A DNA stretch of 32,101 nucleotides. It comes from Candidatus Nealsoniibacteriota bacterium. Its GTDB lineage: Bacteria; Patescibacteriota; Minisyncoccia; Minisyncoccales; JAUWAW01. Each line of letters begins with the position of its first letter. Within the stretch, counting starts at the first letter, position 1. Under the pieces are notes generated by a model, which ran no database searches, was not told the origin of the DNA, and worked only from the letters and a program-made list of their open reading frames with translations. Location: contig JAUWAW010000007.1 in NCBI GenBank assembly GCA_030601865.1, positions 1-32,101 of the forward strand, written 5' to 3'. The position numbers and the translations under genes are program-made. This document shows, one piece after another, positions 1 to 32,101 of the stretch.

Positions 1-227
1 TGATTTATTTTCGTTAAAGCAAATCTGGCATTCTGCTGAATTTCTTGGTAGGCAATTTCTTTGATATTCCCAGAAATAATATTCCATAAAAATCCGAGCA
101 TTAAAACTAACATCACAGCAACAATAGTTATGTAGATTACAAATTCAATTAAGGTAAACCCCCCACCACTTTTTGTGGAATTTATTTGCAAGAATCTATC
201 TTCTGAAAAGTGGTGGGGGGTTTCCAT
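1..227 (-). CDS. Prepilin-like protein (PilW/GspJ-type minor pilin), N-terminal part
   Basis: This is the N-terminal 75 codons of a type IV prepilin-like protein; the rest lies beyond the left edge. After a 23-residue leader comes GGG then FTLIEF, with glutamate at mature position +5 and a hydrophobic helix, the standard class III signal cut by prepilin peptidase. The start is ATG at 225-227, the only ATG upstream of the FTLIE motif in this frame. It is the last gene of a minus-strand run after two other prepilin-like genes, so it is probably a minor pilin of the same filament. The odd point is the leader: residues 2-24 are encoded by an inverted repeat (156-223), which also supplies the glycine before the cleavage site. 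The PilW/GspJ assignment rests only on gene order and is tentative. Confidence 0.8.
   Translation of the reverse strand, partial: METPHHFSEDRFLQINSTKSGGGFTLIEFVIYITIVAVMLVLMLGFLWNIISGNIKEIAYQEIQQNARFALTKIN
156..223. repeat. Palindromic element (18-bp perfect arms) inside prepilin leader
   Basis: Arms 156-173 and 206-223 are exact reverse complements of 18 nt, with a 32-nt loop. The arm core CCACCACTTTT also occurs in the hairpins in tsaD (11216-11254) and in the MBL-fold gene (27707-27747). Here it is translated as the prepilin leader. Confidence 0.85.
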
Positions 228-245
228 AGTAATATAGGCTAAAGT

Positions 246-860
246 TTAAGGCCCTATCCACGTACATCCTGATTGGGCTTCACAGTTCTTTTGATCCAAG
301 AAATTCTCGCAAGGAGCACAGGTGCCAGTACATTGACGCAATTTCCGGTCCCAATTACAACCATTTTGTCTTTTACATAATTTTCTATCAGCGAACTCCT
401 GACAAGAAGTGCAAGTTCCCTGACATAGAAAAACAATCTTCTGCCAGTTAGTTAGATAGGTAATTAATTTAATTTGTTGAAATCTATCTTCGGTAAATTG
501 CCAGGTTACTTGAGAAGTAACTTTTTTTGCGTCTGAATTTATGTCTTCAATAGTGATTTTTCTAACTCCTCCCCTAAGTTGACCACTAATATCTTCTTGA
601 GCCCCTTGAAAAATCCAGTTATTGCCAGAAATGGCTAAACCATGAGGGCCTGGAGAAAGCTCGTCCCAAGAATTATCCCGAATAGATCTTGCAGCCTCCA
701 CTCCTTCTTCAGCTAAAAAATTCGCCTCGGATATTTCTTTAGCCAGACGGCCAGAAACATAACCATTGAGTATAAAAAAAGCTAAGACGCTAACTACTAT
801 GGCAAAAATCCCGATGGCAATTATTAATTCTAATAATGACTGTCCCTTTCTATATCTCAT
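246..860 (-). CDS. Prepilin-like protein (PilV/GspI-type) with C-terminal Cys-rich repeats
   Basis: A 204-residue protein. The N-terminus MRYRKG followed by QSLLELIIAIGIF is a prepilin leader with a short basic segment, glycine -1 and glutamate +5, then a hydrophobic helix to about residue 32. The middle (about 40-140) is a typical minor-pilin head. The C-terminal 60 residues hold two copies of a cysteine module with the pattern C-x-G-x-C-x2-C-x8-C-x5-C-x-W (GTCTSC... GCNW and GTCAPC... GCTW). The same module occurs in the next gene upstream. The gene lies 10 nt after its neighbour's stop and 18 nt before the next start, so it is one operon with pilC and pilB. Minor pilins prime pilus assembly and sit at the tip; the cysteine modules may form a disulfide-stabilised tip domain. 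The head is not recognised beyond the pilin fold. Confidence 0.85.
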   Translation of the reverse strand: MRYRKGQSLLELIIAIGIFAIVVSVLAFFILNGYVSGRLAKEISEANFLAEEGVEAARSIRDNSWDELSPGPHGLAISGNNWIFQGAQEDISGQLRGGVRKITIEDINSDAKKVTSQVTWQFTEDRFQQIKLITYLTNWQKIVFLCQGTCTSCQEFADRKLCKRQNGCNWDRKLRQCTGTCAPCENFLDQKNCEAQSGCTWIGP

Positions 861-870
861 ACTTCATAGT

Positions 871-1512
871 TCATAGTTCTAAATTGATCCTTCCTATTTC
901 ATTTATGTTTATTGTCCTACTATCACTATTACTACTCAAGACAATACTTCCTCCCTGGCTAGGAGGATACCAAGAACAACCTGATTGATCTTCGCAGCTC
1001 GTTTGATCAGAGAAACCATCACAGGAAGTACAAGTGCCAATGCATAGACTCTGCTGTTTTTGCCAGCTACATCCATCCTGTTTTTTACATGACCTTTTAT
1101 CAGTGAAATCTTTACAGGAAACACATTCTCCTCCACAATAGGCCGGGCTCTCTGGTATCCCCTCAAATTTTGAAAAAACTATTTCTTGAAAACCTTTCAC
1201 GGTTATAATCTGAGACAAATCAAAAACTTCATCGAATTCCTTATCACGGTTTAAATAAGAATCTCCTTTAAATAAAATGTAGTTGTCATTTGTTAAATAA
1301 ACTCCGAAACTCGAGTCATCTTCTATAGACATTGCTTTTAGCTGAGCTCGTCTTAAGGTCTGAATCGCCCCTTGGGTATAAATATTAAGCTGCTGACTTC
1401 TATAAAAATCCAGAGATAGAGGAACAAGACCAATCAAAATTGTCAATAACCCGATTACTAACAAAACTTCGATTATAGTGAGTCCATTCTTTTTCTGAAA
1501 AAGAAAGGCCAT
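871..1512 (-). CDS. Prepilin-like protein (FimT/GspH-type) with inserted Cys-rich repeats
   Basis: A 213-residue minor pilin. The leader ends in KKNG, followed by LTIIEVLLVIGLL with glutamate +5. The C-terminal strand pair, GGSIVLSS... RTININEIGRINLEL, is the conserved ending of GspH/FimT-type pseudopilins. Between the two halves of this fold (about residues 124-184) sits an insert with two cysteine modules (CGGECVSC... GCSW and CIGTCTSC... GCSW), nearly the same as in the neighbouring gene. The insert appears to lie in a surface loop, because the sequence before and after it joins into a normal GspH pattern. It starts 5 nt after the pilC stop. Likely role: tip or priming subunit of a T4P or competence pseudopilus. 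FimT-type pilins bind DNA in some species, which would fit the nearby comF, but that is inference. Confidence 0.87.
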   Translation of the reverse strand: MAFLFQKKNGLTIIEVLLVIGLLTILIGLVPLSLDFYRSQQLNIYTQGAIQTLRRAQLKAMSIEDDSSFGVYLTNDNYILFKGDSYLNRDKEFDEVFDLSQIITVKGFQEIVFSKFEGIPESPAYCGGECVSCKDFTDKRSCKKQDGCSWQKQQSLCIGTCTSCDGFSDQTSCEDQSGCSWYPPSQGGSIVLSSNSDSRTININEIGRINLEL

Positions 1513-1517
1513 CTATT

Positions 1518-2570
1518 TTAACGCAGACCCTGGAGGCTGCCGATAAGTTTATAAATGGGCGTAATAATAGCTAAGGCTATAAAAGCTACTAAAAGCCCAA
1601 CAAAAATTAGCAAAACTGGCTCCAATAATCCAGAAAGATTTTTAACAGCAGTGTCCACCTCTCCCTCATAAAATTCAGCAAGATACAGCAGACTCCCCTC
1701 CAAAGCCCCGGACCTCTCCCCTACAAGAATCATTTGAGAAAAGACTAAAGGGAAAGTTTTTGGGAATCGTTTAAGGACTTCACTAATTTTTTCTCCTCGT
1801 TCCACTTCAGACCGAACTGAATTCAGTTGGGTTTTGTAAACTTCGTTTGGTAAAGCATCAGCACAAACCTCTAAAGCCTCCAAAATCGGCATTCCGCTTC
1901 TAAAGAGGGTATAAAAAGTTCGGGAAAATCTAGCCAGGCTAAGATTCCTATTAATCTTGCCAAAAAGAGGAAAGGAAAGAATTAATTTATGCCAATAAAA
2001 TCTAATAAATTTTAGCCTTTGAAAAACTTTAAAAATAAAAAAAAGTAAAAAAAGTCCTCCCAAGAGCCAGAGCCAATATTGTTTTAAAAAAGTTCCAGAG
2101 CCTATTAAAATTCTAGTAGCTAAGGGTAATTCAACTTCAAGGGATTGTAAGAGACCAATTATCTTGGGCAAAACAAAAAAAGTGATTAGAGAAACAATAA
2201 TCACAGCTAATGTTATGATAAGAATGGGATAAATTAAAGCTCCTTTTATTTTTCTTTGTAAATTGTGTTGACTGCGGATGCAGGTGCTTAAATATTTTAA
2301 GTTTTCCTCAAGAGTCCCACTTTTCTCCCCTACTCTAACTATATTTTGAAAAAATTTGTCAAAAATTTTAGGATGCCGTCCCAAACCTCGAGCTAAGGTC
2401 TCCCCCTCTAAAACTCTTTCTAAAATATCACTCAAAGCCTTCTTAAAACTTCTAGAGCTAATTTCTCCTCTTAAGACTTTTAAAGCCTCAGCCAAAGGAA
2501 CTCCTCCCCTAATCAATAACGAAAGATGTTCTGCAAAAAACATTTTTTCTTTTGGAGAAACAAACAACAT
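1518..2570 (-). CDS. pilC: Type IV pilus inner-membrane platform protein PilC (copy 1)
   Basis: A 350-residue polytopic protein with two T2SSF domains, the platform that couples the ATPase to pilin insertion and extraction. Domain 1 (about residues 10-130) starts FFAEHLSLLIRGGVPLAEAL and ends before a transmembrane segment at about 105-135 (KIKGALIYPILIITLAVIIV). A second hydrophobic stretch lies at about 160-185. Domain 2 (ARFSRTFYTLFRSGMPILEAL) is followed by a C-terminal membrane segment with the conserved LEPVLLIFVGLLVAFI. It lacks the N-terminal domain of about 50 residues seen in the second PilC (7664-8869), so the two are distinct paralogues. It lies between pilB and the three minor pilins on the same strand and so serves that system. 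Confidence 0.93.
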   Translation of the reverse strand: MLFVSPKEKMFFAEHLSLLIRGGVPLAEALKVLRGEISSRSFKKALSDILERVLEGETLARGLGRHPKIFDKFFQNIVRVGEKSGTLEENLKYLSTCIRSQHNLQRKIKGALIYPILIITLAVIIVSLITFFVLPKIIGLLQSLEVELPLATRILIGSGTFLKQYWLWLLGGLFLLFFIFKVFQRLKFIRFYWHKLILSFPLFGKINRNLSLARFSRTFYTLFRSGMPILEALEVCADALPNEVYKTQLNSVRSEVERGEKISEVLKRFPKTFPLVFSQMILVGERSGALEGSLLYLAEFYEGEVDTAVKNLSGLLEPVLLIFVGLLVAFIALAIITPIYKLIGSLQGLR

Positions 2571-2677
2571 ACCAATTGAATTATGAATTAAGAATAAAGA
2601 ATTAAGAATATAAAAAGTCTCTAAAAAGAAAGATTAGATTAACATTCCTAGAATTCATAATTCTTGATTCTTGATTC
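2571..2677. repeat. Foldback spacer built from a GAATTAAGAAT-type word
   Basis: The spacer between pilB and pilC has a left half with repeats of ATGAATTAAGAATAAAG and a right half with their near-complements (ATTCATAATTCTTGATTC, repeated). The mRNA could fold into a long imperfect hairpin. No gene fits here. Confidence 0.6.
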
Positions 2678-4360
2678 TTATTTGACGGCTCTTAAAATTT
2701 CTTCAATGGTGGTGACTCCTACCTCTACTTTCTTTATCCCATCCTCAATCATAGTAGTCATGCCCAGACTCGCTGCCTCTTCTCTAATTCGTGAGGCATT
2801 GGCTTTTTCCATAATTAATCTTTTAATTGATTCATTTATTTCTAAAATCTCAAAAATGCCCACTCTTCCCCGATAACCAGTGTTTTGGCAGAGAGGGCAT
2901 CCCTTTCCTCGAAAAAGACGAACTCGATCTTTTTTTGTTTCTGGTAATTTTGAAGCAAGGTCTTTGTCTAAAAGCGGTTCAATTTCTGAAAAAAAAACTT
3001 CGTAACTTTCAATACATTTTGGACAAATTCTTCGAACCAATCTCTGGGCAATAACAATATTAATTGTCGAGACGATTAAAAATGGCTCAATTCCCATGTC
3101 CAAGAGCCTGGGCAAAGTAGTGGGAGCATCGGTAGCATGAAAAGTTGATAAAACCAAGTGACCAGTCATTGCAGCATTTACTGCTAACTTTGCGGTCTCT
3201 GTATCTCTTATTTCTCCCACCATTATAATATTTGGGTCCTGCCTTATGACAGCCCGGAGACCTTGGGAAAAGGTCAAATTAGCTTTGGGGTTGACCTGAA
3301 TTTGATTAATTCCAGGGACATCATACTCAATGGGATCCTCAATGGTCATAATATTAAGTTTCCTGGTATTTAAAATTTTTAATATCGCATACATAGTAGT
3401 GGTCTTGCCGCAACCAGTAGGGCCTGAAGCCAAAATCATTCCCCAAGGCTTTCTAATGTTTTTATTAATGATTCCAAGACCCTCTGCTCGTAACCCCAAT
3501 TCTTCTAAATCAAATCTCTTTGCTTTTTCTGCCAGCATCCTCATTACCACCTTCTCCCCTTCTTCAATTGGAACCACTGAAATTCTAACGTCAACTTTCT
3601 CAGCTGGAACTGAAAATGAAAAATGGCCATCCTGAGCAGCATCATGGATGTCAATTCTAAGCTTAGCTAAAATCTTAATTCTTGAAACTAAAAAATCATG
3701 CAAGACCTTGGGAAGAGTTAAGATATCGTACAAAACTCCGTCAATGCGGTATCTTATTATTGTTTTTTCTTCATAGGGTTCAATATGAATATCTGAAGCT
3801 CGATTTTCGTATCCATAATTTAAAATAGAATCTACCATTTTGATTACTGGCAAGGGCCGAGCTTCTCTTTTGGTCCTTTTGAATTCTTCAAGACGTTCTT
3901 TAATAATTTCTTCAAATTCCTCTTTTATCTCTTTTTTATAATGCTTCAGAGCCTCTAAAATATCATCTTTTGTAGCAAAATAAGGAATAACACGCTCCCC
4001 GGTTTTTCTCTTAATAAATTCTCGGATTTCTAAGTTTTCGGGATTATGCATTGCCATCTTCAATCCTTTTTTAGTTTTATCAAAAACAATAATTTTCTGT
4101 TTCTTTGCCACAATTTCTGGCACAATTTTAAGAACTTCTTTGTCTATTTTTACCCTTCGTAAATTGACAAAAGGGAAGCCTGATTCATCAGCTAAGAGCT
4201 TCCCTAATTCTTCGTCTGAAATAAAACCCTTTTCCTTCAAGATGTTCTCTAGAGGTTCTTCTTTAGCACTGGCTTCTTTTTTGGCTGCCTCAAAGTTCTT
4301 AGGTTCAATCAACCCCGAATCAACCAAAACTTTTTTTAATAGTAAAGACGTAATTTTCAT
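2678..4360 (-). CDS. pilB: Type IV pilus extension ATPase PilB (copy 1)
   Basis: A 560-residue GspE/PilB-family hexameric ATPase that powers pilin polymerisation on the cytoplasmic face. Residues 1-130 form an MshEN-type N-terminal domain (SGLIEPKNFEAAKKEA, LADESGFPFVNL). The core starts near 172 with the ASDIHIEP motif. Walker A is GPTGCGKTTT (313-322), the Asp box is MTIEDPIEY (338-346), Walker B is IIMVGEIRD (378-386), and the His box includes HLVLSTFHATDA. A tetracysteine zinc site is formed by CPKC (446-449) and CPLC (488-491), which is typical of extension rather than retraction ATPases. Its start overlaps the response-regulator gene by 4 nt (ATGA), implying translational coupling. It is clean, with no palindrome insert, unlike the second PilB (19577-21355). 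Confidence 0.96.
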   Translation of the reverse strand: MKITSLLLKKVLVDSGLIEPKNFEAAKKEASAKEEPLENILKEKGFISDEELGKLLADESGFPFVNLRRVKIDKEVLKIVPEIVAKKQKIIVFDKTKKGLKMAMHNPENLEIREFIKRKTGERVIPYFATKDDILEALKHYKKEIKEEFEEIIKERLEEFKRTKREARPLPVIKMVDSILNYGYENRASDIHIEPYEEKTIIRYRIDGVLYDILTLPKVLHDFLVSRIKILAKLRIDIHDAAQDGHFSFSVPAEKVDVRISVVPIEEGEKVVMRMLAEKAKRFDLEELGLRAEGLGIINKNIRKPWGMILASGPTGCGKTTTMYAILKILNTRKLNIMTIEDPIEYDVPGINQIQVNPKANLTFSQGLRAVIRQDPNIIMVGEIRDTETAKLAVNAAMTGHLVLSTFHATDAPTTLPRLLDMGIEPFLIVSTINIVIAQRLVRRICPKCIESYEVFFSEIEPLLDKDLASKLPETKKDRVRLFRGKGCPLCQNTGYRGRVGIFEILEINESIKRLIMEKANASRIREEAASLGMTTMIEDGIKKVEVGVTTIEEILRAVK

Positions 4361-4755
4361 GTTTCATGTTTCATGTTTTTTACCAGCCATTCTTTAACCT
4401 TTTCCACTACTTCCGACAAGCTGACCTCAGTTTTCACTAAATAGTCCTGAGCCCCTAAAGAAAGTCCTCTTTGAATGTCTGATACCTGGCCAAGGTTAGA
4501 AAGAATAATTACTGGGATATCCCGGAAGGCTCTGTTTCTCTTCATGTCAATTAAAACGTCAAAGCCATTTTTTCTGGGCAAGATTAAATCCAATAAAATT
4601 AAATCTGGTTTTTCAGAAATAATTTTACTTATGCCTTCTAGGCCATTGGTGGCTTCAATAAATTCAAAACCTGCTCGAGTCAACTTATCTCGATAAATCT
4701 TCCTTAAAAACCTATCATCTTCAATCATTAATATTTTTTGTTTTTTATTATTCAT
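4357..4755 (-). CDS. Single-domain response regulator (CheY-like)
   Basis: A 132-residue receiver domain without an output domain. The acidic pocket is E12-D13-D14, the phosphorylation site is D56 in LILLDLILP, followed by the conserved IILSNLGQ and the lysine in YLVKTE. Its partner is probably the histidine kinase encoded 45 nt upstream. It overlaps pilB by 4 nt, so the phosphorelay most likely acts on this pilus system, in the way PilG/CheY-type proteins act on pilus motors. The last residues, VKNMKHET, are encoded by a repeated GTTTCAT word (4361-4377) at the junction with pilB, so the C-terminus may have been extended by repeat growth. Confidence 0.93.
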   Translation of the reverse strand: MNNKKQKILMIEDDRFLRKIYRDKLTRAGFEFIEATNGLEGISKIISEKPDLILLDLILPRKNGFDVLIDMKRNRAFRDIPVIILSNLGQVSDIQRGLSLGAQDYLVKTEVSLSEVVEKVKEWLVKNMKHET

Positions 4756-4800
4756 AACTAACGGTAAACGGTAAACGGTAAAACGTTTAACGTTAAATTT
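4756..4800. repeat. Tandem GGTAAAC word with inverted tail
   Basis: The 45-nt spacer between kinase and regulator is three copies of a GGTAAAC/GGTAAAA word, followed by the inverted AACGTTTAACGTT. It is a short member of the foldback-spacer class. Confidence 0.5.
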
Positions 4801-5526
4801 CTAATGTTTTAATGAATTAGCAATGGGAAGTGTGAAATAAAAAGTCATTCCTTGATCCTTGTTTTTTAAAAACCAAATTTTACCCCCGCCCAATTCAATG
4901 GTGGCTTTGTCTATATAAAGGCCGAGGCCGGTGCCACCGGGGTCTACTTCCATTGATTTTTCTGATCTGTAAAATTTAGTAAAAACTTTTTTAAAATCGT
5001 CCTGTGGAACACCAATTCCATTATCTTTACAGCAAAACAAAACCTCTTTATTTCTTTTCTCCAAAGATACTTCTATTTTTCCTCGACCAAGGGGTTTAAA
5101 CTTTAAAGCATTGGAAATTAGATTTTCAACTACATGACGAATTTTAAAAGGGTCAGCTAAAACCAAGGGCAATTTTTTTGGCTTTTTAAAAAAGATTTCA
5201 CAGTTTGAGGCCCGGACCCAATCAGAAAACTCGTTTGTTACCTCAGAAATTATCTTTCTCAGGTCTATTGATTTTAGTTTCAGTTCGTATTTCCCTTCCT
5301 CTATTCTTGTAACATCTAAAAGATAGCCAACTATCCTGCTCATTCTCTTTGTGTTTTCCAGGGCATCTTTAAGATATTCTCTTTGTCTTTGATTGATTCC
5401 ACCAAAATCTTCTGAAATTAAAACCTCAAGATAACCCTTTAGTACTGCGATAGGGTTTTTTAGCTGGTGGGCAACAATAGAGATTACCTCGGATATTTTT
5501 GGTTTTTCAGGAAAAACTTCTGCCAT
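4801..5526 (-). CDS. Soluble sensor histidine kinase
   Basis: A 241-residue kinase made only of the HisKA dimerisation domain and the HATPase_c domain. The H-box is ISIVAHQLKNPIAVLKGYLE, with the phospho-accepting histidine at about residue 20. The N-box is NLISNALKF, the G1 box DNGIGVP and the G2 box GGTGLGLYI, all intact. There is no transmembrane segment and no PAS, GAF or HAMP domain ahead of the H-box, so it must sense through a partner protein or an intracellular cue. It is first in the run kinase, regulator, pilB, pilC and minor pilins, so it most likely controls that pilus. A TATAAT box lies 33 nt upstream of the ATG. ComF is encoded 83 nt upstream on the same strand. Confidence 0.93.
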   Translation of the reverse strand: MAEVFPEKPKISEVISIVAHQLKNPIAVLKGYLEVLISEDFGGINQRQREYLKDALENTKRMSRIVGYLLDVTRIEEGKYELKLKSIDLRKIISEVTNEFSDWVRASNCEIFFKKPKKLPLVLADPFKIRHVVENLISNALKFKPLGRGKIEVSLEKRNKEVLFCCKDNGIGVPQDDFKKVFTKFYRSEKSMEVDPGGTGLGLYIDKATIELGGGKIWFLKNKDQGMTFYFTLPIANSLKH

Positions 5527-5559
5527 TTATTCGTGTGGCGTATTCGTAACGCTATTTAC

Positions 5560-5587
5560 ATTATAACTGATTATGACCAAAAGACAA
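5560..5587 (-). promoter_or_regulatory. Possible promoter upstream of the histidine kinase gene
   Basis: On the minus strand TTGTCT (5582-5587) and TATAAT (5560-5565) are 16 nt apart. This would give a leader of about 27 nt before the kinase ATG at 5526. Confidence 0.5.
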
Positions 5588-5609
5588 CAATACAAAACCC
5601 CCATTTTGG

Positions 5610-6335
5610 TTACCCCCGGGCCACCACTACGCCCCAGACCTCTTGCGCGCCTGCCTTTTTCAGCACGCGGCCGCACTCTTCCATGGTAGCACCAGTGGTA
5701 TAAATATCATCAACCAAGAGAATTTTTCGGCTCCGCACCTCCTCAGGCTTTTGACAAAAAAAGGCGCCTTTAATATTTTCCTCTCTTTCCGATTCTGAAA
5801 GTTCTACCTGGGCTTGGGTCTCTTTAATTTTTAATAAAGAATCGCCGACTACTGGAATCCTCAAAAACTTCCCCAGTTCTTTGGCAATCTCCTCGCTTTG
5901 GTTAAAACCCCGCTCTCTCAACTTGCTTTTATGAAGGGGTACTGGCAGTAAAACAAACCTGGAAAAGTCAGGCGGTTTGTCCAATAAATGAAAATGGGTT
6001 ATTATTAAAGAAGCTAAAGTGTTAGCCAGGCCTTTAAAATAAGGTGGGTATTTAAACTGCTGAATTAATCTTTTGGTCAAAAAATTCTCATAGGGCAGAG
6101 CAGAGTATAAACCATGCAAAATTTTGCCTCGGCATTTTCTACATTTGCCCTTCACCATTTTTGTTCCAAAAATGGTGAAGGGTTCTTTGCAGAGACAATG
6201 TTGCTCTTCTGAAACCTCTAACAAGGCCTGACAATCTTGACAGAGATAACTCCCCTCTTTGCCACAACTGAGACAAAACCGAGGGAAGAAAATGTCCAGG
6301 AGAAAAGCTTTTATTGAAATTAATATTTTTTTCAT
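5610..6335 (-). CDS. comF: ComF family phosphoribosyltransferase-like competence protein
   Basis: A 241-residue ComF/GntX-family protein. ComF proteins are needed for natural transformation, where they probably work on single-stranded DNA after it enters the cytoplasm. The N-terminal zinc region has cysteines at about 21, 24, 32, 35, 47, 49, 65 and 68. The C-terminal phosphoribosyltransferase loop is ILLVDDIYTTGAT (about 205-217), preceded by the conserved LLPVPLHKSKLRERGFNQ. Residues about 50-63 (KEPFTIFGTKMVKG), between zinc-binding cysteines, are encoded by a perfect 15-bp-arm palindrome (6148-6182). Because it adds whole codons and the cysteines remain, the protein is probably functional. 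Its position next to a pilus kinase, motor and minor pilins suggests that this cluster serves DNA uptake. Confidence 0.92.
   Translation of the reverse strand: MKKILISIKAFLLDIFFPRFCLSCGKEGSYLCQDCQALLEVSEEQHCLCKEPFTIFGTKMVKGKCRKCRGKILHGLYSALPYENFLTKRLIQQFKYPPYFKGLANTLASLIITHFHLLDKPPDFSRFVLLPVPLHKSKLRERGFNQSEEIAKELGKFLRIPVVGDSLLKIKETQAQVELSESEREENIKGAFFCQKPEEVRSRKILLVDDIYTTGATMEECGRVLKKAGAQEVWGVVVARG
6148..6182. repeat. Palindrome (15-bp perfect arms, GTTCC loop) inside comF
   Basis: Arms 6148-6162 and 6168-6182 are exact complements around the loop GTTCC. Loop and inner arm match the tsaD hairpin at 11216-11254 (loop GGAAC, the same sequence on the other strand). The insert is in frame. Confidence 0.88.
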
Positions 6336-6415
6336 GCTTAGTATATAAACATTTTAACATCTTAACATTTTAACAAAAACAAGCTTCACAATGTTAGTAT
6401 GTTAATATGTTAATA
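6336..6415. repeat. Foldback spacer of TTAACAT / ATGTTAA words
   Basis: Between the divergent comF and pilM genes, the left half repeats TTTTAACAT and the right half repeats its complement ATGTTAATATG. Similar spacers lie at 8870-8936 and 24196-24271. Confidence 0.6.
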
Positions 6416-6424
6416 TGATATAAT
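6416..6424 (+). promoter_or_regulatory. Extended -10 promoter of pilM
   Basis: TGATATAAT matches the extended -10 consensus TGnTATAAT. Transcription should start near 6431, after the ATG at 6423, so the ATG at 6444 is the likely start of pilM, with a leader of about 13 nt. Confidence 0.7.
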
Positions 6425-6443
6425 GATCTGGACTTCTTTGAAA

Positions 6444-7520
6444 ATGTTTCCTAAAAAATTTTTAGGGGTGGATATTGGAACTTCTGGTGTAAAGATGGTA
6501 GAGCTCAGAAAATTTGGCGCAAAAATCAAATTGGAAAATTATGGAGAACTCAAACCCTTCGCTTTCTATGAAACGCCCTTGCGGACCTTTGAAAAAAGCA
6601 CGCTCGCACTTTCCAGTCAAGACATTGCCAAAAGCCTCTCGGCCATTTTAGAAGAAGCCAAGATAAAGACAAAAAAGGCTGTCTTTTCCATTCCCGACTT
6701 CTCCACTTTCTTTACCTGGTTCAGACTTCCTCCCATGAGCAAAGAGGAAGTACCCTCGGCCGTCCGCTATGAAGCCCTTCAACACATTCCCTTACCTTTG
6801 TCAGAGGTAACCTTAGACTGGCAGGTTATTGAAGGTAAGCTTTCTGAACAAGAAAAAAACAGGCTCAAAATATTATTAGTGGCTGTGCCCAAAGAAATCC
6901 TTAATCAATACCAAGAAATCGCCACCCTGGCCCAACTGGAACTTCAGGCGGTAGAGGCAGAAGTGTTTGCTCTTTCCCGGGCTTCAATAAAAAATGAAAA
7001 AGGAGTCATAGCTCTCTTGGACATCGGTGCTCAAAGCACCACTATCAGTATTATTGACAAAGGAATCTTAAAAAGAAGCCATAGCTTTGATATCTCTGGA
7101 AACGAAATGACCAAAGTTGTATCCAAGTCCTTGGGAGTTGATTACTCAAAAGCAGAGGCGCTCAAAAAAAAGTATGGCTTAAATCCTATCTCACAGTTTT
7201 TAGAACCGGATATTCCCTATGGACAGGATCTAAAAAAAATTCTTTGCCCTTTCTGTGATATAATCTTAGCGGAGGTCAAAAAAACTGCTCAGGATTTTTA
7301 TCAAGTTGAATCAAAAGAAACTCAAAAGATTATTTTAGCGGGTGGAACTGCTCTTTTGCCGGGTCTCAAAGAATATTTTGTAGAAGAACTGAGAAAAGAA
7401 ACAGAGGTGGCTAACCCCTTCAGCTATATTTTTTGCCCCCCCATTTTGGAAACAGAATTGAAGGCAATGGGACCCAGCTATGCCATTGCTATTGGCGCGG
7501 CATTGCGCGGCCTGGAATAG
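6444..7520 (+). CDS. pilM: Type IV pilus assembly protein PilM
   Basis: A 358-residue actin-like ATPase that forms a cytoplasmic ring and binds the N-terminus of PilN. It begins MFPKKFLGVDIGTSGVKMVEL, the usual PilM phosphate-1 motif. Other actin-fold motifs are LLDIGAQSTTISII and IILAGGTALLPGL. The ATG at 6423 would add seven residues, but it lies inside the predicted -10 box region, so the start at 6444 is preferred. In many bacteria pilM heads a pilMNOPQ operon. Here it is followed instead by a pilC and three pilins, while PilN- and PilO-like genes lie about 15 kb away on the other strand. The gene has no palindrome insert. Confidence 0.93.
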   Translation: MFPKKFLGVDIGTSGVKMVELRKFGAKIKLENYGELKPFAFYETPLRTFEKSTLALSSQDIAKSLSAILEEAKIKTKKAVFSIPDFSTFFTWFRLPPMSKEEVPSAVRYEALQHIPLPLSEVTLDWQVIEGKLSEQEKNRLKILLVAVPKEILNQYQEIATLAQLELQAVEAEVFALSRASIKNEKGVIALLDIGAQSTTISIIDKGILKRSHSFDISGNEMTKVVSKSLGVDYSKAEALKKKYGLNPISQFLEPDIPYGQDLKKILCPFCDIILAEVKKTAQDFYQVESKETQKIILAGGTALLPGLKEYFVEELRKETEVANPFSYIFCPPILETELKAMGPSYAIAIGAALRGLE

Positions 7521-7663
7521 GGAATAACCAATAACCAAGAAACAATCACCAAACAATAACCAATCATCAAACACCAATACCCAAACCGTTTGATTATTGG
7601 TTATTGAGATTTGTTTGGTTATTGTATCTTGTATCTTGGTGATTGTTTTGCGAAGCAAAAGCT
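7521..7663 (+). repeat. Foldback element of CCAATAACC words, ending at the pilC start codon
   Basis: The left part (about 7522-7572) repeats AATAACCAA. The right part (about 7588-7650) repeats the complement TTGGTTATT, around the palindrome AAACCGTTT. The end is TTTTGCGAAGCAAAAGCT directly before the ATG. A homologous copy in the same orientation precedes the PilN-like gene (22969-23127). Confidence 0.8.
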
Positions 7664-8869
7664 ATGAAATTCAACTACCAAGCCAGAACTAAAGAGGGAG
7701 AGATTCAAACAGGAACAGTAGAAGCTCCTTCCAGGGAAGCAGCCTTGAATTTATTACGTAAACATGGACTCTATCTCACGGCTCTGGAAAAAATAGCAGC
7801 ACGACCCATTTACGCTAGAAAAATAAAAATCTTTCAAAGAACCTCCCGAAAAGATATTGTTCTCTTTTCCCGTCAACTTTCTATTATGTTCAAATCAAAG
7901 GTTTCGCTCAGCGAGACCTTGCGAACCTTAGCCAGCCAGACCAAAAATCCTGATTTCAAAGAGAAACTCCTAACCTTAGTTGAAAACGTGGAAGGAGGCA
8001 CTTCCCTATCGCAAGCCCTCAAGAATTATCCAAAACTCTTCTCTCCTTTCTATGTGGCCATGGTTAAATCTGGAGAGGTCTCGGGAAATTTCTCTGACGT
8101 CCTAAATTATTTGGCTAACCATTTAGAAAAAGAATATCACTTTTTGTCTAAAATAAGAGGGGCTATGATTTATCCTGCTATGATTGTCTTTGTTGTCCTA
8201 ATTGTTCTGGCCCTGATGATGTTTTTCGTTATTCCCAACTTAATGAAACTAATGGAAGAGACCCAACAAGAACTCCCTTTTATTACTAAGGTCGTTATGG
8301 GATTGAGTGTTTTTCTAAAACATTGGGGATGGCTCGTGCTGGCCGGCTTGGTTGGCTTAATATTTTTAGGCCTGCAATATTATAAGACCTCAGCTGGCAA
8401 AAAGCGGCTTGATAGACTTGTTTTAAGATTACCTTTAATAGGTGATTTTTTGAAAATGCTTTACCTCTCTCGGTTTGCCAGCAACCTATCTACCCTCATC
8501 TCCGGGGGACTGCCCATTGCCCGGGCCCTAAAGATTACGGGAAACATTATTGGCAATAGTGTTTACAAAGACATCATTCTCAAAAGCCAGGAGGGAGTTC
8601 GCCGAGGCGTGCCCATAAGTTCCATTTTAGAAAAATATCCTCAGGCCTTCCCGGCCATGTTTTGCCAAATGACTCTGGTCGGTGAAAAAACCGGCACTTT
8701 AGATAAAACTTTAATGGATGTGGTTTCTTTTTACCAAAAAGAAACAGATAGAAGAATTGATATTCTTTTAAGTATTCTGGAACCACTCTTGATTATCTTT
8801 TTAGGACTGGTAGTAGTAGGATTAATGGCCGCTGTTTTGTTGCCTTTATATAGCATGATGAGCATCTAA
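7664..8869 (+). CDS. pilC: Type IV pilus inner-membrane platform protein PilC (copy 2)
   Basis: A 401-residue PilC/GspF. Unlike the copy at 1518-2570 it has the full N-terminal domain (MKFNYQARTKEGEIQTGTVE, about residues 1-60). The first T2SSF domain is DIVLFSRQLSIMFKSKVSLSE, with membrane segments near 165-195 and 215-240. The second, LSRFASNLSTLISGGLPIARA, is followed by the C-terminal segment LEPLLIIFLGLVVVGLMAAV. The start at 7664 is chosen because MKFNYQAR is the family N-terminus; an in-frame ATG at 7643 would add seven residues encoded only by a repeat element. The gene lies between pilM and three pilins, so it is probably the platform of the main T4P, working with the PilB at 19577-21355 and PilT. 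Confidence 0.94.
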   Translation: MKFNYQARTKEGEIQTGTVEAPSREAALNLLRKHGLYLTALEKIAARPIYARKIKIFQRTSRKDIVLFSRQLSIMFKSKVSLSETLRTLASQTKNPDFKEKLLTLVENVEGGTSLSQALKNYPKLFSPFYVAMVKSGEVSGNFSDVLNYLANHLEKEYHFLSKIRGAMIYPAMIVFVVLIVLALMMFFVIPNLMKLMEETQQELPFITKVVMGLSVFLKHWGWLVLAGLVGLIFLGLQYYKTSAGKKRLDRLVLRLPLIGDFLKMLYLSRFASNLSTLISGGLPIARALKITGNIIGNSVYKDIILKSQEGVRRGVPISSILEKYPQAFPAMFCQMTLVGEKTGTLDKTLMDVVSFYQKETDRRIDILLSILEPLLIIFLGLVVVGLMAAVLLPLYSMMSI

Positions 8870-8936
8870 ATCATTTTAACATACTAACATTGTTCAAATG
8901 TATTTCTGTTAAAATGTTTAAATGTTAAAGTTATCC
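8870..8936. repeat. Foldback spacer of TTTTAACAT words
   Basis: The left half is TTTTAACATACTAACATT; the right half is the near-complement (AATGTATTT, TTAAAATG, TTTAAATGTTAAAG). It resembles the spacer at 6336-6415. Confidence 0.55.
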
Positions 8937-8958
8937 ACAGGTCTCTCTTGTAAAAATT

Positions 8959-8967
8959 TGCTATAAT
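8959..8967 (+). promoter_or_regulatory. Extended -10 promoter of the first pilin gene
   Basis: TGCTATAAT is an exact extended -10 box. Only 7 nt separate it from the ATG at 8975, so the mRNA should begin at or next to the start codon (leaderless). No good -35 hexamer is present, as is usual with extended -10 promoters. Confidence 0.75.
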
Positions 8968-8974
8968 AAATAAA

Positions 8975-9418
8975 ATGGTAATAGAGAACAAAACAGGGTT
9001 CACCTTAATCGAGCTTTTAGTGGTCATTGCCATTATTGGGATTTTGGCCACCATGGTCTTGGTTTCCTTGAGTGATGTCCGAGCCAAAGCCAGAAATGCC
9101 AGGAGAGAGTCAGATATTCGGCAAATTGTCTTAGCTATGGAATTGGTTTACTCAGAAGAAGAAGAGTATGTCAGGTCAGATACTATGCCCTTAAAAATCC
9201 CAGACACTGGTAAATATTTAGACCCGGTCCCCGGAGACCCTTCAGGAGGCCCCTATAATTGGAGGCCTAATCATGTAGGAAGTGCCAATGAGTGCGGCGG
9301 TAAACATTATTGTGTCTGGGCTAACTTAGAATTAGAGGAAGGCTATTTTGCCGGCTCAGAAAAGGGGACGCGAAAATTAGACTCTGAGCCACCCGCCGCC
9401 GGTAAATGCTGCTGGTAA
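8975..9418 (+). CDS. pilA: Type IV pilin
   Basis: A 147-residue type IVa pilin. The leader MVIENKTG is followed by [22 protein letters not shown], with glutamate +5 and the hydrophobic helix that packs in the fibre core. The next segment, [24 protein letters not shown], is the usual helix extension. The C-terminal half ends in GKCCW and carries other cysteines (NECGGKHYC), so a disulfide loop is likely. [16 protein letters not shown] is a segment also found in the third pilin. It is first of three tandem pilin genes after pilC. Which of the three is the major subunit cannot be told from the sequence. The promoter suggests a leaderless transcript starting with this gene. Confidence 0.92.
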
Positions 9419-9423
9419 AATTT

Positions 9424-9906
9424 ATGGAAAACAAAAAAGCTTTTACCCTCATAGAACTCCTGGTTGTCGTTGCGATCATTGGTTTACTTGCTTCCATTGT
9501 CGCGGTCTCGGTGGGACCGGTCAGGAAAAAAATTCATGATGCCAGAAGGCAATCTGACATAAGACAAATTGGCCTGGCCATGGAAATGTGTTACGAGGAT
9601 ACGGCCTGCGCAGGCCTTGACAAATATCCCGATGGATGCGATGCCGCCCTCTGCGCCAATGTTCTGAGCACGATTGGCGAGTATTTAGATATTGTTCCCT
9701 GTGATCCTCTTGATGAAACCTGCTCAACCGCCAGTACCGGCGATTATGTCTACAAATGGACTGATGGCACCGACCAATATTACTGTGTCTACGCCAAATT
9801 AGAAGCTGTAGCAGATACCTGGTTCTGTGCGTCCAACAAAGGGACTGAACAAGGTAACACTGCCCCCACCAATCTTAATTGCTGCGGCTATGATGTAACA
9901 AGATAA
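9424..9906 (+). CDS. Type IV pilin
   Basis: A 160-residue pilin. MENKKA is followed by [24 protein letters not shown] with glutamate +5. Position -1 is alanine (KKA-FTLIE) instead of the near-universal glycine, which is unusual and could slow or block processing by prepilin peptidase. The head has ten or more cysteines (CYEDTAC, CDAALC, CDPLDETC, YYCVYA, WFCASN, CCGYDVTR), so it is probably strongly disulfide-linked. The start at 9424 is chosen over 9406 because it gives a normal six-residue leader; it lies 5 nt after the upstream stop and is probably translated from the same mRNA. Likely a minor or alternative pilin. Confidence 0.9.
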   Translation: MENKKAFTLIELLVVVAIIGLLASIVAVSVGPVRKKIHDARRQSDIRQIGLAMEMCYEDTACAGLDKYPDGCDAALCANVLSTIGEYLDIVPCDPLDETCSTASTGDYVYKWTDGTDQYYCVYAKLEAVADTWFCASNKGTEQGNTAPTNLNCCGYDVTR

Positions 9907-10020
9907 AGATGTAACAAAATAAAAGGTCGAATAAAGATAATGCGAATCTACGAATGAAATGCGAATGCTCCGAATAATTCATTTGTAGCATTCGGATACA
10001 ATTCGCATCATTCGGATTAT
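9907..10020. repeat. Foldback spacer of TGCGAAT / ATTCGCA words
   Basis: The left half has ATGCGAATCTACGAATG and GCGAATGCTCCGAATAATTC; the right half is the near-complement (GTAGCATTCGG, AATTCGCATCATTCGG). No promoter-like box has a sensible distance to the pilin start at 10026. Confidence 0.6.
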
Positions 10021-10025
10021 ATTTC

Positions 10026-10523
10026 ATGAAAAATAAAGGTTTTACATTGATTGAACTTTTGGTAGTCATTGCCATTATTGGCATCTTGGCCTCCATTGTT
10101 TTGGTCTCTTTGGGCGGAGCTCGCTCAAAGGCCAGGGATGCCAAACGTCAATCTGATATGAGGCAGGCTGTTACTGCTCAAGAGATGGTTATGGGTGATG
10201 ATGAGGTCTACTTTACGGCTGATGCTCAGGATGACATACCGGCCATTGTCAATATTGCTACCACAGAATATTTTCCCACTACCAAGGACCCTCAAGCTGC
10301 TAATCCTTATAAGTGGTTATCCAATGATGGTACCGTCGCCACTGACTGCACCGCCGGCACCTATTTCTGTGCCTATGCAACTCTGGAAAAAGACAGCGCA
10401 ACTACTGGCAACACCATATACTTTGCCGCTTCAGAGAAAGGAACAAGGCAATTAGACCGAACCGCTGCTGAAGGTGTGCCCGCCTATGGCGCTGCGCCAG
10501 CTGATTGTAATTGCTTCGACTAA
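10026..10523 (+). CDS. Type IV pilin
   Basis: A 165-residue pilin. MKNKG is followed by [39 protein letters not shown], the most canonical of the three. Glycine is at -1 and glutamate at +5. The head includes [27 protein letters not shown] and [12 protein letters not shown], and the C-terminus DCNCFD. Cysteine pairs at the middle and the C-terminus suggest a disulfide loop. It is the last gene of the pilM, pilC, pilin run and is followed by a strong hairpin terminator (10561-10598). Because of its canonical leader and clean head it is a good candidate for the major pilin, but that is inference. Confidence 0.92.
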
Positions 10524-10560
10524 AAAAGCCTGACTGCTAATAGACAGAGATTGAACACAC

Positions 10561-10598
10561 AAAAAAACAGGACGGCCTCCTGCGTGTCCTGTTTTTTT
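10561..10598. terminator. Bidirectional rho-independent terminator
   Basis: AAAAAAACAGGAC (10561-10573) pairs with GTCCTGTTTTTTT (10586-10598). It has a T-run on both strands, so it can end both the pilin transcript and the tRNA-Glu transcript. Confidence 0.88.
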
Positions 10599-10599
10599 G

Positions 10600-10671
10600 C
10601 GGCGCATACGGGAGTCGAACCCGTCTTGCCAGATTGAAAATCTGAAGTCCTCACCACTAGACGAATGCGCC
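10600..10671 (-). tRNA. tRNA-Glu (UUC)
   Basis: A 72-nt cloverleaf on the minus strand. The acceptor is GGCGCAT/ATGCGCC with discriminator G. The D arm is GTCTAGTGGTGAGGAC, like bacterial tRNA-Glu. The anticodon stem is TCAGA/TCTGG around loop TTTTCAA, giving anticodon UUC. The T arm is ACGGG-TTCGACT-CCCGT. CCA is not encoded. The terminator follows directly. Confidence 0.96.
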
Positions 10672-10682
10672 AAATCATCATA

Positions 10683-10711
10683 ATTCTACCTCAAAAATTG
10701 AAAAAAAGCAA
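10683..10711 (-). promoter_or_regulatory. Promoter of tRNA-Glu
   Basis: On the minus strand TTGCTT (10706-10711) and TAGAAT (10683-10688) are 17 nt apart, and the tRNA begins 11 nt after the -10 box. It overlaps the divergent tsaD promoter. Confidence 0.65.
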
Positions 10712-10726
10712 GAGTTGAGATAAGAT
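10698..10726 (+). promoter_or_regulatory. Promoter of tsaD, giving a leaderless transcript
   Basis: TTGAAA (10698-10703), 17 nt, then TAAGAT (10721-10726). The ATG at 10733 is 6 nt after the -10 box, so transcription should start at or beside the A of the ATG. Confidence 0.65.
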
Positions 10727-10732
10727 GGAAAC

Positions 10733-11920
10733 ATGATTATTCTAGCCATTGAAACTTCTTGCGACGATACCTGTGTCGCCATAGTCAAGGCCTCTGGAAA
10801 AAGAAGACCGCATTTTGAAATTTTGTCAAACATTATCTCCTCGCAAGTAGAAATCCACAAAAAATGGGGAGGCGTCTATCCTAGTTTAGCCAAACGAGAA
10901 CACCAGAAAAACTTACCCTTGGTCTTAAAAAAAGCCCTTAAGCCGTTGACATCGGATGTCAACATCCGATGTCAACGGCAGAAAAAGATTGATGCTATTG
11001 CTGTGACAGTTGGGCCGGGGTTGGAGCCGTGCTTGTGGGTGGGCCTAAATTTTGCCAAGGATTTGGCGCAGAAATGGAACACACCCCTTATCTCTGTCAA
11101 CCATATTGAAGCGCACATACTCGCCAATTTCATCAGTCCCACCTGTCATTCTGAGCGAAGCGAAGAATCCCGCGGTCAGTGCACAAACAACGGGACCCTT
11201 CGCTCTGCTCAGGGTGACCCCCCACCACTTTTGGAACAAAAGTGGTGGGGGGTCAATTTTCCGGTTGTATGCTTGGTGGTCAGTGGGGGTCACACACAGT
11301 TAATTTTGATGAGAGATTTCGGTCATTATAAAATTCTGGGGGAGACCCGCGATGATGCGGCTGGCGAATGCTTTGACAAAATAGCCCGGCTTTTAGGGCT
11401 GGCCTTTCCCGGCGGCCCAGCTATCGCCGCCGAAGCAAAAAAATATGTTCGTGGTAAAAAACCTACGATCGTAGGTTTTTTACCACGAGGGTTGCCGCGG
11501 CCGATGATTTACCAAAAGAATTATGATTTTAGTTTTTCCGGGTTGAAAACTGCTGTTTTGTACAATTTTAGAAGTCAATCACCCGGGGTAAGGAAATCAA
11601 AAAAATATATCCAAGAAATGTGTACTGAGGTACAACAAGCCATAATTGATGTTTTAATTCACAAAACCATAAAAGCTGCTAAAGACTACCGAGTACAAAC
11701 TGTCATCTTGGGCGGCGGCGTGGCTGCTAACAAAGAGCTACGTAAACAATTCCAGCAAAGACTTAAAAAAGAGAAATCAAGTTTCAAGTTCCATGTTCCA
11801 AGTTTCAAGTTCTGTACTGACAATGCCGCCATGGTCGGAGTGGCTGGATATTTTCAATGGTTAAAAGGAAAAAAAAGAAACTGGAAAGACATTGAAGTAA
11901 ATGCCAATTTAAGGGTATAA
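10733..11920 (+). CDS. tsaD: tRNA N6-threonylcarbamoyladenosine transferase TsaD with palindrome-encoded inserts
   Basis: TsaD transfers the threonylcarbamoyl group to A37 of ANN-decoding tRNAs, together with TsaB, TsaE and TsaC. It has the Kae1/Qri7 landmarks: IETSCDDTCVAIV at the start, VTVGPGL, the metal-binding histidines in NHIEAHILANF (H124, H128), VVSGGHTQLIL, DDAAGECFDKIAR, FPGGPAI, DFSFSGLKTAVL, GGGVAANKELR and CTDNAAMVG with aspartate 363. At 395 residues it is about 50 longer than usual. The excess is explained by repeat DNA translated in frame: about residues 70-83, 138-174 (including CHSERSEESR), 239-252 and 348-360. All catalytic motifs lie outside these inserts, so the enzyme is probably active, with the inserts as surface loops. 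The tsaD stop codon overlaps the valS promoter. Confidence 0.94.
   Translation: MIILAIETSCDDTCVAIVKASGKRRPHFEILSNIISSQVEIHKKWGGVYPSLAKREHQKNLPLVLKKALKPLTSDVNIRCQRQKKIDAIAVTVGPGLEPCLWVGLNFAKDLAQKWNTPLISVNHIEAHILANFISPTCHSERSEESRGQCTNNGTLRSAQGDPPPLLEQKWWGVNFPVVCLVVSGGHTQLILMRDFGHYKILGETRDDAAGECFDKIARLLGLAFPGGPAIAAEAKKYVRGKKPTIVGFLPRGLPRPMIYQKNYDFSFSGLKTAVLYNFRSQSPGVRKSKKYIQEMCTEVQQAIIDVLIHKTIKAAKDYRVQTVILGGGVAANKELRKQFQQRLKKEKSSFKFHVPSFKFCTDNAAMVGVAGYFQWLKGKKRNWKDIEVNANLRV
10942..10979. repeat. Palindrome (17-bp perfect arms) inside tsaD
   Basis: Arms 10942-10958 and 10963-10979 are perfect complements with a 4-nt loop. The 19-mer GTTGACATCGGATGTCAAC within it recurs exactly in valS at 13860-13878. 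Confidence 0.9.
11145..11218. repeat. Inverted pair of the TGAGCGAAGCGAAG-type repeat inside tsaD
   Basis: Arms 11145-11172 and 11191-11218 are imperfect 28-nt inverted copies. The left copy is translated as CHSERSEESR, a peptide seen widely in databases as a translated repeat (from memory). Single copies lie in spacers at 15471-15497 and 19410-19440. Confidence 0.85.
11216..11254. repeat. Palindrome (17-bp perfect arms, GGAAC loop) inside tsaD
   Basis: Arms 11216-11232 and 11238-11254 are exact complements around GGAAC. It abuts the preceding inverted pair, making a composite insert of about 110 bp. Confidence 0.9.
11450..11487. repeat. Perfect 38-nt palindrome inside tsaD
   Basis: Two 19-nt arms with no loop, centred on ACGATCGT. 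It encodes about RGKKPTIVGFLPR just before the LPRPM segment. Confidence 0.92.
11778..11812. repeat. In-frame 21-bp-period direct repeat inside tsaD
   Basis: CAAGTTTCAAGTTC occurs at 11778-11791 and 11799-11812. The 21-nt period adds seven codons, giving SSFKFHVPSFKF just before the CTDNAAMVG motif. Confidence 0.7.
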
Positions 11921-11921
11921 T
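11892..11921 (+). promoter_or_regulatory. Promoter of valS inside the 3' end of tsaD
   Basis: TTGAAG (11892-11897), 18 nt, TATAAT (11916-11921), then 6 nt to the ATG at 11928. The -10 box contains the tsaD stop codon. The predicted transcript is leaderless. Confidence 0.65.
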
Positions 11922-11927
11922 AAAATT

Positions 11928-14045
11928 ATGAAGCTTTCTAAAACTTACAGCCCTAAACAAGTTGAAGATAAAATTTATCGCTTGTGGCAAAAGTCCGGCT
12001 TTTTTAATCCTGACAAACGGCCTGCTCAGCGCAAAAAAACCTATTGCATCACCATTCCCCCTCCAAATATTACCGGCTCGTTGCATATGGGTCATGCCTT
12101 AAACACAGTGGTTCAGGATATTTTAATTCGCTTCAAGCGGCTTCAAGGTTTGAGAACCCTTTGGTTGCCGGGCACCGACCATGCTGGCATTGCTGCTCAG
12201 AATGTAGTGGAAAAAGAACTAAAAAAAGAGGGTAAAACTCGCTTTGACTTGGGTCGTGAAAAATTCATTGAAAGAATGTGGGACTGGAAGAAAAAGTACG
12301 GAAATATAATCTTAGACCAATTAAAAAAGCTGGGGGCCTCCTGCGACTGGTCAAGGAAAGTATTTACCTTAGACAAAAACTATTCCGAAGCAGTGAAAAC
12401 CGCCTTTTTGCATTACTATAAAAAGGGCTGGATTTATAGAGGGAAAAGAGTCATTAATTGGTGCCCCAGGTGCCAAACGAGTTTGTCAGATTTGGAACTG
12501 GAATACAAGGAAGAAAAGGGGAAACTATGGTATATTAAGTATCCACTGGAACAAAAAAACAAAAGAACAAAAGAACAAAAGAACAAATATGTCCTTGTGG
12601 CCACGACCAGGCCGGAAACAATGTTAGGTGATATGGCTGTGGCTGTCAATCCAAAAGACAAAAGATATAAAAATCTGAAGGGTAAAAAAGTGATTTTGCC
12701 TTTGGTGGAACGGGAAATTCCAGTTGTGGCAGATAATCTGGTAGACCCCAAATTCGGCACCGGCGCAGTAAAAGTCACTCCAGCCCATGACTTTACTGAT
12801 TACAAAATTGCCCAAAATCATAATCTAACATTTTGCCAAATTATTGATGAGCAAGGGAAAATTACCGAAGAAGCCCCCCTCTCCTATCAAGGATTAACTA
12901 TTCTAAGAGCCCGGCAAAAAATAATTGAAGATTTGAAATCAAAAAAACTCTTGGAAAAAGAGGAAGCTTACAAAATCTCTATTCCCAAATGTTATCGCTG
13001 CTCAACCACAGTGGAATTTATCCCTTCTCAACAGTGGTTTTTGAAAATGGACAAATTAGCCAAGATGGCGGAAAAAGCAGTCAGGCAAGGCAAAATAAAG
13101 TTTATTCCCAAAAGGTTTGAAAAAACATATTTTGATTGGCTGAAAAATGTTCGGGACTGGTGTATCTCGCGACAAATCTGGTGGGGGCACAAAATACCAT
13201 TGAAGGACGAAAGTGATGTCTTGGATACCTGGTTTTCTTCTGCTCTGTGGCCTTTTGTCACTCTTGGCTGGCCCCAAAAAAATAACGACCTAAAAAGATT
13301 TTATCCTACGGATGTCCTTTCTACGGGTCGTGATATTATCAATCTCTGGGTGGCCAGGATGATTTTCTCCGGTTTGGAATTTATGAAAAAAGTTCCCTTT
13401 AAAGATGTCTATGTCCATGCTACTGTCTTAACGCGGGAAGGAAAAAGAATGTCAAAATCCCTGGGGACTGGAGTTAACCCTTTAGACCTTATTGAAAAAT
13501 ACGGCGCTGATGCCACTCGCTTCGGTATTGCCTGGCAAGTGATGGGAGGCCAGGACATAAAATTCGTAGAAGATAATATTATGATGGGCAAAAAGTTTTG
13601 TAACAAAATCTGGAATGCAGCCCGCTTTGTCCTTTTAGAAATAGAAAGCGCTAAAACTCTGCTGCTACATAGCAGCAGAGTTTTAGTCGAAACAAAGAAT
13701 TTAAATAATGTCGATAAAAGAATTCTTGGGGAGTTAAACAAAACAATAAAATCAGTCAACAAACATTTAGAAAATTTTCAATTTGGCAAGGCAGCTCAGG
13801 TTTTATACGATTTTTTCTGGCATGATTTTTGCGACCGCTATATTGAAGAAACCAAGCGTGTTGACATCGGATGTCAACAACGCACTCAAAAAATCTTATT
13901 ATATGTCCTTTTGACCTCTCTTAAACTCCTGCATCCTTTTGTGCCGTTTATTACGGAAGAAATCTACCAGAAATTACCTTTGAAAGATAAAAAACCCTGC
14001 CTAATGGTAGAAACCTGGCCAAACTCGCTTCACTCGCACTTATGA
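11928..14045 (+). CDS. valS: Valyl-tRNA synthetase, compact form with repeat-derived inserts
   Basis: A 705-residue class I synthetase that charges tRNA-Val. The first signature is HMGH (residues 53-56, in PPPNITGSLHMGHALN); the second is KRMSKS (about 506-511). The editing domain has VATTRPETMLGD and GTGAVKVTPAHD. The valine-specific DVLDTWFSSALWPF and the anticodon-binding domain (FVPFITEEIYQKLP) follow. It is much shorter than the usual 850-950 residues: the C-terminal coiled coil is absent, and the stretch normally found between WWGHKIP and DVLDTWFSS (often about 30-50 residues) is reduced to about four. Three repeat insertions are translated: an octamer repeat at 12558-12581 and palindromes at 13651-13686 and 13860-13878. 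The final SLHSHL falls outside the conserved part. Confidence 0.95.
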   Translation: MKLSKTYSPKQVEDKIYRLWQKSGFFNPDKRPAQRKKTYCITIPPPNITGSLHMGHALNTVVQDILIRFKRLQGLRTLWLPGTDHAGIAAQNVVEKELKKEGKTRFDLGREKFIERMWDWKKKYGNIILDQLKKLGASCDWSRKVFTLDKNYSEAVKTAFLHYYKKGWIYRGKRVINWCPRCQTSLSDLELEYKEEKGKLWYIKYPLEQKNKRTKEQKNKYVLVATTRPETMLGDMAVAVNPKDKRYKNLKGKKVILPLVEREIPVVADNLVDPKFGTGAVKVTPAHDFTDYKIAQNHNLTFCQIIDEQGKITEEAPLSYQGLTILRARQKIIEDLKSKKLLEKEEAYKISIPKCYRCSTTVEFIPSQQWFLKMDKLAKMAEKAVRQGKIKFIPKRFEKTYFDWLKNVRDWCISRQIWWGHKIPLKDESDVLDTWFSSALWPFVTLGWPQKNNDLKRFYPTDVLSTGRDIINLWVARMIFSGLEFMKKVPFKDVYVHATVLTREGKRMSKSLGTGVNPLDLIEKYGADATRFGIAWQVMGGQDIKFVEDNIMMGKKFCNKIWNAARFVLLEIESAKTLLLHSSRVLVETKNLNNVDKRILGELNKTIKSVNKHLENFQFGKAAQVLYDFFWHDFCDRYIEETKRVDIGCQQRTQKILLYVLLTSLKLLHPFVPFITEEIYQKLPLKDKKPCLMVETWPNSLHSHL
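12558..12581. repeat. Octamer repeat AACAAAAG x3 inside valS
   Basis: Three exact 8-nt units (24 nt, so in frame) code for part of QKNKRTKEQKNK between IKYPLE and YVLVATTRPETM. A similar A-rich octamer repeat in gyrA (24943-24966) breaks the frame. Confidence 0.85.
13651..13686. repeat. Palindrome (16-bp perfect arms) inside valS
   Basis: Arms 13651-13666 and 13671-13686 are exact complements, loop ACAT. The core GCTGCTACATAGCAGC is shared with 31968-32003, but the outer arms differ. Confidence 0.9.
13860..13878. repeat. Palindrome GTTGACATCGGATGTCAAC inside valS
   Basis: An exact copy of the 19-mer in the tsaD palindrome at 10945-10963. It codes for the VDIGCQ segment in the anticodon-binding domain. 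Confidence 0.85.
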
Positions 14046-14114
14046 ACCTAAGAACCTAAGAACTTATGAACAAGGGGTTCTTCAGTTCTTTTGTTCTTCG
14101 GTTCTTTAGTTCTT
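14046..14114. repeat. Foldback spacer of GAACCTAA / TTAGTTC words
   Basis: The left half repeats GAACCTAAGAAC; the right half repeats GTTCTT and GTTCTTTAGTTC up to the start codon at 14115. Confidence 0.6.
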
Positions 14115-14822
14115 ATGTCTTATTTCTTCTACATCATCTTTGGGCTCGCGCCCAGCATCATCTGGCTGCTTTTCTATCTCCGTAAAGACAGTCATCCTGA
14201 ATCAAACCGAATGATTTTGAAAATCTTCTTTTATGGAGCTGTGGCCGCAGCCGTGGCTGCTTTTTTGGAGTTGGCAATTTTTAAAGGCATAAACAGATTA
14301 AATCTGGCAAAAATTTTAACTTTAATTTTAAACACCTGGCTGGCAGTAGCCCTAGTAGAAGAAATGCTGAAGTATTTGGTAGTTAAACTAAATGTCTTGA
14401 AAGATAAGGAATTTGACGAACCTCTGGATGCTATGCTCTATATGATTATTGCTGCTTTGGGATTTGCCGCCTTGGAAAATGTCTTAATTTTATGGTTTCA
14501 AGAAACGCCGTTTTATCTTTTGGAAACCTTTGCCTTTAGTATTTTTCGCTTTGTCGGGGCGACATTTTTACACGCTTTGTGCGCTGGAACCATAGGTTAT
14601 TTTCTTGCTCTCTCTTTTTTTGAAAGCAAAAAGAGAGTACGGCTCATAAGTTTGGGGCTGTGGATAGCCATCCTCTTGCATGGCACTTATAATTTTTCTA
14701 TAATGTATATTAGAGGAAACCAAAGGTTCATCCTGCCCGTCATCATTTTAATTGGCTTGGCCTTATTTGTTTCTTGGGGCTTTAGAAAACTCAAAAGGTT
14801 GAAAAGCGTATGTAAAATATAG
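14115..14822 (+). CDS. PrsW-like intramembrane metalloprotease (M82 family)
   Basis: A 235-residue protein with about seven hydrophobic segments. Motifs typical of PrsW/CPBP-like proteases are EEMLKY (residues 82-87, the EExxK motif), ENVLILW (121-127), FLHALCAGTIGY (about 151-162) and LLHGTYNF (187-194), giving paired glutamates and histidines inside the membrane. PrsW cleaves membrane anti-sigma factors in Bacillus; the substrate here is unknown. The start at 14115 is preferred over 14091 because the earlier ATG falls in the foldback repeat and would add an unconserved stretch. Membership in the wider family is fairly sure; a PrsW role proper is inference. Confidence 0.8.
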   Translation: MSYFFYIIFGLAPSIIWLLFYLRKDSHPESNRMILKIFFYGAVAAAVAAFLELAIFKGINRLNLAKILTLILNTWLAVALVEEMLKYLVVKLNVLKDKEFDEPLDAMLYMIIAALGFAALENVLILWFQETPFYLLETFAFSIFRFVGATFLHALCAGTIGYFLALSFFESKKRVRLISLGLWIAILLHGTYNFSIMYIRGNQRFILPVIILIGLALFVSWGFRKLKRLKSVCKI

Positions 14823-14945
14823 CCCTACGCATTACGAATAAGTACAAATATACGAAATAACCCTACGAATTACGAATAAACTACGAATATACGAATAATC
14901 ATTCCTTATAAGAAATTCGTATATTCGTAAAAATTAGTAATTCGT
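14823..14945. repeat. Foldback spacer of TACGAATA / TATTCGTA words
   Basis: The left half repeats ATTACGAATAA and TATACGAATAA; the right half is the complement (TTCGTATATTCGTA, TAGTAATTCGTAG). AGGAG at 14946-14950 is a rare clear Shine-Dalgarno sequence, though only 3 nt from the hsp20 ATG. Confidence 0.6.
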
Positions 14946-14953
14946 AGGAGAAT

Positions 14954-15454
14954 ATGTCTTTTTTCGATAAAATCAAAAAAGGGATAGGCGTTGAGGAGGA
15001 GGAAGAAATTAAAGAGAAAAAACCTGCTGCCGGAAGAACAAAAAAAATACCTGCCTTGCGGCAAGGCGGGCCGGCTCAAAATCCGAAAAAGCTTATCCCA
15101 AAGAAAGAAGGTTGGCCCGAGTCAGAGGGACAATTAGCCATTGATGTTTATCAAACTCCGGAGGAGATTGTTATTCAATCCACTATTGCTGGGGTAAAAG
15201 CAGAAGACCTGGATGTTTCCTTTGAGAATGATATGGTCATTATAGAAGGAAAACGAGAAAAGTTTGAGGAAGTACAAGAAAGAAATTATTTTTATCAGGA
15301 ATGCTATTGGGGGGCTTTTTCCAGAAAGATTCTTCTACCAGAGGAAGTTGATACCTCCCAAGCAACTGCCACCATGGAAAAGGGGATTTTAACCATCAGG
15401 GTGCCCCGGGCCCGAAAGCGAAAAAGAAAGAAAATCGCCATCAAAGAGGAGTAG
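14954..15454 (+). CDS. Small heat-shock protein (Hsp20/alpha-crystallin)
   Basis: A 166-residue holdase chaperone. The alpha-crystallin domain runs from about residue 55 to 155: LAIDVYQTPEEIVIQSTIAGVK, a WGAFSRKILLPEEVD segment, and KGILTIRVPRA at the usual position of the A-x-x-x-n-G-v-L motif. The N-terminal arm is lysine- and glutamate-rich (VEEEEEIKEKK) and carries a palindrome-derived stretch (PALRQGGP, DNA 15050-15070). The tail RKRKKIAIKEE has the IxI-like motif used for oligomer assembly. The substrate range cannot be told. The gene is preceded by an AGGAG box, unlike most genes here. Confidence 0.93.
   Translation: MSFFDKIKKGIGVEEEEEIKEKKPAAGRTKKIPALRQGGPAQNPKKLIPKKEGWPESEGQLAIDVYQTPEEIVIQSTIAGVKAEDLDVSFENDMVIIEGKREKFEEVQERNYFYQECYWGAFSRKILLPEEVDTSQATATMEKGILTIRVPRARKRKRKKIAIKEE
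15050..15070. repeat. Short palindrome CCTGCCTTGC / GCAAGGCGGG inside hsp20
   Basis: Arms 15050-15059 and 15061-15070 with one mismatch and a 1-nt loop. In frame, it adds PALRQGG to the N-terminal arm of Hsp20. Confidence 0.65.
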
Positions 15455-15470
15455 TCGGCCAAAAAAGCGT

Positions 15471-15497
15471 CATCCTGAGCGATAGCGAAGGATCTCA
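15471..15497. repeat. TGAGCGAAGCGAAG-type repeat, single copy
   Basis: CATCCTGAGCGATAGCGAAGG lies in the spacer after hsp20. It is the same family as 11145-11218 and 19410-19440. Confidence 0.75.
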
Positions 15498-15539
15498 TAG
15501 TAGAATTAAAGGTCGTAAGGAATTCTTTAGATTTTATTT

Positions 15540-16724
15540 ATGCAAAAATTTAAAATTATAGTTTGTGTCTTAATTCTCTCTTCTTTGGCAATCCCCTCCA
15601 ATTATGCTAAGGGACAAGGGATTCTGGATATTTTCGCCTGTTTAGGAGAAGGATTAGATCTTGTGGGAAATCTTTTCGGATGTATTGATAACATCCAAAC
15701 AGTCTGGCAAGAATGTGAAGCAAAAAAGAAGGCCTATACGGGGTACACAGAAGGTGAGATTTACTACCCGGGCAAGTGCGATAGATATCCGGAGAAAGCT
15801 GAGACGTATGTTAAAGAGGAAGAAGGTCAAGTTTCTTTCCCCAAATGTGATTTAAAATATGATTGTGATAACCCAGAATCAAAATGCGTAGAGAAGTATA
15901 CAAACTATGTTGACAAATGCAAGACAAGCTATACAAACTCTCTTGGCAAATGCAGCCAACGGTATACGACTTCTCTTGGCAAATGCCAAGATAAAGATGA
16001 AGTATACCGGAGGAAGTACGAGAGTAAAAAGGAAAAAAGCCTGGACAAATATTGTGATAAATATTGTGAAGAATGCGAAAAAAAGGAAGAAGAAATAACG
16101 AGAACAGACCTTATCACTGGAGAAACAGTAACGATAACAGTAAAAGTAAGAGAGTGTAAAAAATATGTAGAAAAGAGAGGAAAATCACTGGAAAGTAAAT
16201 TTATCAAATATCATCAAAAAACAATAGATAAATACCTTAGATATCTTGATAAGGCAGACGAGAAGAAGAAACGTTGTGATACAAAAACTAATAACAAAAA
16301 GAGTCGCTGCGATACGAGGACAATTGCACGTAAGGAATCCTGTGATGAAAGGGCTGAAAAGTTGAAAAAAAGATACCAAACAAAATACGCAGGATGTAAG
16401 ACCAAGTCCCTCCAAAAAAGAGACAAATATCTTCTCGGATATAGAAAATGCCTCGTCAAGGCTGAGATAGTCAAGGAAAAGTGCAAGATAGGGTTAACTA
16501 GAAGACGGATACGAGCAATCAGGAGATGCCTGAAAAGCATTGAACGATCTGTCAGGAGTTTTATAAAAGCCTGTGCGAGCTTTGAGGCGGCCACAAAAAT
16601 AATAGACACACAAGCTGAAGCTGCAAGACAAAACGCGGAGCAAATAGAATCAAGCGAGCAAGCCAAGATAAAGCAAAGTGAGACAAATATAGAAAAGCTA
16701 CGAGAACAGTTAGATGAGTTATAG
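15540..16724 (+). CDS. Secreted Lys/Cys-rich helical protein with a cysteine stripe, unknown function
   Basis: A 394-residue protein not recognised as any family. The N-terminus (MQKFKIIVCVLILSSLAIPS) is a signal peptide, so the product is exported. The rest is very rich in Lys, Glu, Arg and Tyr and predicted mostly helical, with 23 cysteines. Cysteines recur at 116, 127, 138 and 149, then at 246, 257, 268, 286, 304, 315, 330 and 345. The spacings are 11, 18 or 15, all combinations of 7 and 4, so they fall on one face of a helix (hendecad/heptad pattern). A beta-like insert (ITRTDLITGETVTITVKVREC) separates the two runs. The C-terminal 60 residues (QAEAARQNAEQIESSEQ to the end) form a cysteine-free coiled coil. 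It may be a disulfide-stapled fibre or surface filament. A clear terminator follows. Confidence 0.85.
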   Translation: MQKFKIIVCVLILSSLAIPSNYAKGQGILDIFACLGEGLDLVGNLFGCIDNIQTVWQECEAKKKAYTGYTEGEIYYPGKCDRYPEKAETYVKEEEGQVSFPKCDLKYDCDNPESKCVEKYTNYVDKCKTSYTNSLGKCSQRYTTSLGKCQDKDEVYRRKYESKKEKSLDKYCDKYCEECEKKEEEITRTDLITGETVTITVKVRECKKYVEKRGKSLESKFIKYHQKTIDKYLRYLDKADEKKKRCDTKTNNKKSRCDTRTIARKESCDERAEKLKKRYQTKYAGCKTKSLQKRDKYLLGYRKCLVKAEIVKEKCKIGLTRRRIRAIRRCLKSIERSVRSFIKACASFEAATKIIDTQAEAARQNAEQIESSEQAKIKQSETNIEKLREQLDEL

Positions 16725-16730
16725 AAGAAC

Positions 16731-16763
16731 AAAAACTACCGAGGTCATTCCTCGGTAGTTTTT
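16731..16763. terminator. Bidirectional rho-independent terminator
   Basis: AAAAACTACCGAGG (16731-16744) pairs with CCTCGGTAGTTTTT (16750-16763), loop TCATT. It ends both the Cys-stripe gene and the tRNA-Leu transcript. Confidence 0.9.
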
Positions 16764-16768
16764 GTTTG

Positions 16769-16850
16769 TGCGGACGGTGGGACTCGAACCCACAAACCTT
16801 TCGGCATAGGATCCTAAATCCTAAGTGTTTCCCAATTTCACCACGTCCGC
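16769..16850 (-). tRNA. tRNA-Leu (UAG)
   Basis: An 82-nt class II tRNA on the minus strand. Acceptor GCGGACG/CGTCCGC with discriminator A. The anticodon stem TAGGA/TCCTA encloses loop TTTAGGA, giving anticodon UAG. The long variable arm is TGCCGAAAGGTT. The T arm is GTGGG-TTCGAGT-CCCAC. CCA is not encoded. Confidence 0.95.
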
Positions 16851-16857
16851 AAGATTC

Positions 16858-17004
16858 ACCCCCACACCAAACCGGGCAAGGGCTAAATTATAATGATGTT
16901 CAAAGCCGATAGGCGGTTTCGCCCCCACCACCAAATTCTGGTGTGGGGGCTTCGCCTCTCGTCCATCAACGTTCAATGGCCGTCGCTGGGTTTGGTATGG
17001 GGGT
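16858..17004. repeat. Large nested inverted repeat (cruciform-like)
   Basis: Outer arms 16858-16877 and 16985-17004 are near-perfect 20-nt complements. Inside lies a second hairpin of 16921-16933 with 16939-16950 (GCCCCCACCACCA / TGGTGTGGGGGC). The arm words CCCCCACACCA also frame the insert in pilB at 19852-19927. No gene fits in this spacer. Confidence 0.8.
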
Positions 17005-17040
17005 AAACAAAACAAGAGAGCAAGCGCCTTCGCTCTCTTG
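17005..17040 (-). terminator. Terminator of the T4SS_pilin-like gene cluster
   Basis: On the minus strand CAAGAGAGC (17032-17040) pairs with GCTCTCTTG (17013-17021) and is followed by TTTTGTTT (17005-17012). It lies 30 nt after the stop of the last cluster gene. Confidence 0.75.
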
Positions 17041-17069
17041 CTGTTATTTCAAAAGCAATGTGTCCGGCT

Positions 17070-17504
17070 CTATTTCTTTATAATCTGCGTAACTATTCTG
17101 ACTAGTCCTCTGGAGATAAAAGCAACAATCACACCCACCAAGGCCCAGATAAGTTTATTGCGCGCAGCGGTTACTTTTTCTGGGTCTCCACCAGAAAGAA
17201 CAAATCCGAAAGCACCCCAGATGATAAACAGAGCAGCCACCACTAACAAAATAACAAATATCCAATCAGCAATGGTATAAACTCTGTCCAAAAGGCAGCA
17301 GGCCTCAATGTTACACTCTCCCCCTTTCTGACAATTCGTAACATCGCCCGGACTCTCCGGATCCGGCATATTTGCCGTGCATCCCTTTACATCATGCACC
17401 ATAGTGCAAGGAGCCAAGCCACCCGGCACTTCCTCCTGAGCCAGAGCCAGTATTGGAGTAGCCAAAACCACACCTAAAATCAAAATTGAAAGAACCTTTT
17501 TCAT
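17070..17504 (-). CDS. T4SS_pilin-like small membrane protein with Cys-rich ectodomain
   Basis: A 144-residue protein. A signal peptide (MKKVLSILILGVVLATPILALA) is followed by an acidic, cysteine-rich segment of about 45 residues (CTMVHDVKGC, NCQKGGECNIEACC). Then come two hydrophobic helices, IADWIFVILLVVAALFIIWGAF and LIWALVGVIVAFISRGLV, separated by the loop SGGDPEKVTAARNK. This two-helix/G-G-x-P-E core matches the T4SS_pilin/VirB2-like family common in CPR genomes. VirB2-type proteins form conjugation or DNA-transfer pili, but whether CPR members do so is not established. It is nearly identical in layout to the next gene (17542-17988), so the pair arose by duplication. Confidence 0.8.
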   Translation of the reverse strand: MKKVLSILILGVVLATPILALAQEEVPGGLAPCTMVHDVKGCTANMPDPESPGDVTNCQKGGECNIEACCLLDRVYTIADWIFVILLVVAALFIIWGAFGFVLSGGDPEKVTAARNKLIWALVGVIVAFISRGLVRIVTQIIKK

Positions 17505-17541
17505 AATAAATTTTTCCTAGGTTTTTCCGACCTTTTCAAAA

Positions 17542-17988
17542 TTATTTAGCAATAATCTGGGTGATTATCCTCACCAAGCCACGGGAGATAAAAGCAACAA
17601 TCACACCCACCAAAGCCCAGATGAGCTTGTTGCGAGCTGAGGTTATCTTTTCTGGATCTCCTTTGGAAAGCACGAAATCAAAAGCGCCCCAGATGACAAA
17701 CATACCAGCCACCACTAACAAAATAACAAATATCCAATCAGCAATGGTATAGACCTTATCCATCAGGCAACAGACTTCAACGTTACAACTTTCCGTCCCT
17801 GCCTTTTTACTACAATCTGTTTCTTCATCTGGGTCATCAGGGTCTGTCATATCCTCGTCACACCCCTTTACCTCATGCTTCATCTCACAAGGAGATAGTC
17901 CTTCGGGTAATCCATCCTGAGCCAAAGTAACCACGGGCACAGCCAAGATACTGGCCAAAATCAAAATTGTGATAAATTTTTTCATCAT
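17542..17988 (-). CDS. T4SS_pilin-like small membrane protein with Cys-rich ectodomain
   Basis: A 148-residue paralogue of the 17070-17504 product. Signal peptide MMKKFITILILASILAVPVVTLA, then an ectodomain with six or more cysteines (CEMKHEVKGC, DCSKKAGTESCNVEVCC), then IADWIFVILLVVAGMFVIWGAF, the loop SKGDPEKITSARNK and LIWALVGVIVAFISRGLV. The membrane part is almost unchanged between the copies while the acidic ectodomain has diverged, which suggests different partners or surface roles. The two genes are 37 nt apart, on the same strand, and probably co-transcribed with the other two members. Confidence 0.8.
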   Translation of the reverse strand: MMKKFITILILASILAVPVVTLAQDGLPEGLSPCEMKHEVKGCDEDMTDPDDPDEETDCSKKAGTESCNVEVCCLMDKVYTIADWIFVILLVVAGMFVIWGAFDFVLSKGDPEKITSARNKLIWALVGVIVAFISRGLVRIITQIIAK

Positions 17989-18037
17989 AATACTTATTTG
18001 GTTTTTTTACCGACCCTTCTACTGGTCTTTTCTCCTG

Positions 18038-18367
18038 TCATTCAAATATCTCTGTTACCAACGTCACTAGCCCCCTAGCTAATAAAGCTACTGCTATACC
18101 AACTAGGGCCCAAACTATCATTCTCTTTGCTTTACCCAATTGCTCTGGAGAGCCCCCGGCAGTGACAAATAGATAACCTGCTATAACAAGGATAATTACT
18201 GCCAACGCCATGAGAATTGAGAAAAGGTATGTGCCAATGGTTGCAAATAACGCTTCAAGATCTAGCTCTAGCTCAGGTAATTCTTCTTCCTCATATATTT
18301 GGGCAAAACTTAAAACAGGCGTCAGTAAAATGCTTCCCAGCAATAAAATTAATAAAGCTTTTTTCAT
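18038..18367 (-). CDS. T4SS_pilin-like small membrane protein
   Basis: A 109-residue member of the same family without the cysteine segment. Signal peptide MKKALLILLLGSILLTPVLSFA, a short acidic stretch (EEEELPELELDLEAL), then a helix (LFSILMALAVIILVIAGYLFVTA), the loop GGSPEQLGKAKR and MIVWALVGIAVALLARGLVTLV. The size and layout are close to VirB2-type pilins after processing. Of the four it is the best candidate for a simple filament subunit, but no assembly genes (VirB4, VirB6) are in the window. Confidence 0.8.
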   Translation of the reverse strand: MKKALLILLLGSILLTPVLSFAQIYEEEELPELELDLEALFATIGTYLFSILMALAVIILVIAGYLFVTAGGSPEQLGKAKRMIVWALVGIAVALLARGLVTLVTEIFE

Positions 18368-18425
18368 TTTTTCTTTTTCTGAATTTATTGAACGACCTTT
18401 TTGACTTAATTTTACAAAGTAAAAT

Positions 18426-18782
18426 TTACGGGCCCACTCCTAATATCTCCTCTCGAAGAAAAGTAATTAAACCCTTTGATAATAAAATAACACTAAATCC
18501 AATCAATGTCCATACAATGATTTTTTTACCTCGACTAACATATTCTGGCCTGCCCCCGGAGAAAAGGAAAAAATATGCCCCGATAACTATCATTAGAGGG
18601 GCAACCCATAAGGCAACGACATAGATAAAGTTAATAATCGCATCAACCAATTCCTGAAATGTCTCTGCCTCTAAGGGATTTTCAATTTCAATGCTCTCCC
18701 CCGCTCCCGGCACAGCCAAAAGCAAACTGGACAGAATTAAGACAAGAAATATCCGTTTGAAAATTGAAAATTGAAAATTCAT
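18426..18782 (-). CDS. T4SS_pilin-like small membrane protein
   Basis: A 118-residue family member, first in the four-gene cluster. A signal-like hydrophobic N-terminus (FLVLILSSLLLAVPGAG) is followed by an acidic linker, IINFIYVVALWVAPLMIVIGAYFFLFS, the loop GGRPEYVSRGKK and IIVWTLIGFSVILLSKGLITFL. The first eight residues (MNFQFSIF) are encoded by the same GAAAATT word that fills the spacer upstream, so the start may have been shaped by repeat growth; the true N-terminus could be a few residues shorter. Confidence 0.78.
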   Translation of the reverse strand: MNFQFSIFKRIFLVLILSSLLLAVPGAGESIEIENPLEAETFQELVDAIINFIYVVALWVAPLMIVIGAYFFLFSGGRPEYVSRGKKIIVWTLIGFSVILLSKGLITFLREEILGVGP

Positions 18783-18820
18783 TGTAAATTGAAAATTGAA
18801 AATTGAAAATTATTACTATC
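18783..18820. repeat. Tandem ATTGAAAATT words
   Basis: The spacer upstream of the T4SS_pilin-like cluster is four or more copies of AAATTGAAAATT. The same word fills parts of 19369-19576 and runs into the first codons of both flanking genes. Confidence 0.6.
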
Positions 18821-18828
18821 ATTATACC

Positions 18829-19368
18829 CTATTCTTTAATTAACACCAATCCCCAGTGGTAAATGCCTGCTTTGAATTCTTTTTTCAGCTCAAAACCCTG
18901 TTCTTCAGCCAGTTTTTTCGTTTCTTCAGCAGAAACCCTGTCTTCTTTGGGACCCAAGGGCGTCTCTTTCAGCCAATCCACAACCAAAACCTGAGCTCCT
19001 TTTTTCAAAACCCTTTTTATTTCTTTAAGTATAGCAGATTTATCTTCAATCTGAAAGAAAAGATTGGTGGCTAAAACCAAATCTAAAGAATGGTTTTTGA
19101 GAGTAGAACCCTTTTCCCTTTCTAAATCCGCAGTAATCGTTTTAATATTAGAAATCTTTTCCAATTTAGCCCTGCTCTGAAGCACTGAAAGTGGCTCTTC
19201 CAATATATCTAAGCCATAAACCAGACCATAAACCTTGCCCTTTTTTAATCTCTTGGCCAAGGGAATGGTCCAGCCGCCCGAGCCACAACCAAAATCCGCG
19301 GCCGTCATATCTGGCCAAAGCGCGAGTTCACCAAGTATTTTATCTGGGTTTAGGAAACCAACAGTCAT
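18829..19368 (-). CDS. Class I SAM-dependent methyltransferase
   Basis: A 179-residue Rossmann-fold methyltransferase. Motif I is AADFGCGSGGWTIPLA, followed by the acidic residue of motif II in GLDILEE. LDLVLATNLFFQIEDK fits motif IV and LKKGAQVLVVDW motif V. The substrate cannot be inferred; it resembles the UbiE/Methyltransf_11 group in length and order. The start at 19368 (MTVGFLNPDKIL) is preferred, since the upstream ATG at 19395 would add nine residues (MIENCKLKI) encoded by repeat words. In YGLVYGLDILEE the segment YGLV is doubled relative to the usual YGLDI, a small insertion. It follows pilB after a 208-nt repeat-filled spacer. Confidence 0.85.
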   Translation of the reverse strand: MTVGFLNPDKILGELALWPDMTAADFGCGSGGWTIPLAKRLKKGKVYGLVYGLDILEEPLSVLQSRAKLEKISNIKTITADLEREKGSTLKNHSLDLVLATNLFFQIEDKSAILKEIKRVLKKGAQVLVVDWLKETPLGPKEDRVSAEETKKLAEEQGFELKKEFKAGIYHWGLVLIKE

Positions 19369-19576
19369 AATTTTCAATTTACAATTTTCAATCAAATCCC
19401 AATTTTCAATGAGATCCTTCGCTTCGCTCAGGATGACAGCGAAACTGTCAGTTTGAAAATTGAAAATTAGGTCATTGAAAATTTACCCCGTTAAATAATT
19501 TGCTGCGCAAATTAAAAATCTTTGATTTTTATTTAACGGGGTGAATTGTAAATTGGTACTTGAAAATTGGAAATTA
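19369..19576. repeat. Composite repeat spacer
   Basis: This gene-free stretch holds three repeat types: AATTTTCAATTT words at both ends, a TGAGCGAAGCGAAG-type unit (about 19410-19440), and a branched palindrome (19485-19543) whose outer arms ACCCCGTTAAATA / TATTTAACGGGGT enclose two small hairpins (AATTTGC..GCAAATT and AAAAATC..GATTTTT). Confidence 0.8.
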
Positions 19577-21355
19577 TTACTCCTCTGTTACTCTCAGCAC
19601 TTCCTCAATCGTGGTAATGCCGTCTAATGCTTTCAAAATGCCATCCTGTTTCATGGTGAGCATTCCCTGACGAACCATCTCTTGGGCAATTCCCTTTTCA
19701 GTGACGCCTTCCAAAATAAGGTCAGACAGCTCATCGGTCATGGCTAAGGCCTCAAATATCCCAATTTGACCAATAAAGCCAATGTCGGCACATTTTCTAC
19801 AACCCTGAGCCTGATAAATGTAAAGAGGCTTGGGGGGTTTGATTCCTTTTACCCCCACACCAGAAGGGGGGCTGGCTTCGCCAATTTTAGCGCCTTTGGC
19901 GCTCTGCCCCCGTTTGGTGTGGGGGTGAAGTTCTTTCAAAATCCAATCGCGAATTTCTTTTTTTGGTTTCACCTTTTTTCTACAATGAGGACACAATTCT
20001 CTTAGCAATCTCTGGGCTATGGCACAGCTCAAAGTGGGAAGAATTAAATAAGGTCGGATTCCTAAATCTATCAAGCGAGGGATGACCCCCAGAACATCAG
20101 TGGTATGTAAGGTAGACAAAACAATATGACCGGTCAGAGCAGCATGGATGGCCAAAGAGGCGGTTTCCTCATCTCGGATTTCCCCCACCATAATGATGTC
20201 AGGGTCTTGACGCAAAACATGACGGAGACCAGTGGCAAAGTCATAGCCAATTTCTGGCCTCACTTGGGACTGATTAACTCCTTCTATAAAGTACTCTACC
20301 GGGTCTTCCAGGGTAACAAGATTTACTCCTTCTTTATTTAATCTCCTCATCATAGCGTATAGAGTGGTGGTCTTGCCACAGCCGGTGGGACCGGTAGCCA
20401 AAATGAGTCCAAAGGGTTTTTTGATGGCTTTTTCTGTTGCTTCAAGGTTCTTCCTTGCCAAACCCAGTTTTTCAAAAGGCTTCAAACCCACGCTCGGATC
20501 AAGTACCCTGATAGCTACTTTCTCTCCCAAGGTAGTGGGAAAGGTAGAGACCCGAAAATCAATCTCCTTATCCTCAACTTTAGTAGTAAATCGGCCATCT
20601 TGGGGAATTCTGGTCTCATCAATTCTAAGATTAGAAAGAATCTTAACTCTGGCTACCACTGCTGGATGTATCCTTATGGGCAAAAGGATGGAAGAATGTA
20701 AAATCCCCAGCAGGCGAAAACGGATTCTTAACTTTTCTTTGGTTGGCTCAATATGAATATCGGACGCCTTCCCTTCTACGGCGTGCCGCAAGAGAACAGC
20801 CATCACTTTGCTAATGGGCGCTTCCTCTACCAATCTCTCAAATTCAGCTGGAGTAGGAGGACGTTTCTCAATTTTTTCAGCCTGTATCTCCACCTCCAGT
20901 TCTTCCAAAGCTTTCTTCACCTCTCTTTTAAGAGAACGATATTTTTTGAACAGATTCTTATGGTCAGATAAGCTAATCAAGCAAATTTTATAAGAGAATT
21001 TACCCTGACGGGCTAAAAACTTCAAGGCCTCCTGGACTTTAAGGTCTTCAGGATAAACCATACCCACCTCTAAAACATTATCTTTTAAGGATATGGGTAT
21101 CATCTGATAAAATCTGGCTGACTCTTCGGGAATGAATTCTAAGGTCTTGAGGGGTATTTCTTCCAAGGCAACTTCTTTTAAGGGAATTTTTAAATTTTCG
21201 CTTTTTAAGCCAAATAAAAAACCTTCAGAAGCAATTCTTTTTTCCAAAAGAACCTCTTCTTCTCTCCTCCCAGAACTTTTAATTTCAAACTCAAGAGAAG
21301 TGGCTTTCTCCTTGTCTAAGACTCCTTTTTTAACTAATTGTTGTATAAGAGTCAT
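19577..21355 (-). CDS. pilB: Type IV pilus extension ATPase PilB (copy 2) with a palindrome insert
   Basis: A 592-residue GspE/PilB ATPase. Walker A is GPTGCGKTTT (322-331), Asp box LVTLEDPVEYF, Walker B IIMVGEIRD (387-395) and His box HIVLSTLHTTDV. The zinc site is CPHC (455-458) and CRKC (519-522). Between these pairs, residues about 478-505 (HTKRGQSAKGAKIGEASPPSGVGVKG) are encoded by a nested inverted repeat at 19852-19927; removing it gives a spacing closer to other PilB proteins. The N-terminal domain differs from copy 1, so the two ATPases are old paralogues. Its ATG directly follows the TAA of the PilP-like gene, indicating coupling with pilN/O/P-like genes. It is probably the motor of the main pilus, opposed by PilT. 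Confidence 0.95.
   Translation of the reverse strand: MTLIQQLVKKGVLDKEKATSLEFEIKSSGRREEEVLLEKRIASEGFLFGLKSENLKIPLKEVALEEIPLKTLEFIPEESARFYQMIPISLKDNVLEVGMVYPEDLKVQEALKFLARQGKFSYKICLISLSDHKNLFKKYRSLKREVKKALEELEVEIQAEKIEKRPPTPAEFERLVEEAPISKVMAVLLRHAVEGKASDIHIEPTKEKLRIRFRLLGILHSSILLPIRIHPAVVARVKILSNLRIDETRIPQDGRFTTKVEDKEIDFRVSTFPTTLGEKVAIRVLDPSVGLKPFEKLGLARKNLEATEKAIKKPFGLILATGPTGCGKTTTLYAMMRRLNKEGVNLVTLEDPVEYFIEGVNQSQVRPEIGYDFATGLRHVLRQDPDIIMVGEIRDEETASLAIHAALTGHIVLSTLHTTDVLGVIPRLIDLGIRPYLILPTLSCAIAQRLLRELCPHCRKKVKPKKEIRDWILKELHPHTKRGQSAKGAKIGEASPPSGVGVKGIKPPKPLYIYQAQGCRKCADIGFIGQIGIFEALAMTDELSDLILEGVTEKGIAQEMVRQGMLTMKQDGILKALDGITTIEEVLRVTEE
19852..19927. repeat. Nested inverted repeat inside pilB copy 2
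   Basis: Outer arms 19852-19863 and 19916-19927 (ACCCCCACACCA / TGGTGTGGGGGT) are exact. Inside are AGGGGGGC / GCCCCC and AGCGCC..GGCGCT. The outer arms match the cruciform at 16858-17004. Confidence 0.85.
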
Positions 21356-21646
21356 TTAATATGGTAAGAATGGGTTTTCCCTTCCAATCTCTTCCTCGGG
21401 AAGTTTAGTTTCTTCAAATGGCTTAATCTCTTCAAAAGGCTCAAGTTCCTTTAAGAAAGAACTCTCCAATATCTCAAAATTTATTTTTACTTCCCTTTTA
21501 GGTTTAAAAACCTCTTCTGGAGAAGGAGGTGCTTCCTTTTTCCTAAATCCCAGCCAAAGAATAAGCGCGATAATTAAAAGCACCACGATGAAAACCAAGA
21601 TTAGATATCTTTGTATTTTTTTCTTTTGTAAAAAAGTAATAGCCAT
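21356..21646 (-). CDS. PilP-like single-pass T4P protein
   Basis: A 96-residue bitopic protein. One transmembrane helix (about residues 13-34, YLILVFIVVLLIIALILWLGF) is followed by a Pro/Glu/Lys-rich stretch and the C-terminal GRENPFLPY. The short x-NPF-x-P motif is like the RxPF segment before the PilP beta-domain, but no beta-domain follows, so the PilP label rests mainly on gene order (pilN, pilO, this gene, pilB). It starts 1 nt after the pilO stop and ends directly at the pilB start. It may be a minimal inner-membrane partner of PilO. Not recognised by motif alone. Confidence 0.7.
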   Translation of the reverse strand: MAITFLQKKKIQRYLILVFIVVLLIIALILWLGFRKKEAPPSPEEVFKPKREVKINFEILESSFLKELEPFEEIKPFEETKLPEEEIGRENPFLPY

Positions 21647-21647
21647 T

Positions 21648-22163
21648 TTAATAACTGTGCATTTTTACATTCACACTAAAATCAAAAATCTCTCCTTTGG
21701 GCGGCAGGGAAAAGGCAAGCGATGTTACTCCAATCAATCGGGCTGATTTTTGCAAAGTGGCCAGAAAATTTTTGAAAGATGGATAAGAACCCACTACTGA
21801 AAGTGAAATCTTAATCTCTCGCCCTGAAATTTTTTCTGAGGTTGTGATAGCAGCAGGGTTTATTGATTTTAAAACTAAACCGTTTTGAGAACTTGCTTTT
21901 TGGAAATAACCAAATAAAGCTGGTAAATTGGGAGAGGGGGGAAGAGCCGAATTGATTTTTTGTAGTTCCTGAGTATATTCTTTTAAGTTCTGGGAAGCCT
22001 CTTCAAGGTCTGATAAATATTTTTCTTGATATTCAAGCTCCTGGCTTTTTTTCTTAATTTCTTGTTGTAGTTCTTTCAACTCTTTATATCTCGGCCCAAT
22101 CAAAACAACTCCAAGGATAAGGGTAATAATAAGACATATGACAACGATGGAGTAACGAGACAT
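21648..22163 (-). CDS. pilO: Type IV pilus alignment protein PilO
   Basis: A 171-residue bitopic protein. An N-terminal transmembrane helix (about 4-23, YSIVVICLIITLILGVVLIG) is followed by a coiled coil (about 27-72, YKELKELQQEIKKKSQELEYQEK) and an alpha/beta ferredoxin-like domain (LPALFGYFQKASSQNGLVLKSI ... VVGSYPSFKNFLATLQKSARLIGV). This is the PilO layout. PilO pairs with PilN in the periplasmic-side alignment complex that links PilM and the platform with the rest of the pilus machine. It is separated from the PilN-like gene by a 68-bp repeat array. Confidence 0.88.
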   Translation of the reverse strand: MSRYSIVVICLIITLILGVVLIGPRYKELKELQQEIKKKSQELEYQEKYLSDLEEASQNLKEYTQELQKINSALPPSPNLPALFGYFQKASSQNGLVLKSINPAAITTSEKISGREIKISLSVVGSYPSFKNFLATLQKSARLIGVTSLAFSLPPKGEIFDFSVNVKMHSY

Positions 22164-22176
22164 AATTCGTAGGGCT

Positions 22177-22448
22177 AATTCAAGATTATATATTTATACC
22201 TTAACGAATCAAGGTTCTGACGAGCGTTAGCGAGGCAGGTTCTTAATTCAAGACTATATATTTATTCCTTAGCGAATCAAGGTTCTGACGAGCGTTAGCG
22301 AGGCAGGTTCTTAATTCAAGACTATATATTTATACCTTAACGAATCAAGGTTCTGACGAGCGTTAGCGAGGCAGGTTCTTATTTCAAGACTATATATTTA
22401 TTCCTTAGCGAATCAAGGTTCTGACGAGCGTTAGCGAGGCAGGTTCTT
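22177..22448. repeat. Tandem array, four 68-bp units
   Basis: Units are 22177-22244, 22245-22312, 22313-22380 and 22381-22448. Each has TATATATTTAT, CGAATCAAGGTTCTG, ACGAGCGTTAGCGAGGC and AGGTTCTT. Units 1 and 3 read ACCTTAACG where units 2 and 4 read TCCTTAGCG, so the array is a doubled 136-bp dimer. The last unit overlaps the stop codon of the PilN-like gene. A related unit lies at 31772-31835. Confidence 0.95.
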
Positions 22449-22968
22449 ATTTAAATACTTCGGGAGCAAGGAATAAACTCAAACTAAATAGGGCACCGCC
22501 TTCTTTTCTAATGGAGATTTTAGACAAATGAACAGATTTAATTTCCGGGGCTTTTTTAAAAATAAGAATTTGCTGGCCCAGGGTTTGAAAACTCTCAGCA
22601 TTTCCGGAAAGTCCAGCTCTAAGCTCCTCAGAATTGAGACTAAGTTCTGTGAACTGAACCTGGGGATGGCAAAGTTTTTCTAAAAAGGAAAAGAAATTTA
22701 AAGGAACCTGATGTTCAGCAACAAGTACGGAAAAATCGTTTATTTTCTCCTGGCAGCTGAAGACCTCCTTTTCTAAAAGTTCCTGAGAAGGTTTTTTTTG
22801 AGAGATAACCGCCTCTAAATTTTGCAGGGTTTGAGAGGCTCTTTTTTGAAACAGACTTAAAAAAAATAGCGCTAAAACCGAAACTAAAAGTATAGTTATT
22901 GAAACATAGAAAAGAATACCCAGCCAAAGAGGAAGTTTAGCTACGCGCTTGGGAATTATTTCAACCAT
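22447..22968 (-). CDS. PilN-like type IV pilus protein
   Basis: A 173-residue bitopic protein. After a short basic N-terminus (MVEIIPKRVAKLPLW) comes a transmembrane helix (about 16-40, LGILFYVSITILLVSVLALFFLSLF), a coiled coil, and a small domain with QVQFTELSLNSEELRAGLSGNAESFQTLGQQI, typical of PilN. Pairing with PilM would use the N-terminus, although the usual INLLP motif is only weakly present (VEIIPKR). The start at 22968 is preferred; an ATG seven codons upstream (22989) lies in a repeat element, exactly as in the second pilC. The stop codon overlaps the 68-bp array. Confidence 0.8.
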   Translation of the reverse strand: MVEIIPKRVAKLPLWLGILFYVSITILLVSVLALFFLSLFQKRASQTLQNLEAVISQKKPSQELLEKEVFSCQEKINDFSVLVAEHQVPLNFFSFLEKLCHPQVQFTELSLNSEELRAGLSGNAESFQTLGQQILIFKKAPEIKSVHLSKISIRKEGGALFSLSLFLAPEVFK

Positions 22969-23127
22969 AACTTTTGCTTTGCAAAACAATCACCAAGATA
23001 CAATAACCAAGAAACAAACAATAACCAATGTTTCAATAACCAATAATCAAACGGTTTGGAATTTTGGTCATTGGTTATTGGAATTTGTTTGTATCTTGTA
23101 TCTTGGTCATTGGTTATTTTAGGTCTG
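22969..23127 (-). repeat. Foldback element of CCAATAACC words, ending at the pilN-like start codon
   Basis: Read on the minus strand, this spacer is homologous to 7521-7663 in the same orientation. It shares the CCAATAACC words, the AAACCGTTTGATTATTGG centre and the end TTTTGCAAAGCAAAAGTT before the ATG. Differences lie mainly in the outer words. Confidence 0.8.
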
Positions 23128-24195
23128 TTATCTTGCTAATTTGCGAAGTTCAGCTGGATTTAAAGAATAGCTAAGGGCATTTTCTAAAATGATTTCTTTG
23201 GCCTTGACTAAATTAGATAAGGCTCTATTTAAAGAAATCATACCAGCTTCAGCTGAAGTCTCAATAACTAAAGGCAATTCATGAATTTTGTTTTCCCGGA
23301 TTAGGTTTGACACCGCAGCTGACGAAAACATAATCTCGCAGGCCGGAATCAGCCCTCCTTTAATACTGGGGATAAGTCGCTGAGAGACAATGCCCAGCAA
23401 AGAGCCTGAGAGTTGAGCTCTAATCTGGTTTTGCTGCGAAGCCACGAAACTATCAACAATGCGATGAATGGTCTGGCTGGCCGAGTTAGTATGTAGGGTG
23501 GCAAAAACTAAATGGCCGGTCTCAGCAGCCGTAATGGCTGTTGACATTGTCTCTGGGTCTCTCATCTCGCCCACCATAATTACATCTGGATCCTGACGAA
23601 AAGTAGAACGTAGGGCCCTGGCAAAACTTAAAGTATCTTGATAAACCTCTCTTTGGTCAATAATGGCTCTGTCATCTTTGAAGATATATTCAATCGGGTC
23701 TTCAATGGTAATAATATGGTCACTTCTCGTACGGTTTACCTCATCAATTAAAGCAGCTAAGGTAGTGGATTTGCCATGGCCAGAAGGCCCGGTGATTAAA
23801 ACAAATCCTTGGGTAGATCTGGTAAACTCGTGCAAAATCGGCGGCAGGTTTAATTCTTCTAAGGTGCGGATTGCGACTGGAATAAGCCGTAGAGAAACGC
23901 TGATATCTCCTCTTTGGAAAAAAACATTGACTCTAAATCTTGCCTTCCCTTCAAAATTATAGGAGAAATCAACCTCCTTTTTTTCAGAAAGTCTTACCCT
24001 CTGCAAATCGGTCATCAGGCCAAAAGCTAAACCCTGGGTATCTGCCGGACCCAATTGCGCGAACTTAACCAAGGGGACCAACCTGCCGGTTATCCTTAAA
24101 GTAGGGGAATTCTCAGTAGAAAGATGCAAATCAGAGGCCTGTTCTTTAATTGTCAGGTCTAATAGTTTTTTAACTTGTGTGGCGTAGTTCATCAT
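23128..24195 (-). CDS. pilT: Type IV pilus retraction ATPase PilT
   Basis: A 355-residue PilT-family ATPase, the usual length. The N-terminus LLDLTIKEQASDLHLSTENSPTLR is the PilT PAS-like start. Walker A is GPSGHGKSTT (136-145), the Asp box is ITIEDPIEYIF, Walker B is VIMVGEMRDPETM (205-217), and the His box is TGHLVFATLHTNSA. AIRTLEELNLPPIL is a PilT signature. It lacks the tetracysteine of PilB and should drive pilus retraction, twitching and DNA pull-in. It is downstream of gyrA and a response regulator on the same strand, with a 76-nt foldback spacer to the latter. Confidence 0.96.
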   Translation of the reverse strand: MMNYATQVKKLLDLTIKEQASDLHLSTENSPTLRITGRLVPLVKFAQLGPADTQGLAFGLMTDLQRVRLSEKKEVDFSYNFEGKARFRVNVFFQRGDISVSLRLIPVAIRTLEELNLPPILHEFTRSTQGFVLITGPSGHGKSTTLAALIDEVNRTRSDHIITIEDPIEYIFKDDRAIIDQREVYQDTLSFARALRSTFRQDPDVIMVGEMRDPETMSTAITAAETGHLVFATLHTNSASQTIHRIVDSFVASQQNQIRAQLSGSLLGIVSQRLIPSIKGGLIPACEIMFSSAAVSNLIRENKIHELPLVIETSAEAGMISLNRALSNLVKAKEIILENALSYSLNPAELRKLAR

Positions 24196-24271
24196 TTTAA
24201 CATCTTAACATATTAACATCTTAACATTTCTTAAAATTTCTTTTTGTTTAAATGTTTAAATGTTAATATGT
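24196..24271. repeat. Foldback spacer of TTAACAT words
   Basis: The left half repeats TTTTAACATCTTAACATA; the right half repeats GTTTAAATGTTAATATG. Same class as 6336-6415 and 8870-8936. Confidence 0.6.
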
Positions 24272-24637
24272 TTAAATGATTTTTTGTATTTCCTTGACGA
24301 CCTCTGAAGGGGTATAATGCGCCTTGATAAGATATTTTATGGCTCCCAGTTTTAATCCTTTTTCCACTTCTGATTTCTGGCCAAGGCTGGAAAGAATCAC
24401 CACTTTTAGATCTTTGAATGGTGAAGGTTTGTTCTTAATTGTTCTTAAAACCTCCCAGCCATCAATGTGAGGCAAAACAATGTCCAAAAGCAAAAGGTCG
24501 GGTTTTTTCTCTTTGAGAAATCTTAAGCCCGTATCTCCATCCGTAGCTACCTCAACCTCAAAACCAGCCTCCTTTAATTTCGTAGTATAAATATCTATTA
24601 GTAATGGGTCATCCTCTATGAGCAATATTGACTTCAT
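24272..24637 (-). CDS. Single-domain response regulator (CheY-like)
   Basis: A 121-residue receiver domain. The acidic pocket is E8-D9-D10, the phospho-acceptor D52 in LLLLDIVLP, followed by VVILSSLGQ and the lysine in KYLIKAHY. It is a clear paralogue of the regulator at 4357-4755 (both carry ILSxLGQ and GLxLGA). It starts 5 nt after the gyrA stop-equivalent and is followed by pilT, so it is a candidate to control retraction. No kinase is adjacent; the kinase at 4801-5526 could serve both regulators, but that is inference. Confidence 0.92.
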   Translation of the reverse strand: MKSILLIEDDPLLIDIYTTKLKEAGFEVEVATDGDTGLRFLKEKKPDLLLLDIVLPHIDGWEVLRTIKNKPSPFKDLKVVILSSLGQKSEVEKGLKLGAIKYLIKAHYTPSEVVKEIQKII

Positions 24638-24642
24638 ATTTT

Positions 24643-24880
24643 TTAGATACAGGCGACTGAGGCCACCTTATCATCAACATCTAAACGCATTATTTTTACC
24701 CCCTGGGTGGCTCGGCCCAAAATGGGAATCAAAGCAATCTTGACCCTAATAACCTGCCCCTTCTGGGAGATAACAATTAAATCTTCTTCTGTCCCTATAA
24801 GCACTCTAGAGGCAATCAGGTCTCCTGTTTTGGCAGTAAGTCGAGCTGCTTTAACTCCCATACCTCCCCTTTGCTGAACT
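24643..24880 (-). pseudogene. gyrA: gyrA 3' part, out of frame with the main gyrA ORF
   Basis: Continuing gyrA in the +1 frame after the octamer repeat gives [19 protein letters not shown], then the GGMGVKAARL stretch and IASRVLIGTEEDLIVISQKGQ, the conserved last blades of the GyrA C-terminal domain. This shows that the ancestral gene ran to 24643. The ATG at 24861 opens a 72-codon frame, but it cuts inside a conserved blade, so a separate gene is unlikely. The remnant looks undamaged apart from the frame, which points to a recent change, an assembly error or a variable repeat. Confidence 0.85.
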
Positions 24881-27136
24881 TTAAATTGTCCGAGCTCTGT
24901 CCTCTTGCCATAGCCATTTTCCGTAATTACTGATAAATATTGTTTTTCTGTTTTTCTGTTTTTCTGTTTTTATCACCTCCATCCCAATAACTTCATCTAC
25001 CTTCCTCAATCTAATGCCTCGGACTCCAGCAGCTTGTCTGCCCATTGGTCTTATCCCCTTCTCGGCAATACGAATGCCTTGTCCCTTCTTGGTAAACAAA
25101 ATTATTTGGTCCTCTCCTCTGCTTTTTGAAACCTTTCTCAGCAGGTCTCCCTTTTTAAGGGTAATGGCCCGCAATCCAGTTCTGCGAACATTTTCAAAAG
25201 CTGCCAGGGGCGTTTTTTTAATTATACCATTTTTAGTCACAAGCACTAAATAGTTTATCCCCAGTTCAATATCCTTTTTAGATAGAGGGAAAAGCGATAA
25301 AACCTTCTCTTGAGAAGAAATCTCCAGAAAATTAGCCAGACCTCGTCCCTTGGCCACCCGGGGTAAACTGGGAATTTCATAGGCCTTGATGCTAAAAACT
25401 TTTCCTAAATCAGTAAAGAAAAACAAAGAATCATGGGTCTGGCAGGAGAGAAAATGCTCAACAATATCTTCTCCAAAGGTTTTCATGCCCAAAATGCCTT
25501 TGCCTCCCCGCTTTTGAATTTTATAAACTTGGGGGGCAATTCTTTTAATATAGCCCCCCTGGGTGAGGGTGATAATAGTTTCTTCCTGAGGAATTAAATC
25601 CTCTTCTGCTATCTCTCCAACGGCTCCAATAGAAACCTTGGTTCTTCTCCGGTCTTCAAAATTCTCCTTCAGTCCTAAGAGCTCTCTTTTGACAACCCCT
25701 TTTATTCTTGCCGGGCTTTTTAAGATAGCGGTAAGTTCTTTAATTTTAGTCAAGATTTCTTTAAGTTCTTGAGCAATTTTTTCTCGCTCTAAGCGAGCTA
25801 AGGCAGCCAGCTTCATCTCCAAAATGGCATTGGCCTGGATAGCGGTAAGCCTAAATTTCTTAATCAGATTCTTCTGGGCCTCTTCCCTGTCCTTAGAGAC
25901 CTTAATGGTTTTTATGACCGCATCAATTTTAGATAAGGCCTTATGCAGCCCTTCTAAGATATGAGCTCTTTCTTTTGCTTTTCCTAAATCGTATTTTGTT
26001 CTTTTAAAGACTACCTCTATTCTATGTTTCAGAAAATAAGTCAAGAGTTCAGCCAAAGACAGGACCTTTGGCTGAATGCCATCCACCAAGGCCAGCATAT
26101 TCAAATGGAAGGTCTTTTGCAGGTCAGTAAATTTATAGAGGCGGTTGAGAATTTTTTGGGGATAAACGGCTCTACCCAGGTCCAAAACTATTCTTAGGCC
26201 TTCTTTATCCGACTCATCTCGAATATCTTTTACTCCCTCAATCCTTTTCTGAGAAGCCAAATTGGCTATCTGTTCCAATAAAGAGGATTTACGGACCTGA
26301 AAGGGAATCTCAGTAATGATAATCTGCTGCTCACCTTTGTTCTTTCCTTCAACAATCTCAGCTTTACCTCTTATCACTATGGGCCCTTTCCCCTGAGAAT
26401 AAGTGGAGATAATCTCTTTCCGGTTATAAACCAGACCTCCGGTGGGAAAATCTGGCCCCTTAATAAAACTAAAAAGGTCTTCGGTGGTGGCTTTGGAATG
26501 TGCTATTAAATAAACTGCCGCATCCACCACTTCAGAAAGATTGTGAGGAGGAATGTTTGTGGCCATACCCACGGCAATTCCCAAGGTGCCATTTAAAAGA
26601 AGTTGGGGCAAGGGCGAGGGTAGGACAGTCGGTTCCTTCCTTGTCCCATCATAGTTATCCACAAAATCCACCGTGTCTTTCCCAATATCTTTAAGCATTT
26701 CCTCGCTAATTTTGGAAAGCTTCGCCTCGGTGTACCTCATAGCAGCAAATTCACTTGGGTCGTCAACCGACCCCCAATTACCTTGACCATTAACTAAAGG
26801 ATAGCGCAAAGAGAAATCTTGAGCCATCCTAGCCATAGCTGCATAAACTGCTTGGTCACCGTGGGGATGGAATTTTCCTAAAACCTCACCAACGACCGTG
26901 GCTGATTTTCTAAATTTAGCTGCGTGTCCCAATCCCATACCATGCATGGCATACAAAATCCGGCGGTGGACTGGCTTTAGACCATCTCTGACATCAGGCA
27001 AAGCGCGGGAAATAATCACTGACATGGCATAGTCAATGTATGAATCTTTCATCTCCTCCACAATCTCCCGCGGCTTAATATAGCCGATTTCATTCTTTGA
27101 TTGTATATTTGGTTGTGATTGTCTCTTCTTGGGCAT
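24881..27136 (-). CDS. gyrA: DNA gyrase subunit A, C-terminus truncated by an octamer-repeat frameshift
   Basis: GyrA cuts and rejoins DNA in the A2B2 gyrase that introduces negative supercoils. The catalytic tyrosine is Y135 in [10 protein letters not shown]. The gyrase-specific GyrA box is KRGGKG (about 545), so this is GyrA and not ParC. In the quinolone-binding segment [11 protein letters not shown], the positions equal to E. coli S83 and D87 are Gln and Ala. The frame shifts at three CAGAAAAA units (24943-24966), near residue 725; out-of-frame codons then end in ARTI at residue 751. The full gene would have about 830 codons. With one or four repeat units the frame would be intact ([21 protein letters not shown] for one unit). 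Loss of the last blade might leave reduced supercoiling activity. Confidence 0.93.
24943..24966 (-). repeat. Octamer repeat CAGAAAAA x3 inside gyrA, causing a frameshift
   Basis: Three exact 8-nt units (TTTTTCTG on the plus strand). Because 8 is not a multiple of 3, copy number sets the frame; 1, 4 or 7 units keep it open. Confidence 0.92.
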
Positions 27137-27195
27137 AAGCGATGTTTAAAATTCCTTTTTAAACATATTTAAACATATAACAATCCCATTCCCCA

Positions 27196-27237
27196 AACTT
27201 CCCAGTTTCTTCACGACCGTGAAGAAACTGGGAAGTT
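27196..27237. repeat. Palindrome (19-bp perfect arms) between gyrA and the MBL-fold gene
   Basis: Arms 27196-27214 and 27219-27237 are exact complements, loop GACC. It overlaps the stop codon of the upstream minus-strand gene. No strong T-run follows on either strand, so it is a repeat-class palindrome more than a classic terminator. Confidence 0.85.
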
Positions 27238-27871
27238 ATGGTCTTAAGACAACTATTTCCATTTCTTCTGCCGGGAGGTCTTTCTTTTTAATCACTAATT
27301 TATCTTGCGGTTCAATGCTCTTTTGACCCATTGTTTTTAAAAATTTATCTAAGTTGCCCTTGTCATATATGGGGATAACTACTCTTGGTTCAATTTGGGA
27401 AATTATTTTTTGAGATAAATCACCCGCCGGAATCATCAGAATATCTACATTGCCAATCTTCTCCAACTGGTCATCCGTTAATTCTTTTTGTTCCAAAGCT
27501 GCCAGATGGCAAAGCCGTATTTCCTCTGCCTCAATAGTATAATAAGTCACCTCCCCGCCTGCAACGCTATGCCAGCCCGCATGACTTGCGTCAGCATGTC
27601 TGGCGGGCGTAGCATTGCGGGCAGGTCCTCTGTCAGCAGAGATGCCCTGAAAAAATACCCCTTTTGTCTCATATTCCCCGGGCCCATCAATTAAAAAAGG
27701 CCCTGCCTGCCCCCCACCACTTTTGCTCCAAAAGTAGGGCTGGGCAGAACTAATTAATAAAACATCCGCCTTTCTTGCCCTGAGAGGGTCAATGACAATG
27801 TTAACTTTCTCCCGTTTCGGGTTTTGAACCATAACCTGAAAACAAGATTGTCCGTGCCAGATAATGTGCAT
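27236..27871 (-). CDS. Metallo-beta-lactamase-fold (UlaG-like) protein lacking the metal motif
   Basis: A 211-residue protein with the start MHIIWHGQSCFQV and IDGPGEYETKGVFFQGI of UlaG-like MBL-fold proteins. DILMIPAGD and PRVVIPIYDKGNLDKFL match the later strands. The HxHxDH metal motif expected after the third strand (LLIS...) is missing. In its place is SAQPYFWSKSGGGQAG (residues 42-57), encoded by an imperfect palindrome (27707-27747). A second insert (residues about 83-106, RGPARNATPARHADASHAGW) is encoded by inverted repeats at 27555-27624. The protein is therefore probably not a hydrolase, though relatives without the motif may exist in CPR. It diverges from the S1-domain gene; both promoters give leaderless mRNAs. 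Confidence 0.82.
   Translation of the reverse strand: MHIIWHGQSCFQVMVQNPKREKVNIVIDPLRARKADVLLISSAQPYFWSKSGGGQAGPFLIDGPGEYETKGVFFQGISADRGPARNATPARHADASHAGWHSVAGGEVTYYTIEAEEIRLCHLAALEQKELTDDQLEKIGNVDILMIPAGDLSQKIISQIEPRVVIPIYDKGNLDKFLKTMGQKSIEPQDKLVIKKKDLPAEEMEIVVLRP
27555..27624. repeat. Imperfect inverted repeat inside the MBL-fold gene
   Basis: CCTGCAACGCTATGCC near 27558 and GCGTAGCATTGCGGGCAGG near 27606 are near-complements, with a smaller dyad between them. In frame, it adds about 24 residues. Confidence 0.75.
27707..27747. repeat. Imperfect palindrome of the CCACCACTTTT family inside the MBL-fold gene
   Basis: Arm 27707-27724 (CTGCCCCCCACCACTTTT) faces 27730-27747 with several mismatches, loop GCTCC. 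The inner arm matches the tsaD and prepilin elements. It occupies the place of the metal-binding motif. Confidence 0.8.
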
Positions 27872-27879
27872 ACTAAATT

Positions 27880-27908
27880 ATCATACCATATACCAATTTT
27901 TGCTTCAA
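27880..27908 (-). promoter_or_regulatory. Promoter of the MBL-fold gene
   Basis: On the minus strand TTGAAG (27903-27908), 17 nt, TATGAT (27880-27885), then 8 nt to the ATG at 27871. Confidence 0.65.
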
Positions 27909-27912
27909 CACC

Positions 27913-27941
27913 TTGTCATGTTAGAATTTTCGTTGTATACT
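27913..27941 (+). promoter_or_regulatory. Promoter of the S1-domain/ftsH operon
   Basis: TTGTCA (27913-27918), 17 nt, TATACT (27936-27941), then 6 nt to the ATG at 27948. It fixes the start and implies a leaderless mRNA. Confidence 0.75.
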
Positions 27942-27947
27942 AAAAAC

Positions 27948-28784
27948 ATGAAGATAAAAAAGATTTCTAAAAAAAATGCGCTTTTAATGCCCCCTAAAGA
28001 AGGTGAAATCATAGAGGGGAAGGTTATTAAGCTTAGTAAATCAGCTATCTTTTTAGATTTGGGCGCTAAGGGCACAGGAATAATTTATGGACAAGAGTTC
28101 TTAGAGGCAAAGGGACTCTTAAAAGATTTCAAAATCGGAGACAATGTTTGGGGTAAGGTGGTGGAACTTGATAATGAAGAAGGTTACATTGAACTTTCTG
28201 TGGCTCAGGCCCAGAAAGAATTAATCTGGCAAGAGCTTGAAATAAAAAGAGAGAAAGATGAAACTTTAAAAGTAAAAATTTTAGGAGCAAATAAGGGAGG
28301 GCTACTCTCAGAGGTTTCTGGCATCCCGGCGTTTCTGCCGGTCTCTCAGCTATCTGCCAAGTATTATCCTAAGGTAGAAGGCGGAGACAAGCTCAAAATC
28401 TTAAGAGAGCTGCAAAAGTTTATTGGCCAAGAGCTAAAAACAAAAATCATTGACCTTGACCCAAAGCAGAAAAAACTCATTTTATCTGAAAAAGTAAGGG
28501 GTGAGAAAGAAATAAAAGAAATTTTAAAGAACTACCAAGTAGGAGATGTGGTAGAAGGGAAAATTACAGGACTAGCAGATTTTGGAGCTTTTATGTCGTT
28601 TCCCTTCAAAGAAAAAGCTGAGCCCATTGAAGGACTTATCCACATCTCTGAACTCGATTGGCAGTTAATCAAAGATCCATCTGAGATAGTAAAAAAGGGG
28701 CAAACCATCAAAGCAAAGATTATTGAGATTTCTGATAATAGAGTCGCATTATCTTTAAAAGCCTTGAAAGCTTTAAAAAAATGA
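27948..28784 (+). CDS. S1 RNA-binding domain protein (ribosomal protein S1-like)
   Basis: A 278-residue protein with three S1-type OB folds: about residues 15-85 (EGEIIEGKVIKLSKSAIFLDLGAKGTGII), about 95-185 (LKVKILGANKGGLLSEVSGIPAFLPVSQL) and about 195-275 (VGDVVEGKITGLADFGAFMSF, EGLIHISELDW, DNRVALSLKAL). S1 binds mRNA at the 30S subunit; CPR versions are short, with three or four repeats. The start at 27948 is fixed by the promoter, as the upstream in-frame ATG (27864) lies before the -35 box. Its TGA overlaps the ftsH ATG (ATGA), so the genes are translationally coupled. A short S1 is of interest in a genome where many mRNAs appear leaderless. Confidence 0.92.
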   Translation: MKIKKISKKNALLMPPKEGEIIEGKVIKLSKSAIFLDLGAKGTGIIYGQEFLEAKGLLKDFKIGDNVWGKVVELDNEEGYIELSVAQAQKELIWQELEIKREKDETLKVKILGANKGGLLSEVSGIPAFLPVSQLSAKYYPKVEGGDKLKILRELQKFIGQELKTKIIDLDPKQKKLILSEKVRGEKEIKEILKNYQVGDVVEGKITGLADFGAFMSFPFKEKAEPIEGLIHISELDWQLIKDPSEIVKKGQTIKAKIIEISDNRVALSLKALKALKK

Positions 28785-30691
28785 AAAAACAAATAAAAAA
28801 TTTGATCAAAAATTTTATCTTTATTCTCCTGATTTTTCTGATTATCTCCGGCCTCTTTAGTTTGTTTTTCCAGCCCTTTGAAAAAGAAATAGAGCTCTCT
28901 TTAACCCAGGTTGTGGAAGAAATTAACCAGGGGAAGATTAAGAAAATCACTGTCTCTGGCAATGAACTTTTAATTTTAAGGCAGGATGGAGAAAAAGCTA
29001 AATCCTTCAAAGAAGTAGAAGCTGCCCTCTCTCAATCTTTGCTCAACTATGGAGTAGAAAAAGAGAAGTTAAAAGAAGTGGAGATTGAAACAAAAGAAAA
29101 GGGAGGAATTTGGGTTTGGTTAGGACCGATGGCAATCTTTTTGTTTCCCCTGCTTTTGTTTGTTCTCTTTTTCTTTTTTATCTTCAAGCAGGCAAGAAAG
29201 GGAGCTGGCCAGGCCTTTAGTTTCCTCAAAGCACCGGCCAAACTTTTTGGACAGGGCAAGCAGAAAGGCAAAAAAGTTACTTTCAAGGATGTGGCTGACT
29301 TAAAAGAAGCAAAACAGGAACTGCAAGAAGTAGTTGACTTCTTGAAAAACCCCAAAAAGTACTTAAAAATGGGGGCGAGAATCCCACGGGGCGTTTTGCT
29401 GGTAGGCCCACCGGGCACAGGAAAAACTTTATTGGCGCGCGCAATCGCCAATGAGAGCGGAGTCCCCTTCTTTTCCATCGCTGGCTCTGCTTTTGTAGAG
29501 TTATTTGTAGGAGTTGGTTCGAGCAGAGTACGAAATTTGTTTGAAACAGCAAAAAAGCAAGCGCCTTCGTTAATTTTTATTGATGAATTAGACGCCATTG
29601 GAAAAATAAGAATGCCTGGAATTGGCGGCGGCCATGAAGAAAGAGAACAAACCTTGAATCAAATTTTAGCTGAAATGGACGGCTTTGAAAAAGATACAAA
29701 CGTAATCATTCTCTCTGCGACTAACAGACCTGAAATGTTGGACCCTGCTCTTTTAAGACCAGGGAGGTTTGACCGAACGATTGTCTTAGACCTGCCCGAT
29801 GTTAGGGGAAGAGAAGCAATTTTAAAAATTCACTGTCGGGGTAAGCCATCGGCCCTGGATGTTAATTTAAAAGAGATTGCTGAACGCACGCCCGGTTTTT
29901 CCGGAGCCGACATAGCCAACCTGGTTAATGAGGCGGCTATCCTGGCTGCCACAAGAAATAAAACTCAGATATATCAGGGAGAACTTTTAGAATCAATTGA
30001 AAAGGTTTTACTCGGTCCGGAAAGAAAAAGCCATCTTTTATCAGGTAAAGAAAAAGAAATCTGTGCCTTTCACGAAGCAGGCCATGCTTTAATTTCAGCC
30101 AGTTTGCCCGAGGCAGAAGAGGTGAGAAAAGTTTCCATTGTGGCTCGGGGAATGGTTGCTGGCTATACCTTGGCATTGCCTAAAAGAGAAAAAAGGATTA
30201 AAACCAAATCAGAATTTTTAGCAGAACTTGTTATCTTATTGGGCGGCTATTGCTCTGAAAAATTGAGATTCAAGGAAATTTCTACTGGGGCCAGCAATGA
30301 TTTAGAAAAGGCAAGTTTGCTGGCTCGGAGATTGGTAACCAAATATGGCATGTCAAAATTGGGTCCTATGTCCTTTGGCAAAAGGGAAACTCTGCCTTTT
30401 CTTAACTGGGAGCAGGAAACAGAAAGAAACTATTCAGAAAAAATCGCCTCAGCCATTGACAAAGAAACAGAAAGATTTATAAAAGAGGCGGAAACGAAAG
30501 CGACTAAACTTTTAAAGCAAAAGCGGAAAATCCTTGAAAGAATAGCCCAGATCCTCATTAAAAAAGAAACCATTGAGAAAGAGGAGTTTGAAAGATTAAT
30601 AGGAGAAAAAGAAAGGCAACCGGCCAAAACTCAAGAGAAAGCCTTGCCAAAAAAACAAAAATCTCTCAAAGTAAAAATCAAAGGTATTTAA
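28781..30691 (+). CDS. ftsH: ATP-dependent zinc metalloprotease FtsH
   Basis: A 636-residue membrane AAA+ protease that degrades misfolded membrane proteins and short-lived regulators. Two transmembrane helices lie at about residues 10-30 and 111-136, with the small extracytoplasmic domain between. Walker A is GPPGTGKT (209-216), Walker B LIFIDELDAIG, the pore motif FVGVG, and the second region of homology NRPEMLDPALLRPGRFDR. The zinc site is HEAGH (431-435), with a third ligand aspartate in GASNDLEKAS (about 506). The C-terminus is lysine-rich. The gene starts by a 4-nt overlap with the S1-like gene, and tRNA-Ile begins 4 nt after its stop, so the three are probably one transcript. Confidence 0.97.
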   Translation: MKKQIKNLIKNFIFILLIFLIISGLFSLFFQPFEKEIELSLTQVVEEINQGKIKKITVSGNELLILRQDGEKAKSFKEVEAALSQSLLNYGVEKEKLKEVEIETKEKGGIWVWLGPMAIFLFPLLLFVLFFFFIFKQARKGAGQAFSFLKAPAKLFGQGKQKGKKVTFKDVADLKEAKQELQEVVDFLKNPKKYLKMGARIPRGVLLVGPPGTGKTLLARAIANESGVPFFSIAGSAFVELFVGVGSSRVRNLFETAKKQAPSLIFIDELDAIGKIRMPGIGGGHEEREQTLNQILAEMDGFEKDTNVIILSATNRPEMLDPALLRPGRFDRTIVLDLPDVRGREAILKIHCRGKPSALDVNLKEIAERTPGFSGADIANLVNEAAILAATRNKTQIYQGELLESIEKVLLGPERKSHLLSGKEKEICAFHEAGHALISASLPEAEEVRKVSIVARGMVAGYTLALPKREKRIKTKSEFLAELVILLGGYCSEKLRFKEISTGASNDLEKASLLARRLVTKYGMSKLGPMSFGKRETLPFLNWEQETERNYSEKIASAIDKETERFIKEAETKATKLLKQKRKILERIAQILIKKETIEKEEFERLIGEKERQPAKTQEKALPKKQKSLKVKIKGI

Positions 30692-30694
30692 CCT

Positions 30695-30767
30695 GCGCAC
30701 GTAGCTCAGTGGTAGTAGCACAGATCTTATAAGTCTGGGGTCGTTGGTTCGAATCCAACCGTGCGCA
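30695..30767 (+). tRNA. tRNA-Ile (UAU)
   Basis: A 73-nt cloverleaf. Acceptor GCGCACG/CGTGCGC, discriminator A. The anticodon stem CAGAT/GTCTG encloses loop CTTATAA, giving anticodon UAU, which reads AUA. The T arm is GTTGG-TTCGAAT-CCAAC. CCA is not encoded. Most bacteria read AUA with a lysidine-modified CAU tRNA instead. Confidence 0.93.
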
Positions 30768-30830
30768 CATTTCAGAAGGATATAACTTGCAAGTAAAACG
30801 TAGGTGGCGGTGGTAAGATTTCAATAATTG

Positions 30831-30839
30831 TGATATAAT
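30831..30839 (+). promoter_or_regulatory. Extended -10 promoter of tRNA-Val
   Basis: TGATATAAT, identical to the extended -10 box of pilM. The tRNA begins 8 nt downstream, so transcription starts at about its 5' end. Confidence 0.75.
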
Positions 30840-30847
30840 AAGCTAAT

Positions 30848-30921
30848 GGGCGCGTAGCTCAGTTGGTTAGAGCGCTTCAGTGACATTGAAGAGGTCAGGG
30901 GTCCGAGTCCTCTCGCGCCCA
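30848..30921 (+). tRNA. tRNA-Val (GAC)
   Basis: A 74-nt cloverleaf. Acceptor GGGCGCG/CGCGCCC, discriminator A. The anticodon stem CTTCA/TGAAG encloses loop GTGACAT, giving anticodon GAC. Two odd points: the loop has G at position 32, and the T loop reads TCCGAGT, with C at the near-universal U55. CCA is not encoded. Confidence 0.92.
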
Positions 30922-30972
30922 CAATTTTGAAAACTCAAAAAGGTCGACATAACTAACTACTACAAATAAATT

Positions 30973-31719
30973 ATGAATAAACAAAACCCCTCTATTTCTA
31001 CAAGCCAAACATCATCTCTGATTAGCATAGGTGAACTATTAAGCAAGACCTGGCAGGTTTATAAAAGCAAGATTAAAGTTTTTCTGGGCATAATGCTTCT
31101 GCCTGTTCTTATTAATATAGTTTTTTTCCTCGTTGCCGCCGGCGCAGGACTGGCCGGTTTAGCTGGTAAACAGTTTTTAAAAATATCTTTAGGAGGCGCT
31201 CTGCCTTTTATGATTGTATTAGGCATTATTCTCTTTCTTGGTGTTATTATTATTGGACTCTGGGCCCAGATAGCTTTACTTTTTGCTATTAAAGAAAGAA
31301 AACAGCAAATAGGCATTAAAGCTTCATTCGCTAAGGGCTGGCATAAAATAATTTCTTTTCTATGGATAAGCATTTTGACTAGCCTTGTCACTATGGCTGG
31401 TTTTTTGCTCTTGGTTGTGCCAGGTATCATCTTTGCCGTCTGGTTTTCTTTAGCGCCTTATGTTTTGGTTTCCGAGGGTTTGAAAGGGAAAAAAGCCCTG
31501 TCCAGAAGCAGACAATTAGTAAAGGGAAATTGGGGCAAAGTTTTTTGGAGATTATTCATCATCACAGCCATTTCTCTTATTATTTCTATATCTCTTTCTT
31601 TCATCACTAATGTGGCTAATTTGATTATTCCGCTTTTCTTAACGCCTTTTGTCATTGTTTATACTTATCTCCTGTATGAAAACATAAAGCGGCTCAAGGA
31701 AGGAAGAATCGCTGTCTAA
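30973..31719 (+). CDS. Polytopic membrane protein, GPDPase_memb/DUF-type domain
   Basis: A 248-residue integral membrane protein with about six hydrophobic segments (about residues 35-60, 75-105, 125-150, 150-170, 195-215, 220-235). The start SIGELLSKTWQVYKSKIKVFL and the motif VVPGIIFAVWFSLAPYVLVSEG, followed by KKALSRSRQLVKGNWGKVF, are typical of the small family related to the membrane domain of glycerophosphodiester phosphodiesterases. No catalytic domain is attached, and the function is unknown. It stands alone between tRNA-Val and a strong terminator. The name rests on motif memory and is moderately sure. Confidence 0.82.
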   Translation: MNKQNPSISTSQTSSLISIGELLSKTWQVYKSKIKVFLGIMLLPVLINIVFFLVAAGAGLAGLAGKQFLKISLGGALPFMIVLGIILFLGVIIIGLWAQIALLFAIKERKQQIGIKASFAKGWHKIISFLWISILTSLVTMAGFLLLVVPGIIFAVWFSLAPYVLVSEGLKGKKALSRSRQLVKGNWGKVFWRLFIITAISLIISISLSFITNVANLIIPLFLTPFVIVYTYLLYENIKRLKEGRIAV

Positions 31720-31737
31720 GCTTCCACCTTAAACAAT

Positions 31738-31770
31738 AAAAAATACACGGGTCCGACCCGTGTATTTTTT
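31738..31770. terminator. Rho-independent terminator
   Basis: AAAAAATACACGGGT (31738-31752) pairs perfectly with ACCCGTGTATTTTTT (31756-31770), loop CCG. The A/T-runs on both sides make it bidirectional. Confidence 0.92.
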
Positions 31771-31771
31771 A

Positions 31772-31835
31772 TTTCAAGAATATATGTTTATACATTAGCG
31801 AATCAAGGTTCTTGAGCGAAGCGAAAGGTTCTTAT
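31772..31835. repeat. Single unit related to the 68-bp array
   Basis: TTTCAAGAATATATGTTTATAC, TTAGCGAATCAAGGTTCT and AGGTTCTTA match the array at 22177-22448. The middle GAGCGAAGCGAA replaces GACGAGCGTTAGCGAG. Confidence 0.8.
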
Positions 31836-31948
31836 TTCTTGTGGGCTTTGTTTTTGAACACTCTCTGGCATTTCTGACGGATAAAGCTGCTGGGAGTCCG
31901 ATAAGCCAGCTTCCCCTTTTTAGCTCTTTTTGAAGAGTATTTTTTCAC
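31832..31948 (-). CDS. Possible small basic protein (38 aa), unrecognised
   Basis: A GTG-started frame of 38 codons: it begins KKYSSKRAKKGKLAYRTPSS and ends QRVFKNKAHKK. More than a third of the residues are Lys or Arg, like small ribosomal proteins, but I do not recognise a family. A TATAAT box on the minus strand at about 32008-32013 could drive it. It ends inside a dispersed repeat unit (31772-31835). It may be real, or the tail of a gene broken by the palindrome at 31968-32003. Confidence 0.35.
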   Translation of the reverse strand: MKKYSSKRAKKGKLAYRTPSSFIRQKCQRVFKNKAHKK

Positions 31949-31967
31949 TTCAATTCAATAAAAAATT

Positions 31968-32003
31968 CCAAAAGTATGCTGCTATGTAGCAGCATACTTT
32001 TGG
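31968..32003. repeat. Palindrome (16-bp perfect arms)
   Basis: Arms 31968-31983 and 31988-32003 are exact complements, loop ATGT. It shares the core GCTGCTACATAGCAGC with the valS palindrome at 13651-13686, but the outer arms differ and are still self-complementary. Confidence 0.9.
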
Positions 32004-32101
32004 CCTAAATTATAGTTTAAAGAATTTAGTCGCCTTTGAGCTTTAAGTTTTTCGCTGATAGAAATTTTGCTTTTTTTAATGCCGCGCTCCATAATTTCTA
32101 A
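31982..32101 (-). CDS. C-terminal end of an unrecognised protein, partial
   Basis: A frame open from the right edge that ends in the palindrome (TAG at 31982-31984). It reads LEIMERGIKKSKISISEKLK and ends LNYNLGQKYAAT. The last five residues come from palindrome DNA, so the gene may have been cut short or given a new tail by the insertion. No family is recognised. An ATG at 32090-32092 could also start a 36-residue peptide. Confidence 0.3.
   Translation of the reverse strand, partial: LEIMERGIKKSKISISEKLKAQRRLNSLNYNLGQKYAAT

Follow-up and report, generated by a model that had tools for sequence, protein, structure and literature searches.

A cysteine- and lysine-rich orphan protein with hendecad cysteine spacing, predicted to be exported, encoded between hsp20 and tRNA-Leu in a Patescibacteria genome

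The locus between hsp20 and tRNA-Leu

We analyzed a 32,101-nucleotide stretch of DNA (hereafter, the window) from a Patescibacteria genome of 0.59 Mb (96% complete), whose valyl-tRNA synthetase (ValRS) is closest to that of Candidatus Nealsonbacteria (71%). Between hsp20 and tRNA-Leu(TAG) lies an intact open reading frame, ORF X, which encodes a protein of 394 amino acids (X; Table 1). Its codon score is positive in this frame only, and the gene resembles the genome less in synonymous codon usage than any other of the 19 tested window genes. The inverted repeat that follows is a probable bidirectional terminator.

The gene order ValRS, PrsW protease, Hsp20, tRNA-Leu(TAG) and T4SS-type pilins is strongly conserved in Nealsonbacteria-type relatives, and in none of the 16 relatives in which both borders could be measured does X lie between hsp20 and tRNA-Leu. 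The two borders are separated by 1-135 nt in 15 of these relatives, and in the remaining one (L007) by a different two-gene insert of 3 kb (3303-6360). X is thus present in the window alone while its borders are conserved, which marks it as a lineage-specific insertion, either acquired or newly arisen, and this site has taken an insert at least twice. We looked for a tRNA-type attachment site, and no direct repeat of tRNA sequence flanks X; integration directed by the tRNA is therefore unsupported.

Several repeated sequences also came to light. The insert in L007 is flanked on both sides by one terminator-like sequence, CACCAAAAAGCAGCGCTCGTTAGCGCTGCTTTTT. Within the window, a palindromic element that encodes HSERSEESRG...LRSAQGD is inserted in frame into tsaD (10733-11920), at 11147-11230, in a loop of variable length among relatives, and an element like it, TCATCCTGAGCGATAGCGAAGGATCT, is found immediately upstream of X, at 15470-15495. 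Between two pilN/pilO-like pilus-assembly genes, at 22176-22449, are four 68-bp tandem repeats that are almost identical (96%).

Table 1. Features of the locus, predicted elements of X and thioredoxin-like proteins of the genome
Feature	Coordinates	Strand	Basis
hsp20, conserved left border	14954..15454	+	comparison with relatives
ORF X, 394 aa, putatively exported Cys/Lys-rich helical orphan protein	15540..16724	+	coding-frame score; no homologue found
Signal-peptide-like N-terminus, MQKFKIIVCVLILSSLAIPSNYAKG, probably type I	15540..15614	+	judged by eye from sequence
Predicted N-terminal amphipathic helix, residues 26-67, Cys 34/48/59	15615..15740	+	AlphaFold, periodicity
Low-confidence Cys-containing loop after N-terminal helix, residues 68-112		+	AlphaFold
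Predicted helix 1, residues 113-175, first ladder Cys 116/127/138/149	15876..16064	+	AlphaFold, Cys spacing
33-bp tandem duplication encoding the 11-residue unit KCxxxYTxSLG	15882..15991	+	tandem-repeat finding
C-x3-C-x2-C (172/176/179) and predicted beta-hairpin 179-189/196-206	16053..16157	+	AlphaFold, Cys spacing
Predicted helix 2, residues 207-345, second ladder Cys 246/257/268/286/304/315/330/345	16158..16574	+	AlphaFold, spacing
Predicted Cys-free C-terminal helix, residues 349-394	16584..16721	+	AlphaFold
Perfect 17-bp inverted repeat, 5-nt loop	16728..16766	.	between X and tRNA-Leu
tRNA-Leu(TAG), conserved right border	16768..16850	-	comparison with relatives
382-aa CTYC ORF	G000:C3 about 21155-21313; L095 565-1710	- (both)	
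Membrane-anchored exported thioredoxin-like protein, CGWC (GAHWCGWCGKQ)	G000:C10:6494-6715; L098	+	

Cysteines of X follow a hendecad in two ladders

Judged by eye, X starts with a signal-peptide-like segment, which would be cleaved on export and agrees with an earlier reading of the sequence alone that took X for an exported protein; there is no membrane helix beyond it. Lysine and arginine make up 86 of 371 residues, next to 63 acidic ones (pI 9.1). Cysteines are found at positions 9, 34, 48, 59, 80, 103, 109, 116, 127, 138, 149, 172, 176, 179, 206, 246, 257, 268, 286, 304, 315, 330, and 345, of which an even number, 22, belong to the mature part.

The pattern that these cysteines form is real and above chance. 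Gaps of 11, 11, and 11 residues (116-149) and of 11, 11, 18, 18, 11, 15, and 15 (246-345), which the sequence-only reading had listed, proved exact on recount, and a further gap of 11 separates Cys 48 and 59. The exact 11-residue gap occurs seven times in the mature protein and in 0 of 100,000 shuffles (P<1e-5), and the recurrence of any gap seven times is rare when the 22 mature-part cysteines are shuffled (P=2e-4). The same reading had explained the intervals as sums of 7 and 4, and such sums do account for 19 of the 21 gaps (P=0.001), but this is weak evidence because 7a+4b yields every integer of 18 or more. The true signal is a hendecad, with 11/3 residues per turn. At the hendecad angle of 98.18 degrees, Cys 116-149 are perfectly in line (R=1.00, clustering P=0.001) and Cys 246-345 nearly so (R=0.89, clustering P=0.003), the steps of 11, 18 (11+7), and 15 (11+4) in the second group holding the helical phase. 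Taken over the full mature protein, the cysteines cluster weakly (R=0.46, P=0.06), and we therefore describe two separate cysteine ladders, with a predicted beta-hairpin between them, in place of the single long helix face proposed earlier. Part of the first ladder is made by a 33-bp tandem duplication, so that its exact 11-11 spacing does not count as independent evidence; its regularity is partly historical, and the second ladder is diverged.

The hydrophobic residues other than cysteine share this period. They repeat every 3.65 residues, as the cysteines do, both in residues 113-175 (P=0.006) and in residues 207-345 (0 of 500 shuffles match). With or without cysteines, hydrophobic residues peak at 98-98.5 degrees (period 3.65-3.67) in both segments, and cysteines alone peak at 96.5 degrees in the first and 98.5 degrees in the second. 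This is the 11-residue core repeat, with a period near 3.67, that characterizes a hendecad. In residues 241-345 taken alone, the non-cysteine hydrophobic period is not significant (P=0.29), and the period there therefore rests on the cysteines themselves. Cysteines and hydrophobic residues are out of phase by about 20 degrees in helix 1, which would place the cysteines in the seam, and by about 60 degrees in helix 2, which would place them at the seam edge.

Predicted structure

We ran AlphaFold twice on X as a single sequence, with no relatives aligned, once with and once without the signal peptide. The two runs agreed on the succession of elements (helix 26-67, loop, helix 113-175, hairpin, helix 207-345, helix 349-393), at low to medium confidence (pLDDT 65, pTM 0.35-0.39; pLDDT 38-51 for the remaining four models per run). 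Lys/Glu-rich sequence easily comes out as helix in such predictions. The two end residues of the predicted hairpin are exactly Cys 179 and Cys 206. When the model was compared with solved structures by Foldseek, no significant match was found; matches to V-ATPase stalk helices fell short of significance, with E-values of 0.2 or more. An antiparallel register with i+j=384 pairs Cys 116-268, 127-257, 138-246, and 80-304, the centre of the hairpin being at 385, and an alternative register with i+j=395 pairs five cysteine pairs. The two differ by one hendecad, an ambiguity that leaves them suggestive at most, and we claim neither.

Searches for relatives of X

X gave no match over the cut-off in Pfam, NCBIfam, PHROGs, PADLOC, or PDB sequences, and none to the T4SS_pilin profile (PF18895) at E<=10. 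Homologues were likewise absent from about 1,000 genomes of the order, class, and phylum, from the phage and plasmid collections searched by tblastn, and from 84,980 genomes and viral contigs scanned with peptide patterns. The sequence-only reading had recognized no known family, and the empty profile, sequence, and structure searches bear it out. The four weak matches (L002, L003, L004, and L097) were rejected as homologues, being compositional or short or broken frames, and a role in defense was discarded, the one pointer being a weak, coiled-coil-type match to ZorA. Because there is no homologue, no cysteine of X has conservation evidence. A DNA pattern for K-C once per 11 residues identified X as the sole protein of this design in 243 genomes of the order. 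The pattern also gave three isolated matches in these genomes, and two other matches proved to lie antisense to FDEKTEE-type repeats, which encode a coiled coil free of Cys (as demonstrated for L002).

Exported proteins of the genome look disulfide-bonded

Cysteines after residue 26 make up 4.2% of the exported window proteins (X left out), versus 0.9% of the cytosolic ones. The nine other exported window proteins have 10, 10, 4, 10, 4, 6, 6, 0, and 0 cysteines, so that all ten counts, including that of X, are even; among pilin-like homologues in relatives, whose start sites are uncertain, this bias is weaker, the count being even in 19 and odd in 9. Even cysteine counts are used in reasoning on disulfide-bonded exported proteins in sections of two studies (PMC12421883, PMC7678975), and X combines such a count with an export signal recognized by eye. 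Overall, the exported protein set of this genome looks disulfide-bonded.

Cysteine-rich pilins also occur here and in a relative. Two type IV pilin-like proteins of the window (246-1512, minus strand) have in common Cys-rich repeats that follow the pattern C-x2-C-x2-F-x5-C-x4-GC-x-W, and a T4SS_pilin (PF18895) protein of a relative (L013, 14400-15470, minus strand) has 42 cysteines beyond residue 26; they lie in an N-terminal ectodomain that is long and Cys-rich.

The disulfide-forming enzymes that an earlier suggestion had named, DsbA and VKOR, gave no confident match: in this 96% complete genome, no protein exceeded the cut-off for VKOR (PF07884), Thioredoxin_4 (PF13462), DSBA (PF01323), or DsbD_TM (PF02683). 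The genome does encode two exported CxxC thioredoxin-like proteins (Table 1). One, of 382 amino acids, combines a lipoprotein-like signal with a thioredoxin/glutaredoxin-like domain that contains CTYC and with a membrane part of several helices, and is a candidate exported thiol oxidoreductase. Its membrane part contains two more cysteines (FNVCSLGA and EFPCSAAVP), and the protein is reminiscent of DsbD/CcdA, yet unmatched by PF02683. The other, with CGWC, resembles the thioredoxin domain that is fused to bacterial VKOR.

What X may be

X is unusual as a sequence design, yet it stands alone, with neither relatives nor a functional context. The most economical account, which we infer, is an orphan exported coiled-coil rod with disulfide staples. 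We give roughly even chances to its being a lineage-specific exported hendecad coiled-coil rod or helical hairpin that is stabilized by disulfides and has a structural or contact role in the envelope. X would fold as long hendecad-type alpha-helices that form the rod or hairpin, and its recurring cysteines, on or beside the interhelix seam, would become linked by disulfides once X is exported and would thereby stiffen the rod, replacing the large hydrophobic core that the Lys-rich protein lacks. Such a gene may have been acquired or have arisen between hsp20 and tRNA-Leu, may have grown at least partly via the 33-bp tandem duplication, and its product would most likely work outside the membrane. 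Of the earlier proposal of a disulfide-stapled coiled coil or helical bundle, the helices (as predicted), the cysteines at the hydrophobic period, and the disulfide-bonded look of the exported set stand, and the single continuous face does not.

An unlikely alternative, which takes up the fibre idea of the sequence-only reading, is that X forms a parallel homo-oligomeric coiled coil and thereby a covalently linked, fibre-like rod. With identical chains in register, each seam cysteine would bond its own copy in the neighbor, so that irregular gaps (11, 15, 18) would be tolerated, and our periodicity analysis does place cysteines at the seam; against this, the intramolecular antiparallel registers described above offer a competing, if ambiguous, pairing. 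The further idea that X founds a new covalently cross-linked surface fibre, a stable extracellular filament for host contact in which disulfide rungs, one to each helical repeat, replace the hydrophobic core of a hendecad coiled coil and join the chains, seems to us improbable. We found neither an anchor nor a sorting signal in X, nor any relative or homology to fibres: profile searches found no anchor domain, and the sequence has no C-terminal hydrophobic segment.

X might also be a polycation-type exported helix whose Lys/Arg residues bind DNA, teichoic acid, or a host surface, with cysteines that just stabilize it. Its basic composition would suit this, as would its genomic neighbors, four T4SS_pilin (PF18895) proteins encoded next to X and type IV pilus genes nearby, T4SS pilins being among the expressed adhesion candidates in Patescibacteria (PMC10936435). 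We doubt this account, however, as gene position alone provides the functional link and X is rich in acidic residues too. Charge is common among coiled coils.

Similarly doubtful is that X is a young orphan gene whose selected function is slight and which grew by 33-bp duplications, the cysteine period being a by-product of these. The lack of relatives, the tandem copies, and the atypical synonymous codon usage are all consistent with it, but duplication alone is insufficient for the diverged second ladder, whose 18- and 15-residue steps keep phase, and X has a signal-like N-terminus and its own terminator. Quite unlikely, finally, is a Cys-rich exported protein that binds metals or cofactors (Zn, Fe-S, or other metals): C-x3-C-x2-C (172-179) together with C206 would make a plausible four-ligand set, but most cysteines of X are single and 11-18 residues apart on helices, unlike metal sites, other exported window proteins look disulfide-bonded, and X matches no family.

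If the disulfide-stapled rod is the right account, a small-genome Patescibacteria lineage has used a minimal unit of 11 residues to build an exported helical rod that is stiff and in which cysteines do the work of a hydrophobic core, and disulfide-stapled coiled coils would have a simple natural template in X. The account would also point to an exported proteome rich in disulfides in a genome where DsbA, VKOR, and DsbD are not recognizable, making the identity of the thiol oxidase a testable question.

Comparison with known systems

Like L002, a protein from the same order with FDEKTEESKQH hendecad repeats, X has an 11-residue helical repeat, and the two match weakly (E 0.0018); unlike X, L002 has neither cysteines nor a signal peptide, and the similarity is compositional. 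X shares probable export, a putative signal peptide, and an even cysteine number with its T4SS_pilin (PF18895) neighbors, which in contrast have membrane helices and match PF18895, whereas X does neither. Passages of two papers (PMC6624373, PMC6131620) discuss segments of lamin, as well as the peripheral stalks of rotary ATPases, under the hendecad. X is unrelated to these in sequence, and none of them is a bacterial exported protein with Cys ladders, but like the hendecad (11/3) coiled coils of lamin and the ATPase stalks, its seam has an 11-residue period.
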